Made by a program: the position numbers and the translations under genes
Shown: positions 1 through 64,000 of the stretch, piece by piece
Position numbering within the stretch: position 1 is the first letter of the stretch
Layout of the letters: every line of letters starts with the position of its first letter
Source of the DNA: Salinispora cortesiana
GTDB taxonomy: Bacteria > Actinomycetota > Actinomycetes > Mycobacteriales > Micromonosporaceae
DNA length: 64,000 nucleotides
Direction of reading: 5' to 3'
Assembly (NCBI RefSeq): GCF_000484695.1
Contig: NZ_AXVR01000001.1
Location: 1 to 64,000 of the forward strand
Notes under the pieces: generated by a model
What the model was told of the DNA's origin: nothing
Databases searched by the model: none
The model's input: only the letters and a program-made list of their open reading frames with translations

Positions 1-321
1 CTTGCCTGGGGCGACAACGGCCGAGGGCAGTTGGGGGACGGGACGACCGCGGACAGCAGTACGCCGGTCGAGGTCAGTCTGCCGGCGGGCACCACTGTCA
101 CGGTCACCTCCGCCGGCGCCGCCCACAGCATGGCCCTAGTCGCACCACCACCGGGCTCCACCGCACCACCACCGGGCTCCACCCCACCACCACCACCGGA
201 CCTGCCCACCACCGGTGCCAGCCTGCCCATCACCCTTGCCGCCGCCACCCTGCTGATCCTCACCGGTGCCACCCTCATCCGCCTCGCCCACCAGCATCAA
301 CCGACCCGCCGTCTACGCTGA
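1..321 (+). CDS. RCC1-repeat surface protein with LPXTG sorting signal (5' truncated)
   Basis: The reading frame is open from base 1, so the start lies outside the window. The first visible residues (WGDNGRGQLGDG) are a classic RCC1 beta-propeller blade. They are followed by a Pro/Gly/Ser/Thr linker, then an LPTTG sortase motif, a hydrophobic segment of about 20 residues, and a short Arg/His-rich tail that ends the protein. This is the standard architecture of a protein covalently anchored to peptidoglycan by a sortase. The propeller is therefore likely displayed outside the cell; its ligand cannot be told from the fragment. The RCC1 and sorting-signal assignments are seen directly, while surface anchoring follows from known sortase biology. 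Confidence 0.85.
   Translation, partial: LAWGDNGRGQLGDGTTADSSTPVEVSLPAGTTVTVTSAGAAHSMALVAPPPGSTAPPPGSTPPPPPDLPTTGASLPITLAAATLLILTGATLIRLAHQHQPTRRLR
142..183 (+). repeat. Two 21-bp tandem repeats encoding APPPGST linker
   Basis: Two identical 21-bp units lie at 142-162 and 163-183, followed by a shorter CCACCA run. They encode APPPGST repeats in the wall-spanning linker ahead of the LPTTG motif. Such repeats commonly vary in copy number between strains. Confidence 0.8.
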
Positions 322-422
322 GGCAATCCGACGCGCCGGGCGCGGCGTCTTCGTCGCCGAGCCACCAGGTCGCTGACGGAGCACCGCCCTTAGCTGGGCA
401 GCACCCCGCCCTGCTGCGGTTG

Positions 423-797
423 CTACGCCTCGGCCCAGACGGCCAGCTCGTTGCCGCTCGGGTCGGTGAAGTGGAACCGACGCCCGCCCGGGAAGTCGTA
501 TGGGCCGTTGACCACGGTGCCGCCCGCCTCGGTCACCGCCTGGACTGACTTTTCCAGGTCGGTGGAGAACAGCACGACCAGTGGGCCGCCCGCACGCACC
601 TGGGTGTCCTGCCGAAGCCCGCCCACCTCGGGCGCGGACTCGCCGTGCGGGCTGCGGATGCCGGCGTATTCCGGCCCGTAGTCGGTGAACTGCCAGCCGA
701 AGGCCTCGCTGTAAAAACGTTTCGCCTCGGCGAGGTCGGTGACGGCGAACTCAACATAGTCGATGGCGTGCTGCCGGTGTGTCCCAGATTCGGTCAT
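423..797 (-). CDS. VOC/glyoxalase-like family protein
   Basis: A 124-residue protein with the two beta-alpha-beta-beta-beta modules of the vicinal oxygen chelate fold. The N-terminal half opens with IDYVEFAVTDLAEAKRFYSE, a typical VOC first strand and helix (D..A..FY). The C-terminal half ends in FTDPSGNELAVW, matching the DP.GN....W motif. The family includes glyoxalases, dioxygenases and antibiotic-binding proteins; the substrate is not predictable. I chose the ATG at 797. An ATG at 809 is also in frame and neither has a strong Shine-Dalgarno. The gene stands alone, convergent with the end of the RCC1 gene and divergent from the M48 peptidase gene. Confidence 0.8.
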   Translation of the reverse strand: MTESGTHRQHAIDYVEFAVTDLAEAKRFYSEAFGWQFTDYGPEYAGIRSPHGESAPEVGGLRQDTQVRAGGPLVVLFSTDLEKSVQAVTEAGGTVVNGPYDFPGGRRFHFTDPSGNELAVWAEA

Positions 798-1120
798 GCA
801 CCAGATCATGCCCGGCGGGTACGACCAACTTCGTGGACGCGAAACGGCCCTGCCGCTCATCCACGGGTCCCACCGTCGAGTGCGGGCCTGCACCAGGTAA
901 ACGTCACCGGCGCGACGGTCACCCGTATGACAAAGGTGCCGGCGGCAATTCGTGGGCCGGTCGTTCTCAGTGCCATAGCGGGTGAAGTAGTGCAGGGCGG
1001 TGAAAAGGGGCACTGATTCGATTGCGTTCCTCGCCATGCCCGGATCGGCGGGGCATCGCACGGCCGTCGTTCGTGCAACAATCCGTTCGGATTCAATGAC
1101 GAGGATCATGGGAGTCGACG
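798..1120. other. Intergenic region between divergent VOC and M48 genes
   Basis: About 320 bp with no convincing gene. Overlapping short frames on both strands lack recognisable domains or ribosome sites. It should hold the two divergent promoters, but I could not identify a pair of -35/-10 boxes with confidence. Confidence 0.5.
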
Positions 1121-2434
1121 GTGCAGTGCGCGAACTGCGGCAATCACATTGATCCGGCAAAGGGCGAGTGCGGGTGCGGCACTCCGTTGCCGCAGCCAAC
1201 CGGAGCGGAGGTGCCCGGCCAACGACCCGCGCAGCCGATCTCCGTCCCGCCGCACAATGTCCAGCCGGCCCGGGGGCAACGGCTCTTCGCCCGTCCTCCG
1301 GGCTATCCGACTTTCGTCTCCTGGCTGGTGACCGGCGCGTTCCGGAACCGGCGTGGTGCGCTCGGCGCGTTCATCGCCGCCTGGTTCAACCTGCCGCTCG
1401 CCGTGCTCCTCGGCGGATTGGGGATCCTGTACGGCGCGATAGCTGGCTACCTCGGCGGGTTCACCAGTGGCAATGTAGTCGGCCCCGATTTCCTCACCGA
1501 GGTTCCCCTGCTCGGTTCGGTGCTCAGCGGTGACCTGCTTCAGGTAGGCGGCTTGCTCGGTCTCCTGGTCGGCGTGCTGCTCGGCTGCCTGGCCGGGTTC
1601 TTCGGTGGCTTGTTCGTGCCGTGGTCCCTGGTCACCACCGAGCCGGGCTACGCCGCCGGCTACTTCGTCGCCCAGACCATCGTCGCGCTTCTCCTCAGCC
1701 TGCTCTACACCGGCTACGGAATCGCTACCGAAGGATGGCGGTTCCGGGCTGCCGGCTACCGCGAACCAAGCCGCCGAGAAAGGGAACTGCTCCAGCCGAT
1801 TCTCGTAGACTGCGCGACGCGGCTGCAGCTTGACGAGTACCCGAAGCTACTCATCGACGACAGTCACAGTCAGCACGCGGTCAGCGGGACCCGACACGTG
1901 GTGATCAGCCGAGGACTGCTCGACGAGTTCGACTACGCGCCCGAGCCGATCGCTGCGGTGCTGTGTCACGAGCTGACGCACTGGCGCAACGCCGACCCGG
2001 TGTCCAGCCTCTTCGTGCGCGGCCTCGGCCTGCCGCTCTACCTCATCTACGCGTTCGGCACGTGGCTGCGACAGAGTTTCCGACACCCGATTCTTGCCCT
2101 CGTTGTGACGCTCAGCACCTGGCCGCTGTTGCTGACCGTCCGGTACTTCGTCATGCCGATGCAGGCAGCGGGAAACCGAGCCGCCGAATACCTCGCCGAC
2201 CAGGGCGCGATCTGGGCGGGGCATCACCTCGGGCTACGGCAGGTGTTGAGCCGTTCCCGGGACGGTTTCGACGGGGCCCGTAACGGGTGGGAGGCCGCCG
2301 TCTGCGCTAACCACCCCCCGAACGAGCTGCGTTTGGAGCGCGCCGAGGCGCCCGGGGTTGACTATCCGCTGCCCGACCGCGACTCGCCGGCACGTCCGCT
2401 TCCTGTGGTCGTGTCCAGCTCACTCATCCCGTGA
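1121..2434 (+). CDS. Membrane M48-family metallopeptidase with N-terminal zinc ribbon
   Basis: 437 residues from a GTG placed six bases after GGAG (1111-1114). Residues 3-20 (CANCG...CGCG) form a small zinc ribbon, followed by a Pro-rich linker. Hydrophobic segments lie at about 81-112, 141-170 and 177-200, then a cytosol-facing peptidase domain, and two more membrane segments at about 299-345. The catalytic HELTH lies at 283-287 and the third zinc ligand is probably E356 in AAEYLAD, the M48 EF.AD-type motif. HtpX-like M48 enzymes cleave damaged membrane proteins; that role is inferred here. The N-terminal zinc ribbon is unusual for HtpX. The next gene, 25 bp downstream, also encodes a zinc-ribbon membrane protein, so the two are probably co-transcribed. 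Confidence 0.85.
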   Translation: MQCANCGNHIDPAKGECGCGTPLPQPTGAEVPGQRPAQPISVPPHNVQPARGQRLFARPPGYPTFVSWLVTGAFRNRRGALGAFIAAWFNLPLAVLLGGLGILYGAIAGYLGGFTSGNVVGPDFLTEVPLLGSVLSGDLLQVGGLLGLLVGVLLGCLAGFFGGLFVPWSLVTTEPGYAAGYFVAQTIVALLLSLLYTGYGIATEGWRFRAAGYREPSRRERELLQPILVDCATRLQLDEYPKLLIDDSHSQHAVSGTRHVVISRGLLDEFDYAPEPIAAVLCHELTHWRNADPVSSLFVRGLGLPLYLIYAFGTWLRQSFRHPILALVVTLSTWPLLLTVRYFVMPMQAAGNRAAEYLADQGAIWAGHHLGLRQVLSRSRDGFDGARNGWEAAVCANHPPNELRLERAEAPGVDYPLPDRDSPARPLPVVVSSSLIP

Positions 2435-2459
2435 CTGAGCCGATGGCGGAGAGGTAGCG

Positions 2460-3713
2460 ATGACGACGATTCAGGCCTGCGCGAAGTGCCGGACCGTGCT
2501 CCTTCCGGGCCAGCAGGGGTGCCTGCGATGTGGCCTTCCGGCCGCCGAGCAGACGCAGGAGTGCTCCACCTGCCACCGGCCCACCGCGCTGGAGGCGCGC
2601 TTCTGCCCCGCTTGCGGGCAGCGGCGGGGGCAGCGGTCGCCGATGCCCGCCGTCGACCCGGCCACGGCACCGGGGCCCGGCACCGACCCGGTCGACCCGC
2701 CGCCCACCGTGTTCGCCAAGGTGCGTAGCCCCAATCGCTGGGTGTACCTGTTCACCGGCCTCGGTCTGGCAGTGCTGTTGACCGGTATTACCGGCCTCTA
2801 CGTGGTCCAAAGCGTCTTCTACACCCCCGAGCGCACGGTCGCGGAGTACTTCTCCGCCCTCTCCGAGCGGGACTTCGGCGCCGCGCGTTCCCTCCTGGCG
2901 GAGCCGTCGAGGGAAGGTCCGAACGATCGCGGGGAACTGCCGTTGATCCCCCTGAACGCGTCGTACCGGCCGCCGTCGGCGGCGGAGGTCACCTCGATCG
3001 AGGAGCTGAACGAGATCGAGCTAGCGGGAGTTCCGGCCGGGGCGGACAGTGCTGACTGGCGGTCGGCCAGTGTCACCTACCGGGTTGGCAGCCGTACCTA
3101 TCGGGAAGTGCTGTATCTGCACCGGCAGGAACAGAAGGAGCTGGGTGTTCTCCATGGCTGGCTGATCTATGGCGGAGTCAATGAGCTGACCGTGCCGATC
3201 TGGCAGGACGATGCGAGGGTGCTCATCAACGGGCAGGCGGTGCCGGCCCGCGACCGGTACGCGAGGGCCCGCGTCTTCCCCGGCGTCCATGAGGTGCGAC
3301 TGGCTGATGACCTACTCTTCGAGGCGGAACCGGTCGTCATGGAGGTCGGCCTGCTGGAGCCGCACGAGGCACGGCTGCGGCCGACGGTCAGTGAATCGGC
3401 GCGCAGCGAGGTCGAAAGTCAGGTGAAGGCGTACCTCGACGAGTGTGCCGCGAGCACCGACCCGTCACCGGAAGGCTGCCCCTTCTCGTGGATCGCGCTC
3501 GGGCCCTCGCGGACCGTTCAGTGGACGATCGAGACGTACCCGGAGCTCGAGTTCAAGATGCGGGGCAGCGAGCTCGCCGTTGCCGGCTGGTCGGGACGCG
3601 TCAACGTGGCATATTCCAGCTTTGGCGGGACGGAGGACGATTTCGACACCCCCTTCTACGTCACCGGTCTGGCCACAGTGGTCGATGGCAAGGTGACGTT
3701 TCGCAGTGACTGA
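2460..3713 (+). CDS. Double zinc-ribbon single-pass membrane protein, TcaA-like
   Basis: 417 residues; ATG preceded by a GAGAGG-type ribosome site. Two CxxC...CxxC zinc ribbons occupy residues 7-24 and 35-52, then a Pro-rich linker, one transmembrane helix at about 94-117, and an extracytoplasmic region of about 300 residues. The segment just after the helix (TVAEYFSALSERDFGAARSLL) resembles NTF2-like/DUF4878 folds. A later stretch around VLINGQAVPARDRY...VFPGVHEVRL resembles the PEGA-like domains of TcaA/YvbJ proteins. Topology is therefore zinc ribbons inside and sensor-like domains outside. Function is unknown; TcaA proteins affect glycopeptide susceptibility and wall metabolism in firmicutes. 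It is probably in an operon with the M48 peptidase upstream. Confidence 0.75.
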   Translation: MTTIQACAKCRTVLLPGQQGCLRCGLPAAEQTQECSTCHRPTALEARFCPACGQRRGQRSPMPAVDPATAPGPGTDPVDPPPTVFAKVRSPNRWVYLFTGLGLAVLLTGITGLYVVQSVFYTPERTVAEYFSALSERDFGAARSLLAEPSREGPNDRGELPLIPLNASYRPPSAAEVTSIEELNEIELAGVPAGADSADWRSASVTYRVGSRTYREVLYLHRQEQKELGVLHGWLIYGGVNELTVPIWQDDARVLINGQAVPARDRYARARVFPGVHEVRLADDLLFEAEPVVMEVGLLEPHEARLRPTVSESARSEVESQVKAYLDECAASTDPSPEGCPFSWIALGPSRTVQWTIETYPELEFKMRGSELAVAGWSGRVNVAYSSFGGTEDDFDTPFYVTGLATVVDGKVTFRSD

Positions 3714-3930
3714 CAGCAGCAACCAGTCCAGCGTCAAAACATCCCTCGCACGACCTGACCATGCGGCAGATCGGCCCGCTGTTCGGGGGTGTCGCACGCC
3801 GCCGCGCATCGGGTCATCGACACCGTCGGCCCCTGCTCGCCCTGGTGCCGGGGCGCCGACCTCGGTCGACCAGTAGCCGTTGTCGGCGCATTCGAGCGGC
3901 GAGCGGACACGACCCGCGTACGCTGCCACG

Positions 3931-4329
3931 GTGCAGATTGACGTGGTTACCCTGCTTGTCGAGGAGTACGATCCGGCGATCGCGTTCTTCACCGCCGTAC
4001 TCGGCTTCGATCTCATCGAGGACTCACCATCGCTGACCAATGACGGGCGATCCAAGCGGTGGGTCGTCGTCCGGTCTCCGGGTGCCCAGACCGGGATTCT
4101 GCTCGCTCGCGCCGACGGAGAAGATCAGCGTGCCGCTGTCGGTAACCAGGTAGCCGGCCGGGTCGGGTTCTTCCTCCGTGTTGACGACTTCGACGCCGCC
4201 TACCGGCGGATGACCGAGGCCGGTGTCACCTTCATCCGGGAACCGCGGACCGAGCCCTATGGCCGAGTCGCGGTCTTTCTCGACATTGCCGGCAACCGGT
4301 GGGACCTTCTCGGCGCGACCCTGACGTAG
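3931..4329 (+). CDS. VOC/glyoxalase-like family protein
   Basis: 132 residues. VOC signatures: VDVVTLLVEEYDPAIAFFTAVLGF at the N-terminus and VAVFLDIAGNRWDLL at the C-terminus (the DI.GN.WDL motif), with RVGFFLRVDDFDAAYRRM opening the second module. The frame stays open further upstream, but I chose GTG 3931 because a TACGCT box (3919-3924) ends six bases before it. That arrangement suggests a leaderless transcript starting at the codon. The substrate is unknown. It stands alone, and its family fit is good. Confidence 0.8.
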   Translation: MQIDVVTLLVEEYDPAIAFFTAVLGFDLIEDSPSLTNDGRSKRWVVVRSPGAQTGILLARADGEDQRAAVGNQVAGRVGFFLRVDDFDAAYRRMTEAGVTFIREPRTEPYGRVAVFLDIAGNRWDLLGATLT

Positions 4330-4534
4330 CCGCACTTGCCAGGCAAGCCGGGCCAAGACCACACATCCTGACCTGAGTCGCTGATCGGTCGCGCGTTTGC
4401 CACCTCGGCGTCACGGAAGTGCCTCCCCTTGACGAGAAACCGGTAGAGGTCGCAATGACAAGTTTCCCTTGCAGGGCAGGCACTTCCGCTTATCTATGCG
4501 CCGACGAACAGCACGTCCCGGCGACTACCACGAA

Positions 4535-6094
4535 TCATCCGGGCCGGTTGTCAGCGATGCGGATGAGGCCACCGACGGCACCGATGTACGCGGCACCATC
4601 GGGTCCGATGGAGATCGGGGCGTAGTGGTTGTTGACAAGGGGTCCGGCTCCGGCCAGCCTGCTCCATACCTGTTCACCGGACCGTACGTCGATCGCGGTG
4701 AGATACCACGCGTCCGGATGTCCAAGCAACTGGCCGCCGGGGCGGAACGCCAGTTCGTCGGCAGCGGGGTGGGTGTAGGTGTACAGCAGGCCGTTGGCCA
4801 GCGAGACCTTGCTGACCACACTCGGGATCCGCTCGGTTGTGTTGGACCAGTCGACGGAGCAGTTTCGGCCGGGGTAGTCGACCTGTATCCGGGTCAGACC
4901 CGGCACCGTGTCGGGCTGCCTGGCGCCGGCCAGCCCTTTGAGCAGCGCCCGTCCGTCGAACTGGTATCCGTAGTTGTTCTCGACGATGATGTCACCGCCG
5001 ACGGCGACGAGGCTGTTCTCGGTGGCACTGGTGCCGGCGGGAAAGACCGGCTGGGTGCAGATTTCGGTCGGTCCGTTCTTGCCGCGGGCGAACACGAGTA
5101 CTTGCATGGCCGGATCGGCGTTGTCGGTGATGGCCACGTAGCCCCCGTCCGGGCCAGATGCCGCGCCGATCAGGGTGGGGGTGGTGCCACTACTGTGACT
5201 GAACTGGCCCGGTTTTTGTCGGCTCCCTCGGTCGTAGGTGGCGCGCCAGGTGACCTCGGGCCGGCCGTTTGGGGTGGCGTCGAACCGGTAGAGCGCGTGG
5301 TCGCTGACGACAAAGACTCCGCCGGACTCGTCCACGGCGAAGCTGTTGGCGATCTGCTTGCCGTCGAATTCGTGTGTTTCGATGCGGCCATTGGTCATGT
5401 CAAGGGTGCCGACGGTTCCGTCCTTGGCTGCGAACCAGAGCAGTCCGGACCAGTCCGGCAGGGCCGACACGATGCCGCTGGTGCCGATGGCGGGGGTGAG
5501 GTCGTAGCTGCGTTGGGGTACGAGGCGGTCGCCCTGGACGGCGACGACCAGGATTTCGCCGGTGTTCGTTGGGATGATCGCCTGGTCGCGGTTGTCGAGG
5601 TAGAAGTACGCGCCGCCGACGGCGTCGGTGGGGCTGGCGCTGGCGGCGCCAGGCAGGCTCAGGGTGGTGATCGCGTCGAGGGTGTCCGGATCCAGGAGAA
5701 GTAGCCGAGGTGCCTGGCCCGGGGTGATGCAGACCGTGACGATCCGGCCCTTGGAGTCGAAGGTGACCGTAAGACACTCTCCGCCCTGTAGCCGACTGCT
5801 CACCTTAAGATCGCGTCCGGAAGGGCCGGCATTTTGGTATGCGTCGGTCTGGTAGGCGTCGCCATGCATGTTGCTGGTGCCGTTGGCGGCCATGAAGGGG
5901 TGTTGCGGCACCTCCGCGTTGTCGATCGGGTGGGCTGTGGCCGGCTGACCCGCGAATGGCTGTAGTCCGACGCCGCGGGGATCGACGGGGATGGGCAGGG
6001 TGCGCCCAGCCGTGCTGTCGACTGCGGTCGTACTGGGTAGGGTCAGGCCGATTGCCGTCATGACGGAGGCCAGGGCGAGACTTCGCTTGCGCAT
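4535..6094 (-). CDS. Secreted beta-propeller (PQQ/WD40-like) protein
   Basis: 519 residues. The ATG at 6094 begins MRKRSLALASVMTAIGLTLP, a clear Sec signal peptide, with AGGACC nine bases upstream; the longer open frame has no such signal. The mature part is a repetitive beta-rich protein with blade-like motifs (LLLLDPDTLDAITTL, GTVGTLDMTNGRIETHE, GGVFVVSDHALYRFD, AIDVRSGEQVWSRLAGAGPLV). The last of these is a typical PQQ/WD40-like quinoprotein blade. A few cysteines (for example CLTV, CITP, CTQP, NCSVDW) could form extracytoplasmic disulfides. No enzyme motif is visible. It is probably a secreted binding or scaffold protein; the cargo is unknown. Confidence 0.7.
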   Translation of the reverse strand: MRKRSLALASVMTAIGLTLPSTTAVDSTAGRTLPIPVDPRGVGLQPFAGQPATAHPIDNAEVPQHPFMAANGTSNMHGDAYQTDAYQNAGPSGRDLKVSSRLQGGECLTVTFDSKGRIVTVCITPGQAPRLLLLDPDTLDAITTLSLPGAASASPTDAVGGAYFYLDNRDQAIIPTNTGEILVVAVQGDRLVPQRSYDLTPAIGTSGIVSALPDWSGLLWFAAKDGTVGTLDMTNGRIETHEFDGKQIANSFAVDESGGVFVVSDHALYRFDATPNGRPEVTWRATYDRGSRQKPGQFSHSSGTTPTLIGAASGPDGGYVAITDNADPAMQVLVFARGKNGPTEICTQPVFPAGTSATENSLVAVGGDIIVENNYGYQFDGRALLKGLAGARQPDTVPGLTRIQVDYPGRNCSVDWSNTTERIPSVVSKVSLANGLLYTYTHPAADELAFRPGGQLLGHPDAWYLTAIDVRSGEQVWSRLAGAGPLVNNHYAPISIGPDGAAYIGAVGGLIRIADNRPG

Positions 6095-6572
6095 ATTCGT
6101 GGTCCTGACTGTCGACGGATATCGATAGCGGGTGAAGTGTAGAGGTGTGTCGGTTGCGTCGGCAATGGGTGGTAGAGCCCTGCGGTGGGGGGCGATGGCC
6201 TGGTTCGTCAACCGGTAGCCTGATCGCGGACAGCCGATGGCTAGAATCGCCCCCGCGCTAAGGGGTAGATTGCGGATATTCTGGTTGACCTATGCCTTGT
6301 GTCTGATTGGAGGACTTTCGAAGGCCTCGTCAGGGTTACGAGACGTCCCTTGGCCCAGAGGAGTTCGCCCAGGCATAGCCGCAGATCATCGGTGCTGTCT
6401 CGGCCCGGCAAATGCTGAGGAGGGGCAAGTTCGGCGGGACCGAATTAACTCGGGGGGTCTACCTGATCGTCGTCCTCCGCCGGGCCGGGCTCTCCGGCCG
6501 GGGGCGAGTCGTAGCGTCCCTGCCCGGTGCGACGGGCGGTCGAACCCTGATCGGAGTCAAACCCGCCCGCGG
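6095..6572. other. Intergenic region upstream of the secreted propeller gene
   Basis: 478 bp between the start of the propeller gene and the stop of the XPB gene (both on the minus strand). Local base composition dips below the surroundings around 6230-6330. No gene, tRNA or strong hairpin was recognised. The promoter for the propeller gene should be here. Confidence 0.45.
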
Positions 6573-8252
6573 TCAGTCGACCGAGGGCAGCGACGGGCCG
6601 AGGACGTCATCGGCGTCCACGATCGTGTAGGCATACCCCTGCTCGGCGAGGAACCGTTGCCGGTGGGCGGCGTACTCGGTGTCGATCGTGTCCCGGGACA
6701 CCACGGTGTAGAAGTGCGCCTGCCGGCCGTCGGCCTTCGGCCGGAGCACCCGGCCGAGCCGCTGCGCCTCCTCCTGCCGGGAGCCGAACGTGCCCGACAC
6801 CTGGACCGCCACCGCCGCCTCCGGCAGGTCGATCGAGAAGTTACCCACCTTCGAGATCACCAGGGTCTGCAGCTCGCCGGAGCGGAACGCGTCGAAGAGC
6901 CGCTCCCGCTCCCGGTTCGTGGTTGACCCCTGCACGATCGGCGCGTCCAGATATTCCCCCAGCTGGTGCAGCTGGTCGATGTACCCGCCAATCACCAGGG
7001 TCTGCTCGCCCGGGTGCCGGTCGAGCAGCGCCTTCACCACCGGCAGCTTGGTACGGGTGGTCGCCGCCATCCGGTAGCGCTCCTCAGCCTCCGCCGTCGC
7101 GTACGCCATCCGCTCGGCCTCGGTGAGCGTCACCCGTACCTCGGTGCACTTGGCGGGGGCGATCCAGCCCTGCTGCTCGATGTCCTTCCACGGGGCGTCG
7201 TACCGCTTCGGGCCGATCAGGCTGAACACGTCCCCCTCCCGGCCGTCCTCGCGAACCAGGGTGGCGGTCAGCCCCAGCCGCCGACGGGCCTGAAGGTCGG
7301 CGGTGAACCGGAAGATCGGTGCGGGCAGCAGGTGGACCTCGTCGTAGACGACCAGACCCCAGTCCCGCGCGCCGAAGAGGTCCAGGTGGGTGAACGCGCC
7401 GCCGCGCCGGGACGTCAACACCTGGTACGTCGCGATGGTGACCGGACGGATCTCCTTGCGCTCGCCCGAGTACTCGCCGATCTCCGCCTCGGTCAGCGAC
7501 GTGCGGGCCACCAACTCCCGTTTCCACTGCCGCCCCGCCACCGTGTTCGTCACCAGGATCAGCGTGGTCGCCTTCGCCTCGGCCATCGCCGCAGCCCCGA
7601 CCAGGGTCTTCCCCGCGCCGCAGGGCAGCACCACCACACCGGACCCGCCGGCCCAGAACGCCTCCACCGCCTCCCGCTGGTAGGAGCGCAATGTCCACGG
7701 CTTCCCGCCGTCCGCGCTGGCCTCGGCCAGCTCGATCGGGTGAGCTTCACCGTTGACGTACCCGGCCAGGTCCTCGGCCGGCCAGCCGAGCTTGAGCAGC
7801 GCCTGCTTGAGTCGTCCGCGCTCGGACGGATGCACCGCGATGGTGTCGTCGTCGAGCTTCGTGCCGAGCATCCCGGCCAGCTTCTTGCTCTTGGCGACCT
7901 CGACCAGCACCACCCGGTCCACGGCCCGCAGCACCAGGCCGTGTGCCGGGTCGTTGATCAGTTGCAGCCGGCCATACCGGTCCATCGTCTCGGCCACGTC
8001 GACCAGCAGGGCGTGCGGCACCGGATAGCGGCTGTACGTGATCAGCGCGTTGACCACGCCCTCGGCGTCGTGGCCGGCGGCCCGGGCGTTCCACAACCCG
8101 AGCGGGGTCAGCCGGTATGTGTGCACATGCTCCGGTGAGCGTTCCAACTCGGCGAACGGTGCGATCGCCAATCGGCAGGCCTGCGCATCGGGGTGTTCGA
8201 TCTCCAGCAGCAGGGTCTTGTCCGACTGCACGATCAGGGGTCCACCACTCAC
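6573..8252 (-). CDS. DNA repair helicase, XPB family (SF2)
   Basis: 559 residues from a GTG preceded by AGAGG. The N-terminal part contains an XPB damage-recognition-like domain. The SF2 motor follows with Walker A PCGAGKT, motif Ia (LILVTNTVAGRQW), a DEVH box (VVYDEVHLL), motif III (LGLTATL), motif V (TLVISKVGNFSIDLPEA) and motif VI (QRLGRVLR). Bacterial XPB homologues are 3'-5' helicases thought to act in nucleotide excision repair or transcription-coupled processes; in actinobacteria their precise role is unsettled. It is transcribed in the same direction as the helicase-associated protein at 9028-11490, with one small plus-strand gene in between. Length and motifs are complete. Confidence 0.93.
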   Translation of the reverse strand: MSGGPLIVQSDKTLLLEIEHPDAQACRLAIAPFAELERSPEHVHTYRLTPLGLWNARAAGHDAEGVVNALITYSRYPVPHALLVDVAETMDRYGRLQLINDPAHGLVLRAVDRVVLVEVAKSKKLAGMLGTKLDDDTIAVHPSERGRLKQALLKLGWPAEDLAGYVNGEAHPIELAEASADGGKPWTLRSYQREAVEAFWAGGSGVVVLPCGAGKTLVGAAAMAEAKATTLILVTNTVAGRQWKRELVARTSLTEAEIGEYSGERKEIRPVTIATYQVLTSRRGGAFTHLDLFGARDWGLVVYDEVHLLPAPIFRFTADLQARRRLGLTATLVREDGREGDVFSLIGPKRYDAPWKDIEQQGWIAPAKCTEVRVTLTEAERMAYATAEAEERYRMAATTRTKLPVVKALLDRHPGEQTLVIGGYIDQLHQLGEYLDAPIVQGSTTNRERERLFDAFRSGELQTLVISKVGNFSIDLPEAAVAVQVSGTFGSRQEEAQRLGRVLRPKADGRQAHFYTVVSRDTIDTEYAAHRQRFLAEQGYAYTIVDADDVLGPSLPSVD

Positions 8253-8675
8253 GTGAGCGCCTCTCTTGATCTTCGGATGCCGGCCGTCGCGCCGGGCAGC
8301 GGTGCCGCGAGACGACCATCCAGTGTTGCACGCTCCGCATCAGATATCGGAATTTGCGCGCACCATGCAACCTGGCGGGGTACTGGTACGTCTTGCAGGG
8401 TGACAACTAACGCGGGTACGTCTCATGTTTCTGGCTCCGGGTCGTCTTCCGGACCTTGCCCGCGTGGTCGTCACGCTGGTCGGCGCCGGTGCGTACGCGT
8501 TCGATCCGTGGCTGAGAGCGGCAGGGGCGGAGGGCCCGCGTCGGTCGGGGCCGCGGACTCGCCAACGGGGGCGGGCGCAACGCCCGGGCCGGACCGGCCG
8601 GTCGAGGTGCTGGCCCACCGCCATTGTGAGTGGCACCCTGGACCTTCGAGCTTCGCCGACGGCGGGGAGGACGGA
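8253..8675. other. Divergent intergenic region, XPB / small membrane protein
   Basis: About 420 bp. It must carry promoters for the XPB gene (leftwards) and the small membrane protein gene (rightwards). Short open frames here have skewed composition and no ribosome site worth trusting. I see no tRNA, insertion sequence or long repeat. Confidence 0.45.
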
Positions 8676-8912
8676 ATGACCCTCGACCAGGATGTGATGG
8701 CTGAGACGCCGCGGAGGACCGCTCCGCCCGTCTCCGCCGGCATGATGGTCGCCTACGTGGCCGGCGGGGTGCTCCTGTTCGGTTGGTTCCTGTTTGGTCT
8801 GCTGGTGCAGCGGCAGGGCCTCGTGGACTCGGTCGGCGAGACCGCCGGGACGGCGTTTGGTCTGCTGTTGGTGGTCGCGGTGGTCGGCACGTTCCGCCGC
8901 GACCGGCGCTGA
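8676..8912 (+). CDS. Small two-helix membrane protein
   Basis: 78 residues from an ATG five bases after GGGGAGG. There is a short polar N-terminus, a hydrophobic helix at about 23-44 (MMVAYVAGGVLLFGWFLFGLLV), a short loop, a second helix at about 60-71 (FGLLLVVAVVG), and an Arg-rich end (FRRDRR). No family was recognised. It lies between two helicase-related genes on the opposite strand. Its last codons and stop are the first element of a 34-bp tandem repeat that runs on past the stop codon. Confidence 0.65.
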   Translation: MTLDQDVMAETPRRTAPPVSAGMMVAYVAGGVLLFGWFLFGLLVQRQGLVDSVGETAGTAFGLLLVVAVVGTFRRDRR

Positions 8913-9027
8913 CCCGTCGGAGTCCTCCCGCCGTGACCGGCGCTGACCCGTCGGAGTCCTCCCGTCGTGACCGGCGTTTGACCGTCGGGGCTCTCCCGTC
9001 GCGACTGGCGCCGAACCGTCGCGGCGG
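8909..9027. repeat. 34-bp tandem repeat, three units plus partial
   Basis: Units at 8909-8942, 8943-8976 and 8977-9010, with a diverged partial copy to about 9027. Units 1 and 2 differ at one base; unit 3 is more diverged. Each unit ends in a segment (CGCCGTGACCGGCG or a variant) close to the one encoding the RRDRR end of the upstream small protein. The array fills the whole gap between two convergent genes. It has no unique spacers, so it is not a CRISPR. Confidence 0.85.
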
Positions 9028-11490
9028 TCAGTCCGCCAGCACCGCTGCTGCCACCCGGTGTAGGGCGAAGGTGTGCAGCATTTCGGTCCGCTCGTCTTCC
9101 GCCCGCAGGTAACCCGCCCCGATCGACACCGGCCGGACCAGCCGGGAGGCGGTCGCCCCATGCGCGTCGACATACCCCACCCAGACCAGCGCCTTGTCCC
9201 GGACCGCCTGCTGCAGCACGGCCAGCGCGTCGGTGTGGCGGTGCGCCGCTTTGGCGCCTTCCTGGCCGCGGAGCAGTGCCGGCGCCTGTCGGGCGGCCCG
9301 GGTGGCGGCGTCGCCCCGCCGGATCTGCTCGACCATGCCGAGGAGCCGGGGCATCGGGAGCCTCGGGGTGGCGAGCGGGTCAACTGTCCGGGTGGTGCCC
9401 GGCGAGCGCGCCGGCGCCCGGCGGGTCCTGGGTCGGGTGAGCACCGCCGCACCGGTGGCGTCCTCGGGTACCGGCGCATAGCCGGCCTCGCGCAACGTGG
9501 CGAGCATGCGGTTGACCGGGGCCGGAGTGATGAGCACGGTCGGCGCGAGCCGGCGGAGCGCCAGCACCTCCAACCGACGGTCGGCGAGTACCTCGCCGAG
9601 CAGCGCCTCATCGTCACTGCGCAGGTACGCCCCGGTGGCGCCGACCCGCAGACCGCCGTGCCGGCGGGCGACGTCGTCAACCAGGTAGGTGAGCCCCTGC
9701 GGCACCGGGGTCCGCGAGCGCCGGGTGAACAACCCGTGTAGGTCGTCTGCCGAGTAGCCGGCGTCCAGCGCCCGCCGGACACTTGCCGGGGTCACCCGGT
9801 GCACGCTGGCCCCGCCGGCCGACTCGTGCTCGGCCACCACGTCCAGCTCGGCGGTGAGCGTCGGGTCCGCCGGCCCGGGTACGACGACGGTCAGGTCGGC
9901 CTGCACCAGAAAGTGGTCAACCGGGGCGGGTAGCAGCCCGTCCAGCGCCCGTACCGCCGTTGACGCCTCGCCGTCGGCGTGCAGGCCCAGCGGGTCGTCA
10001 GCGCCCCGCTGCTCGCTGGTGCTGGTGTCGGCGAGCAGCAGCCGCCCGTATGAGGTGAGCGCCCCCAGCCCGGTCACGCCCAGCGTGGCCGCCTCGGCCA
10101 GCACCTCCCGGTGGGCCGCCTCCCGTCCCCGACTGCGCCGGGGCGCTCGCCAGTCCAGCAGCTCCAGCACCTCGTCCGGGGTGGGTGCCGTCGCCGGCTC
10201 CAGGTCGGCGAGGACACTGAGCGCCGCTTGCCGCGCGATCGGTGCCCCAGCGCGTTCCGCCTCGGGGGAGAGCACCGTGATCGGACGGTCCCGGTCGTCG
10301 CGTTGGCCGACCAGCCCGGGTTGCCGGGTCATCGTCAGCCAGGCTCGGGCCAACTGCTCCCACCGTTGCGCCAGCGAACCGGCTCGCCAGGCCTCGTACC
10401 CGGCGCTCGGCAGCACCTGCTGCTCGGCGCCGGAACGGGGCGCGGCGACCCCGGGTGCCTCCAGCTCCCCGGTCAGTCCGGCGGCGTGCGCCGCCTCCAG
10501 CAGCAGTGCGGCTGTCGGTTCATCCAGGCCGAGGGCGCGGGCCAACCGGCGCAGGTCGCGGACGCCCAGGCCACCGGAGCGAAGCACCGAGGCCGGCTCT
10601 GCGGCGAGCTGTTCCAGCAGCGCCTCGGCCTGGCGGACCACCTCCATGGCCTGGCCAGCCCCGGCTGAGTCGACCGCCTTTGGTTCCCGGGGTGGGGCCG
10701 CGACCCGCGGCGGGTCGGTGGGCATGGGGCCGAGTGCGCCGGTGTCCCGGCGGAGCAGGAGCCCCACCTCCCGGGGCAGCTCGACAGTCCCGGGCCGGCC
10801 GCTCCCACCGGTGCTGACCGAAATCAGGAGCCGGTGGTCAACCAGCCAGCGCACCGGTGATCCGGTGGGTGCGCCGCCGTTCGTGGGGTCCGGTGGCAGG
10901 GCATTCTCGGCGCCCAGGGGCGGGGCCTTCAGCGCCCCCGGTGGCACACTGCCGACCGGCGGGCCGGCGGCGAGCCGATCCAGGATGGCCCGGGCCGACG
11001 GCGGTGCCGAGAGCAGGGTTCGCCGCAGCTTCGCCGGGTCCGCGCAGAGGGCCGCCGACCGCGAGTCCAGCTCCGCTGCCGGCCGGCCCAGCCCGGCGGG
11101 GTACGGGGAGATCTCGTCGATGCCGCCGATCACGTGAAGGCGTTCGTCGGACCCGTACAGCAGCAGGCGGGATCGGAGCAGCTGCACCGCTTCGTGGACG
11201 GCGGCCGGGGCGGGGGGACGTGCGTTGGCGGCGGCCATGGCGAGGATCACGTCGAGGTTGGTGGTGTCGGCCGCTGCGTCGCGGGTGAGCCGGGCGGCGT
11301 CGAGGACCTGAAGCGTGAACCGGTCCAGGCTGTCCAGAACGCGGGCCACCGATACCCGGGACTGGGCTCGGATGGCGAGCGCGGCGAGGTCGGTGGGGAC
11401 CGGTACGACGAGGTCCGGCCGCTGCTGGAGCAGGGCCGCGAGCGCCGGGTCGGGCAGCGCACGCAGGTGGTCGGCGAGTGAGTTGGTCAT
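9028..11490 (-). CDS. Helicase-associated protein with WYL-like C-terminus
   Basis: 820 residues, ATG with GGAAAG upstream. The N-terminal half is helical (LADHLRALPDPALAALLQQRPDLVVP...), typical of the actinobacterial helicase C-terminal/helicase-associated family usually found beside XPB. The central part has the HFLVQADLTVVVPGPADPTLTAELDVVAEHESAG segment common to that family. The last 80 residues (LQQAVRDKALVWVGYVDAHG...VRPVSIGAGYLRAED...LHTFALHRV) match the WYL fold, a ligand- or nucleic-acid-sensing module. No Walker A is visible, so it is not itself a helicase. A role with XPB in DNA repair is inferred from family and proximity. Confidence 0.8.
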   Translation of the reverse strand: MTNSLADHLRALPDPALAALLQQRPDLVVPVPTDLAALAIRAQSRVSVARVLDSLDRFTLQVLDAARLTRDAAADTTNLDVILAMAAANARPPAPAAVHEAVQLLRSRLLLYGSDERLHVIGGIDEISPYPAGLGRPAAELDSRSAALCADPAKLRRTLLSAPPSARAILDRLAAGPPVGSVPPGALKAPPLGAENALPPDPTNGGAPTGSPVRWLVDHRLLISVSTGGSGRPGTVELPREVGLLLRRDTGALGPMPTDPPRVAAPPREPKAVDSAGAGQAMEVVRQAEALLEQLAAEPASVLRSGGLGVRDLRRLARALGLDEPTAALLLEAAHAAGLTGELEAPGVAAPRSGAEQQVLPSAGYEAWRAGSLAQRWEQLARAWLTMTRQPGLVGQRDDRDRPITVLSPEAERAGAPIARQAALSVLADLEPATAPTPDEVLELLDWRAPRRSRGREAAHREVLAEAATLGVTGLGALTSYGRLLLADTSTSEQRGADDPLGLHADGEASTAVRALDGLLPAPVDHFLVQADLTVVVPGPADPTLTAELDVVAEHESAGGASVHRVTPASVRRALDAGYSADDLHGLFTRRSRTPVPQGLTYLVDDVARRHGGLRVGATGAYLRSDDEALLGEVLADRRLEVLALRRLAPTVLITPAPVNRMLATLREAGYAPVPEDATGAAVLTRPRTRRAPARSPGTTRTVDPLATPRLPMPRLLGMVEQIRRGDAATRAARQAPALLRGQEGAKAAHRHTDALAVLQQAVRDKALVWVGYVDAHGATASRLVRPVSIGAGYLRAEDERTEMLHTFALHRVAAAVLAD

Positions 11491-11679
11491 CGTCTTTCCA
11501 CGCTAGCCCGACGGGCGCCCGCTTCGCCCCTCGGTCGGCCAGTCACCCTGAGCGCACCGGCGACCGGCCGGGGTGGCGCCGGTGCGCGATGATCTCACCA
11601 GATTCCCAGCGGCGCCCGACGCCGCGGTCCGGCTAGCCTTAGAGCAGTAGACGTCGTGAGCGAAGCAGAGGTTTTACAA

Positions 11680-12066
11680 GTGCCGACGGGTCGAGTGAAG
11701 TGGTACGACGCGACCAAGGGATACGGTTTCGTCACCAGTGACGAGGGCGGCGACGTGTTCCTGCCCAAGGCCGCGCTTCCGGCGGGTGTGACCGACCTCA
11801 AGGGCGGGCAACGGGTCGACTTCAGCGTGGTCGACAGCCGTCGTGGCGCCCAGGCGATGGGGGTCAAGCTGTTGGAGGCCCCACCGTCGGTGGCGGAGCT
11901 GCGTCGTCGCCCTGCGGAGGAGCTGCATGGCCTCGTCGAAGACATGATCAAGGTTCTGGAGGCGAAGGTGCAGCCGAACCTACGCCGCGGCCGGTTCCCA
12001 GATCGGAAGACCGCCCAGAAGATCGCTCAGCTGGTCCACGCGGTCGCCCGCGAACTGGAGGTCTGA
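11680..12066 (+). CDS. Cold-shock-domain protein with C-terminal extension
   Basis: 128 residues. The first 65 or so form a cold-shock domain with RNP1 (KGYGFV) and RNP2 (DVFLP), which bind single-stranded nucleic acids. A Lys/Arg-rich helical extension of about 60 residues follows, beyond the usual 67-residue CspA length. I chose GTG 11680 because AGAGG ends eight bases upstream and the protein then begins PTGRVKWYD, the normal CSD start. A GTG at 11656 is an alternative. The last 40 bases overlap the end of convergent mqnD. Confidence 0.88.
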   Translation: MPTGRVKWYDATKGYGFVTSDEGGDVFLPKAALPAGVTDLKGGQRVDFSVVDSRRGAQAMGVKLLEAPPSVAELRRRPAEELHGLVEDMIKVLEAKVQPNLRRGRFPDRKTAQKIAQLVHAVARELEV

Positions 12067-12920
12067 GGCACCAGGCCGGCGTCGGCGGCCCGGCCCAGCA
12101 GCGCGTTGACGGCGGCGTACCCGGCCGCACCCAGGTCGGCGGTGAACTCGTTCACATAGAGGTCGATGTGTCGTTCGACCACGTCGGGCTCCATCTCCTG
12201 CGCGTACGTCAACACGTAGTCGCGGCTGGCCGCTCGGTCCGCCCAGGCCTGGCGGACCGACTCTCGGATCCACCCGGTGGCAGCCTCGGGGTCCACGCTG
12301 CCGCGGCGGGCGAGAATCGCGCCGAGCGGGATCGGGAGGCCGGTGTCGGCCTCCCACCACTCGCCCAGGTCGACCAGGGCGGTCAGCCCGTGCCGGGGGT
12401 AGGTGAACCGGGCCTCGTGGATCACCAGGCCGGCGTCGTATCGCCCGGCGGCGACCCCCGGCATGATCTTGTGAAACGGCACCACCTCGATGCGGGCGGG
12501 TGGCCGCCCGGCCGACCAGAGCCGGAAGAGCAGGTAGGCCGTGGTCCGGTCACCGGGTACCGCAACCGTGGCGCCGGAGAGATCGGCCCGGTCCGGGACT
12601 CCGGTCACCCGATCGCCCGAGCCCCCGGAGGACGCGGCGGGGGCGAGTGTCGGGTCGGGTCGGGTCAGCACCAGGGGTCCGCAGCCCCGGCCGAGTGCTC
12701 CACCGCAGGGCAGGAGGTGGTAGTCCTCGAGCAGCCACGGCAGCGCCGCGTAGCTCACCTTCACCAGGTCGAACGCACCCCGCTCGGCCGCCGTGTTGGT
12801 CACGTCCACGTCGGCGTAGGTCACCGTGACCGCAGGGGCGCCGGGGACCTGCCCGTGCACCAGCGCATGGAAGACGAACGTGTCATTGGGGCAGGGCGAG
12901 ATCGCCAGCGAGAGCGTCAC
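12027..12920 (-). CDS. mqnD: 1,4-dihydroxy-6-naphthoate synthase (MqnD), futalosine pathway
   Basis: 297 residues. The N-terminus ISPCPNDTFVFHAL is the diagnostic MqnD substrate-binding motif. Further family features are KVSYAALPWLL, GCGPLVL, a periplasmic-binding-protein-like core (ATVAVPGDRTTAYLL) and the VIHEARFTY segment. MqnD converts cyclic dehypoxanthinylfutalosine to 1,4-dihydroxy-6-naphthoate in the futalosine route to menaquinone. The GTG start is preceded at six bases by a TACCGT box (minus strand, 12932-12927), consistent with a leaderless mRNA. No other mqn gene lies in the window. Its stop lies inside the cold-shock gene on the other strand. Confidence 0.9.
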   Translation of the reverse strand: MTLSLAISPCPNDTFVFHALVHGQVPGAPAVTVTYADVDVTNTAAERGAFDLVKVSYAALPWLLEDYHLLPCGGALGRGCGPLVLTRPDPTLAPAASSGGSGDRVTGVPDRADLSGATVAVPGDRTTAYLLFRLWSAGRPPARIEVVPFHKIMPGVAAGRYDAGLVIHEARFTYPRHGLTALVDLGEWWEADTGLPIPLGAILARRGSVDPEAATGWIRESVRQAWADRAASRDYVLTYAQEMEPDVVERHIDLYVNEFTADLGAAGYAAVNALLGRAADAGLVPQTSSSRATAWTS

Positions 12921-12987
12921 GCACCTACGGTAGCCCCGCGGTACGGCCGCTCCTGGCCGGCCTTGTGGCAGCGGAGGGGATCCGGCA

Positions 12988-14244
12988 TTGTCCGGTGGTC
13001 CAGAACTGCATCCCGGCCGCCGGAGGTACCAACTGCCCACCTCGTACCTGCTCTGGCTTGTCGGGATCCTCGCCTCGCTGCTGGGCAACTCGTTCTTCTA
13101 CTTCGCCCTCGGTTGGCAGGCGAGTGCGCATGGCGGCGCCATCGCCGGTCTGGTGCTCACCGCCATCACGCTGCCGCGGGTGCTGCTGCTTTTGATCGGT
13201 GGGGCGGTCGGGGATCGGGTGAGCGCACGCCGAGTGCTCATCATCGGCGATGCGGCGATGCTCGTCTTCTCGGTCGCCCTGGCGGCAGCGGCCTATCATC
13301 TCGGCGCGCCGCCCTGGTTGTTGCTCACCGCAGGGGTTGCCGTGGGGGTCGCCGATGCCTTCTATCTGCCAGCGTCCGGGTCGATGCCGCGGCGGCTGGT
13401 CAACGCGGACCAACTGCCACGGGCCCTGGCGTTACGTCAGGCCGGCGGTCAGCTGGTGGCCGTTGGCGGCGGTCCGCTCGGCGGGGTTCTCGTCGGGTTG
13501 GCCGGGCTGGCGGGGGCTGCCCTGGTCAACGCAGTGACCTTCGCCGCGGTACTGATGCTGCTGATTGCTATTCGGCCGCGGTACGCCGGCCCGCCGCCGC
13601 CGCCGGCGGGTGCGGGGATTGTCCGCGACGCCCTCGACAGCCTCCGCGTTGGCTTTCGTGATCCACTCCTGCGTCCTGGGTTGACGATGACCGGGGCCGC
13701 GGCGGCGTTTCTGCTGCCGGTGCTGTCGTTGCTGGTCCCGCTGCTCGCGCGGGCCCAGGACTGGGGAGTGGCGGCTGCCGGTCTCATTCTTGGGGCGCAG
13801 AGCGTCGGCATGGTTGTCGTCACCCTGGCTGTCGCGCGCCGAGGCCCGCTCGGCCGGCCCGGTCTCCTCTCCGCCTGGGGTCTGTTGGCAGCGAGCGTCG
13901 GCGTGCTCGGGTTGGCGCTTTCGCCCACCGTTCCGGTCGCCATCGGCGCGGGGGTGGTCATGGGGTTCGGGAGCGGTCTCTTCGCCGCGCACCTCGGGCC
14001 CCTGATTTTGGGGACGACTCCGGAGACTCACCTGTCTCGGACTCAGGCCCTGCTGACCCTGGTGCAGAGCCTGGCTTCGCTGGTCATGCTCAACGTGCTC
14101 GGCGCTGTCGTCGAATACCGTGGTGCGGTGGTGGCGATGGCGATCTGCGCAGTGGCCACCAGCGGCGTCGGGCTGCTGGCGCTCCGGTCCGCGCCGCTGC
14201 GCACCACTCGGGTAGGGCTCAAGACAAGCTCGGTCGCCGGATGA
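12988..14244 (+). CDS. MFS transporter
   Basis: 418 residues with about 12 predicted membrane helices. The first pair is joined by GGAVGDRVSARRVLIIGD, the MFS motif-A loop (G...DR...RR). The central loop around IRPRYAGPPPPPAGAG separates the two six-helix halves. It is similar in layout to MFS exporters related to enterobactin/macrolide efflux (TMS1-type); the substrate is unknown. The TTG at 12988 sits after GAGGGG with a suitable spacer; the next good start is not obvious. It is divergent from mqnD with a short gap, so the two may share a promoter region. It is convergent with the hypothetical gene that follows. Confidence 0.8.
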   Translation: MSGGPELHPGRRRYQLPTSYLLWLVGILASLLGNSFFYFALGWQASAHGGAIAGLVLTAITLPRVLLLLIGGAVGDRVSARRVLIIGDAAMLVFSVALAAAAYHLGAPPWLLLTAGVAVGVADAFYLPASGSMPRRLVNADQLPRALALRQAGGQLVAVGGGPLGGVLVGLAGLAGAALVNAVTFAAVLMLLIAIRPRYAGPPPPPAGAGIVRDALDSLRVGFRDPLLRPGLTMTGAAAAFLLPVLSLLVPLLARAQDWGVAAAGLILGAQSVGMVVVTLAVARRGPLGRPGLLSAWGLLAASVGVLGLALSPTVPVAIGAGVVMGFGSGLFAAHLGPLILGTTPETHLSRTQALLTLVQSLASLVMLNVLGAVVEYRGAVVAMAICAVATSGVGLLALRSAPLRTTRVGLKTSSVAG

Positions 14245-14272
14245 GGGTTCGAGCGGTGCTGCCCAGGCCCTG

Positions 14273-14737
14273 TTACGGGGCGCCCGCCTCCGGCGTGGCC
14301 TCGTGCCCCGGCAAGCCGTGGGTGCGGCGCCGCTGCTTCATCTCCGCCTCGTAGATGTGCCGCCGCCCACCGGCAAGGCGTTCCCGTGCGTCCCGCTCGA
14401 TCGCCTGGAACGTGGCGTAGTAGCCGTCGTCGAACTCCTCCACGACCTGGAATGTCCATCGCCCGGGTAGCACGTTGCGGCCCAGCAACTCGTGCTCGAC
14501 CCGGTCGGCCATGTCGTCGTGCTCGGCCTCGCGGAGTAGCCGCACCACCCGGTCGAGGGTGAGATCTGCTCCACCGATGAGCTGGTGTGCCGAATACAGG
14601 TGACCGCGTGCCCGATGGACTGTCTCCAACGCCTCGGTCAATCCGCCCAGGGCTTCGACGGTGGCGTCACCGACCCCTGCCGGCCGGGAGTGTTCCGGGT
14701 CCACTGACCGCTCCTGATCTGGCATGGCGGCTGACAT
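14273..14737 (-). CDS. Hypothetical protein, helical, cytoplasmic
   Basis: 154 residues from the ATG at 14737 (an ATG at 14725 is also possible; neither has a strong ribosome site). The sequence is charged and probably all-helical (EALGGLTEALETVHRARGHLYSAHQLIGG, RVVRLLREAEHDDMADRVEHELLG). A YYATFQAIERDARERLAGGRRHIYEAEMKQRRRTHG segment is distinctive. No signal peptide or membrane segment is seen. The sequence looks like a small conserved actinobacterial protein of unknown role, but I do not recognise a named family. It is convergent with the MFS gene. Confidence 0.6.
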   Translation of the reverse strand: MSAAMPDQERSVDPEHSRPAGVGDATVEALGGLTEALETVHRARGHLYSAHQLIGGADLTLDRVVRLLREAEHDDMADRVEHELLGRNVLPGRWTFQVVEEFDDGYYATFQAIERDARERLAGGRRHIYEAEMKQRRRTHGLPGHEATPEAGAP

Positions 14738-14987
14738 ACCCCGGAATCGCCGGGCTGCACCCGAGGGCGCCCGCCGCCAATCAACGCGCCGCACTCCCGC
14801 CGCTGTGCCTTGTCAACGGCGGGTGATGGTGAAGATCGGTTTCGCCCTGGTCTATCCGGATGAGTCCGTTCGGCCGGGCCTCCCGTTTGGCTGCGGTAGT
14901 GGCCCCGGCGGCTTTGCCGGGCGATTCACGTGTGGCACCATCGTGGCACCGGTAACAGCCTCCGGTCCCCTCGACAGGAGTTCACCT

Positions 14988-15134
14988 ATGTCTAAATCGA
15001 CGCGTCGCTGGCGTGGTGCCGTCCTCGCGCTCGCGGTTATGGCTGCGTTCGCGGGTGGCCTGCTGGCGCTGGAGCCGAGCGCCCAGCTTGCCGACTTCAG
15101 CTGGAGCGCCCCGGCTTCAGCGGAAGGGCAGTAG
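14988..15134 (+). CDS. 48-residue exported peptide
   Basis: ATG seven bases after CAGGAG (14975-14980). The peptide has a basic start (MSKSTRRWRG), a hydrophobic core (AVLALAVMAAFAGGLLAL) and a short tail (EPSAQLADFSWSAPASAEGQ). This looks like a signal peptide or membrane anchor followed by about 20 residues. No family was recognised. It ends 35 bp before the GGDEF-EAL gene and is probably in the same transcript. The ribosome site and amino-acid pattern support real coding; the function is unknown. Confidence 0.6.
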   Translation: MSKSTRRWRGAVLALAVMAAFAGGLLALEPSAQLADFSWSAPASAEGQ

Positions 15135-15169
15135 TTCGCTAGCGTCCGCACCGCCGACCAGGAGGCGGT

Positions 15170-17701
15170 ATGTCAGACAGTTCACCGACGGTGCGTAGGA
15201 CTGTTGAGTTGGTCTGGCTGATCACCGCCCCGCTGGCGATGGTCGCGGTGTTCTGTACCGTCTTCCTGGCGCTTACGACCGAGTCGTCGTCAGGCAACCT
15301 AACCATCACCACGGCCCTGCTGCTTGTCGCGATGGTCGGGGCGAGCACGCACGTCCTGCAGATCGTCGTACGCCGCCAGGCGCTCGAGGTGATCGCCACC
15401 GAGATCCCACTCGTGCTGGCTTTCTACTACCTGCCGCCGTTGACGGTTGTGGCGCTCATGGTGCTGTCCGCCCTCGTCGCGCAATACTGGCGCCGGCTCG
15501 CTGCGGTGAAGGTCTGGTTCAACGTGGCCTGCAAGGGCGCGGCAGCCTCACTCGGTGGCGTCGTCCTGGTTGGGCTCTCCGGTGTGGATGGAGTCGGTCC
15601 GCGGACGTGGGCGGTCCTGTTCGCCGCGGTGACGGTGAACTCGGTGGTTTCCCTGCTCGCGATCAGTGGCGTCGTGAGCTTGTTGCACGGCTGGCAGGCC
15701 GGCTGGGAGCTGTTCCGCAGGTCCCCGGTGCCGCTGCTGGTCAACTCCATCAACGTGTTGATCGGTCTGATCCTGCTGCTGGCGTTGGAGTCGACCTGGT
15801 GGTCGATGTTGTTGATCGCCGTGTTGGCCGTCGCGATGGTGGTGATAACTCGGTCGTACGCGCAGTTCCTCCGGCAGCATCGCATGCTGAGCAGCATGTA
15901 CGAGCTTACCCGGGCGATGACCGATGGGGGTCGGGAGGGCGCCATCGCCGACGTTCTGCTGGGCCGGATCCGGGCGTTGATGCAGGCCGAGTACGCGACC
16001 CTGTGGCTCCCCGCACTGGGGCGCTTTCCAGAGATGCTGCTCAGCGCCCGGGTGGACGACCGGGGCCTGCTCGATGTCGCCCAGACCCCCGCCGAGCTGC
16101 GTCAGCAGGTCCGGGAGTCCGGTGAGACGCTCGCCTCTGGGCGGGCTCTTCCGAAACTTCCCGCTATCTCGCGGGATCTGGCTGGGCATGGGGTGAAGGA
16201 CGTGATCGTCGTCCCGCTGCGGTCGGGACAGGCGATCATCGGCACGCTGGAGGTCGTCAACCGGCTCAGTGACGGCGGCCATTTCACCCCAGATGACATC
16301 CCCGTCTTTGAGACTGTCGCCGCGCACACCGCGGTCGCAATCGAGAATTCCCGGTTGGTTGACCGACTGCGGCACGACGCTTACCACGACACGCTCACCA
16401 AGCTGCCCAACCGGCGGCGGGCCATCGAGGCACTCGACGAGGCAGTGAAGATCCGAGCGCCGGGTGAGGTGGTGGCACTGTTGCTGTTTGATGTGGACAG
16501 ACTTCGGGAGGTTAACGAGTCCCTTGGGCGTGCCGCCGGGGACAGGGTCCTGGTCGAGGTCGCCGAGCGGCTTCGCTCGTGTGCGCCGTCGTCCGCGTTG
16601 GTGGGGCGGGTTGGCGGTGACGAATTCCTCGTGACCCTCCGGCTGGAGGGGGCGAATGAGGCCTTGGACTTGGCGGCTCGGCTGCGGGAGCAGAGCGGTT
16701 CGGTGATGACCTTCGACGGGCTCGCCCTTGACGTGGATACGGCGGTGGGCGTCGCCGTTCACCCGGACCACGGCAGTGGGTCCACCGTGCTGTTGCAACG
16801 GGTCGACCTGGCCGTGACCGCGGCCAAATCTACTCCCGGGAGCGTCCAGCTGTTCAACCCCGCGCTGGAGTCCCGGTCGCGTCGGCGGCTCGGTCTGGCC
16901 GGTGATCTGCGCCGAGCCCTGGACAACGGCGAATTGGACGTGTACTTCCAACCGAAGGTCACCCTGCGGGACCGGCGGTTGGTGGGCGTCGAGTGCCTTG
17001 CCCGTTGGAACGATCGGGCCCACGGATCGGTCTCGCCGGAGGACTTCGTGCCGGTTGCGGAGTACACCGGTCAACTGGGGCGGCTCACCGAGTTCGTGCT
17101 CCGGGAGGGGCTACGGCGTAGCCATGACTGGGCGCCCGGGGGTCACCCGCTCTCCGTCGCGGTCAACCTCTCCCCGCGTACGCTGACCGACCAGCACTTC
17201 CCGGAGCGGGTGCGGGAACTGCTCGAGGAGTACGGGGTGCCGCCGCAGCGGCTCACGTTGGAGATCCGGGAGTCCGGGGTGCTGGACGGCACCGACCGCC
17301 CCATTCCGACCCTGCGGCGCCTGCGTGATCTGGGAGTCCGCCTGTCGGTGGATGACTTCGGCACGGGTAACTCGTCGCTTGCGCACCTGCGCCGGCTCCC
17401 TGTGCACGAGGTGAAGGTCGACCACCGGTTCGTGCAGGGGATGGCGACCGACCCCGGGGACCTGGCCATCGTCAACGCGGTGGTCACCCTCTCCCAGCAG
17501 TTCGGCCTTGCTGTGGTGGCCGAGGGGGTGGAGAGCGAGTTGACCCTGGAGCTGCTCCAGGACATTGGGTGTGAGTACGGGCAGGGGTTCCTGTTCAGCC
17601 GCCCGTTGCCCTATGAGCGGCTGGAGGCGTGGTTCGGCGCCCAGGTGGAGTCGGAGGCGGTGGCGGCGGGGGAGCCACCGCGGCTTCGGGTCGTGCCGTG
17701 A
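15170..17701 (+). CDS. Membrane GAF-GGDEF-EAL cyclic-di-GMP signalling protein
   Basis: 843 residues, ATG with AGGAGG upstream. The N-terminal 235 residues hold about seven membrane helices. A GAF-like domain follows (about 245-390), then a diguanylate cyclase domain with an intact GGDEF (482-486), and a C-terminal phosphodiesterase domain. The EAL motif reads ECL (608-610), but the other catalytic residues look intact: NLS, the LEIRES glutamates, DDFGTG (D728, D729), the VKVDH lysine, VAEGVES and GQGF. I see no RxxD inhibitory site just before GGDEF. The protein could therefore make, degrade, or switch between c-di-GMP activities in response to a membrane or GAF signal. It lies downstream of a small exported peptide. 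Confidence 0.92.
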   Translation: MSDSSPTVRRTVELVWLITAPLAMVAVFCTVFLALTTESSSGNLTITTALLLVAMVGASTHVLQIVVRRQALEVIATEIPLVLAFYYLPPLTVVALMVLSALVAQYWRRLAAVKVWFNVACKGAAASLGGVVLVGLSGVDGVGPRTWAVLFAAVTVNSVVSLLAISGVVSLLHGWQAGWELFRRSPVPLLVNSINVLIGLILLLALESTWWSMLLIAVLAVAMVVITRSYAQFLRQHRMLSSMYELTRAMTDGGREGAIADVLLGRIRALMQAEYATLWLPALGRFPEMLLSARVDDRGLLDVAQTPAELRQQVRESGETLASGRALPKLPAISRDLAGHGVKDVIVVPLRSGQAIIGTLEVVNRLSDGGHFTPDDIPVFETVAAHTAVAIENSRLVDRLRHDAYHDTLTKLPNRRRAIEALDEAVKIRAPGEVVALLLFDVDRLREVNESLGRAAGDRVLVEVAERLRSCAPSSALVGRVGGDEFLVTLRLEGANEALDLAARLREQSGSVMTFDGLALDVDTAVGVAVHPDHGSGSTVLLQRVDLAVTAAKSTPGSVQLFNPALESRSRRRLGLAGDLRRALDNGELDVYFQPKVTLRDRRLVGVECLARWNDRAHGSVSPEDFVPVAEYTGQLGRLTEFVLREGLRRSHDWAPGGHPLSVAVNLSPRTLTDQHFPERVRELLEEYGVPPQRLTLEIRESGVLDGTDRPIPTLRRLRDLGVRLSVDDFGTGNSSLAHLRRLPVHEVKVDHRFVQGMATDPGDLAIVNAVVTLSQQFGLAVVAEGVESELTLELLQDIGCEYGQGFLFSRPLPYERLEAWFGAQVESEAVAAGEPPRLRVVP

Positions 17702-17793
17702 GCTGTGCCCCACGGGCCACCGGGGATCCGATTTCAGCTCCGCGATCTGGCCGTGTAGGCTTACCTCTGCACGGCCACCGAGTGGTTGCGCAG

Positions 17794-17866
17794 GCCCCCT
17801 TAGCTCAGTCGGCAGAGCGTCTCCATGGTAAGGAGAAGGTCTACGGTTCGATTCCGTAAGGGGGCT
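17794..17866 (+). tRNA. tRNA-Thr (GGT)
   Basis: A complete cloverleaf: acceptor GCCCCCT/AGGGGGC, D arm GCTC/GAGC, anticodon stem TCTCC/GGAGA with loop ATGGTAA (anticodon GGT), and T arm TACGG-TTCGATT-CCGTA. No CCA is encoded. A TAGGCT box at 17756-17761 could be its -10. Confidence 0.95.
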
Positions 17867-17890
17867 CAGAGGGTCCGGCTGGACCCACCC

Positions 17891-17963
17891 GGCGGTGTAG
17901 CTCAGGTGGCAGAGCAAGCGGCTCATAATCGCTGTGTCGCCGGTTCAAGTCCGGCCACCGCTA
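17891..17963 (+). tRNA. tRNA-Met (CAT), elongator type
   Basis: Acceptor GGCGGTG/CACCGCT (first pair G-U), D arm GCTC/GAGC, anticodon stem AGCGG/TCGCT with loop CTCATAA (anticodon CAT), and T arm GCCGG-TTCAAGT-CCGGC. It lacks the GGG/CCC anticodon-stem pairs and the 1-72 mismatch of initiator tRNA, so it is the elongator. It sits 24 bp after tRNA-Thr and is probably co-transcribed with it. Confidence 0.93.
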
Positions 17964-18000
17964 CTTTCATCCATCGGGCCTCACCCGGCGGATGATGGGA

Positions 18001-18023
18001 CGGGCGCCTTCGGCGCCCGCTTT
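18001..18023 (+). terminator. Terminator after the tRNA pair
   Basis: Perfect 8-bp stem CGGGCGCC/GGCGCCCG (18001-18008 and 18012-18019) with a TTC loop, followed by CTTT. It separates the tRNA transcript from rpmG. Confidence 0.75.
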
Positions 18024-18051
18024 GCATGTCCACGTGCTCAGCGCGTAGGCT
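18022..18051 (+). promoter_or_regulatory. Predicted promoter for rpmG
   Basis: TTGCAT (18022-18027), an 18-bp spacer, and TAGGCT (18046-18051), located about 46 bp before the rpmG start. The fit to the actinobacterial sigma70-type consensus is fair. Confidence 0.5.
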
Positions 18052-18096
18052 GATGCGCCCGTAGTTGTCACCCATTTACGAGGAAGGCACTCCGCC

Positions 18097-18264
18097 GTGG
18101 CGAAGGCGACCGATGTCCGGCCGAAGATCACTTTGGCGTGTGTGGAGTGCAAGGAGCGCAACTACATCACGCGCAAGAACCGGCGTAACGACCCGGACCG
18201 TATCGAGCTGAAGAAGTTCTGCCCGCGCGACGGCCGGCACACGATCCACCGCGAGACCCGCTGA
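18097..18264 (+). CDS. rpmG: 50S ribosomal protein L33
   Basis: 55 residues from GTG with AGGAAGG upstream. The sequence [20 protein letters not shown]...[27 protein letters not shown] is a clear bacterial L33. The first zinc knuckle (CVEC, C15 and C18) is intact. The second reads CPRD, with Asp where zinc-binding L33 proteins have the fourth Cys. It is a 50S component near the E site. The gene order tRNA-Thr, tRNA-Met, rpmG, had-like genes, tRNA-Trp is the known mycobacterial order. Confidence 0.95.
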
Positions 18265-18377
18265 TCCGGGCGGTCCGCCGCTGATTCAACCCACGGTCGC
18301 CGATCCGCCGACCCGCGTGGCTATGTAGCCGCCGGTCGGGTGGGTCGGCGGCCGTGTTCTGCGTGTAGGTTCGCGGC

Positions 18378-18824
18378 ATGTCCCTGGACCCCTCCTTCGT
18401 CGGCCGGACCTATCCGCCGACCGCCCCCTACCAGGTGGGCCGAGAGAAGATTCGTGAGTTCGCGACCGCAATCGGCGCTACCGAACCGGCCCACCACGAC
18501 CCGACCGTCGCTCGCGCGCTCGGCCATCCGGACGTGGTCGCCCCGCCGACGTTTCCGGTCGTGATCACCATGGCCGCCACCCGTCAGATCGTGGAGGACC
18601 CGGACCTCGGTGTCGACTACAGCCGGGTGGTCCACGGCGATCAGCGCTTCGTCTACACCCGCCCGGTCGTGGCGGGGGATGAGTTGGTCTGCGTCAACAC
18701 CATCGAGGAGGTCCGTACCCGCGGTGGGCACGGGTTCCTGACCACCCGTACCGAGGTCACCACGCCCGATGGTCAGTCGGTGGTCACCGTCTGGTCGAAG
18801 ATTGTCGTACGGGGGGAGGGCTGA
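18378..18824 (+). CDS. MaoC-like dehydratase subunit, HadA/FAS1-like
   Basis: 148 residues of the FAS1-dehydratase/UPF0336 hot-dog family (FVGRTYPPTAPYQVGREKIREFATAIG start, then VVAPPTFPVVI and YTRPVVAGDELVC). In mycobacteria HadA is the non-catalytic, substrate-binding half of the (3R)-hydroxyacyl-ACP dehydratase of FAS-II. The catalytic partner follows immediately. Micromonosporaceae are not known for mycolic acids, so here it more likely serves fatty-acid or polyketide acyl chains (inference). A TAGGTT box ending six bases before the ATG suggests a leaderless transcript. Confidence 0.85.
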   Translation: MSLDPSFVGRTYPPTAPYQVGREKIREFATAIGATEPAHHDPTVARALGHPDVVAPPTFPVVITMAATRQIVEDPDLGVDYSRVVHGDQRFVYTRPVVAGDELVCVNTIEEVRTRGGHGFLTTRTEVTTPDGQSVVTVWSKIVVRGEG

Positions 18825-18825
18825 G

Positions 18826-19218
18826 ATGGAGCTGCCGACCAAGACATTCCGGGTAACCCGGGCGGACCTGATTCGCTATGCGGGTGCCTCGGGAGACTTC
18901 AACCCGATCCACTGGAGCGACCGGGTCGCGACCTCGGTCGGACTGCCCGGCGTGATCGCCCACGGCATGTTCACGATGGCGCTGGTGGGCCGGGCCGTCG
19001 CCGAGTGGGCCGGCGCTGCCGACGCGGTGGTCGACTACGGCGTCCGATTCACCCGGCCGGTCGTTGTCCCAGACGATGAGCAGGGCACCGAGATCGAGGT
19101 GACGGCGGCGATTCGGGAGGTCACCGACGCGGGCTTGACCAGGATCGACATCACCGCGACCTGCCACGGGGAGAAGGTGTTGTCGCAGGCGAAGGCGACC
19201 ATTCGGACGTCCGGCTGA
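18826..19218 (+). CDS. MaoC-like dehydratase subunit, HadB-like (catalytic)
   Basis: 130 residues; ATG one base after the upstream stop, so translation is coupled. It carries the hydratase-2 motif YAGASGDFNPIHW, with the catalytic Asp and His of the D.NP.H signature, and GVIAHGMFTMAL on the central helix. It should dehydrate (3R)-hydroxyacyl thioesters as a heterodimer with the preceding gene product. No HadC paralogue follows, unlike in mycobacteria; tRNA-Trp comes next. Confidence 0.88.
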   Translation: MELPTKTFRVTRADLIRYAGASGDFNPIHWSDRVATSVGLPGVIAHGMFTMALVGRAVAEWAGAADAVVDYGVRFTRPVVVPDDEQGTEIEVTAAIREVTDAGLTRIDITATCHGEKVLSQAKATIRTSG

Positions 19219-19247
19219 CCGGTCTTCGACGCGCGAGGGCGGACCGG

Positions 19248-19277
19248 TTGGGAAAGTCGTGCCACTACCCGTACACT
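19248..19277 (+). promoter_or_regulatory. Predicted promoter for tRNA-Trp
   Basis: TTGGGA (19248-19253), an 18-bp spacer, and TACACT (19272-19277), 66 bp upstream of the tRNA. Transcription may read on into secE-nusG. Confidence 0.6.
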
Positions 19278-19342
19278 GGTCCGCCGTGGGGCACGTGACC
19301 CTGCCCAGCCGTTTTGGCGGGGTGAGGTGACGCTCGCCGCAT

Positions 19343-19415
<73 letters not shown>

Positions 19416-19627
19416 CGCCTCAGGCCTGATCGTTTCGTGGGTCGCGTCGCCAGCTGGTGACGTCCGGCCCGTGGTGGTGGTATCGGCGGGGCGGCTCCGA
19501 GGCACTCGGGCCCCCTAGTTCGGACCGCCGGCTACGGCCCGTCGCGGACGGTCGGGCCGGCCGGCGTGACCAGACGCCGCGTATGCTGTGACGGCGTGCG
19601 AACCGACATCCCGCGATGGAGGGCGAT

Positions 19628-20008
19628 GTGGCCGACAACAAGCGGCGCGGCGAGGATGCCGAAGACGAGCGTCCGGATGGCGAGCTCGACGCTGTCAGCG
19701 ATGCCGGCGCCGACAAGGAGTCAGCCTCCCGGGGTGAGAGCGCGACCAGTTCGCGGTCCCGGGCCGAGTCGGTCGACCGGTCCAAGAGCCGTGCCCAGGG
19801 TGACAAGGTTGGGCCGTTCGGTCGAGTCACGCGATTCGTCCGCGAGGTCGTGGCTGAGCTGCGTAAGGTCATCTGGCCGACTCGCAAGGAGCTGTTGACC
19901 TACGCCTCCGTGGTGATCGTGTTCGTCGCCGTGATGCTAGCGATCGTGGCTGGCCTGGACCTCGCCTTCGCCGAGGGTGTGCTGTGGGTCTTCGGTAACC
20001 CCAGCTGA
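19628..20008 (+). CDS. secE: Preprotein translocase subunit SecE
   Basis: 126 residues from GTG 19628, chosen because GGAGGG precedes it; an ATG at 19616 lacks a ribosome site. A charged, low-complexity N-terminal extension (about 60 residues, rich in Asp, Glu, Ser and Arg) precedes the canonical SecE segment FVREVVAELRKVIWPTRKELLTY and one membrane helix. SecE clamps SecY in the SecYEG channel. nusG follows at 38 bp in the same orientation, the universal secE-nusG pairing. A TATGCT box at 19582-19587 may be a local -10. Confidence 0.95.
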   Translation: MADNKRRGEDAEDERPDGELDAVSDAGADKESASRGESATSSRSRAESVDRSKSRAQGDKVGPFGRVTRFVREVVAELRKVIWPTRKELLTYASVVIVFVAVMLAIVAGLDLAFAEGVLWVFGNPS

Positions 20009-20046
20009 CCGGCTGACTGTGCTGATAGTGACGGAAGTGAGCAAGC

Positions 20047-20775
20047 GTGCCTGAGTACGACGAGACCGCCGAGCCTGTGGACGAGCAGTCCACGGTCGCG
20101 ACGGCGGCTGGTGAGATGTCGGTTGAGGCCGCCAGCGAGCCGGAGCTCTCCGCCAGCGCCAGCGAGCCGGCCGAGGAGAAGGAGTTCGACCCGGTCGCCG
20201 AGCTGCGTCAGAAGCTGCGCTACGCGCCGGGCGACTGGTATGTGGTGCACTCCTACGCCGGCTACGAGAACAAGGTCAAGACCAACCTCGAGACCCGGAT
20301 CACCTCCCTCGACATGGAGGACTACATCTATCAGGTCGAGGTGCCGACCCGGGACGAGGTTGAGGTCAAGAACGGCAAGCGTTCCCAGATCCAGGCCAAG
20401 GTCTTCCCCGGCTACATCCTGGTGCGGATGGAGCTCACCGCGGAGTCGTACTCCTGCGTGCGGAACACGCCCGGTGTGACCGGCTTCGTGGGCGCCACCG
20501 ACCGGGCCGACCGTCCTGCGCCGCTGAGCCTCGATGAGGTGCTGAAGTGGCTGGCGCCAGCGGTCGAGGCCGTGGAGAAGAAGGCGAAGCCCGAGGTTAA
20601 GGTCCTCGACTTCGAGGTCGGCGACTCGGTCACCGTCACCGACGGTGCCTTCGCCTCCCTGCCGGCGACGATCAGCGAGATCAACGCCGACCAGCAGAAG
20701 CTCAAGGTGCTGGTGTCGATCTTCGGTCGAGAGACGCCGGTGGAGCTGAACTTCAACCAGGTCGCCAAGATCTGA
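20047..20775 (+). CDS. nusG: Transcription termination/antitermination factor NusG
   Basis: 242 residues, GTG start. An acidic N-terminal extension of about 55 residues is followed by the NGN domain ([22 protein letters not shown], then [11 protein letters not shown] and [12 protein letters not shown]). A C-terminal KOW domain follows ([46 protein letters not shown]). NusG binds the RNA polymerase clamp and links it to Rho or to S10. The acidic extension is common in actinobacterial NusG. A strong stem-loop follows the stop codon. Confidence 0.97.
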
Positions 20776-20781
20776 CCTTTC

Positions 20782-20821
20782 AGTACGTCGGCGGTGGGTG
20801 CATACCCGCCGCCGACGTACT
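20782..20821 (+). terminator. Terminator between nusG and rplK
   Basis: An 18-bp stem (20782-20799 with 20804-20821, one G-U pair) closed by a GCAT tetraloop and followed by CGTTTC. Being very stable, it probably ends the secE-nusG transcript. A TACCCT box at 20880-20885 may be the -10 for rplK. Confidence 0.75.
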
Positions 20822-20968
20822 CGTTTCTGGCCAGGGCGGCTGGCAGCCGGACCCCGGAAGGCCGGCCGTCGGCGTGCGCTACCCTAGAACGTCGCCGTCT
20901 ACGCGGCATGCTGACCGTGCATGCCCGACAGGCGGTGCGAATTCCCGTTTCACGTCCCAGGAAGTGAC

Positions 20969-21400
20969 ATGCCTCCGAAGAAGAAGCTCGTCAAGACGTT
21001 CACGCTTCAGCTGCCGGCGGGCCAGGCCACCCCGGCGCCGCCGGTTGGCCCCGCGCTGGGTCAGCACGGTGTGAACATCATGGAGTTCTGCAAGTCCTAC
21101 AACGCGCAGACCGAGTCCCAGCGGGGCGACATCGTCCCCGCCGAGATCAGCGTCTACGAGGACCGCACGTTCACCTTCGTGCTGAAGACCCCGCCCGCTG
21201 CCCGGCTGCTGATCAAGGCTGCTGGTGTGGCGAAGGGCTCGGGCGTCCCGCACCTGGAGAAGGTCGGCCAGGTCAGCCGCGCCCAGCTGCGGGAGATCGC
21301 CGAGAAGAAGATGGCGGACCTCAACGCCAAGGACCTCGACCAGGCCGAGAAGATCATCGCCGGCACCGCCCGGTCGATGGGCCTGAACGTCGTCGACTGA
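20969..21400 (+). CDS. rplK: 50S ribosomal protein L11
   Basis: 143 residues, the standard length; ATG with AGGAAG upstream. N-terminal [41 protein letters not shown] is the L11 signature. The paired prolines and the glycine-rich loop lie at the thiopeptide/GTPase-centre interface. L11 binds 23S helices 43/44 and controls factor binding and RelA activation. rplA follows 80 bp downstream in the same transcript. Confidence 0.98.
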
Positions 21401-21480
21401 CCGAAGCCGACCCGCCGATCCCGTTTGTGGGAGGGCTCGCGAGCGCCGCGGCCCGCCAGAGACCACAGGAGTAACAACAG

Positions 21481-22197
21481 ATGCAGCACAGCAAGAACTA
21501 CCGCAAGGCGGCTGCGGCCATCGACCGGTCGAAGCTGTACACCCCCGCCGAGGCCGTCAAGCTGGCCAAGGAGACCACCTCGGTCAAGTTCGACGCCACG
21601 GTCGAGGTCGCGATGCGCCTCGGTGTCGACCCGCGTAAGGCGGACCAGATGGTTCGCGGCACGGTCAACCTGCCGCACGGCACCGGTAAGACCGCGCGCG
21701 TGATCGTGTTCGCCGCCGGCGCGAAGGCCGAGGAGGCCGTCGCCGCCGGTGCCGACGAGGTGGGCACGGACGAGCTGGTCGCCCGGATCCAGGGCGGATG
21801 GCTCGATTTCGACGCGGCGATCGCCACGCCGGACCAGATGGCCAAGATCGGTCGGATCGCGCGGATCCTGGGCCCGCGCGGTCTCATGCCGAACCCGAAG
21901 ACCGGCACGGTGACGATGAACGTCGCCAAGGCCGTCGCGGACATCAAGGGCGGAAAGATCGCTTTCCGGGTGGACAAGCACTCCAACCTGCACCTGATCA
22001 TCGGTAAGGCCTCGTTCTCCGAGAGCCAGCTGGTGGAGAACTACGCGGCGGTCCTCGAGGAGATCCTGCGGGTGAAGCCGTCCGCGGCCAAGGGTAAGTA
22101 CCTGCGGAAGGTCACCCTCACCACCACGATGGGCCCGGGTGTTCCGATCGACCCGAACGTGGTGAAGAACCTGCAGGAGGGCTCTGCCGAGGGCTGA
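21481..22197 (+). CDS. rplA: 50S ribosomal protein L1
   Basis: 238 residues; ATG after CAGGAG. Conserved blocks are [68 protein letters not shown] and [22 protein letters not shown]1 forms the mobile L1 stalk at the E site and in many bacteria represses its own operon by binding the mRNA. It ends just before a strong stem-loop, so rplKA appears to be a bicistron. Confidence 0.98.
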
Positions 22198-22211
22198 GCA
22201 CGACTGCGTTT

Positions 22212-22245
22212 GAACGGGGCCCCGCCAGCTGGTGGGGCCCCGTTC
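22212..22245 (+). terminator. Terminator after rplA
   Basis: Stem GAACGGGGCCCC/GGGGCCCCGTTC (22212-22223 and 22234-22245), extended inward by CCAGCTGG, followed by GGCTTTCT. It separates rplKA from rplJL. Confidence 0.8.
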
Positions 22246-22307
22246 GGCTTTCTGGCTGACCCCTCTGGTGGTGCCGAGCGGTGGGGTAGCCGGCTCGCGG
22301 GGGCGGT

Positions 22308-22338
22308 TTGGCAGCCGCCCCGGGGCATCGTGTATTCT
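22308..22338 (+). promoter_or_regulatory. Predicted promoter for rplJ-rplL
   Basis: TTGGCA (22308-22313) and TATTCT (22333-22338) with a rather long 19-bp spacer. It sits 258 bp before rplJ, just upstream of the L10 leader. Confidence 0.5.
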
Positions 22339-22344
22339 TGCGGC

Positions 22345-22514
22345 GAAGTTCCACCCAGAGACCGCTGGTCACCGTGCCTCGGCACGGTCGAAGGTTCCGC
22401 GCAGACGGGCGACCCGCGCAGGGCGGTAAGCGAAAGTCGGCTGTCTCCCGTGGTCCGCCGACTATGGTGCCAGCACCAGCCTTTCGCCCCGTGCGCCCTG
22501 CGCCGGGGCTTTTC
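22345..22514 (+). promoter_or_regulatory. L10-type leader with attenuator upstream of rplJ
   Basis: The transcribed leader is densely structured: GTGCCTCGGCAC-type and GCG-rich hairpins, then a C-rich segment. It ends in an intrinsic terminator-like hairpin GCCCCG/CGGGGC (22486-22491 and 22504-22509) followed by TTTTCTCGTT. Position and layout match the known L10 leader, where the L10-L12 complex binds the mRNA and represses rplJL. Binding and attenuation are inferred from family knowledge. Confidence 0.65.
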
Positions 22515-22595
22515 TCGTTGCCGTGTTTCCTCCGGATCCGTCGTCGGTTACCGCCGACGACGGTGACCAGCCTGGAGCAACGAGAGAGGAGGGAC

Positions 22596-23141
22596 ATGGC
22601 GGACAAGCCGATCCGGGCCGACAAGGCCACGGCCGTCGTCGAGCTGACCGAGAGCTTCCGCAACGCGGGCGCGACCGTGCTGACCGAATACCGCGGTCTG
22701 ACGGTCTCCCAGCTGACCCAGCTGCGGCGCTCGCTCGGCACGGAGACCACCTACACCATCGCCAAGAACACGCTGGCCAAGCGTGCCGCGGCGGACGCGG
22801 GTATCTCCGGGCTCGACGAGCTGTTCACCGGTCCTACCGCGCTGACTTTCGTTTCGGGCGACGTCGTCGAGGCGGCCAAGGGTCTTCGCGACTTTGCGAA
22901 GACCAACCCGAAGCTGGTCATCAAGGGCGGTGTTTTCGAGGGCAAGGCCATCTCTGCGGCCGAGGTCACGAAGCTCGCCGACCTGGAGTCCCGCGAGGTG
23001 CTGCTGGCCAAGCTGGCCGGTGCCATGAAGGGCAACCTGAGCAAGGCCGCGTCGCTGTTCCAGGCGCCGATGGCCAAGACGGCCCGCCTGGCGGCTGCCC
23101 TGCAGGACAAGCGCGAGAAGGAGGGCGCCGAGGCGGCCTGA
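22596..23141 (+). CDS. rplJ: 50S ribosomal protein L10
   Basis: 181 residues, ATG after AGAGAGGAGGG. Conserved blocks are [48 protein letters not shown] and [39 protein letters not shown]. The C-terminal helix carries L7/L12 dimers. L10 anchors the L7/L12 stalk to 23S rRNA and with L12 represses this operon through the upstream leader. rplL follows at 55 bp. Confidence 0.98.
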
Positions 23142-23196
23142 GGCCGCCCCGGTGCACACGATTCTTAGCAACACCACTTGAGAAAGGACGCCAGAT

Positions 23197-23583
23197 ATGG
23201 CGAAGCTCAGCACCGACGAGCTGCTCGACGCGTTCAAGGAGATGACGCTGATCGAGCTCTCTGAGTTCGTGAAGCAGTTCGAGGAGACCTTCGAGGTCAC
23301 CGCCGCGGCTCCGGTCGCCGTTGCCGCTGGCGCCCCGGCCGGCGGTGCTGCTGCCCCGGTCGAGGAGGAGAAGGACGAGTTCGACGTCGTCCTTGAGGCC
23401 GACGGTGGCAAGAAGATCCAGGTCATCAAGGTCGTGCGTGAGCTGACCGGCCTGGGTCTCAAGGAGGCCAAGGACCTGGTTGAGTCCGCGCCGAAGGCGA
23501 TCCTGGAGAAGGCCAACAAGGAGACGGCCGACAAGGCCAAGGCCAAGCTCGAGGGCGAGGGCGCCAAGGTCACCCTCAAGTGA
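23197..23583 (+). CDS. rplL: 50S ribosomal protein L7/L12
   Basis: 128 residues. The N-terminal dimerisation domain ([30 protein letters not shown]) is followed by an Ala/Pro/Gly hinge and the C-terminal domain ([39 protein letters not shown]), which recruits elongation factors. The ATG is preceded by AAAGGA. A strong hairpin lies about 60 bp after the stop codon. Confidence 0.98.
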
Positions 23584-23644
23584 CCTTGCGTTAACCCTAC
23601 GGGGTGGCCCGGTGTACCTGAGCCGGGGCACATTCCGGCACGAC

Positions 23645-23675
23645 GGGCGGTGATCCGGTCAGCGGATCGCCGCCC
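23645..23675 (+). terminator. Stem-loop between rplL and rpoB
   Basis: 12-bp stem GGGCGGTGATCC/GGATCGCCGCCC (one G-U) with a 7-nt loop (23657-23663) and no T-run. It may terminate or process the rplJL transcript. Confidence 0.6.
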
Positions 23676-23987
23676 GCCCGTGTTGGTGGCGCGGGCCGCC
23701 GTTGCCGAGCCGGGCATCTGTGCTGTGCCCGTGGTGGTGCCGGCGGCTCCGGCGCTGGCTGGGGGGTGGCGGGTCGCAGCGGGCGGTAACCGGCCCTTGA
23801 CGCGGCCCGGCCCGGCAGGCACGCTGAACCCAGCAAGACCTTCCGCGCTTGCAACGGCCGCCACTTGGCTGAGGCCCTCGGCGAGATGATCGCCCGATGG
23901 TCGCAGGTGGCCCGGTGGGAGCGTCGCGTTCTGAGCGGCCCGGCATGAGGTCCCGAGGCGCGTTCCGCGATGACCTGCGGGGTTGGC

Positions 23988-24016
23988 TGGACAGAGGCTT
24001 GCCTCTCGGCTACACT
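23988..24016 (+). promoter_or_regulatory. Predicted rpoBC promoter
   Basis: TGGACA (23988-23993), a 17-bp spacer, and TACACT (24011-24016). This is a near-consensus sigma70-type promoter, giving a leader of about 120 nt before the rpoB TTG. The rest of the 23676-23987 interval shows no gene. Confidence 0.75.
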
Positions 24017-24143
24017 GCTAGTTTGCGCTGCCTTCCGAATTTACCCCTGCTCGGAAATGTCCGTTTGTGGATATTTCTGGTGGGGTTATTGGAGTGCGCG
24101 CGTACCAGCCGTTCTGCAGCACCGGTCCTCGGAAGGACGCATC

Positions 24144-27575
<3,432 letters not shown>

Positions 27576-27582
27576 GTGGCGA

Positions 27583-27651
27583 GGGTTGCGGGCTGGCCGG
27601 GCCTGGCACTTCCGGCCTGATCCGGAAAGTGTGCCGGCCGGCCCGCAACCC
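27583..27651 (+). terminator. Large stem-loop between rpoB and rpoC
   Basis: Outer 18-bp stem (27583-27600 with 27634-27651, one G-U) enclosing a second hairpin built on CACTTCCGG / CCGGAAAGTG. There is no T-run. As rpoC must be co-expressed, a processing or stability role is more likely than full termination. Confidence 0.65.
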
Positions 27652-27696
27652 CGCCGAGAGCTAGCTAGAGATCAGACACGACACGAGGGATATAAC

Positions 27697-31590
<3,894 letters not shown>

Positions 31591-31601
31591 GCACGGTTGT
31601 C

Positions 31602-31634
31602 GACGCGGCCCCCGGCGATGCCGGGGGCCGCGTC
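31602..31634 (+). terminator. rpoBC operon terminator
   Basis: Perfect 15-bp GC-rich stem (31602-31616 with 31620-31634) and a 3-nt loop, 12 bp after the rpoC stop. No T-run. Confidence 0.8.
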
Positions 31635-31674
31635 GTGTCCGGCGGTGTCGGTGCCGGCCGCTATCGTCCCCGGC

Positions 31675-32022
31675 ATGTCCGACAGTCCGCTGCGTAAGGT
31701 AGACACCGTCTTCGTCAAGGTCGATGATCCACATGCTGTGGCTGGGTGGTACCAGGAGACCCTGGGCTGGTCCGAGCTCTTCCGCACCTCGCACATCGTG
31801 GTGCTCCAGGCCCCCGAGGGCCCGCCGGTGACCCTGCTCAACCCGGCGGGGGGCGAGTGGTCCGGCTTCAACTTCCACGCCCCGGACGCCGTCGCCGCCC
31901 GTCGGTGGTTGATCGAGCGTGGGGCTGAGGTCGGTGAGCTGAATCAGGCCCCTGATCAGCCAGTGACCTGGTTCTGGTTTCGTGATCCGCTCGGTAACCG
32001 GCTCGAGGTCTGTTCCTATTAG
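31675..32022 (+). CDS. VOC/glyoxalase-like family protein
   Basis: 115 residues. VOC motifs are DTVFVKVDDPHAVAGWYQETLGW at the start and WFWFRDPLGNRLEVCSY at the end. It is the third VOC protein in the window and shares no obvious closeness with the other two. The ATG has no Shine-Dalgarno, but a TATCGT box (31662-31667) lies seven bases upstream, suggesting a leaderless mRNA. The substrate is unknown. It sits between the rpoBC and rpsL operons with two small membrane-protein genes. Confidence 0.78.
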   Translation: MSDSPLRKVDTVFVKVDDPHAVAGWYQETLGWSELFRTSHIVVLQAPEGPPVTLLNPAGGEWSGFNFHAPDAVAARRWLIERGAEVGELNQAPDQPVTWFWFRDPLGNRLEVCSY

Positions 32023-32042
32023 CGCCCGGGCATGATGGGGGC

Positions 32043-32414
32043 ATGAGCACCGCTTCCGGGACCACCCCACTCGCCCTGCTGGGGTTGCCCCGGCACCCGC
32101 AGGACCCGGATCCGGTGCGGTCAACCAAGGCCCGGGCAGTCTTCGCGCTCGGGCTGTTCGGAGCCCTGACCGGCCTGTTCGTCGGGGGAGCGGTGCCGGC
32201 CACGGTGGCACTCGTGTTGGCGCGGCAGGCGCGTCGTGAGGCGTACCTTTCTGGGGGGTTTCTCACCGGTGCGGCGTGGCTGCGCCGAGGAGAGCGACTG
32301 GCCTGGACCGGCCTGTTGCTGACCCTGGTCGTGGTGACCGTCATGGTGGTGATCGGTGTCATCCAGCTGGCGGAGGCCCCCTACGGCCAGGATTTCGCCC
32401 CGAACGTGGATTGA
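32043..32414 (+). CDS. Small two-helix membrane protein
   Basis: 123 residues. A polar N-terminus precedes a hydrophobic segment with the pattern AVFALGLFGALTGLFVGGAVPATVALVLARQA (about 32-63). After a loop, a second long helix (LAWTGLLLTLVVVTVMVVIGVIQL, about 86-109) and a short acidic end follow. The layout resembles DUF4190-type proteins, but the function is unknown. A CATGAT box six bases before the ATG suggests leaderless expression. The next gene encodes another protein of the same general type. Confidence 0.65.
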   Translation: MSTASGTTPLALLGLPRHPQDPDPVRSTKARAVFALGLFGALTGLFVGGAVPATVALVLARQARREAYLSGGFLTGAAWLRRGERLAWTGLLLTLVVVTVMVVIGVIQLAEAPYGQDFAPNVD

Positions 32415-32516
32415 CCGCTGGGAGCGTTGACCAAGTCGGGCATCGCCCGCTGGCCGCGCAGCGGTAGCCTGACCGATGTTCGGCGCTTGGGCGTCGACGG
32501 TCGACTTGGAGGACCT

Positions 32517-33134
32517 GTGACCGATCCGGCACGCCCGCCGGGCACCGACCCGGCGGTGCCCGGCGGGCCGCAGGGGCCAGCTGAGGGTGAGCCCCGTCCG
32601 TCGGGCCCTGGGGCGCCGCCGCCGGACCCGTGGGCCCGGCCACCAGCGCCGTCCGGCCCGGCGGGCACGCCACCGACCTCAACCCCCGGATGGGGTCCCC
32701 TGCCAGTGGTCTCTCCGCCGCCGCCGCGGGACGCGTTGGGTCAGCCGAGTCGGATTCATCCGGTGCCGGGTACACCCTTCGGGGTGGTACACCTCGACGT
32801 ACCGGCGGTCACCTCTGGTCTCGCGGTGGGGTCTCTGATCGCGGGAATCGTTTCGATTCTGGTCTCGTTGCTGGTGGCCTGTGTCGGCGTGGTTGGGGCG
32901 GATGGAGACGGTGCGTGGGCCGCGGGAGCCTTCACCGCGCTGGGCGCTTTCACCGGGGCGGGTGCTGTTGGTGTCGGTTTGTTCGGGCTCCAGCAGATCC
33001 GTCGGCCGATGCCGCCGCCGGCGGTCCGGTTCACCGGGCGGGGCCTGGCCTGGGCCGGGGTGAGCTGCGGTGGTGCCGGGCTGCTGCTCAACGCGGGCGG
33101 GCTTGGGTTGGCGTTGCTCCTGGGGTTGTCCTGA
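32517..33134 (+). CDS. Proline-rich membrane protein, DUF4190-like
   Basis: 205 residues from GTG 32517 (GGAGGA six bases upstream). About 85 residues are Pro/Gly/Ala-rich and presumably cytoplasmic. Three hydrophobic stretches follow: VTSGLAVGSLIAGIVSILVSLLVACVGVV, ALGAFTGAGAVGVGLFGLQQI and LAWAGVSCGGAGLLLNAGGLGLALLLGL. Such Pro-rich plus DUF4190-like proteins are common in actinobacteria, and some neighbour cell-wall or stress genes. No function can be assigned. It lies upstream of the rpsL operon. Confidence 0.65.
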   Translation: MTDPARPPGTDPAVPGGPQGPAEGEPRPSGPGAPPPDPWARPPAPSGPAGTPPTSTPGWGPLPVVSPPPPRDALGQPSRIHPVPGTPFGVVHLDVPAVTSGLAVGSLIAGIVSILVSLLVACVGVVGADGDGAWAAGAFTALGAFTGAGAVGVGLFGLQQIRRPMPPPAVRFTGRGLAWAGVSCGGAGLLLNAGGLGLALLLGLS

Positions 33135-33290
33135 CCACCGGGTTTGTGCCTGATTGTGTGGGTGTTGGGAACCGAGGGCCGGGGGATCGTCGCCGGGTGC
33201 AGCCGGTACACTCGACTCGGTAGGTGCCCGGCGCGGGCGCACAGGCCGAACGGTTCTCGACCGGTGGGTGGACCCACTGGCCGCCCAGTT

Positions 33291-33319
33291 TTGACCTGCG
33301 CGGTTGTGGTAGGTACTCT
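33291..33319 (+). promoter_or_regulatory. Predicted rpsL operon promoter
   Basis: TTGACC (33291-33296), a 17-bp spacer, and TACTCT (33314-33319). The spacing is ideal, giving an rpsL leader of about 290 nt. A second -10-like TACACT at 33207-33212 has no clear -35. Confidence 0.65.
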
Positions 33320-33328
33320 TTCCCCCTG

Positions 33329-33348
33329 TGCCCAGGCATGCCTGGGCA
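33329..33348. promoter_or_regulatory. Perfect 20-bp palindrome at the rpsL transcription start
   Basis: TGCCCAGGCA followed directly by its inverted repeat TGCCTGGGCA, ten bases after the predicted -10 box. A continuous palindrome without a loop looks like a homodimer operator rather than an RNA hairpin. No regulator was identified. Confidence 0.55.
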
Positions 33349-33616
33349 GTTCGTGCGTGCGCTGTGATCCCGCTTGACGGGGCTTCTCGCGGTGCACGAC
33401 GACAGCCAGAGATCCGGCCACCTCGCGCCGGTGACCAAACCCGGTTTTCGCCCGTGAGTGACGACCGGGAAACCGTGAGTCGGCGACACGCCCGACCGCG
33501 GGTGCTGGGACCCCGGCAGGTGGCCCTGGTTGAAATGTAGGAGAGCCGTCCATCCGGCCGGCTAGAAGCAGACGGCGCGGTCGCCTCCAGGCGGCCGAAG
33601 GGAGCGGAGAAACCCG

Positions 33617-33991
33617 GTGCCCACCATTCAGCAGCTGGTCCGAAAGGGCCGTCAGGCCAAGACGACCAAGACGAAAACCCCTGCCCTGAAGGGGTCCCCG
33701 CAGCGGCGGGGCGTGTGTACTCGTGTGTACACCACCACCCCGAAGAAGCCGAACTCGGCGCTGCGTAAGGTCGCTCGGGTCAAGCTCAGCAGCCAGATCG
33801 AGGTGACCGCCTACATTCCGGGCGTCGGTCACAACCTCCAGGAGCACTCGATCGTGCTCGTCCGCGGCGGCCGGGTGAAGGACCTCCCCGGTGTGCGGTA
33901 CAAGATCGTACGTGGCTCGCTGGACACCCAGGGTGTCCGCAACCGCAAGCAGGCGCGTAGCCGCTACGGCGCGAAGAAGGAGAAGAGCTGA
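33617..33991 (+). CDS. rpsL: 30S ribosomal protein S12
   Basis: 124 residues, GTG start. N-terminal [12 protein letters not shown] and the decoding-centre loops [17 protein letters not shown] and [17 protein letters not shown] carry wild-type residues at the streptomycin-resistance positions (K43, K44 and the VKDLP loop). S12 sits at the decoding site and controls accuracy. It is the first gene of rpsL-rpsG-fusA-tuf; rpsG begins one base after its stop codon. Confidence 0.98.
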
Positions 33992-33992
33992 G

Positions 33993-34463
33993 ATGCCGCG
34001 TAAGGGACCCGCTCCGCGGCGGCCGCTGGTCGCTGACCCGGTGTACAACTCGCCGCTGGTCACCCAGCTGGTAAACAAGATCCTGCTGCGCGGTAAGCGC
34101 CAGCTCGCCGAGACCCTCGTCTACGCGGCGCTGGAGGGCTGCCGGGAGAAGTCCGGCACCGACCCGGTGGTCACCCTCAAGCGGGCGATGGACAACGTCA
34201 AGCCGACGCTCGAGGTGCGCAGCCGCCGTGTTGGTGGCGCCACCTACCAGGTGCCGGTCGAGGTTCGTCCGGCCCGCGCCACCACCCTGGGCCTGCGCTG
34301 GCTGGTCACCTACGCCCGCGCCCGGCGCGAGAAGACCATGGTTGAGCGGCTGATGAACGAGCTGCTGGACGCGAGCAACGGACTCGGTGCCGCCGTCAAG
34401 CGGCGCGAGGACACCCACAAGATGGCCGAGTCCAACAAGGCCTTCGCGCACTACCGCTGGTAA
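33993..34463 (+). CDS. rpsG: 30S ribosomal protein S7
   Basis: 156 residues, the canonical length. The sequence [60 protein letters not shown] and the Lys-rich C-terminal helix are diagnostic. S7 nucleates 3'-domain assembly of 16S rRNA. In E. coli it is the autoregulator of the str operon. A 13-bp perfect hairpin follows before fusA. Confidence 0.98.
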
Positions 34464-34469
34464 CACCCA

Positions 34470-34498
34470 GGTTCCGGCGCCGGCTCGGCGCCGGAACC
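34470..34498 (+). terminator. Stem-loop between rpsG and fusA
   Basis: Perfect 13-bp stem GGTTCCGGCGCCG/CGGCGCCGGAACC with a GCT loop and no T-run. It lies inside an operon, so it may tune expression or processing rather than terminate. Confidence 0.6.
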
Positions 34499-34537
34499 AC
34501 ACCAGTTGTGTCGAGACGACGATAAGTAGGGATTGAA

Positions 34538-36634
34538 GTGGCCGCCGCAGACGCGCTCGCCAACGTACGCAACATCGGCATCATGGCGCACATCGATGCC
34601 GGTAAGACCACTACTACCGAGCGAATCCTGTTCTACACCGGTATTACCTACAAGATCGGTGAGGTTCATGAGGGCGCCGCCGTCATGGACTGGATGGCGC
34701 AGGAGCAGGAGCGCGGTATCACGATCACTTCCGCCGCCACGAAGTGCGAGTGGAAGGGCCACACGATTCAGATCATCGACACGCCCGGCCACGTCGACTT
34801 CACGGTCGAGGTCGAGCGGTCGCTGCGGGTTCTGGATGGTGCGGTCGCGGTCTACGACGGAGTCGCCGGCGTGGAGCCGCAGACGGAGAACGTCTGGCGT
34901 CAGGCCGACAAGTACAACGTCCCGCGGATGTGCTTCGTCAACAAGCTCGACCGGACCGGTGCGGACTTCTTCCGCTGCGTCCAGATGATGGTTGACCGGC
35001 TCAACGCCACCCCGTTGGTGCTCCAGGTCCCGATTGGACTCGAGTCTGAGCACATCGGCGTCGTCGACCTGATCGGCATGCGTGCCCTTACCTGGCGTGG
35101 GGAGACTCAGAAGGGTGAGGACTACGCCGTCGAGGAGATCCCGGCTGAGTTGGCCGACGTTGCCACCGAGTGGCGCGAGAAGCTGATGGAGACGCTGGCC
35201 GACGTCGACGACGAGGTGATGGAGAAGTACCTGGAGGGTGGGGAGTTCTCCGTCGAGGAGATCAAGGCCGCGATCCGCCGGGCGACCATCGCCGGTAAGG
35301 CCAACCCGGTCCTCTGCGGCTCCGCCTTCAAGAACAAGGGCGTCCAGCCGATGCTCGACGCCGTGGTCGACTTCCTGCCGTCGCCGCTGGACGTCCCGGC
35401 GATCGAGGGCACCGCGACCGACGGTGAGACCCCGATGCTGCGGAAGCCGTCCACCTCGGAGCCCTTCTCCGGTCTCGCCTTCAAGATCCAGACCGACAAG
35501 CACCTTGGGAAGCTCACCTACGTCCGGGTTTACTCCGGTGTGGTCGAGACCGGTTCGCAGGTGGTCAACTCCACCAAGGACCGCAAGGAGCGGATCGGCA
35601 AGATCTACCAGATGCACGCCAACAAGCGGGAGGAGCGTGGCTCCGCCAAGGCCGGCGACATCATCGCGGTTCAGGGTCTGAAGCAGACCACCACTGGTGA
35701 CACCCTCTGCGACCCGGCGAACCCGGTCATCCTTGAGTCGATGACCTTCCCGGAGCCGGTCATCGAGGTGGCTATCGAGCCGAAGACCAAGGCCGACCAG
35801 GAGAAGCTCAGCACCGCCATCCAGCGGCTGGCCGAGGAAGACCCGACCTTCCGCGTCAAGCTGGACGACGAGACCGGGCAGACGGTCATCTCCGGCATGG
35901 GCGAGCTGCACCTGGACATCCTGGTGGACCGGATGCGCCGCGAGTTCAACGTCGAGGCAAACATCGGTAAGCCGCAGGTGGCGTACCGCGAGACCATCCG
36001 CCGCAAGGTGGAGAAGGTCGAGTACACCCACAAGAAGCAGACCGGTGGTTCCGGCCAGTACGCCCGGGTGATCATCAGCCTGGAGCCGTTGCCCCTGGCA
36101 AACGACGCTCCGACCTACGAGTTCGCCAACGCCGTCACCGGCGGTCGCATCCCCCGGGAGTTCATCCCCTCGGTGGACGCGGGCGCGCAGGATGCCATGC
36201 AGTACGGCATTCTGGCCGGCTTCCCGCTGGTCGGGGTGAAGCTGACGCTGGTGGACGGTCAGTACCACGAGGTCGACTCGTCCGAGATGGCGTTCAAGAT
36301 CGCCGGTTCGATGGTGCTGAAGGACGCGGCCCGCAAGGCCGATCCGGCACTGCTCGAGCCGATGATGGCCGTTGAGGTCACCACTCCAGAGGAGAACATG
36401 GGTGACGTCGTCGGCGATATCAACTCCCGTCGCGGCATAATCCAGGCGATGGAGGATCGCGGCGGTGCCCGCGTCGTCCGTGCCCTGGTGCCGTTGTCGG
36501 AGATGTTCGGCTACGTCGGCGACCTGCGGTCGAAGACCCAGGGCCGGGCTAGCTTCAGCATGCAGTTCGACTCCTACGCCGAGGTTCCGGCCTCGGTGGC
36601 GAAGGAGATCATCGCCAAGGCAACCGGCGAGTGA
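34538..36634 (+). CDS. fusA: Elongation factor G
   Basis: 698 residues, GTG with AGTAGGGA upstream. G1 is [15 protein letters not shown], switch [11 protein letters not shown]3 DTPGHVDFT and G4 [10 protein letters not shown]. Domains II-V include the domain IV region (GGSGQYARV...) and [20 protein letters not shown]. It is a GTPase that drives tRNA-mRNA translocation and, with RRF, ribosome recycling. The gene has the standard place between rpsG and tuf. Confidence 0.98.
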
Positions 36635-36855
36635 CACTCGTCTGAGCCGGTCGATGAGCCGGGGCGGGTCGCGGGAGGATATCCCGCCCGCGACCACCTC
36701 GGTCGGACGGCATGATTCCGGGTCTGTAGGCTTCATCGCCGCAGTGCCCACAAATGGCTTCCCGGCCGTCAGGCCGGAAAGGCTGTCGACAGAGTCCTAA
36801 GCGCCGACCGGCGCACCGGGGCGAACGAACCAAGAAAGTCCACAGGAGGACACCA

Positions 36856-38049
36856 GTGGCGAAGGCGAAGTTCGAGCGGACTAAGCCGCACGTCAACATC
36901 GGCACCATTGGTCACATCGACCACGGTAAGACGACGCTGACGGCGGCCATCACCAAGGTCCTGCACGACCAGTACCCGGACCTGAACCCGTACATGCCGT
37001 TCGACGAGATCGACAAGGCGCCGGAGGAGAAGGCCCGCGGCATCACGATCTCGATCGCGCACGTCGAGTACCAGACCGAGGCGCGGCACTACGCGCACGT
37101 CGACTGCCCCGGGCACGCCGACTACATCAAGAACATGATCACCGGTGCGGCCCAGATGGACGGCGCGATCCTCGTGGTCGCGGCGACCGACGGCCCGATG
37201 CCGCAGACCCGCGAGCACGTGCTGCTGGCCCGTCAGGTCGGTGTGCCGTACATCGTCGTGGCGCTCAACAAGAGCGACATGGTTGACGACGAGGAGCTCC
37301 TCGAGCTCGTCGAGCTCGAGGTCCGTGAGCTGCTCTCCTCGCAGGAGTACCCGGGCGACGACCTGCCGGTCGTGCGGGTGTCCGCGCTGAAGGCCCTTGA
37401 GGGTGACCCGGAGTGGGCCGGCAAGCTCATGGAGCTGATGACCGCGGTCGACACCTCGATCCCGCAGCCCGAGCGCGAGACCGAGAAGCCGTTCCTGATG
37501 CCGATCGAGGACGTCTTCACGATCACCGGCCGGGGCACGGTCGTCACCGGTCGCGCCGAGCGTGGCGTGCTGAAGCCGAACGAGGAGGTGGAGCTCGTCG
37601 GCATCCGCGAGAAGTCGACGAAGACCACCTGCACCGGCATCGAGATGTTCCGTAAGCTGCTGGACGAGGCTCGCGCGGGTGAGAACGTCGGTCTGCTGCT
37701 GCGTGGCGTGAAGCGTGAGGACGTCGAGCGCGGCATGGTCGTCATCAAGCCGGGCACCGCCACCCCGCACACCGAGTTCGAGGCGACGGTCTACATCCTC
37801 TCCAAGGAGGAGGGCGGCCGCCACACGCCGTTCTTCCAGAACTACCGTCCGCAGTTCTACTTCCGGACCACGGACGTTACCGGCGTTGTTACCCTCCCCG
37901 AGGGTACCGAGATGGTCATGCCGGGCGACAACACCACGATGACCGTGAAGCTGATCCAGCCCGTCGCGATGGAGGAGAACCTCAAGTTCGCGATTCGCGA
38001 GGGTGGCCGCACGGTTGGCGCGGGTCGCGTCACCAAGATCATTCAGTGA
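36856..38049 (+). CDS. tuf: Elongation factor Tu
   Basis: 397 residues from GTG 36856 (AGGAGGA upstream); the longer frame upstream is spurious. G1 is GHIDHGKTT, switch [14 protein letters not shown]3 [12 protein letters not shown] and G4 [10 protein letters not shown]. Domains II and III are complete ([15 protein letters not shown], and [24 protein letters not shown]). EF-Tu delivers aminoacyl-tRNA to the A site. A TAGGCT box at 36727-36732 may mark a separate tuf promoter, and the 36667-36695 sequence can form two competing hairpins. Confidence 0.98.
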
Positions 38050-38400
38050 GCTAGGTAACCCCGATTAGGTGTGCCGCCGCCCGTGCGGCATACTAGTCAG
38101 GTTGCGTAACGACGGTTCGCCCGCTCGCGTTCGGCACTGCCGAACCTCCGGGCGGGGGGGGACCAGTCGGGCGCGGGGTGGTTGGCGATTCGTTCGCCGA
38201 CCACCCTCGCGCGGCGTCTAGGTCGCCGTAGTGCGATCGACGTGATGACCCACCGCGGCAGGATCGCTCCGGAATCCCGGGGCGGATTCTGAACCGAGGG
38301 CGCGACACGCCCGACCGCGGGGGTCGGCGAAGCGGGCCCGGTGCCAATCGGCGCAGGCGTCCGCAACACAGCGGCATCGAGAGAAGGAACAGAAGCCACT
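38050..38400. other. tuf-rpsJ intergenic region with strong stem-loop
   Basis: 351 bp without a gene. A hairpin formed by 38171-38187 and 38195-38212 (about 17 bp, one bulge, one G-U) closes on a 7-nt loop. Upstream, a weak TTAGGT-N18-CATACT promoter candidate (38065-38094) could serve the S10 operon. The stem-loop may be the tuf terminator or part of an S10 leader. Confidence 0.5.
38171..38212 (+). terminator. Stem-loop, tuf terminator or S10 leader
   Basis: GCGCGGGGTGGTTGGCG pairs with CGCCGACCACCCTCGCGC across loop ATTCGTT. No T-run follows. It lies 122 bp after tuf and 189 bp before rpsJ. Confidence 0.55.
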
Positions 38401-38709
38401 ATGGCGGGACAGAAGATCCGCATCCGGCTCAAGGCCTATGACCACGAGGTCGTCGACTCCTCGGCTCGGAAGATCGTCGAGACGGTGACGCGCACCGGGG
38501 CGCAGGTCGCAGGCCCGGTGCCGCTGCCCACGGAGATCAACCGTTTCTGCGTTATCCGCTCGCCGCACAAGTACAAGGACTCGCGCGAGCACTTCGAGAT
38601 GCGCACGCACAAGCGGCTGATCGACATCATCGACCCGACCCCGAAGACGGTCGACTCGCTCATGCGCCTCGACCTGCCGGCTGGCGTCGACATCGAGATC
38701 AAGCTGTAG
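38401..38709 (+). CDS. rpsJ: 30S ribosomal protein S10
   Basis: 102 residues. [44 protein letters not shown] and [39 protein letters not shown] are diagnostic. S10 is a small-subunit protein that also acts as NusE in antitermination complexes with NusB and NusG. It is the first gene of the S10 operon; rplC follows 11 bp later. Confidence 0.98.
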
Positions 38710-38720
38710 GGATCGGACAA

Positions 38721-39380
38721 ATGGACAGGCAAGTCAAGGGGATCCTGGGCGCGAAGCTCGGCATGACCCAGGTCTGGGACAACAACCGTGTTGTCCCGGT
38801 GACTGTGGTGCAGGCCGGCCCGTGTGTCGTCAGCCAGGTCCGTAGCCAGGATAAGGACGGCTACGCGGCGGTCCAGTTGGCGTACGGCGCCATCGACCCG
38901 CGCAAGGTCAAGAAGCCGATCAACGGCCACTTCGCTAAGGCTGAGGTCGCGCCGCGCCGGCACGTTGTCGAGCTGCGTACGACCGACGCCGCCGAGTACG
39001 CGCTCGGCCAGGAGGTCACGGTCGAGGAGTTCCCGGCCGGCATCTCGGTCGACGTGACCGGAAAGACCAAGGGCAAGGGCTACGCCGGCCCGATGAAGCG
39101 GCACGGCTTCCACGGCCTGCGCGCCAGCCACGGTGTGGAGCGCAAGCACCGCTCGCCGGGCTCGATCGGCGGCTGTGCTACTCCGGGACGCGTCTTCAAG
39201 GGCACCCGGATGGCCGGCCGGATGGGTGGTGTGCGCTACACCGTCCAGAACCTCACCGTCCAGGCGGTTGACACCGAGAACAATCTCCTGCTCGTCCGGG
39301 GTGCCATCCCTGGCCCCAAGGGCGCGCTGGTCCTGGTTCGCACTGCGGCCAAGGCGAAGAAGGGTGGGGCAGTCAAGTGA
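38721..39380 (+). CDS. rplC: 50S ribosomal protein L3
   Basis: 219 residues. [16 protein letters not shown], the long extension toward the peptidyl-transferase centre with [46 protein letters not shown], and [18 protein letters not shown] identify L3. The conserved Gln methylation site of Gammaproteobacteria is replaced by His in this GLRASHG segment. Its stop overlaps the GTG of rplD, indicating translational coupling. Confidence 0.98.
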
Positions 39381-40027
39381 CCACCGTTGATGTCCGCACC
39401 GTCGAAGGTACCAAGGCCGGCTCCGTCGAGCTGCCCGCTGACATCTTCGACGCGCAGGCCAACATCGCGCTGATGCACCAGGTCGTGGTGGCTCAGCTCG
39501 CGGCGGCTCGACAGGGCACGCACAAGACCAAGACGCGGGGCGAGGTCGCCGGCGGCGGCAAGAAGCCCTACAAGCAGAAGGGGACCGGCCGCGCCCGCCA
39601 GGGCTCGATCCGCGCCCCGCAGTTCGCCGGTGGCGGCGTGGTGCACGGCCCGGTGCCGCGCGACTACAGCCAGCGGACCCCGAAGAAGATGAAGGCCGCC
39701 GCGCTGCGTGGTGCCCTCTCGGACCGGGCCCGCGCCGACAGGGTGCACGTCGTCGAGGCGTTCGTCGCCGGTGAGAAGCCGTCGACGAAGGCGGCCCTGG
39801 CCACGCTGGCGAAGCTGACCGACGCACGCCGGGTGCTGGTGGTGCTGAGCAGCACCGACGAGCTGAACTGGGTGTCGCTGCGCAACGAGCCGCGGGTGCA
39901 CCTGATCGAGTCCGGCCAGCTCAACACGTACGACGTGCTGCTGGCCGACGACGTGGTCTTCACCAAGGAGGCCCTGGAGGAGTTCCTGGGCGTTCCCGCT
40001 GAGACCACCGAGGAGGGTGGCAAGTGA
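39377..40027 (+). CDS. rplD: 50S ribosomal protein L4
   Basis: 216 residues; GTG overlaps the rplC stop (GTGA). The exit-tunnel loop [40 protein letters not shown] is complete and intact at positions linked to macrolide resistance. In E. coli L4 represses its own operon; no E. coli-like S10 leader was recognised here. It overlaps rplW by four bases. Confidence 0.98.
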
Positions 40028-40326
40028 GCACGATCGCCGACCCGCGCGACATCATCATTGCGCCGGTCGTCTCGGAGAAGAGCTACAGCGAGCTGAACCG
40101 TAACTGGTACACGTTCCTGGTGCACCCGGACGCGAACAAGACCGCGATCAAGATCGCCATTGAGCAGATCTTCAACGTCCGCGTCCTGACGGTTAACACG
40201 CTCAACCGCGCGGGCAAGCGCAAGCGGACCCGGACTGGGTTCGGCAAGCGCAAGGACACCAAGCGGGCGATGGTGAAGCTGGCTGACGGTGACCGCATCG
40301 AGGCCTTCGGCGGCCCGGTCAGCTGA
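40024..40326 (+). CDS. rplW: 50S ribosomal protein L23
   Basis: 100 residues; GTG overlapping the rplD stop. [62 protein letters not shown] is typical. L23 lies at the exit tunnel and docks trigger factor and SRP. Confidence 0.98.
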
Positions 40327-40338
40327 GGGGTGTAGACA

Positions 40339-41178
40339 ATGGCTATCCGTAAGTACAAGCCGACGACGCCGGGCCGGCGTGGCTCGAGCGTTGCCGACTT
40401 CGCCGAGATCACCCGGTCAACGCCGGAGAAGTCGCTGCTGGCCCCGCTGCCGAAGAAGGGTGGGCGTAACGCCCACGGGCGGATCACCGCCCGGCACCAG
40501 GGTGGCGGCCACAAGCGCCAGTACCGAATCATCGACTTCAAGCGGGTCGACAAGGACGGCGTGCCGGCGAAGGTCGCGCACATCGAGTACGACCCGAACC
40601 GCACCGCGCGGATCGCGCTGCTGCACTTCCTGGACGGCGAGAAGCGGTACATCCTCGCACCGAAGGACCTGAAGCAGGGCGACATCGTCGAGTCGGGTCC
40701 GGGCGCCGACATCAAGCCGGGCAACAACCTGCCGCTGCGGAACATCCCGGTCGGTCTGACTATCCACAACGTGGAGCTGCGTCCGGGCGGCGGTGCCAAG
40801 CTGGCCCGCTCCGCGGGGACGGGAATCCAGCTGCTCGGTCGGGAGGGCGCCTACGCGACCCTGCGTATGCCTTCCGGTGAAATCCGCCGCGTTGACGTGC
40901 GCTGCCGGGCCAGCATCGGTGAGATCGGCAACGCCGACCAGTCAAACATCAACTGGGGCAAGGCCGGCCGGATGCGGTGGAAGGGCAAGCGCCCGACCGT
41001 CCGTGGTGTGGCCATGAACCCGGTCGACCACCCGCACGGTGGTGGTGAGGGTAAGACCTCTGGTGGCCGTCACCCGGTCAACCCGCAGGGTAAGCCCGAG
41101 GGCCGTACCCGCCGTAAGGGCCAGCCGAGTGACCGGCTGATCGTCCGCCGTCGCTACGCCACGCGTAAGCGCGGCTGA
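40339..41178 (+). CDS. rplB: 50S ribosomal protein L2
   Basis: 279 residues. [32 protein letters not shown] at the start and the conserved [38 protein letters not shown] near the end include the His implicated in peptidyl transfer and subunit joining. It lies 12 bp downstream of rplW. Confidence 0.98.
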
Positions 41179-41190
41179 GGGAGATAAGAG

Positions 41191-41472
41191 ATGCCTCGCA
41201 GCCTGAAGAAGGGCCCGTTCATCGACGACCACCTGCTCAAGAAGGTGGAGACGCAGAACGACAAGGGCACCAAGAACGTCATCAAGACCTGGTCGCGGCG
41301 CTCGACGATCATCCCGGAGATGCTGGGTCACACGATCGCTGTGCACGACGGACGCAAGCACGTCCCGGTGTTCGTGACCGAGGCGATGGTCGGGCACAAG
41401 CTCGGCGAGTTCGCGCTGACCCGCACGTTCAAGGGTCACGAGAAGGACGACCGGAAGAGCCGTCGGCGCTGA
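41191..41472 (+). CDS. rpsS: 30S ribosomal protein S19
   Basis: 93 residues. [61 protein letters not shown] is a textbook S19. It contacts the A-site finger and S13 in the 30S head. Located 12 bp after rplB. Confidence 0.98.
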
Positions 41473-41512
41473 CGCCGCGGGCATACGGATAGAGGAACAA
41501 GGGGTTACAGCG

Positions 41513-41971
41513 ATGCCAGGAAAGGGCGACGCTCCGGTGCTTCCGGGCGCGCGGGCGGTTGCGCGGTACGTGCGCATCTCGCCGATGAAGGCGCGCCGGG
41601 TGGTCAACCTCGTCCGCGGCCTGCCCGCGAAGGAGGCGCTCACGGTGCTGCAGTTCGCGCCACAGGCCGCGAGCGAGCAGGTGTACAAGGTACTCGCGAG
41701 CGCGATCGCCAACGCGGAGAACAACGAGCGGCTGGACCCCGACGCGCTGCTCGTCCGCGAGGCGTTCGTGGACGAGGGCCCGACGATGAAGCGGTTCCAG
41801 CCGCGCGCCCAGGGCCGGGCGTACCGGATCCGGAAGCGCACCTGTCACATCACGGTGGTGGTTGAGGCGGTCGCGCCGGCTGCGCCGAAGAAGGCGGCGG
41901 CGAAGAAGGCGGCCCCGGCGAAGGAGACCACGCCAGCTGCGACCGAGAGCAAGACGGAGGGTGCCGAGTAA
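41513..41971 (+). CDS. rplV: 50S ribosomal protein L22 with Ala/Lys-rich tail
   Basis: 152 residues, compared with about 110-115 in E. coli. The core ([32 protein letters not shown]...) and the tunnel beta-hairpin ([21 protein letters not shown]) are normal. The last 35 residues or so are Ala/Lys/Thr/Glu-rich ([25 protein letters not shown]), an extension common in actinobacteria. L22 lines the exit tunnel. The stop overlaps the rpsC ATG (TAATG). Confidence 0.97.
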
Positions 41972-42837
41972 TGGGTCAGAAGGTTCACCCGCACGGGTTC
42001 CGGCTCGGCATCTCGACCGACTGGAAGTCGCGCTGGTTCGCGGACAAGCTCTACAAGGACTACGTCGGCGAGGATGTCAAGATCCGGCGGATGATGTCCA
42101 AGGGCCTGGAGCGGGCGGGAATCTCCAAGGTCGACATCGAGCGCACCCGGGACCGGGTTCGCGTCGATATCCACACTGCCCGGCCGGGTATCGTGATCGG
42201 CCGTAAGGGTGCCGAGGCCGACCGGATCCGCGGCAAGCTGGAGAAGCTGACCGGCAAGCAGGTCCAGCTCAACATCATCGAGGTGAAGAACCCCGAGTCG
42301 GACGCGCAGCTCGTCGCGCAGGGCGTGGCCGAGCAGCTGTCCAGCCGGGTCAGCTTCCGTCGGGCGATGCGCAAGGCCATGCAGTCGGCGATGAAGAACC
42401 CGGTCTGCAAGGGCATCCGGGTGCAGGTGTCGGGGCGGCTCGGCGGTGCCGAGATGAGCCGGACCGAGTTCTACCGCGAGGGCCGGGTCCCGCTGCACAC
42501 GCTGCGGGCCAACATTGAGTACGGCTTCTTCGAGGCCCGGACCACCTTCGGCCGGATCGGTGTGAAGGTTTGGATCTACAAGGGCGACGCGGTGCCGGGC
42601 CGGGAGACCCCGGCCGAGGCTCCGTCGCGTCCGCGCCGGGAGCGCGGCGACCGTTCGGAGCGTCCGCGTCGTGGTAGGTCCGGTTCGTCCGGCACCACCG
42701 CTGGTGGCACCGAGGCCGGCCGAGCCGCCGCGACCACCATCGCGCAGGCGGCCGAGACGCCGAGCGGCGAGTCGGTGGACGCTGGCGCGGTCGCGTCGGC
42801 CGCTACCCAGCCGGCAGAAACGCAGCAGGAGGGCTGA
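41971..42837 (+). CDS. rpsC: 30S ribosomal protein S3 with Arg/Ala-rich tail
   Basis: 288 residues, longer than E. coli S3 (233). The KH domain ([39 protein letters not shown]) and the C-terminal S3 domain are complete. From about residue 215 a basic, low-complexity tail follows ([22 protein letters not shown]...). S3 lines the mRNA entry channel and takes part in helicase activity. It is translationally coupled to rplV and rplP. Confidence 0.97.
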
Positions 42838-42840
42838 CAG

Positions 42841-43266
42841 ATGCTGATGCCGCGCAAGCCCCCGAAGGGCTTCCGCAAGCCGCACCACCCGGACCGCAGT
42901 GGCGCGTCCAAGGGCGGTAACCGGGTGGTGTTCGGCGAGTTCGGGATCCAGGCTCTCGAGCCGGCCTACGTGACCAACCGCCAGATCGAGTCGGCGCGTA
43001 TCGCGATGACCCGGCACATCAAGCGTGGTGGCAAGGTCTGGATCACGATCTTCCCGGACCAGGCGCTCACCAAGAAGCCGGCGGAGACCCGGATGGGTTC
43101 CGGTAAGGGCTCCCCTGAGTGGTGGGTCGCGAACGTGAAGCCGGGGCGGGTTCTCTTCGAGATGTCCTTCCCCAACGAGCAGATCGCGCGTGAGGCGATG
43201 CGTCGCGCGATCCACAAGCTCCCGATGAAGTGCCGGATTGTTACACGCGAAGTGGGTGAATCCTGA
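42841..43266 (+). CDS. rplP: 50S ribosomal protein L16
   Basis: 141 residues. Two ATGs are possible (42841, 42847); the first is favoured because GGAGGG lies seven bases before it and L16 normally begins ML.PR. The core [27 protein letters not shown] and [41 protein letters not shown] are diagnostic. L16 sits near the A-site tRNA elbow. Its stop overlaps the ATG of rpmC. Confidence 0.97.
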
Positions 43267-43502
43267 TGGCAGCGGGCGTTAAGGCCGCCGAGCTGCGTGA
43301 ACTCTCCGAGGAGGAGTTGGTCACGAAGCTGCGCGAGGCTAAGGCGGAGCTGTTCAACCTCCGCGTGCAGGCCGCAACCGGGCAGCTGGACAACAACCGG
43401 CGGCTGCAGGTCATTCGTCGGGAGATCGCCCGGATCTACACGATCATGCGTGAACGCGAGCTGGGGCTCTCGGCCGCGCCGACTGAGGTGACTGCAGGAT
43501 GA
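43266..43502 (+). CDS. rpmC: 50S ribosomal protein L29
   Basis: 78 residues. [57 protein letters not shown] is the typical two-helix L29. It lies at the tunnel exit beside L23. It overlaps rpsQ by four bases. Confidence 0.97.
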
Positions 43503-43774
43503 GCGAGAACACCACCGCGACCACGCGGGCCCGCCGGAAGGTTCGTGAGGGTCTCGTGGTCAGCGACAAGATGGACAAGACCGTTGTCGTCGAGGTCGAG
43601 GACCGCGTCAAGCACGGGCTGTACGGCAAGATCATGCGCCGCACCAGCAAGCTGAAGGTCCACGACGAGCAGAACTCGGCCGGCATCGGCGACCGGGTCC
43701 TGATCATGGAGACCCGGCCGTTGTCTGCCACCAAGCGGTGGCGGCTCGTGGAGATCCTCGAGAAGGCCAAGTAG
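43499..43774 (+). CDS. rpsQ: 30S ribosomal protein S17
   Basis: 91 residues. [80 protein letters not shown] is a standard S17. It stabilises 16S helices 7 and 11. A hairpin-containing gap of 98 bp follows before rplN. Confidence 0.97.
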
Positions 43775-43822
43775 CGAAGGCTCGAGCTCGGCCGGTTCCG
43801 GTCGGGCGCAGGTTCCGCCAGG

Positions 43823-43848
43823 CTCCGGCCGCCGTGGTGCGGCCGGAG
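43823..43848 (+). terminator. Stem-loop between rpsQ and rplN
   Basis: 10-bp perfect stem CTCCGGCCGC/GCGGCCGGAG with loop CGTGGT. It sits at the S10/spc operon junction. Without a T-run, partial termination or processing is as likely as full termination. Confidence 0.55.
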
Positions 43849-43872
43849 AACCGGCAGACATAGGAGATAGAC

Positions 43873-44241
43873 GTGATTCAGCAGGAGTCGCGACTGCGCG
43901 TCGCCGACAACACGGGTGCCCGGGAGATCCTGTGCATCCGGGTGCTCGGCGGCTCCGGTCGGCGCTACGCGAGCATCGGCGACGTCATCGTGGCCACCGT
44001 CAAGGACGCGATCCCGGGTGCCGGTGTCAAGAAGGGCGATGTCGTGAAGGCGGTCGTCGTCCGTACCGCCAAGGAGAAGCGGCGGCCGGACGGCTCGTAC
44101 ATCCGCTTCGACGAGAACGCCGCCGTCATCATCAAGGACGGTGGGGATCCGCGTGGCACCCGTATCTTCGGCCCGGTTGGCCGGGAGCTGCGGGACAAGC
44201 GGTTCATGAAGATTATCTCTCTCGCGCCGGAGGTGTTGTGA
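43873..44241 (+). CDS. rplN: 50S ribosomal protein L14
   Basis: 122 residues, GTG start. [48 protein letters not shown] and [40 protein letters not shown] identify L14, which binds near the subunit interface and RsfS. First gene of the spc operon. GTGA overlap with rplX. Confidence 0.98.
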
Positions 44242-44558
44242 CCGTGAAGGTCAAGAAGGGCGACACGGTCGTCGTCATCGCCGGCAAGGACAAGGGTGCC
44301 AAGGGCAAGGTCATCGCGGCCTACCCACGGCAGGACAAGGTCCTGGTCGAGGGCGTGAACCGGGTCAAGAAGCACACCCGCATCAGCACCACCCAGCGTG
44401 GCGCGAAGACCGGTGGCATCGTCACCCAGGAGGCTCCGATCCACGTTTCGAACGTGATGGTCTTGGACTCCGACGGCAAGCCGACCCGGGTCGGTTACCG
44501 GATCGACGACAATGGCCAGAAGGTCCGCATCGCGCGTAGCACCGGTAAGGACCTGTGA
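44238..44558 (+). CDS. rplX: 50S ribosomal protein L24
   Basis: 106 residues from GTG 44238, which overlaps the rplN stop; a GTG at 44244 gives a protein two residues shorter. GGAGG (44229-44233) can serve either. The KOW motif ([40 protein letters not shown]) is complete. L24 initiates 50S assembly and lies at the tunnel exit. The stop overlaps the rplE start. Confidence 0.96.
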
Positions 44559-45127
44559 TGACCACGGCTACCGAAACCAAGACCATGCCGCGCCTCAAGG
44601 AGCGGTACCGTAACGAGATCGTGGGCCAGCTGCGGGAGCAGTACAAGTACGGCAACCCGATGCAGGTGCCGCGCCTGGTCAAGATCGTCGTCAACATGGG
44701 TGTCGGCGAGGCTGCTCGGGACGCCAAGTTGATCGACGGTGCCGTCCGCGACCTGGCCACCATTACCGGCCAGAAGCCGCAGGTTAGGCGGGCCACCAAG
44801 TCCATCGCGCAGTTCAAGCTGCGGGAGGGCATGCCGATCGGCGCGAAGGTCACTCTGCGCGGCGACCGGATGTGGGAGTTCCTGGACCGGCTGCTCTCCA
44901 TCGCGCTGCCGCGGATCCGGGACTTCCGCGGTCTCGATGGGCGCAAGCTCGACGGGAACGGCAACTACACGTTCGGTTTGACCGAGCAGTCGGTGTTCCA
45001 CGAGATCGACCAGGACAAGATCGATCGCCAGCGGGGCATGGACATCACGGTGGTCACCACCGCCACGACCGACGATGAGGGCCGGGCGCTGCTCAAGTTC
45101 CTGGGCTTCCCGTTCAAGGAGAACTGA
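44558..45127 (+). CDS. rplE: 50S ribosomal protein L5
   Basis: 189 residues from ATG 44558, placed six bases after AAGGA; a GTG immediately before is less well spaced. [65 protein letters not shown] is diagnostic. L5 binds 5S rRNA and contacts P-site tRNA. rpsN follows one base later. Confidence 0.97.
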
Positions 45128-45128
45128 G

Positions 45129-45314
45129 ATGGCCAAGAAGGCGCTGATCCTCAAAGCGGCCGCGAAGCCGAAGTTCTCGGTTCGCGCGTACACCCGCTGC
45201 CAGCGGTGCGGGCGTCCGAAGGCGGTCTACCGCAAGTTCGGTCTCTGCCGGGTCTGCATCCGGGAGATGGCCCACCGCGGTGAGCTGCCCGGCGTGTCCA
45301 AGGCTTCCTGGTAA
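45129..45314 (+). CDS. rpsN: 30S ribosomal protein S14, zinc-binding type
   Basis: 61 residues. The CxxC...CxxC zinc ribbon (C24, C27, C40, C43) marks the short type-Z S14. The longer zinc-free paralogue, usually zinc-repressed, is not in this window. It is a 30S head component. Confidence 0.97.
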
Positions 45315-45407
45315 TAGCCCGGCGCGCTCCGCGCGTCAGCTGCACTGTCTCTTCGCCGTAGGCCCGGGACTGCCCGGGAACCCCGGCGAGAAAGGTTGAC
45401 GAGTTTA

Positions 45408-45815
45408 ATGACGATGACCGACCCGATCGCAGACATGCTCACGCGTCTGCGTAACGCCAACCAGGCGTACCACGACCGGGTGACGATGCCTTACTCGAAG
45501 ATCAAGGCGAATATCGCCGAGGTCCTCAAGTCCGAGGGGTACATCAGCACCTGGTTGGTCGAGGAGCCCGAGGAGAGCGCCGTCGGCAAGCGACTGGTCG
45601 TCGAGCTGAAGTACGGCCAGAACCGCGAGCGGAGCCTGGCCGGCATCAAGCGCGTGTCCAAGCCCGGCCTTCGGGTGTACGCCAAGTCGGGTGAGCTCCC
45701 GCGCGTGCTCGGTGGGCTTGGCGTGGCGATCATTTCGACGTCCCAGGGGCTGCTCACCGATCGGCAGGCCCGCAAGCGGAGCGTTGGCGGGGAAGTCCTC
45801 GCCTTCGTCTGGTAA
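45408..45815 (+). CDS. rpsH: 30S ribosomal protein S8
   Basis: 135 residues; ATG 45408 gives [24 protein letters not shown], the usual start. The C-terminal [31 protein letters not shown] is diagnostic. S8 is an early binder of the 16S central domain and the spc autoregulator in E. coli. A 93-bp gap precedes it. Confidence 0.97.
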
Positions 45816-45831
45816 CGGGAGACAGGTAGAA

Positions 45832-46374
45832 ATGTCGCGTATTGGACGTAAGTCGATCCCGGTGCCAGCCGGCGTTGACGTCACGATCGCCGGCCAGACC
45901 GTCACGGTCAAGGGCCCCAAGGGCGAACTCTCGCACACCATCGCCGAGCCGATCACTGTCGAGCGGGCGGAGGACGGGCAGCTGAACGTGGCTCGCCCGA
46001 ACGACGAGCGCAAGGCCAAGGAACTGCACGGACTGAGCCGTACCCTGGTCGCCAACATGATCATCGGTGTGACCGAGGGTTACCGGAAGAGTCTGGAGAT
46101 CGCGGGCACCGGTTACCGGGTAACCGCGAAGGGCAAGGACCTCGAGTTCGCGCTCGGGTTCTCGCACCCGGTCACCGTGGTGGCACCGGAGGGCATCTCC
46201 TTCTCGGTAGAGAAGCCGACGTTGTTCCACGTGGCCGGCATCAACAAGCAGCTGGTCGGTGAGGTCGCCGCGAACATCCGGAAGATCCGTCCGCCGGAGC
46301 CCTACAAGGGCAAGGGCGTGAAGTACCAGGGTGAAGTGATCCGCCGTAAGGCCGGAAAGGCAGGTAAGAAGTGA
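45832..46374 (+). CDS. rplF: 50S ribosomal protein L6
   Basis: 180 residues from ATG 45832. [64 protein letters not shown] and [29 protein letters not shown] are characteristic. L6 lies near the sarcin-ricin loop. It overlaps rplR by four bases. Confidence 0.98.
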
Positions 46375-46760
46375 GCGCCACGCTGCTCAAGCGTCGCCGC
46401 GGTGTCGCCGCCAAGCGCGCCGTCGGGCGGGCGCGCCGGCACTTCCGGGTCCGCCGGCAGGTCAGTGGGACGCCCGCGCGTCCCCGCCTGGTGGTCACCC
46501 GTTCGCTGCGGCACATCGTCGCCCAGATCGTGGACGACACCAAGGGGCACACCCTGGTGTCGGCCTCGACCCTGGATGCCTCGCTGCGGGGCGCCGAGGG
46601 CGACAAGAGTGTTCTGGCCGGCAAGGTCGGCGTTCTGCTCGCCGAGCGGGCGAAGGCCGCTGGTATCGCCAAGGTCGTCTTCGACCGCGGTGGCAACCGG
46701 TACGCGGGGCGGGTCGCCGCGCTGGCCGACGCCGCCCGCGAAGCCGGGCTCGAGTTCTGA
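46371..46760 (+). CDS. rplR: 50S ribosomal protein L18
   Basis: 129 residues; GTG overlapping the rplF stop. [37 protein letters not shown] and [28 protein letters not shown] are diagnostic. With L5 it anchors 5S rRNA in the central protuberance. Confidence 0.97.
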
Positions 46761-46794
46761 CAAACCCCGTCACGAGAGAGAAGGAAGGCTGCTG

Positions 46795-47409
46795 ATGCCA
46801 GGTCAACAGCGCCGTGGCGGCGGGTCCGGTGGCAACGAGGGTGGTCGCCGCGACAACCGCCGTGAGGGCGGCCGCGGAAACGCGCCCGTCGAGAAGACCC
46901 CGCACCTTGAGCGGGTCGTCGCAATCAACCGCGTCGCAAAGGTCGTGAAGGGTGGTCGTCGCTTCAGCTTCACCGCCCTGGTGATCGTGGGCGACGGCGA
47001 CGGCACCGTCGGTGTGGGCTATGGAAAGGCCAAGGAGGTGCCCGCGGCGATCGCCAAGGGTGTCGAGGAGGCCAAGAAGCACTTCTTCAAGGTGCCGCGG
47101 ATCGGTCAGTCGATCCCGCACCCGGTGCAGGGCGAGGACGCCGCTGGTGTCGTGCTGCTGAAGCCGGCTTCGGCCGGTACCGGCGTCATCGCCGGTGGCC
47201 CGGTCCGTGCCGTGCTGGAGTGCGCCGGCATTCACGATGTGCTCTCCAAGAGCCTCGGGTCGTCCAACCCGATCAACATCGTGCACGCCACGCTGGCGGC
47301 GCTGAAGGGGCTTGAGTCCCCCGAGGCTGTCGCGGCCCGACGGGGCCTGCCGGTTGAGGACGTTGCGCCGGCGGCGATGCTGGCATCGCGGGCGGAGGTG
47401 GCGTCCTGA
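46795..47409 (+). CDS. rpsE: 30S ribosomal protein S5
   Basis: 204 residues from ATG 46795 (GAAGGA upstream). A Gly/Arg-rich N-terminal extension of about 30 residues ([18 protein letters not shown]...) precedes the normal S5 core: [50 protein letters not shown]5 contributes to decoding accuracy and mRNA unwinding. The stop overlaps the rpmD ATG. Confidence 0.97.
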
Positions 47410-47591
47410 TGGCTCGCCTGAAGGTCACCCAGGTCCGGTCCGAGATTGGGACCAAGCAGAACCAGCGGGACTCGCTGCGTTCGCTCGGGCTCAAGCGGAT
47501 CAATGACGTGGTGGTCAAGGAGGACCGTCCGGAGATTCGCGGCATGATCTTCACGGTCAACCACCTCGTGAAGGTCGAGGAGGTCGAGTAA
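47409..47591 (+). CDS. rpmD: 50S ribosomal protein L30
   Basis: 60 residues. [59 protein letters not shown] is a standard L30. It overlaps both neighbours by one base, implying coupled translation rpsE-rpmD-rplO. Confidence 0.97.
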
Positions 47592-48034
47592 TGACGATCA
47601 AGGTCCACCACCTGCGTCCGGCGCCGGGTGCCAAGATGGCCAAGACCCGGGTGGGTCGTGGTGAGGGCTCCAAGGGCAAGACCGCCGGTCGCGGTACCAA
47701 GGGGTCGAAGGCCCGGAAGAACATCTCGGCGGCGTTCGAGGGTGGGCAGATGCCTATCCACATGCGCTTGCCGAAGATGAAGGGCTTCAAGAACAAGTTC
47801 AAGGTGACCTTCCAGGTCGTAAACCTGGAGCGGCTCGCCGAGCTGTTCCCGAACGGCGGCCAGGTTGGCCCGGCCGAGTTGGTCGACGCCGGCGCGGTCC
47901 GCAAGGGGCAGCCGGTCAAGATTCTCGGGACCGGCGACCTCGGTGGCGTGACTCTCCAGGTCTCGGCGCAGGCGTTCAGCGCGTCGGCCAAGGAGAAGAT
48001 TACCGCTGCCGGTGGTTCGATCACCGAGCTGTAA
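47591..48034 (+). CDS. rplO: 50S ribosomal protein L15
   Basis: 147 residues. [66 protein letters not shown] and the C-terminal [26 protein letters not shown]-like end identify L15. Here a strong terminator and about 950 bp follow before secY, unlike E. coli where secY is the next spc gene. Confidence 0.97.
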
Positions 48035-48042
48035 GAGTTCTG

Positions 48043-48083
48043 CGGCGTGGGCAGGTCGGGAAGAAGCCGACCTGCCCACGCCG
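48043..48083 (+). terminator. spc operon terminator after rplO
   Basis: Perfect 17-bp stem (48043-48059 with 48067-48083) and a GAAGAAG loop, 8 bp after the rplO stop. No T-run. Confidence 0.8.
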
Positions 48084-48987
48084 TAGCTCGTTGGCCGTCG
48101 TTGTGCGGCGTGCGCCTCGTTTTCGGGAAACGTGAAGGGGCTCCGATTTTTGGCTGCGGTGTGGTCGGCCGGCTGATCGAAGTATCGGAGAGTCGCACAG
48201 CTTTTGGTAATGCTGATCGTGACCGCTTTCAGTTTTGTTTCCCGAAGGAGTGAGACCCCTAGTCTTGCGGCCCACCTACGGCGCGGCTGCGGTAGCTTCG
48301 GGAAATGCGGCCGCATTGATCGCGGGTAGATTTCTTTCCAATTGACCGACGGGCAGCGTAAACCTTGTTTCCAGGTCCTGCCGCGTTGTGGTCTGGGCGC
48401 ACTCGGAGCTTGGCGCGGGCAATGGTCGGCGATGTCACTTTGGCACTCGCGTGGCGCACCTGATATGGACTTCACCGATCATGGTGATGGTGCGGGTGAG
48501 GCCTGGATGGACCGCGGCGAGCGCCAGCCTGCTGGCTGCAGCAAGGCCGAGGCTGAGATCGGGACCGAGACGAGACCGGTGCCGTGACCGGGCTCGAGGC
48601 TGGGATTGAAGCCGAGGCGAGACCAGGGGTGGGGCGCAGGGGAATCGCCCGTAGCTGTTCGCTATAGTTGGCAACAATTCTGCACGCTAGCGCACGGGTG
48701 GTGCCGGGTCAATAGAAGATTATAGACTTGATAATTCGGTGCGTCGCTCTCTTGTGGCATGACGCGCGCGTAGACTGCTCTGGGCCCCCGATGTGGGAGG
48801 CCGTGGAGGTTCGGTCCCTCGTCTGTCCGCTTCGTATGCCGCGGCCGGCAGAACGAGACATGTAGGCACCCAGTGGTGTGGTGTTGGGCAAGCCTGTTAA
48901 GGTGTGACCTCGGCGTCGTCTAGGTCGCCAGTCTGATGGTGCCCGTGTTGGCGAATGGCCACGCGGCCTTCGCGCAGGAGGAAGAAC
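48084..48987. other. Long intergenic region before secY
   Basis: About 900 bp. It contains TTCGGGAAAC (48122-48131), its exact inverse GTTTCCCGAA (48237-48246) and a third TTCGGGAAA (48297-48305). A degenerate direct repeat lies at 48545-48577 and 48591-48624, and an AT-richer patch at about 48713-48740. A TAGACT box (48771-48776) and a TAGGTC box (48921-48926) are weak -10 candidates. No coding sequence is convincing. secY must be transcribed from here. Confidence 0.5.
48545..48624. repeat. Degenerate direct repeat of about 33 bp
   Basis: The segments at 48545-48577 and 48591-48624 share a CGAGGCTG.GAT...CCGAG.CGAGACC pattern, with a short G/C-rich spacer. Its origin is unclear; it lies in the non-coding region before secY. 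Confidence 0.5.
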
Positions 48988-50313
48988 TTGCTGTCTGCCT
49001 TTCTCAGTGCGTTCCGTACGCCTGACCTGCGCAAGAAGCTGCTGTTCACGATCGGTATCATTGCGATCTACCGCCTCGGCGCTGCGCTGCCCAGCCCCGG
49101 TGTGTCGTACACCAACGTGCAGAAGTGCATCGATGCGACCCAGGGCAGCACCGGTGTGCTGAACCTGCTCAACCTCTTCTCCGGTGGAGCGTTGCTGCAG
49201 CTCTCGGTCTTCGCGCTGGGCATCATGCCCTACATCACCGCGTCGATCATCCTGCAGCTGTTGACTGTGGTGATCCCCCGGTTGGAGCAGCTCCGTAAGG
49301 AGGGCCAGGCCGGCCAGGCGAAGATCACGCAGTACACCCGCTACCTGACCCTCGGGCTCGGTGTCCTGCAGGCGTCGGCCTTCGTGGCGCTGGCCCGCTC
49401 CGGGCAGCTCTTCAACAACCAGTGTGACCAGTTCCCGATCATCCCGGAAGGGACCGGTATCCCGGACTGGCTGACCCTGAGCATCCTGGTCATGACGATG
49501 ACCGCGGGCACCGGCGTGGTGATGTGGCTCGGCGAGCTGATCACCGACCGGGGCGTCGGCAACGGTATGTCCGTGCTGATCTTCACCTCGATCGCGGCCC
49601 GGCTCCCCGCCGAGGGCTGGACGATCAAGGAGAGCCAGGGCTGGGCCAAGTTCCTGCTCGTCGTCGCTCTGGTCCTGGTCATCATCACCGCGGTCACCTT
49701 CATCGAGCAGTCGCAGCGGCGGATCCCGGTGCAGTACGCCAAGCGGATGATCGGCCGGCGGATGTACGGCGGCACGTCCACCTACATCCCGTTGAAGGTG
49801 AACCAGGCGGGTGTCATCCCGGTCATCTTCGGCTCCTCACTGCTCTACCTGCCGCAGTTGGCCCTGCAGTTCTTCGACCAGACCGACCCGGGCCAGACCC
49901 AGGTGTGGATTCAGAACAACCTGGTCGATCCGACCAGCCCGATCTACATCGTGGTCTACTTCCTGCTGATCATCTTCTTCACGTACTTCTACGTCTCGAT
50001 CACCTTCAACCCGACCGAGGTCGCGGACAACATGAAGAAGTACGGCGGTTTCGTCCCGGGTATCCGTCCGGGCAAGCCGACCGCCGACTACCTCGACTTC
50101 ATCCTCAGTCGGATCACCCTGGCCGGCGCGCTCTATCTGGCCGTCGTCTCGATCCTGCCGAACTTCTTCTTCATCTGGCTTGACCGCCAGCAGTACCTGA
50201 ACTTCCCGTTCGGTGGTACCGCAGTGCTGATCATGGTTGGTGTTGGTCTCGAGACCACCAAGCAGATCGAGAGCCAACTGATGCAGCGGAACTACGAAGG
50301 GTTCCTGCGGTAG
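48988..50313 (+). CDS. secY: Preprotein translocase subunit SecY
   Basis: 441 residues from TTG 48988, preferred over ATG 48955 because AGGAGG (48976-48981) precedes it at the right distance. LSAFLSAFRTPDLRKKLLFTIGIIAIYRLGAALPSPG then matches actinobacterial SecY starts. About ten membrane helices, with the plug and gating signatures (ALGIMPYITASIILQLL, GNGMSVLIFTSIAARLP, the cytoplasmic loop RRIPVQYAKRM). It forms the SecYEG channel with SecE encoded earlier in the window. adk starts directly after the stop. Confidence 0.97.
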   Translation: MLSAFLSAFRTPDLRKKLLFTIGIIAIYRLGAALPSPGVSYTNVQKCIDATQGSTGVLNLLNLFSGGALLQLSVFALGIMPYITASIILQLLTVVIPRLEQLRKEGQAGQAKITQYTRYLTLGLGVLQASAFVALARSGQLFNNQCDQFPIIPEGTGIPDWLTLSILVMTMTAGTGVVMWLGELITDRGVGNGMSVLIFTSIAARLPAEGWTIKESQGWAKFLLVVALVLVIITAVTFIEQSQRRIPVQYAKRMIGRRMYGGTSTYIPLKVNQAGVIPVIFGSSLLYLPQLALQFFDQTDPGQTQVWIQNNLVDPTSPIYIVVYFLLIIFFTYFYVSITFNPTEVADNMKKYGGFVPGIRPGKPTADYLDFILSRITLAGALYLAVVSILPNFFFIWLDRQQYLNFPFGGTAVLIMVGVGLETTKQIESQLMQRNYEGFLR

Positions 50314-50967
50314 ATGAGACTCGTTCTGGTTGGCCCGCCGGGAGCGGGTAAGGGCACGCAGGCAGAGTTCGTCGCCGCACACCTCGCGGTGCCGAAGATC
50401 TCGACCGGGGACATCTTCCGGTCCAACGTCTCGCAGGGCACGCCCCTCGGGGTCGAGGCCAAGCGGTACATGGACGCCGGCGAGTTGGTGCCGGACGAAG
50501 TGACCATCAACATGGTCCGGGACCGGCTCGCCGAACCGGACGCCGGTGCGGGGTTCCTCCTCGACGGCTTCCCGCGGACCACCCCACAGGCGGCCGCGCT
50601 GGACAAGCTCCTCGTTGACCTGGGCGCCGCGCTGGACCTGGTGCTGGAGCTGGTGGTTGACGACGACGAGGTCATTCGGCGCCTCTCCGGCCGGCGTACC
50701 TGCCGGGGCTGCGGCAAGGTCTGGCATGTCGAGTTCGACGCCCCCAGTCAGGAGGGGCGCTGCGACCGGTGTGGCGCCGAGCTGTTCCAGCGCGACGATG
50801 ACAAGCCGGAGACCATCGCCACCCGGTTGCGGGAGTACGCGGACAAGACCGCGCCACTGGTGGACTACTACGGCGCCCAGAGCAAGCTGGTGGGCATCGA
50901 CGCCACCGGCCCGGTGGAGGATGTCACCGTGCGTGCGATCGACGCTCTGCGGTCCTACAGCGGCTGA
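50314..50967 (+). CDS. adk: Adenylate kinase with zinc-type LID
   Basis: 217 residues starting right after the secY stop, so translationally coupled. P-loop [13 protein letters not shown] at residues 7-15. The LID domain carries a zinc site with C130, C133, C150 and C153, which is not universal among actinobacterial Adk proteins. The [10 protein letters not shown] and [16 protein letters not shown] motifs bind AMP and close the active site. It interconverts AMP, ADP and ATP. Confidence 0.97.
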
Positions 50968-51047
50968 GCCGCAGCACCGCGGATAGAGACCCGGTAGCGG
51001 GGTACGTGGCGGCGTGCCCCGCTCTTCGGTGAGAGAGGTTTACCCCG

Positions 51048-51893
51048 ATGCGTCGTCCCCAGCTGGATATCCAGCTGAAGACCCCTGACCAGATCGAGAA
51101 GATGCGCGCTGCCGGGCTGGTGGTCGCGGAGGCGTTGCGCCGGATGCGGGAGGCGGTGGCTCCCGGCGTCAGCACCGCGGAGTTGGACGCGATCGCCGAA
51201 TCGACGATCCGGGCGGCGGGCGCCACCCCATCCTTCCTGGGCTACCACGGCTTCCCCGCCTCGATCTGCGCGTCTGTCAACGAGCAGGTCGTGCATGGCA
51301 TCCCGGCCCCCACCCAGGTGCTCCGGGACGGAGACATCATCTCCCTCGACTGCGGTGCGGTGCTGGACGGTTGGCATGGGGATGCGGCCATCACCGTCGC
51401 GGTGGGCGAGGTGGAGCCGGCGTTACTGAGGATGGCCGCGGTCGCCGAGGACGCGATGTGGGCCGGCATCGCCGCGGGCGCCCGCGGTGCTGCCAGTGGC
51501 AAGGGACGGCTTACCGACATCTCCCACGCCGTCGAGACGGCGGTCCGCAAGGGCGGGCGGTACGGCATCGTTGACGGGTATGGCGGGCACGGAATCGGCA
51601 CCGAGATGCACCAGGATCCGCACGTGCTCAACCACGGCCGCCCGGGTAGGGGTCCTCGGCTGGTATCGGGTATGGCGCTCGCCATCGAGCCGATGATCAC
51701 GCTGGGCTCGCCCCGGACGGCGGAGCTGGCCGATGGCTGGACGGTGGTGACGCGGGACGGCTCCCGGGCGGTGCACGTGGAGCACAGCATGGCACTGTTG
51801 CCGGACGGGGTGTGGGTGCTGACCGCGGTTGACGGCGGGCGGGAGCGCCTCGGTGACCTGGTAACCGCCCGGCAGCCGGCGGTTGCCGGCTGA
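51048..51893 (+). CDS. map: Methionine aminopeptidase, type I
   Basis: 281 residues; ATG after GAGAGAGG. The metal ligands of the pita-bread fold are visible: Asp in SLDCGAVLDG, Asp in WHGDAAIT, His in GHGIG, Glu in LAIEPM and Glu in HVEHSM. FLGYHGFPASICASVNEQVVHGIP carries the substrate-pocket His. It removes initiator Met from nascent proteins emerging near L23/L29. It closes the secY-adk-map unit. Confidence 0.97.
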   Translation: MRRPQLDIQLKTPDQIEKMRAAGLVVAEALRRMREAVAPGVSTAELDAIAESTIRAAGATPSFLGYHGFPASICASVNEQVVHGIPAPTQVLRDGDIISLDCGAVLDGWHGDAAITVAVGEVEPALLRMAAVAEDAMWAGIAAGARGAASGKGRLTDISHAVETAVRKGGRYGIVDGYGGHGIGTEMHQDPHVLNHGRPGRGPRLVSGMALAIEPMITLGSPRTAELADGWTVVTRDGSRAVHVEHSMALLPDGVWVLTAVDGGRERLGDLVTARQPAVAG

Positions 51894-52341
51894 GTAGCGG
51901 TCCGAGACCGGGCCTGTGGCCAGCCCGAGACCCGGGCCTGTGGCCGGCCCGAGGGCAGCCCAGGAACGGCCCTCGGCTGAGGAGCTGTCCGGCCCGCCAG
52001 CCGGCTGGCCGAGCTGCCGGCCGATTGGGCACTCGCCGTCGTGGCGGGCGCCGCCGATGGTCCCGGGCCGGTGGTGACCCGGGTGGGCTTCCTCTGGTCC
52101 GGCTGGTGACCGCCATTGCATCTTCCGACCTCGGCTGGTGATCCCGGTGGTGCGGCGGGTTGCGTCTCCAACGGGCCGTGGTTGGTGGAACCGGCCGCTC
52201 GGCTCCGCGGTAGCCCTAGCCGGTGACAGCCCCGGGTGTTGACGTGGTGCTCTGGCCCGCTTCTCAGCAGCCGGACGGGGTCGGCGATGACTACCCGATC
52301 GCCCGGTTCGGCGAGGTCAATTGCCGGGTTGGGTGGTCGGT
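51894..52341. other. Intergenic region between map and the infA promoter
   Basis: About 450 bp, very GC-rich. Two adjacent copies of a GAGACCGGGCCTGTGGCC-like unit occupy 51902-51949. No gene, tRNA or clear terminator was recognised. Confidence 0.45.
51902..51949. repeat. Two 23-24 bp tandem repeats after map
   Basis: Two near-identical units built on CCGAGACC(C)GGGCCTGTGGCC(A/G)GC, followed by a partial CCGAGGGC. Non-coding. Confidence 0.65.
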
Positions 52342-52371
52342 TTGGCGACGGCGCACGGGCCGGCGTACACT
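52342..52371 (+). promoter_or_regulatory. Predicted infA operon promoter
   Basis: TTGGCG (52342-52347), an 18-bp spacer, and TACACT (52366-52371), giving a leader of about 150 nt before infA. Confidence 0.65.
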
Positions 52372-52526
52372 TTCTGATCGGCGCACAGCGTCCACTCCGG
52401 CATGCCCGCCCGCGCTTCGGTGGGTGCTGGAGCCGCGGCTGGCGCGGGTCACCTGATTTCGATCAGTCATCCCGTGAAAGACGTTGTGGGCCGTCCGGAG
52501 CAACCGACGTCAGGACAGCGGAGGAC

Positions 52527-52748
52527 ATGCCGAAAAAAGACGGAGCCATCGAGATCGAGGGCCGGGTCATCGAGCCCCTGCCGAACGCCATGTTCCGGGT
52601 GGAGCTCGCGAATGGGCACAAGGTGCTGGCTCACATCAGCGGCAAGATGCGGCAGCACTACATCCGTATCCTGCCGGAGGACCGGGTCGTCGTCGAACTT
52701 TCGCCGTACGACCTGACCCGAGGGCGCATCGTCTACCGCTACAAGTAA
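52527..52748 (+). CDS. infA: Translation initiation factor IF-1
   Basis: 73 residues from ATG 52527 (GGAGGA-type ribosome site overlapping). [72 protein letters not shown] is the OB-fold IF1, complete. It binds the 30S A site during initiation. It opens the alpha operon in actinobacteria, followed by rpmJ. Confidence 0.98.
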
Positions 52749-52840
52749 GCCTGACGGCGGCCGGGTGAATCCCGTGTCCGTCTTCGTCGCCCGGAGCCGC
52801 GTTCGTCGCGTCGCCGGGCCAGATCGGAAGTAAGGCAACC

Positions 52841-52954
52841 GTGAAGGTCAAGCCGAGCGTCAAGCGGATCTGCAACAAGTGCCGGGTGATCCGCCGGCAC
52901 GGCCGGGTCATGGTCATCTGCGCCGACCCGCGCCACAAGCAGCGTCAGGGCTGA
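52841..52954 (+). CDS. rpmJ: 50S ribosomal protein L36, zinc-binding type
   Basis: 37 residues, GTG start. [36 protein letters not shown] has the zinc ligands C11, C14, C27 and H32. It is the smallest ribosomal protein, important for late 50S assembly. The next gene starts 264 bp further on, after a structured leader-like interval. Confidence 0.97.
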
Positions 52955-53218
52955 CTGTCCGGCCGGTCGTGCCAACGACCGGTCGACACCGGCCCCGGCC
53001 GCAGATTCCGTCACAACACAGCACATGCTCGTTCCAGCCGCAGGAGTGCGCAGCGCGTACCTCGTCGTGGTTAACCCCCGGTCGGAGGCCGGGGCCCGCT
53101 CGGGCAGCGACCGAACCGGTCGCCGGCGTCGGTATCGGCGTCGGAGAACGGGATGGGTCGGTAGCGGGATGGGACGGGACCACACCTCCGCCAGAAACCA
53201 CGAGGAGTACGCCCGCAC

Positions 53219-53599
53219 ATGGCACGGCTAGTCGGCGTGGATCTCCCCCGCGAGAAGCGGTTGGAGATCGCGCTCACCTACATCTTCGGCGTGGGTCGCA
53301 CCCGCGCTCTGGAGACGCTCGGCGCCACCGGCATCTCGCCGGACAAGCGCGCCCGGGACCTCACGGACGAGGAGCTCGTGCAGCTCCGCGACCACATCGA
53401 GGCCAACTACAAGGTCGAGGGTGACCTGCGCCGCGAGGTCGCCGCGGACATCCGTCGCAAGGTCGAGATCGGCTGCTACGCCGGTATCCGGCACCGCCGG
53501 GGCCTACCGGTTCGTGGTCAGCGGACGCGGACCAACGCCCGCAGCCGCAAGGGCCCGAAGCGGACCGTCGCCGGCAAGAAGAAGCCCGGCAGGAAGTAA
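53219..53599 (+). CDS. rpsM: 30S ribosomal protein S13
   Basis: 126 residues. [33 protein letters not shown] and the C-terminal [39 protein letters not shown] identify S13, which bridges to L5 and contacts P-site tRNA. rpsK follows at 18 bp. Confidence 0.98.
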
Positions 53600-53617
53600 T
53601 AGGAGCGCAGAAGACTT

Positions 53618-54025
53618 ATGCCACCGAAGGCTCGTGCCGGAGCCGCCGTCAAGAAGGTCCGGCGCAAGGAACGCAAGAACGTCGCCCACGGCCAGGCGCA
53701 CATCAAGAGCACCTTCAACAACACCATCGTGTCCATCACGGACCCGACCGGTGCGGTCATCTCCTGGGCCTCCGCCGGCCAGGTTGGCTTCAAGGGCTCC
53801 CGCAAGTCGACTCCGTTCGCCGCGCAGCTGGCCGCCGAGGCCGCCGCGCGTCGCGCGATGGAGCACGGCATGCGCAAGGTCGACGTGTTCGTCAAGGGCC
53901 CCGGCTCCGGCCGGGAGACCGCCATCCGTTCGCTGCAGGCCGTGGGGCTGGAGGTCGGTCAGATCTCCGACGTGACCCCGCAGCCGCACAACGGGTGCCG
54001 TCCGCCGAAGCGTCGCCGGGTCTGA
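53618..54025 (+). CDS. rpsK: 30S ribosomal protein S11
   Basis: 135 residues. [87 protein letters not shown] is diagnostic. It lies in the 30S platform near the E-site mRNA. rpsD follows after 13 bp. Confidence 0.98.
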
Positions 54026-54038
54026 GAGGTAGGAAGAG

Positions 54039-54665
54039 ATGGCTCGTTACACCGGTGCTGACTGCCGCCGTTGCCGGCGGGAGAAGATGAAGCTGTTCCT
54101 CAAGGGCAGCAAGTGCGATGGCCCGAAGTGCCCGTTCGAGTCCCGGCCGTTCCCGCCCGGACAGCACGGCCGTGGCCGCACGAAGGAGACGGAGTACCTG
54201 CTCCAGCACCGCGAGAAGCAGAAGGCCCGCCGGGTTTACGGCGTGCTGGAGAAGCAGTTCCGCGGCTACTACGATGAGGCCGTCGCGAAGCAGGCCAAGA
54301 CCGGTGAGGTTCTCCTGCAGATCCTCGAGTCGCGGCTGGACAACGTGGTCTACCGGGCCGGCTACGCCAAGTCCCGGGACATGGCCCGGCAGCTGGTCAA
54401 GCACGGTCACTTCACGGTGAACGGCAAGAAGGTCGACATCCCGTCGTACCGCGTCAAGGAGCACGACATCATCGAGGTCCGGGGCAAGAGCAAGGAGCTC
54501 ACCCCGTTCCTGGTGGCGCAGGCCGAGGCCGGCTCCAAGAGCGTGCCGGCGTGGCTGGAGGCCATTCCGAGCCAGATGAAGGTGCTCGTGCACTCGCTCC
54601 CGAGCCGCCAGGTGATTGACACCCAGGTCCAGGAGCAGCTGATCGTCGAGCTCTACTCCAAGTAG
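54039..54665 (+). CDS. rpsD: 30S ribosomal protein S4, zinc-binding type
   Basis: 208 residues. N-terminal zinc site with C9, C12, C26 and C31, then PFPPGQHGRGRTKETEYLLQHREKQKARRVYGVLEKQF and the S4 RNA-binding domain (SRLDNVVYRAGYAKSRDMARQLVKHGHFTVNGKKVDIPSY). S4 is a primary 16S 5'-domain binder and the alpha-operon repressor in E. coli. A perfect 15-bp stem-loop follows before rpoA. Confidence 0.97.
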   Translation: MARYTGADCRRCRREKMKLFLKGSKCDGPKCPFESRPFPPGQHGRGRTKETEYLLQHREKQKARRVYGVLEKQFRGYYDEAVAKQAKTGEVLLQILESRLDNVVYRAGYAKSRDMARQLVKHGHFTVNGKKVDIPSYRVKEHDIIEVRGKSKELTPFLVAQAEAGSKSVPAWLEAIPSQMKVLVHSLPSRQVIDTQVQEQLIVELYSK

Positions 54666-54673
54666 GCGCTCGG

Positions 54674-54708
54674 GTGGTGGTCCGCCCCTTTTCGGGGCGG
54701 ACCACCAC
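54674..54708 (+). terminator. Stem-loop between rpsD and rpoA
   Basis: Perfect 15-bp stem (54674-54688 with 54694-54708) with loop TTTTC and no T-run after it. It is placed between co-oriented genes, so partial termination or mRNA processing could set the rpoA level relative to ribosomal proteins (inference). Confidence 0.65.
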
Positions 54709-54761
54709 AACGGTGTGTCGTGGGCGTCATATGGCGGGCGCCCCGGAAGAAAAGAGAAGAG

Positions 54762-55784
54762 ATGCTCATCTCCCAGCGGCCCTCGCTCTCCGAGGAGTCG
54801 ATCAACGAGACCCGGTCCCGGTTCACCATTGAGCCGCTGGAGCCCGGCTTCGGCTACACCCTGGGCAACTCGCTGCGTCGGACGCTGCTGTCGTCCATCC
54901 CCGGCGCGGCGGTGACCTCGATCAAGATCGATGGTGTGCTGCACGAGTTCACCACGATCCCCGGGGTCAAGGAGGATGTGGTCGAGCTCGTCATGAACAT
55001 CAAGGAGCTCTGCGTCAGCTCCGAGCATGACGAGCCGGTCAGCATGTACCTGCGTAAGCAGGGCCCGGGTGACGTGACCGCAGGTGACATCCAGCCCCCG
55101 GCTGGCGTCTCGGTGCACAACCCGGACCTGAAACTCGCCACCCTCAACGGCAAGGGCCGGCTCGACATGGAGCTGACCGTCGAGCGGGGCCGTGGCTACG
55201 TCACCGCGGCGCAGAACAAGCAGGCGGGTGCCGAGATCGGTCGGATTCCGGTCGACTCGATCTACTCGCCGGTGCTCCGGGTCACCTACCGGGTCGAGGC
55301 GACCCGGGTCGAGCAGCGGACCGACTTCGATCGGCTGATCATCGACGTCGAGTCCAAGCCGTCGATGGGGCCCCGCACGGCCCTGGCCTCGGCCGGTTCC
55401 ACGCTGGTCGAGCTCTTCGGCCTGGCTCGGGAGCTGGACGAGACCGCGGAGGGCATCGACATCGGGCCGTCCCCGCAGGACGCCCAGCTGGCAGCGGATC
55501 TGGCGCTGCCGATAGAGGAGCTGGACCTCACCGTCCGCTCCTACAACTGCCTCAAGCGCGAGGGCATCAACACCGTTGGTGAGCTCATTGGGCGTACCGA
55601 GGCTGACCTCCTCGACATCCGTAACTTCGGCCAGAAGTCGATCGACGAGGTCAAGATGAAGCTCGCTGGGATGGGCTTGGGGCTGAAGGACTCGGCCCCG
55701 AACTTCGACCCGGCGAACGTCGTGGACGCCTTCGGTGAGGCCGACTACGACACCGAGGACTACCGCGAGACTGAGCAGCTGTAA
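54762..55784 (+). CDS. rpoA: RNA polymerase alpha subunit
   Basis: 340 residues from ATG 54762 (AAGAG upstream); the longer frame adds 14 non-conserved residues. The N-terminal dimerisation domain ([46 protein letters not shown]) is joined by an acidic linker to the C-terminal domain ([55 protein letters not shown]), which contacts UP elements and activators. It completes the core enzyme with rpoB and rpoC in the same window. Confidence 0.98.
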
Positions 55785-55816
55785 GCGCGGCTGAGGATTG
55801 ACGAGGAGCACCGAGA

Positions 55817-56386
55817 ATGCCCACGCCCACCAAGGGTGCCCGCCTCGGCGGCAGCCCGGCGCACGAGCGGTTGATGCTGGCCAACCTGGCCACGTCACTG
55901 TTCCAGCACGGCAAGATTCAGACCACCGAGACCAAGGCCCGGCGGCTGCGCCCGCTCGCGGAGCAGCTGATCACCAAGGCGAAGCGCGGTGACCTGGCCG
56001 CCCGGCGTCGGGTGCTCGCGGTCGTCAAGGACAAGGACGTGGTCTACACCCTGTTCGACCAGATCGCGCCCCGGTACGCCAACCGCAACGGTGGCTACAC
56101 CCGGATCGTGAAGACCGGTCCGCGGAAGGGTGACGCCGCTCCGATGGCGATCATCGAGCTGGTCGAGGAGCTCGTGGTCGCGGAGCCGAAGGCGAGCAAG
56201 AAGACCGCCGGCCGCAAGGCCGCGCAGCAGGACAAGGTCGAGGCGCTCGCCCCGGCTGAGGAGACCCCGGCGACCAGCGGAGACCAGGACGCCGAGGCGC
56301 CCGTCTCGGCCTCGGGTGACACCGCTGCGGCCCGCGCGGACAGCGACCTCGCTGTCGAGGAGAACAACGAGCAGAACAAGGCCTGA
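55817..56386 (+). CDS. rplQ: 50S ribosomal protein L17 with long acidic tail
   Basis: 189 residues against about 125 in E. coli. The core ([67 protein letters not shown]) is normal. The last 70 residues or so are Ala/Glu/Asp-rich ([41 protein letters not shown]) and probably disordered. L17 lies at the tunnel exit. It is followed by a perfect 16-bp hairpin. Confidence 0.97.
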
Positions 56387-56400
56387 TCGGCCAGGCTCCC

Positions 56401-56436
56401 GTCGGGCCCGACACCCACCCGGGTGTCGGGCCCGAC
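56401..56436 (+). terminator. Terminator after rplQ
   Basis: Perfect 16-bp stem (56401-56416 with 56421-56436), tetraloop ACCC, no T-run. It separates the alpha operon from truA. Confidence 0.75.
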
Positions 56437-56454
56437 GCGTGGAAGGGGACAGGA

Positions 56455-57285
56455 GTGCAGGAGCGCACCCGGGTACGGCTGGATGTCTCGTACGACGGCA
56501 CCGACTTCTCCGGCTGGGCGGTCCAGCCGCAGCGGCGTACGGTCGCTGGTGCCCTCGTGGCCGCGCTTGACCTGGTGCTCGGTGCCGGTGCGGCGACCGG
56601 GCTGACCGTCGCCGGCCGGACCGATGCCGGCGTACACGCCACCGGGCAGGTCTGCCACGTCGACCTGCGGACCGAGGTGTGGCACCAGCACGAGAACACC
56701 CTGCTGCGGCGGCTGGCCCGGCTGCTCCCCACCGACGTCCGGGTACGGGCGATGACGGGAGCGCCGGACGACTTCGACGCGCGCTTCTCGGCGACCTTCC
56801 GGCGGTACGAGTACCGGGTCACCGACGCGCCCTGGGGCGCCGAGCCGTTGCAGCGGCACGACACCCTGGCCTGGCCGAGCCGGCTCGACCTGGCCGCGCT
56901 GAACGCGGCCGCCGACGGACTGGTGGGGGAGCACGACTTCGCCGCATACTGCCGGCGTAAGGAGAACGCGACGACGCTGCGGGAGGTGACCCGGCTGGAC
57001 TGGCGGCGCGCCCCGGACGGGATTCTCGTGGCGACCGTGCAGGCCGACGCCTTCTGTCAGGCGATGGTGCGCAGTCTGGTCGGTGCGATGCTGGCCGCCG
57101 GGGACGGCCGCCGCCCCGCTGACTGGCCGGCCGGTCTGCTCACCCGTCGGGAGCGCGCCAGCGAGGTGAACGTCGCCCCGGCACACGGCCTGACCCTGGT
57201 CGCGGTGGGCTACCCGGACGACCCGGCCGAGTATGCCCGTCGGGCTAGCCTGACCCGCCGGTTGCGGGTGCCGCCGCCGGCCTGA
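56455..57285 (+). CDS. truA: tRNA pseudouridine(38-40) synthase TruA
   Basis: 276 residues, GTG start. TRVRLDVSYDGTDFSGWAVQPQRRTVAGAL opens the fold. The catalytic Asp lies in AGRTDAGVHATGQV. FCQAMVRSLVGAMLAAGDGRRP is the conserved C-terminal helix. It isomerises uridines in the anticodon stem-loop. It follows rplQ as in many actinobacteria, but rplM-rpsI do not follow here. Confidence 0.95.
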   Translation: MQERTRVRLDVSYDGTDFSGWAVQPQRRTVAGALVAALDLVLGAGAATGLTVAGRTDAGVHATGQVCHVDLRTEVWHQHENTLLRRLARLLPTDVRVRAMTGAPDDFDARFSATFRRYEYRVTDAPWGAEPLQRHDTLAWPSRLDLAALNAAADGLVGEHDFAAYCRRKENATTLREVTRLDWRRAPDGILVATVQADAFCQAMVRSLVGAMLAAGDGRRPADWPAGLLTRRERASEVNVAPAHGLTLVAVGYPDDPAEYARRASLTRRLRVPPPA

Positions 57286-57323
57286 GGCGGGGCGTTGGCG
57301 GGGCCGGTGCGAGAATCGACGGT

Positions 57324-57929
57324 GTGACCGGCGACCACTATTTCACCGCTCAACCGGCGACTGCCGCCCAACCCCGGGAGGTGGTCTTCTCCGCGGCCGG
57401 CCGCGACTACACGCTGGCCTCCGCCGGTGGTGTCTTCTCCGCCGGGCGGCTGGACCCGGGGACGGCGGTGCTGCTGCGCAAGGCCGAGCTACCGGCGCCG
57501 GAGAGCACCGGTCAGCTGCTCGATCTCGGCTGCGGCTTCGGACCGATCACGTCTGTGCTCGCCACCTCGGCGCCGTCGGCCACCGTCTGGGCCGTCGACG
57601 TCAACGAGCGGGCTCGGGAGCTGACCATGGCCAACGCCGCGCGGGTCGGGGCCGCGGGCCGGGTCCGGGTGGCCCCGCCGGACGCGGTTCCAGCAGCGGT
57701 GACCTTCGACCAGATCTGGTCGAATCCGCCGATCCGGATCGGCAAGACCGAGCTGCACCAGCTCCTGCTGCGCTGGCTGCCCCGGCTCGCACCGGACGGG
57801 GTGGCCTGGTTGGTTGTCGCCCGGCACCTCGGCGGTGACTCGTTACACCGCTGGCTGGCCGAGCGGGGCTGGCAGGTAGCGCGGCCGGCGAGCCAGAAGG
57901 GCTACCGGGTGCTGCGGGTGACCCGGTAA
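57324..57929 (+). CDS. Class I SAM methyltransferase, RsmC-like
   Basis: 201 residues, GTG start. The SAM-binding motif I is LLDLGCGFGPITSVLA and the acidic post-I motif is VWAVDVNERARE. The NPPI motif (WSNPPIRIGK) marks an amino-group methyltransferase such as RsmC or RlmG (guanine N2 of rRNA), or a related nucleic-acid enzyme. Only the catalytic half is present, as in many short actinobacterial homologues. A GAGAAT box seven bases upstream may make a leaderless mRNA. The target is unproven. Confidence 0.82.
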   Translation: MTGDHYFTAQPATAAQPREVVFSAAGRDYTLASAGGVFSAGRLDPGTAVLLRKAELPAPESTGQLLDLGCGFGPITSVLATSAPSATVWAVDVNERARELTMANAARVGAAGRVRVAPPDAVPAAVTFDQIWSNPPIRIGKTELHQLLLRWLPRLAPDGVAWLVVARHLGGDSLHRWLAERGWQVARPASQKGYRVLRVTR

Positions 57930-57970
57930 AACGGGTTGGCCCGGCCGGGTTGGCCCGGCAGGATGCCTTC

Positions 57971-59650
57971 GTGGGTTATGTGGACGTAGCAGCAGTTGGG
58001 CACTGGCTACCCGACGGGCGACAGCTCTTCGCCGATGTGTCGTTCCGGGTCGGCGATGGTGCCAAGGTCGCCCTGGTCGGGCCGAACGGCGCGGGCAAGA
58101 CGACGCTGCTGCGCATGGTCGCCGGCGACCTGCCGGTGCGGCGCGGCGCGATCGCCCGGGCCGGTGGGCTGGGCGTGATGCGTCAGTTCATCGGGATGAT
58201 CGGTGACGAGTCAACCCTCGCTGACCTGGCTCTCTCCCTCGCCCCGCCCCGGCTGCGCGAGGCTGGTCAGCGGGTCGCAGGTACCGAGACGGCGATGCGG
58301 GCGGCCGAGGTGCGCGGCAAGTACAGCACCGCCGCCGGCAAGGCCCAGCTCGCGTACGCAGACGCGCTCGCCGCCTGGGGGGAGGCCGGCGGGTACGACG
58401 CGGAGGTGCTCTTCGACACCGTCACCACGATCGTGCTCGACCTGCCGTGGGACACGGCGCGGCACCGTCCGGTCCGGACGCTCTCCGGCGGCCAGCAGAA
58501 GCGCTTCGCCCTGGAGCTGCTCCTGCGTGGTCCGGAAGAAGTGCTCCTGCTCGACGAGCCGGACAACTTCCTCGACGTGCCCGGGAAGCGCTGGTTGGAG
58601 GCGCGGCTGCGGGAGTCCGGCAAGTCGGTGCTGTACGTCTCGCACGATCGGGAGTTGCTGGCCCGCACCGCGGACCGGGTGGTGGCCGTCGAGGGTGGTG
58701 GCGCGTGGGTGCACCCGGGTGGCTTCGCCAGCTGGCACGAGGCCCGGGTCGCCCGGCACGACCGCCTCGACGAGCAGCGTCGGCGGTGGGACGAGGAACA
58801 CCAGAAGCTGCGGGAACTGATGCTGATGTACAAGCAGAAGGCCGCGTACAACTCCGGGATGGCCTCTCGCTACCAGGCCGCCCAGACCCGGTTGCGGAAG
58901 TTCGAGGAGGCCGGGCCGCCGCCCGTACCCCCGAAGGAACAGGACATCCGGATGCGGCTGGCCGGCGGCCGGACCGGTAAGCGTGCCCTGATCTGCGAGC
59001 AGTTGGAGCTCGACGGTCTGACCTACCCCTTTGACCTGGAGCTCTGGTATGGCGACCGGCTCGCCGTGCTCGGTGCCAACGGGACCGGGAAGTCGCACTT
59101 CCTCCGCCTGATCGCCCGGGGCGGAACCGATCCCGATCCGGTGAATCAGCCGGTTGACGGTGGTGCGGGGCTCGCACCCGTCGGGCATGACGGGGTGGCC
59201 CGCCTCGGTGCCCGGGTCCGGCCCGGTCACTTCTCCCAGACCCATGACCGGCCGGAGCTGATGGAGCGGACGCTGGTCGACATCCTGTGGCGGGGCGACG
59301 AGCACCGTGCTGGGATGGACCGGCACGCGGCGATGGCCGCGCTGTCTCGGTATGAGCTGGCCGGGCAGGGGGACCAGCGGTTCGGCACCCTCTCCGGTGG
59401 CCAGCAGGCTCGTTTCCTGGTGCTGTTGCTGGAGTTGTCCGGGGCGACCATGCTGCTGCTCGACGAGCCGACGGACAACCTGGACCTGGCCTCGGCGGAG
59501 GCGCTCGAATCGGGGCTGGCCGCGTTCGCGGGGACGGTGGTGGCGGTGACCCATGATCGATGGTTCACCCGTTCATTTGATCGATTCTTGCTGTTCCAAG
59601 GGGACGGCGAGGTGGTGGAGGTCGCCGAGCCGGTCTGGGAGGTGGCCTGA
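57971..59650 (+). CDS. ABC-F type ATPase (translation factor/resistance family)
   Basis: 559 residues from GTG 57971 (AGGA eight bases upstream). Two ABC domains without membrane helices: Walker A GPNGAGKTT and GANGTGKSH; signatures LSGGQQKRFALELLL and LSGGQQARFLVLLLE; Walker B LLLDEPDNFLDVPGKRW and LLLDEPTDNLDLASAEAL; H-switches ending in SHDRELLA and THDRW. The linker RWDEEHQKLRELMLMYKQKAAYNSGMASRYQAAQTRLRKFEEAG is the ribosome-probing arm of ABC-F proteins. The first DEPDN in place of the usual DEPTN is a variant. The role is ribosome rescue or antibiotic protection (inference); the specific drug is not predictable. Confidence 0.88.
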   Translation: MGYVDVAAVGHWLPDGRQLFADVSFRVGDGAKVALVGPNGAGKTTLLRMVAGDLPVRRGAIARAGGLGVMRQFIGMIGDESTLADLALSLAPPRLREAGQRVAGTETAMRAAEVRGKYSTAAGKAQLAYADALAAWGEAGGYDAEVLFDTVTTIVLDLPWDTARHRPVRTLSGGQQKRFALELLLRGPEEVLLLDEPDNFLDVPGKRWLEARLRESGKSVLYVSHDRELLARTADRVVAVEGGGAWVHPGGFASWHEARVARHDRLDEQRRRWDEEHQKLRELMLMYKQKAAYNSGMASRYQAAQTRLRKFEEAGPPPVPPKEQDIRMRLAGGRTGKRALICEQLELDGLTYPFDLELWYGDRLAVLGANGTGKSHFLRLIARGGTDPDPVNQPVDGGAGLAPVGHDGVARLGARVRPGHFSQTHDRPELMERTLVDILWRGDEHRAGMDRHAAMAALSRYELAGQGDQRFGTLSGGQQARFLVLLLELSGATMLLLDEPTDNLDLASAEALESGLAAFAGTVVAVTHDRWFTRSFDRFLLFQGDGEVVEVAEPVWEVA

Positions 59651-59675
59651 GCGCGAGCGGCATAGGGTGGATTTC

Positions 59676-60635
59676 GTGACTGAGATGACGTATCGCCGGT
59701 TGGGCGACTCCGGGCTCGTGGTGTCCGCAGTCGGCATCGGCTGCAACAACTTTGGCCGCCGGGTCGACCTGGACGGGACTCGGGCGGTGGTGGAAGCCGC
59801 CCTCGATTCCGGGATCAACTTCTTCGACACCGCCGACATCTATGGTGCTCCGCCGGGTAGCTCCGAGGAACTCCTCGGCCAGGTGCTCAAGGGGCGCCGA
59901 GAGGATGTGGTGATCGCCACCAAGTTCGGTATGGACATGGACGGCCATAACGGACCGGACCACGGCGCCCGCGGTGCCCGGCGCTACGTCATGCGGGCGG
60001 TGGAGGCGTCGCTGCGTCGGCTGCAGACCGACCACATTGACCTGTATCAGATGCATGAACCGGACCCGGGCACCCCGATCGACGAGACGCTCGCCGCACT
60101 GGACGATCTGGTCACCGCGGGCAAGGTGCGCTACCTGGGTAACTCCAACTTCGATGGCTGGCAGATCGCCGATGCGGACTGGGTCGCCAGCTCGCGCGGA
60201 CGGACCCGGTTCATCTCCGCGCAGAATCACTACTCGCTGCTCGAACGGGGCGCCGAGGCCGAGGTCGTCCCGGCGTGTGAGCGGTTCGGGCTTGGCCTGC
60301 TGCCCTTCTTTCCCCTCGCCAACGGCCTGCTCACCGGCAAGTACAAGCGGGGCGAGGCAGCGCCGTCGGGCAGTCGTCTCGCCGGTGGTGGCCGGTACGC
60401 GGCCCGGCTGGCCGCCGCTAACTGGGACACCATCGAGGCGCTCGAGGGCTATGCGGCCGAGCGCGGGCTCAGCCTGCTTCAGGTCGCCATCGGCGGGCTC
60501 GCCGCCCAGCCCGCGGTGGCCTCGGTGATCGCTGGTGCCACTACCCCCGACCAGGCTCGGGCCAACGCGGCGGCGGGTGCCTGGGTGCCCGAAGCCGGCG
60601 ATCTGGCGGCCCTGCGGGCGGTGCTCGACGGCTAG
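59676..60635 (+). CDS. Aldo/keto reductase
   Basis: 319 residues. The catalytic tetrad of the AKR fold is visible: Asp and Tyr in FFDTADIYG (about residues 52-57), Lys in VVIATKFGMD and His in LYQMHEPDPG. The C-terminal NADPH-binding part has VIAGATTPDQARANAAA. GTG 59676 was chosen because a TAGGGT box lies seven bases upstream (leaderless). An ATG at 59685 is an alternative. The substrate is unknown. It ends just before two strong terminators. Confidence 0.88.
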   Translation: MTEMTYRRLGDSGLVVSAVGIGCNNFGRRVDLDGTRAVVEAALDSGINFFDTADIYGAPPGSSEELLGQVLKGRREDVVIATKFGMDMDGHNGPDHGARGARRYVMRAVEASLRRLQTDHIDLYQMHEPDPGTPIDETLAALDDLVTAGKVRYLGNSNFDGWQIADADWVASSRGRTRFISAQNHYSLLERGAEAEVVPACERFGLGLLPFFPLANGLLTGKYKRGEAAPSGSRLAGGGRYAARLAAANWDTIEALEGYAAERGLSLLQVAIGGLAAQPAVASVIAGATTPDQARANAAAGAWVPEAGDLAALRAVLDG

Positions 60636-60646
60636 CAAGCCGGAGA

Positions 60647-60682
60647 CTCGGCCTCCCACCGTCCCGACGGTGGGAGGCCGAG
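60647..60682 (+). terminator. Terminator after the aldo/keto reductase gene
   Basis: Stem of about 16-17 bp (60647-60663 with 60666-60682) with a very small loop. It begins 12 bp after the stop codon. No T-run. Confidence 0.75.
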
Positions 60683-60724
60683 CCGCGTCCGGGGTGCCGC
60701 CGGCGGTGGCCGGTCCGCCCCTCG

Positions 60725-60754
60725 CCAAGACGGCCCACCCCGGGGCCGTCTTGG
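60725..60754 (+). terminator. Second stem-loop, overlapping the thi promoter
   Basis: 12-bp perfect stem CCAAGACGGCCC/GGGCCGTCTTGG with loop ACCCCG. Its 3' arm contains the TTGG of the predicted thi -35 box. Confidence 0.7.
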
Positions 60755-60780
60755 CAGGCTGACGGCGGCTGCCGTACGGT
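60751..60780 (+). promoter_or_regulatory. Predicted thi operon promoter
   Basis: TTGGCA (60751-60756), an 18-bp spacer, and TACGGT (60775-60780), just upstream of the riboswitch. Confidence 0.6.
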
Positions 60781-60790
60781 GGCAGGCAAG

Positions 60791-60882
60791 TGACCCACGG
60801 GAGCCCGGTAGACCGGGCTGAGAGGGGGGCTGGGAGCCCCCGACCGTTGAACCTGATCCGGGTAGTGCCGGCGCAGGGAGGA
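60791..60882 (+). promoter_or_regulatory. TPP riboswitch (THI element)
   Basis: The conserved core is complete: GGGAGC, paired GCCCGGT/ACCGGGC, CTGAGAG, a variable GGGGGGCT/AGCCCCC-type helix, and the ACCGTTGAACCTGATCCGGGTAGTGCCGGCGCAGGGA block (about 60843-60879). The GGGAGG closing the element also serves as the thiE ribosome site, so TPP binding should block translation of thiE. Riboswitch identity is seen directly; the mode of control is inferred. Confidence 0.95.
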
Positions 60883-60890
60883 GAGTTGCC

Positions 60891-61517
60891 GTGTCGTCCC
60901 TTGGACGCTTACATCTGATTACCGATGCCCGCTCTGGGCACAATCCACTCACTGTGGTGCAGGCGGCCCTGTCGGTGGCCCGCACCGAACTCGTCGTCCA
61001 GGTCCGGGTGGCCGACGATGCGACCGACCGGCAGGCGTACGACCTGGCCCGCCGGGTGATCGCGCTCTGCGCCCGGTACGGCGCGGCCTGTCTGGTGAAC
61101 GACCGACTGCACGTGGCCCTGGCGGTTGGTGCTGCCGGTGGTCACGTGGGCGCCGACGACCTGCCGGTCGGGGCGGCCCGTACGGTGCTCGGCTCCGCCG
61201 CCGTCCTCGGTGCCACCGCTCGCGACGCGGACACCGCTGTCGAGGCGGTCGCCGCCGGGGCCAGCTACCTCGGGGTCGGACCGGTTCACTCCACCACCTC
61301 AAAGAAGGGTCTGCCGCCCGCGATCGGCGTGGCCGGGGTAGGAGCGGTCGCCGCCGCGGTCAGCGTGCCGGTGATCGCCATCGGGGCGGTGACCGCGGCG
61401 GACGTGCCTGCCCTGCGGGCAGCCGGGGCATACGGAGTGGCGGTGATCGGCGCGCTCTCGCAGGCCGCCGACCCCGCCCGGGCCACCGCCGCACTGATGG
61501 AGGCACTGACGTGGTGA
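60891..61517 (+). CDS. thiE: Thiamine phosphate synthase
   Basis: 208 residues, GTG with GGAGGAGAG upstream inside the riboswitch. TIM-barrel motifs: GRLHLITDAR, CLVNDRLHVALAVGAAGGHVGADDLPV, YLGVGPVHSTTSKKG (pyrophosphate loop) and VIAIGAVTAADV. It couples HMP-PP and thiazole phosphate into thiamine phosphate. First gene of the thi operon; its stop overlaps the thiO start. Confidence 0.95.
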   Translation: MSSLGRLHLITDARSGHNPLTVVQAALSVARTELVVQVRVADDATDRQAYDLARRVIALCARYGAACLVNDRLHVALAVGAAGGHVGADDLPVGAARTVLGSAAVLGATARDADTAVEAVAAGASYLGVGPVHSTTSKKGLPPAIGVAGVGAVAAAVSVPVIAIGAVTAADVPALRAAGAYGVAVIGALSQAADPARATAALMEALTW

Positions 61518-62694
61518 GCAAACCTCCCGGCACCTCCCGGGGCAGCAACCCGAACTCGCTGTCGACGCCCGACGTTGCGGTGGTCGGGGCGGGGCCGATC
61601 GGCTTGGCCATCGCCTGGCGGTGCGCGGCGCGCGGGCTGCGGGTCGTCGTACACGACCCGGATCCTGGTTCGGGTGCGGCGAACGCCGCCGCGGGGATGC
61701 TCGCACCGGTCGCCGAGGCGTACTTCGGTGAGCACGAGCTGACCGGCCTGCTCACCGAGTCGGCGGCGCGCTGGCCGGCGTTCGCCGCCGAGTTGGCCGC
61801 CGCCGCCGGCACCGACGTCGGTTACCGCAGCGAGGGCACCCTGATGGTCGGGCTCACCACCGACGATCTCGCGGTGGCCCGCCGGCTCTGGGCGTACCAG
61901 CAGGGGCTGGGGCTGCCGGTCACTCCACTGCGCCCCTCCGAGCTACGAGACCGGGAGCCGGCGCTGTCGCCCCGCCTGCGGGGCGGCGCCTACGCCGGCA
62001 CCGACCACCAGGTGGACCCGCGGCGGCTGATCTCGGCGTTGCGCACCGCCACCGAGCGGGCCGGGGGAGTGCTGGTGCCGACGCCGGTCCAGCGGTTGAC
62101 CGAGGTGACCGCGGGGACCACGGTGGTCGCGGCCGGCTGCGGCTCCGCCGCGCTGACCGGGTTGCCGGTCCGCCCGGTCAAGGGACAGGTGCTTCGGCTC
62201 CGCGCCCCCGAGGCACCGGGCTTCCAGCATGTGATTCGGGGTTTCGCCGACGGGGAGCAGGTCTACCTCGTCCCGCGGCCGGACGGGGAGGTCGTGGTCG
62301 GGGCGACCTCGGAGGAGCGCACCGACACCATGGTGACCAGCGGTGCGGTGTTGCGGCTGCTCCGGGCCGCCACCGACCTGGTGCCCGAGGTGGCCGAGTA
62401 TGAGCTGGTCGAGGCGCTCGCCGGGCTCCGTCCGGGCAGCCCCGACAACGCGCCGATCCTCGGTCCGCTGCCCGGGCGGCCGGCGGTGCTCGCCGCGACC
62501 GGGCACCACCGGCACGGGATCGTGCTCACCCCGGTCACCGCCGACCTGATCGCCGACCTGATCGTCACCGGTACGCCGGATCCACTGCTCGCTCCCTTCA
62601 CCCCGGAGCGCCTCGGGCCGGTCGCGGCCGCGGCGGGTTCGCCCGCCCCGGCGCACGGATCCGCCGCGGCCCGGCTGAACCCACAGGAGGAATC

Positions 62695-62704
<10 letters not shown>
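61511..62704 (+). CDS. thiO: Glycine oxidase ThiO
   Basis: 397 residues, GTG start overlapping thiE. An FAD-binding GxGxxG fold opens at DVAVVGAGPIGLAIAWRCAARG. Later blocks are GMLAPVAEA, VKGQVLRLRAP and EALAGLRPGSPDNAPILGPLPGRPAVLAATGHHRHGIVLTPVTADLIADLI. It oxidises glycine to dehydroglycine (iminoglycine), the glycine-derived donor for the thiazole ring. It overlaps thiS by 10 bp. Confidence 0.93.

Positions 62705-64000
<1,296 letters not shown>

Follow-up and report, generated by a model that had tools for sequence, protein, structure and literature searches.

A tryptophan-motif peptide gene as a candidate partner of the adjoining membrane c-di-GMP enzyme in Salinispora and related Actinobacteria

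The AgrD-AgrC and ComC-ComD systems pair a small precursor gene with an adjacent gene for a polytopic membrane receptor. In the YfiR-YfiN system of Gram-negative bacteria, a small periplasmic protein acts on the membrane signalling protein of the adjoining gene. In DbfQ-DbfRS, too, the membrane signalling protein on which a small periplasmic protein acts is the product of a neighbouring gene (PMC12714742). Receptors with the S-component fold, which carry an extra N-terminal helix and are linked to kinase, GAF, GGDEF or EAL domains, are described in passages of another study together with a discussion of their ligand site (Commun Biol 2024, PMC11109136); the same passages treat 5TMR sensor kinases, among them the pyruvate sensor BtsS.

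Here we examined a small ORF that precedes a membrane c-di-GMP enzyme gene in a 64 kb stretch of Salinispora DNA, hereafter the window. The features of this locus are as follows.

14932-14949, + strand: conserved 18-bp element GTGGCACCATCGTGGCAC, probably serving the peptide-receptor operon as promoter/operator
14976-14980, + strand: Shine-Dalgarno sequence AGGAG of the peptide gene, 7 nt from its ATG, identified by sequence
14988-15134, + strand: 48-aa peptide gene (ATG 14988-14990, TAG 15132-15134) with basic N-terminus, hydrophobic core and W-motif tail
15018-15068, + strand: codons for the hydrophobic core (residues ~11-27), a signal peptide or membrane anchor judging by sequence, hydropathy filter and cleavage-site rule
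15093-15104, + strand: codons of the tail motif D36-F37-S38-W39, with W in all 150 genus tails
15160-15165, + strand: Shine-Dalgarno sequence AGGAGG of the receptor gene, identified by sequence
15170-17701, + strand: membrane receptor/enzyme of 843 aa with S-component-like helical domain, GAF (258-391), GGDEF (404-555) and EAL (579-812)
15170-15934, + strand: sensor domain of the receptor (residues 1-255), predicted ECF S-component-like fold with a beta-hairpin (63-74) in the loop that follows helix 2

The locus resembles the Agr and Com pairs in that a small precursor gene is conserved beside a polytopic receptor, in its one conserved tail motif and in cognate pairing. It differs from them in its output, a GGDEF-EAL enzyme rather than a histidine kinase, in a core of general signal-peptide-like character, and in that no processing or export gene was seen among the two upstream neighbours scanned here. 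As in YfiR-YfiN and DbfQ-DbfRS, a c-di-GMP or sensor protein would have its extracytoplasmic partner encoded in cis; those are Gram-negative proteins, whereas the candidate here is a Trp-motif tail of ~20 residues in Actinobacteria. As in the receptors of PMC11109136, an S-component-fold sensor with an additional helix at its N-terminus, modelled here, is joined to GAF, GGDEF and EAL domains; the candidate ligand here is an encoded peptide, a kind of ligand absent from the PMC11109136 passages on which this comparison draws. Open-literature searches returned no report of this peptide-receptor pair, and the peptide gene seems to be undescribed.

The peptide gene, its upstream element and its conservation

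The first-pass annotation of the window had placed a Shine-Dalgarno-led ORF of 48 residues 35 bp ahead of a membrane GGDEF-EAL gene, and direct reading and translation of the window DNA (MSKSTRRWRGAVLALAVMAAFAGGLLALEPSAQLADFSWSAPASAEGQ, 48 aa; 35 nt between the peptide stop and the receptor ATG at 15170) confirmed these coordinates. Neither Pfam (E 0.1) nor NCBIfam contained a family matching the peptide, and an Rfam scan of 14200-15600 gave no match. The peptide is single-copy in the window's genome by profile search (next best E 0.28). Two upstream neighbours were scanned, an MFS transporter (12988-14244) and an ORF on the minus strand without family assignment (14273-14794); no modifying enzyme was found in these two, and the MFS transporter was their only assigned product when a dedicated processing or export gene was sought.

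The 18-bp upstream element (consensus TGTGGCAC-N-ATCGTGGaAc) has one match in the window, against 0.03 expected. At least 14 of its 18 positions were matched in 137 of 150 genus loci, where shuffled DNA reached at most 13, and the element mostly lay 54-57 bp before the peptide ATG. Outside the genus the same threshold was reached in 34/65 family, 28/30 named and 0/8 order loci. Scans for sigma-70 promoters and terminators found nothing. The position of the conserved element before the peptide suggests a transcript in which the peptide gene comes first.

Each of 151 genus genomes contains a single match to the receptor N-terminal domain. A similarity search with the peptide found 19 of these 151 genomes, and the same search with the frame shifted by one base still found 7. 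Because such a search also matches through DNA likeness alone, presence of the gene was judged from the DNA read before each orthologous receptor. The genus set comprised the upstream DNA of 150 receptor loci, including the window's own and leaving out the 151st genome (G080); loci were oriented by tblastn, and those without a tblastn match were placed by search coordinates. A small ORF behind a Shine-Dalgarno sequence, coding for a basic N-terminus followed by a hydrophobic core, was present beside the receptor in 150/150 loci, so that conservation next to orthologous GGDEF-EAL genes, on which the first-pass annotation had made its proposal depend, was borne out. With the added requirement of a stop no more than 200 bp from the receptor start, the count was 149/150, 148 of these with the tail motif, compared with an average of 4.1/150 (0.2 with motif) over 10 rounds of dinucleotide shuffling of the upstream DNA and with 3/150 (0 with motif) on the minus strand.

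Coding constraint, named in the same annotation as the second point on which the proposal turned, was likewise found: pN/pS was 0.49 in frame, and the two alternative frames gave 0.87 and 1.61 (35 equal-length pairs). The dN/dS of the peptide was 0.49 (53 disjoint species pairs), with 0.45 for the first 28 codons and 0.49 for the tail, and that of the receptor domain was 0.16; when all pairs of eight Salinispora-type species were pooled, the values were 0.39 for the peptide versus 0.28 for the receptor domain. We conclude that the peptide gene is under moderate, real coding constraint.

A short conserved motif stands in the tail of the peptide. Trp was found in the tail of all 150 genus peptides, and of the 191 tail Trp residues, 178 were accompanied by an acidic residue at -3 or -1. 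Variants within the genus include DFSW (window), DVIW, DIVW, GVDW and EFEW. An exact repeat of a W-containing 4-mer occurred in 14/150 genus tails, against 0.22 expected from shuffled tails (maximum 3 in 200 rounds); repeats reached six copies, examples being DYSW x6 (L045), DVVW x5 (L230) and DIVW x4 (L228 and L259). The search rule by which genus peptides were collected required a signal-like core, which is accordingly present in 150/150. A simple rule found an [AV]xA site in 106/150 genus peptides and in 79/95 family and named peptides, some of these sites lying inside the core. The cleavage site of the window peptide is weak: its strict [AV]xA sites all fall within the hydrophobic core, and LLA alone comes after it. 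Judged by its signal-like core, the peptide may well be exported.

The tail motif is inherited together with the receptor. Motif class changed 7 times on the genus receptor tree, versus a mean of 54 for shuffled labels, and with so few changes peptide and receptor are clearly co-inherited in the genus; for an analysis of tail-receptor covariation, 7 motif-class changes are too few for 250 columns.

At the family level a peptide gene was found beside the receptor in 67/67 loci (65 by the automatic rule, L346 and L354 by looser rules), a set in which 7 loci are from the genus itself and some are shared with the named loci; among the named loci 30/30 passed the automatic rule. Trp was the penultimate residue in 69/95 family and named peptides. 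In one family genus (g11, three loci read), a signal-like start is followed by NSGDVA, TSGEVN or SSGEVA repeats without Trp. A profile search with the peptide over the family had matched 83/121 genomes at E 0.01, many of them weakly, and was replaced by the receptor-anchored reading.

Sensor fold and enzyme output of the receptor

The nearest named relatives of the receptor are from Salinispora, with up to 90% identity. Its sensor membrane domain matched no Pfam family at E 0.1. AlphaFold2 modelled the domain (30 sequences; mean pLDDT 83.7, pTM 0.77) as a bundle of long helices plus the hairpin at 63-74, and we read the model as seven membrane helices. On comparison with solved structures by VIA, the best match was 4huq_S with Z 13.1 and rmsd 3.2 over 156 residues, a Z of about 13 being one that can also reflect an arrangement common among helical bundles. 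The top 22 VIA matches were transporter components, nearly all ECF S-components (Z 9.6-13.1), and the next stood at 8.4. Foldseek matches to S-components were weak (best E 0.086), with probabilities of 0.87-1.00 for most of them. As modelled, the sensor domain has the ECF S-component arrangement of helices. In S-components the ligand pocket faces outward. With seven helices and the C-terminal enzyme in the cytoplasm, the N-terminus and the hairpin loop of the sensor would lie outside, the side expected for the peptide tail.

The window protein retains the catalytic motifs GGDEF, ECLAR, DDFGTG and AEGVE, and its GGDEF and EAL sites both look intact. Across 31 aligned proteins GGDEF was kept in 27, ECLAR in 30, and DDFGTG and AEGVE in all 31. 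Four Salinispora proteins (L065, L067, L068 and L090) have an altered GGDEF (GSDEF, GGDAF, SGDAF) with the EAL signature kept, and look like phosphodiesterases with a regulatory GGDEF domain. Because EAL residues are kept in nearly all 31 proteins and GGDEF is altered in four, the common output of these receptors is more likely to be c-di-GMP hydrolysis.

Trp-repeat ORFs and S8 subtilases before distant receptors

Beyond the family, a receptor-domain match was found at the thresholds used in 74/150 genomes of the order, 43/296 of the class and 33/246 of the phylum. The upstream DNA was scored for W-repeat ORFs, defined by at least 2 copies of a W-containing 4-mer near the C-terminus and an ORF end within -420 to +40 of the receptor. 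Seven class loci that duplicated later ones, and L389, L390 and L190 because of their short upstream DNA, had been dropped before these counts; the sorting below left out L378 in addition. A W-repeat ORF lay directly upstream of the receptor in 19/34 usable order loci, a set that contains three g11 family loci with non-W repeats scored as misses (L159, L162, L425), in 18/38 class loci, several of which come from one genome, and in 15/26 phylum loci. The minus strand of the same window of DNA gave 1, 1 and 1 such ORFs for order, class and phylum, and DNA further upstream gave 0/33, 0/37 and 1/25. Among control loci at other GGDEF genes (34 given, 15 usable), there was 1 W-repeat match (L002), which is probably spurious.

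Sorting of 98 distant loci gave 32 with an S8 subtilase and an exact W repeat, 5 with an S8 subtilase without exact repeat, 20 with a short W-repeat ORF and 41 with neither. One of the 20 short ORFs, an arginine-rich one with 2 x TAAW (L399), is probably due to chance. An S8 match was thus present in 37/98 loci, and in 37/37 the S8 frame continues into a tail with at least 4 Trp residues. The S8 stop falls within -450 to +60 of the receptor start in 35/37, the other two lying at +67 and +137 of the script-assigned start. Two W-tailed proteases were searched in Pfam and matched Peptidase_S8 (E 2.1e-49 and 1.9e-38); no Pfam family was found for the W repeat of these two. Several S8 subtilases (L405, L418, L408/L413, L409/L412, L186, L180 and others) carry up to 22 C-terminal five-residue W repeats, and distant repeats include GSSWR x19, GAGWR x22, GLTWR x9, GLRWN x11, ASWTG x18 and GWGWD x10. 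With 41/98 distant receptors lacking both kinds of upstream gene at the position examined, a universal rule is unlikely.

Repeat and receptor appear matched in these genomes too. In one genome (G723) four receptor paralogues are accompanied by four different repeats (ARSWR/ADSWD, GSSWR, SQSWS and SHTWE). Orthologous receptors of two other genomes (G738 and G751) share their repeat (GLTWR/GLTWR at 79% receptor identity, GLRWN/GLRWN at 90%), and receptors of these two genomes with different repeats are ~30% identical. The closest receptor to the GSSWR one is that of GAGWR and vice versa, at 38% identity. Two receptors (L410, L414) have no W partner and are preceded by an apparent response-regulator gene.

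Some short W-repeat ORFs have no signal-like start. ORFs of 25-47 aa that consist mostly of W repeats precede the receptor at L153, L157, L160, L387, L424, L428-L434, L437 and L438; examples are RTNKWT x4, DGNTWT x5, RGNRWS x4 (L434) and DGGSWT x4 (L153), and the ORFs at L434 and L153 have a well-placed Shine-Dalgarno sequence and no hydrophobic core. A hydrophobic segment was absent from 13/16 short order-level W-repeat ORFs (families f16, f9, f7) and from 1/4 at class level. Because these ORFs are without such a core, either another exporter works on them or the motif acts from inside.

The five-residue period of many W repeats (GSSWR, GAGWR, GLTWR) is like that of the PF00805 pentapeptide repeats, although PF00805 was matched neither by the window peptide nor by those W-repeat proteins that were searched. 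At a related receptor (L166), an ORF with a signal-like start and GASLT x18, without Trp, stops 44 bp before the receptor, and this repeat matches Pentapeptide PF00805 with E 1.8e-30; the match suggests that the five-residue W repeats are of pentapeptide type.

A genome-wide DNA pattern for W repeats matched 126/246 genomes. The reversed control was often equally frequent, although not in every genome, and therefore the pattern is unusable alone. Of 30 loci with this pattern, 12 held an ORF of five-spaced Trp, 2 of these 12 with a receptor match in the short flank. That W repeats are exclusive to receptor neighbourhoods is not supported, the pattern also being met where no receptor is in reach. 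Two long W-pentad proteins of SRTWD type, with 22 and 36 consecutive pentads (L444 in G456, L445 in G444), have no receptor match in their short flanks.

Proposed role of the peptide

What was observed is a real gene that leads a two-gene unit, follows a conserved element and is inherited with its receptor, and in which the conserved unit is a short Trp motif that is tandem-repeated in some lineages. We consider it reasonably probable that the product of this 48-aa gene is an extracytoplasmic peptide that serves the adjoining membrane c-di-GMP enzyme as its cognate ligand or partner. Several observations count against this reading: the leaderless W-repeat ORFs, the weak cleavage site of the window peptide, the 41/98 distant receptors with neither kind of partner, the Trp-free repeats of g11 and L166, the weak Foldseek values and the W-pentad patterns away from any receptor. 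The first-pass annotation had proposed a peptide partner or a secreted signal of the sensor. The notion of a partner was strengthened by the co-inheritance, the tandem motif and the distant W-repeat pairing; that of a secreted signal stays tentative, given that export is deduced from sequence, that the window peptide has no clean AxA site and that leaderless relatives exist.

The main rival, which is possible but which we doubt, is a small single-pass membrane subunit whose uncleaved core packs on the sensor helices, with the W tail just fixing the complex and nothing being released. The lack of a clean AxA site past the core of the window peptide would fit such a subunit, as would a first stretch of 28 codons constrained at least as much as the tail, and a peptide that is single in the window's genome and stands beside the sole receptor of each genus genome. 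Against it speak the [AV]xA sites counted above in most genus, family and named peptides, even if some lie inside the core, and the tandem amplification, which affects the motif and not the core; in addition, the S8-W proteins and the leaderless W-repeat ORFs keep the repeats without such an anchor.

Nascent-chain arrest or leader peptides of the SecM/TnaC type, in which translation of the small ORF would control receptor translation in cis, also come to mind: the ORF is short, lies just ahead of the gene that would be regulated, has a signal-like core and carries a conserved motif close to its stop. Such control is quite unlikely because, unlike in SecM/TnaC, no constraint was seen on spacing or junction RNA: the stop-to-start gap ranges from -8 to 180 bp over the 150 genus loci, and RNA at the junction shows no unusual stability (mean z -0.38 versus -1.00 inside the gene; 40/150 loci sampled). 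Moreover, clades differ in the motif (DFxW, GxxW, NSGDVA, GASLT), which can occur in as many as 22 copies and also makes up the C-terminal end of complete proteases. We give still less credence to a RiPP precursor, in which unlinked enzymes would cross-link or cyclise a Trp-motif core and the receptor would sense the product; the multi-core look of L045, L228 and L230 and the leader-like start of the leaderless forms would suit it, but no modifying enzyme occurs in the two upstream neighbours scanned, and the Micromonosporaceae forms read carry a signal-like core in place of a leader. Least credible of all is an independent secreted protein that is merely co-transcribed and has no functional link to the receptor, since the pairing is constant over a family and the motif follows receptor orthology in another family.

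If the peptide is the cognate ligand or partner of the receptor, its basic and hydrophobic N-terminus would send the tail across the membrane. The motif, as a cleaved free peptide or tethered, would then dock its Trp at the outward S-component-like pocket, docking would shift the helix leading to GAF-GGDEF-EAL, and this shift would change c-di-GMP turnover, most likely hydrolysis. The Micromonosporaceae peptides may be reduced forms of the W-repeat tails that are carried elsewhere by secreted S8 subtilases.

More tentatively, these pairs might represent an undescribed, phylum-wide type of peptide-to-c-di-GMP signalling in Actinobacteriota, in which Trp-motif ligands dock their Trp in the pocket of S-component-fold GGDEF-EAL receptors. 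Each receptor paralogue would have a motif of its own. In the deeper branches the ligand would be the repeat tail of a secreted subtilase, which might itself set it free, and in Micromonosporaceae it would have been reduced to a tiny dedicated peptide acting as an autocrine or population signal.

Although every one of the 150 genus loci carries the peptide gene, it is missing from Pfam and NCBIfam. Orphan receptors are common among membrane c-di-GMP enzymes, and here the genome offers a candidate ligand beside the receptor; the motif is short enough for synthesis, so that the stimulus of the sensor would become directly testable. c-di-GMP is described as controlling development and antibiotic production in actinomycetes, and the proposed pairing, if true, would link it to peptide or protease signalling.
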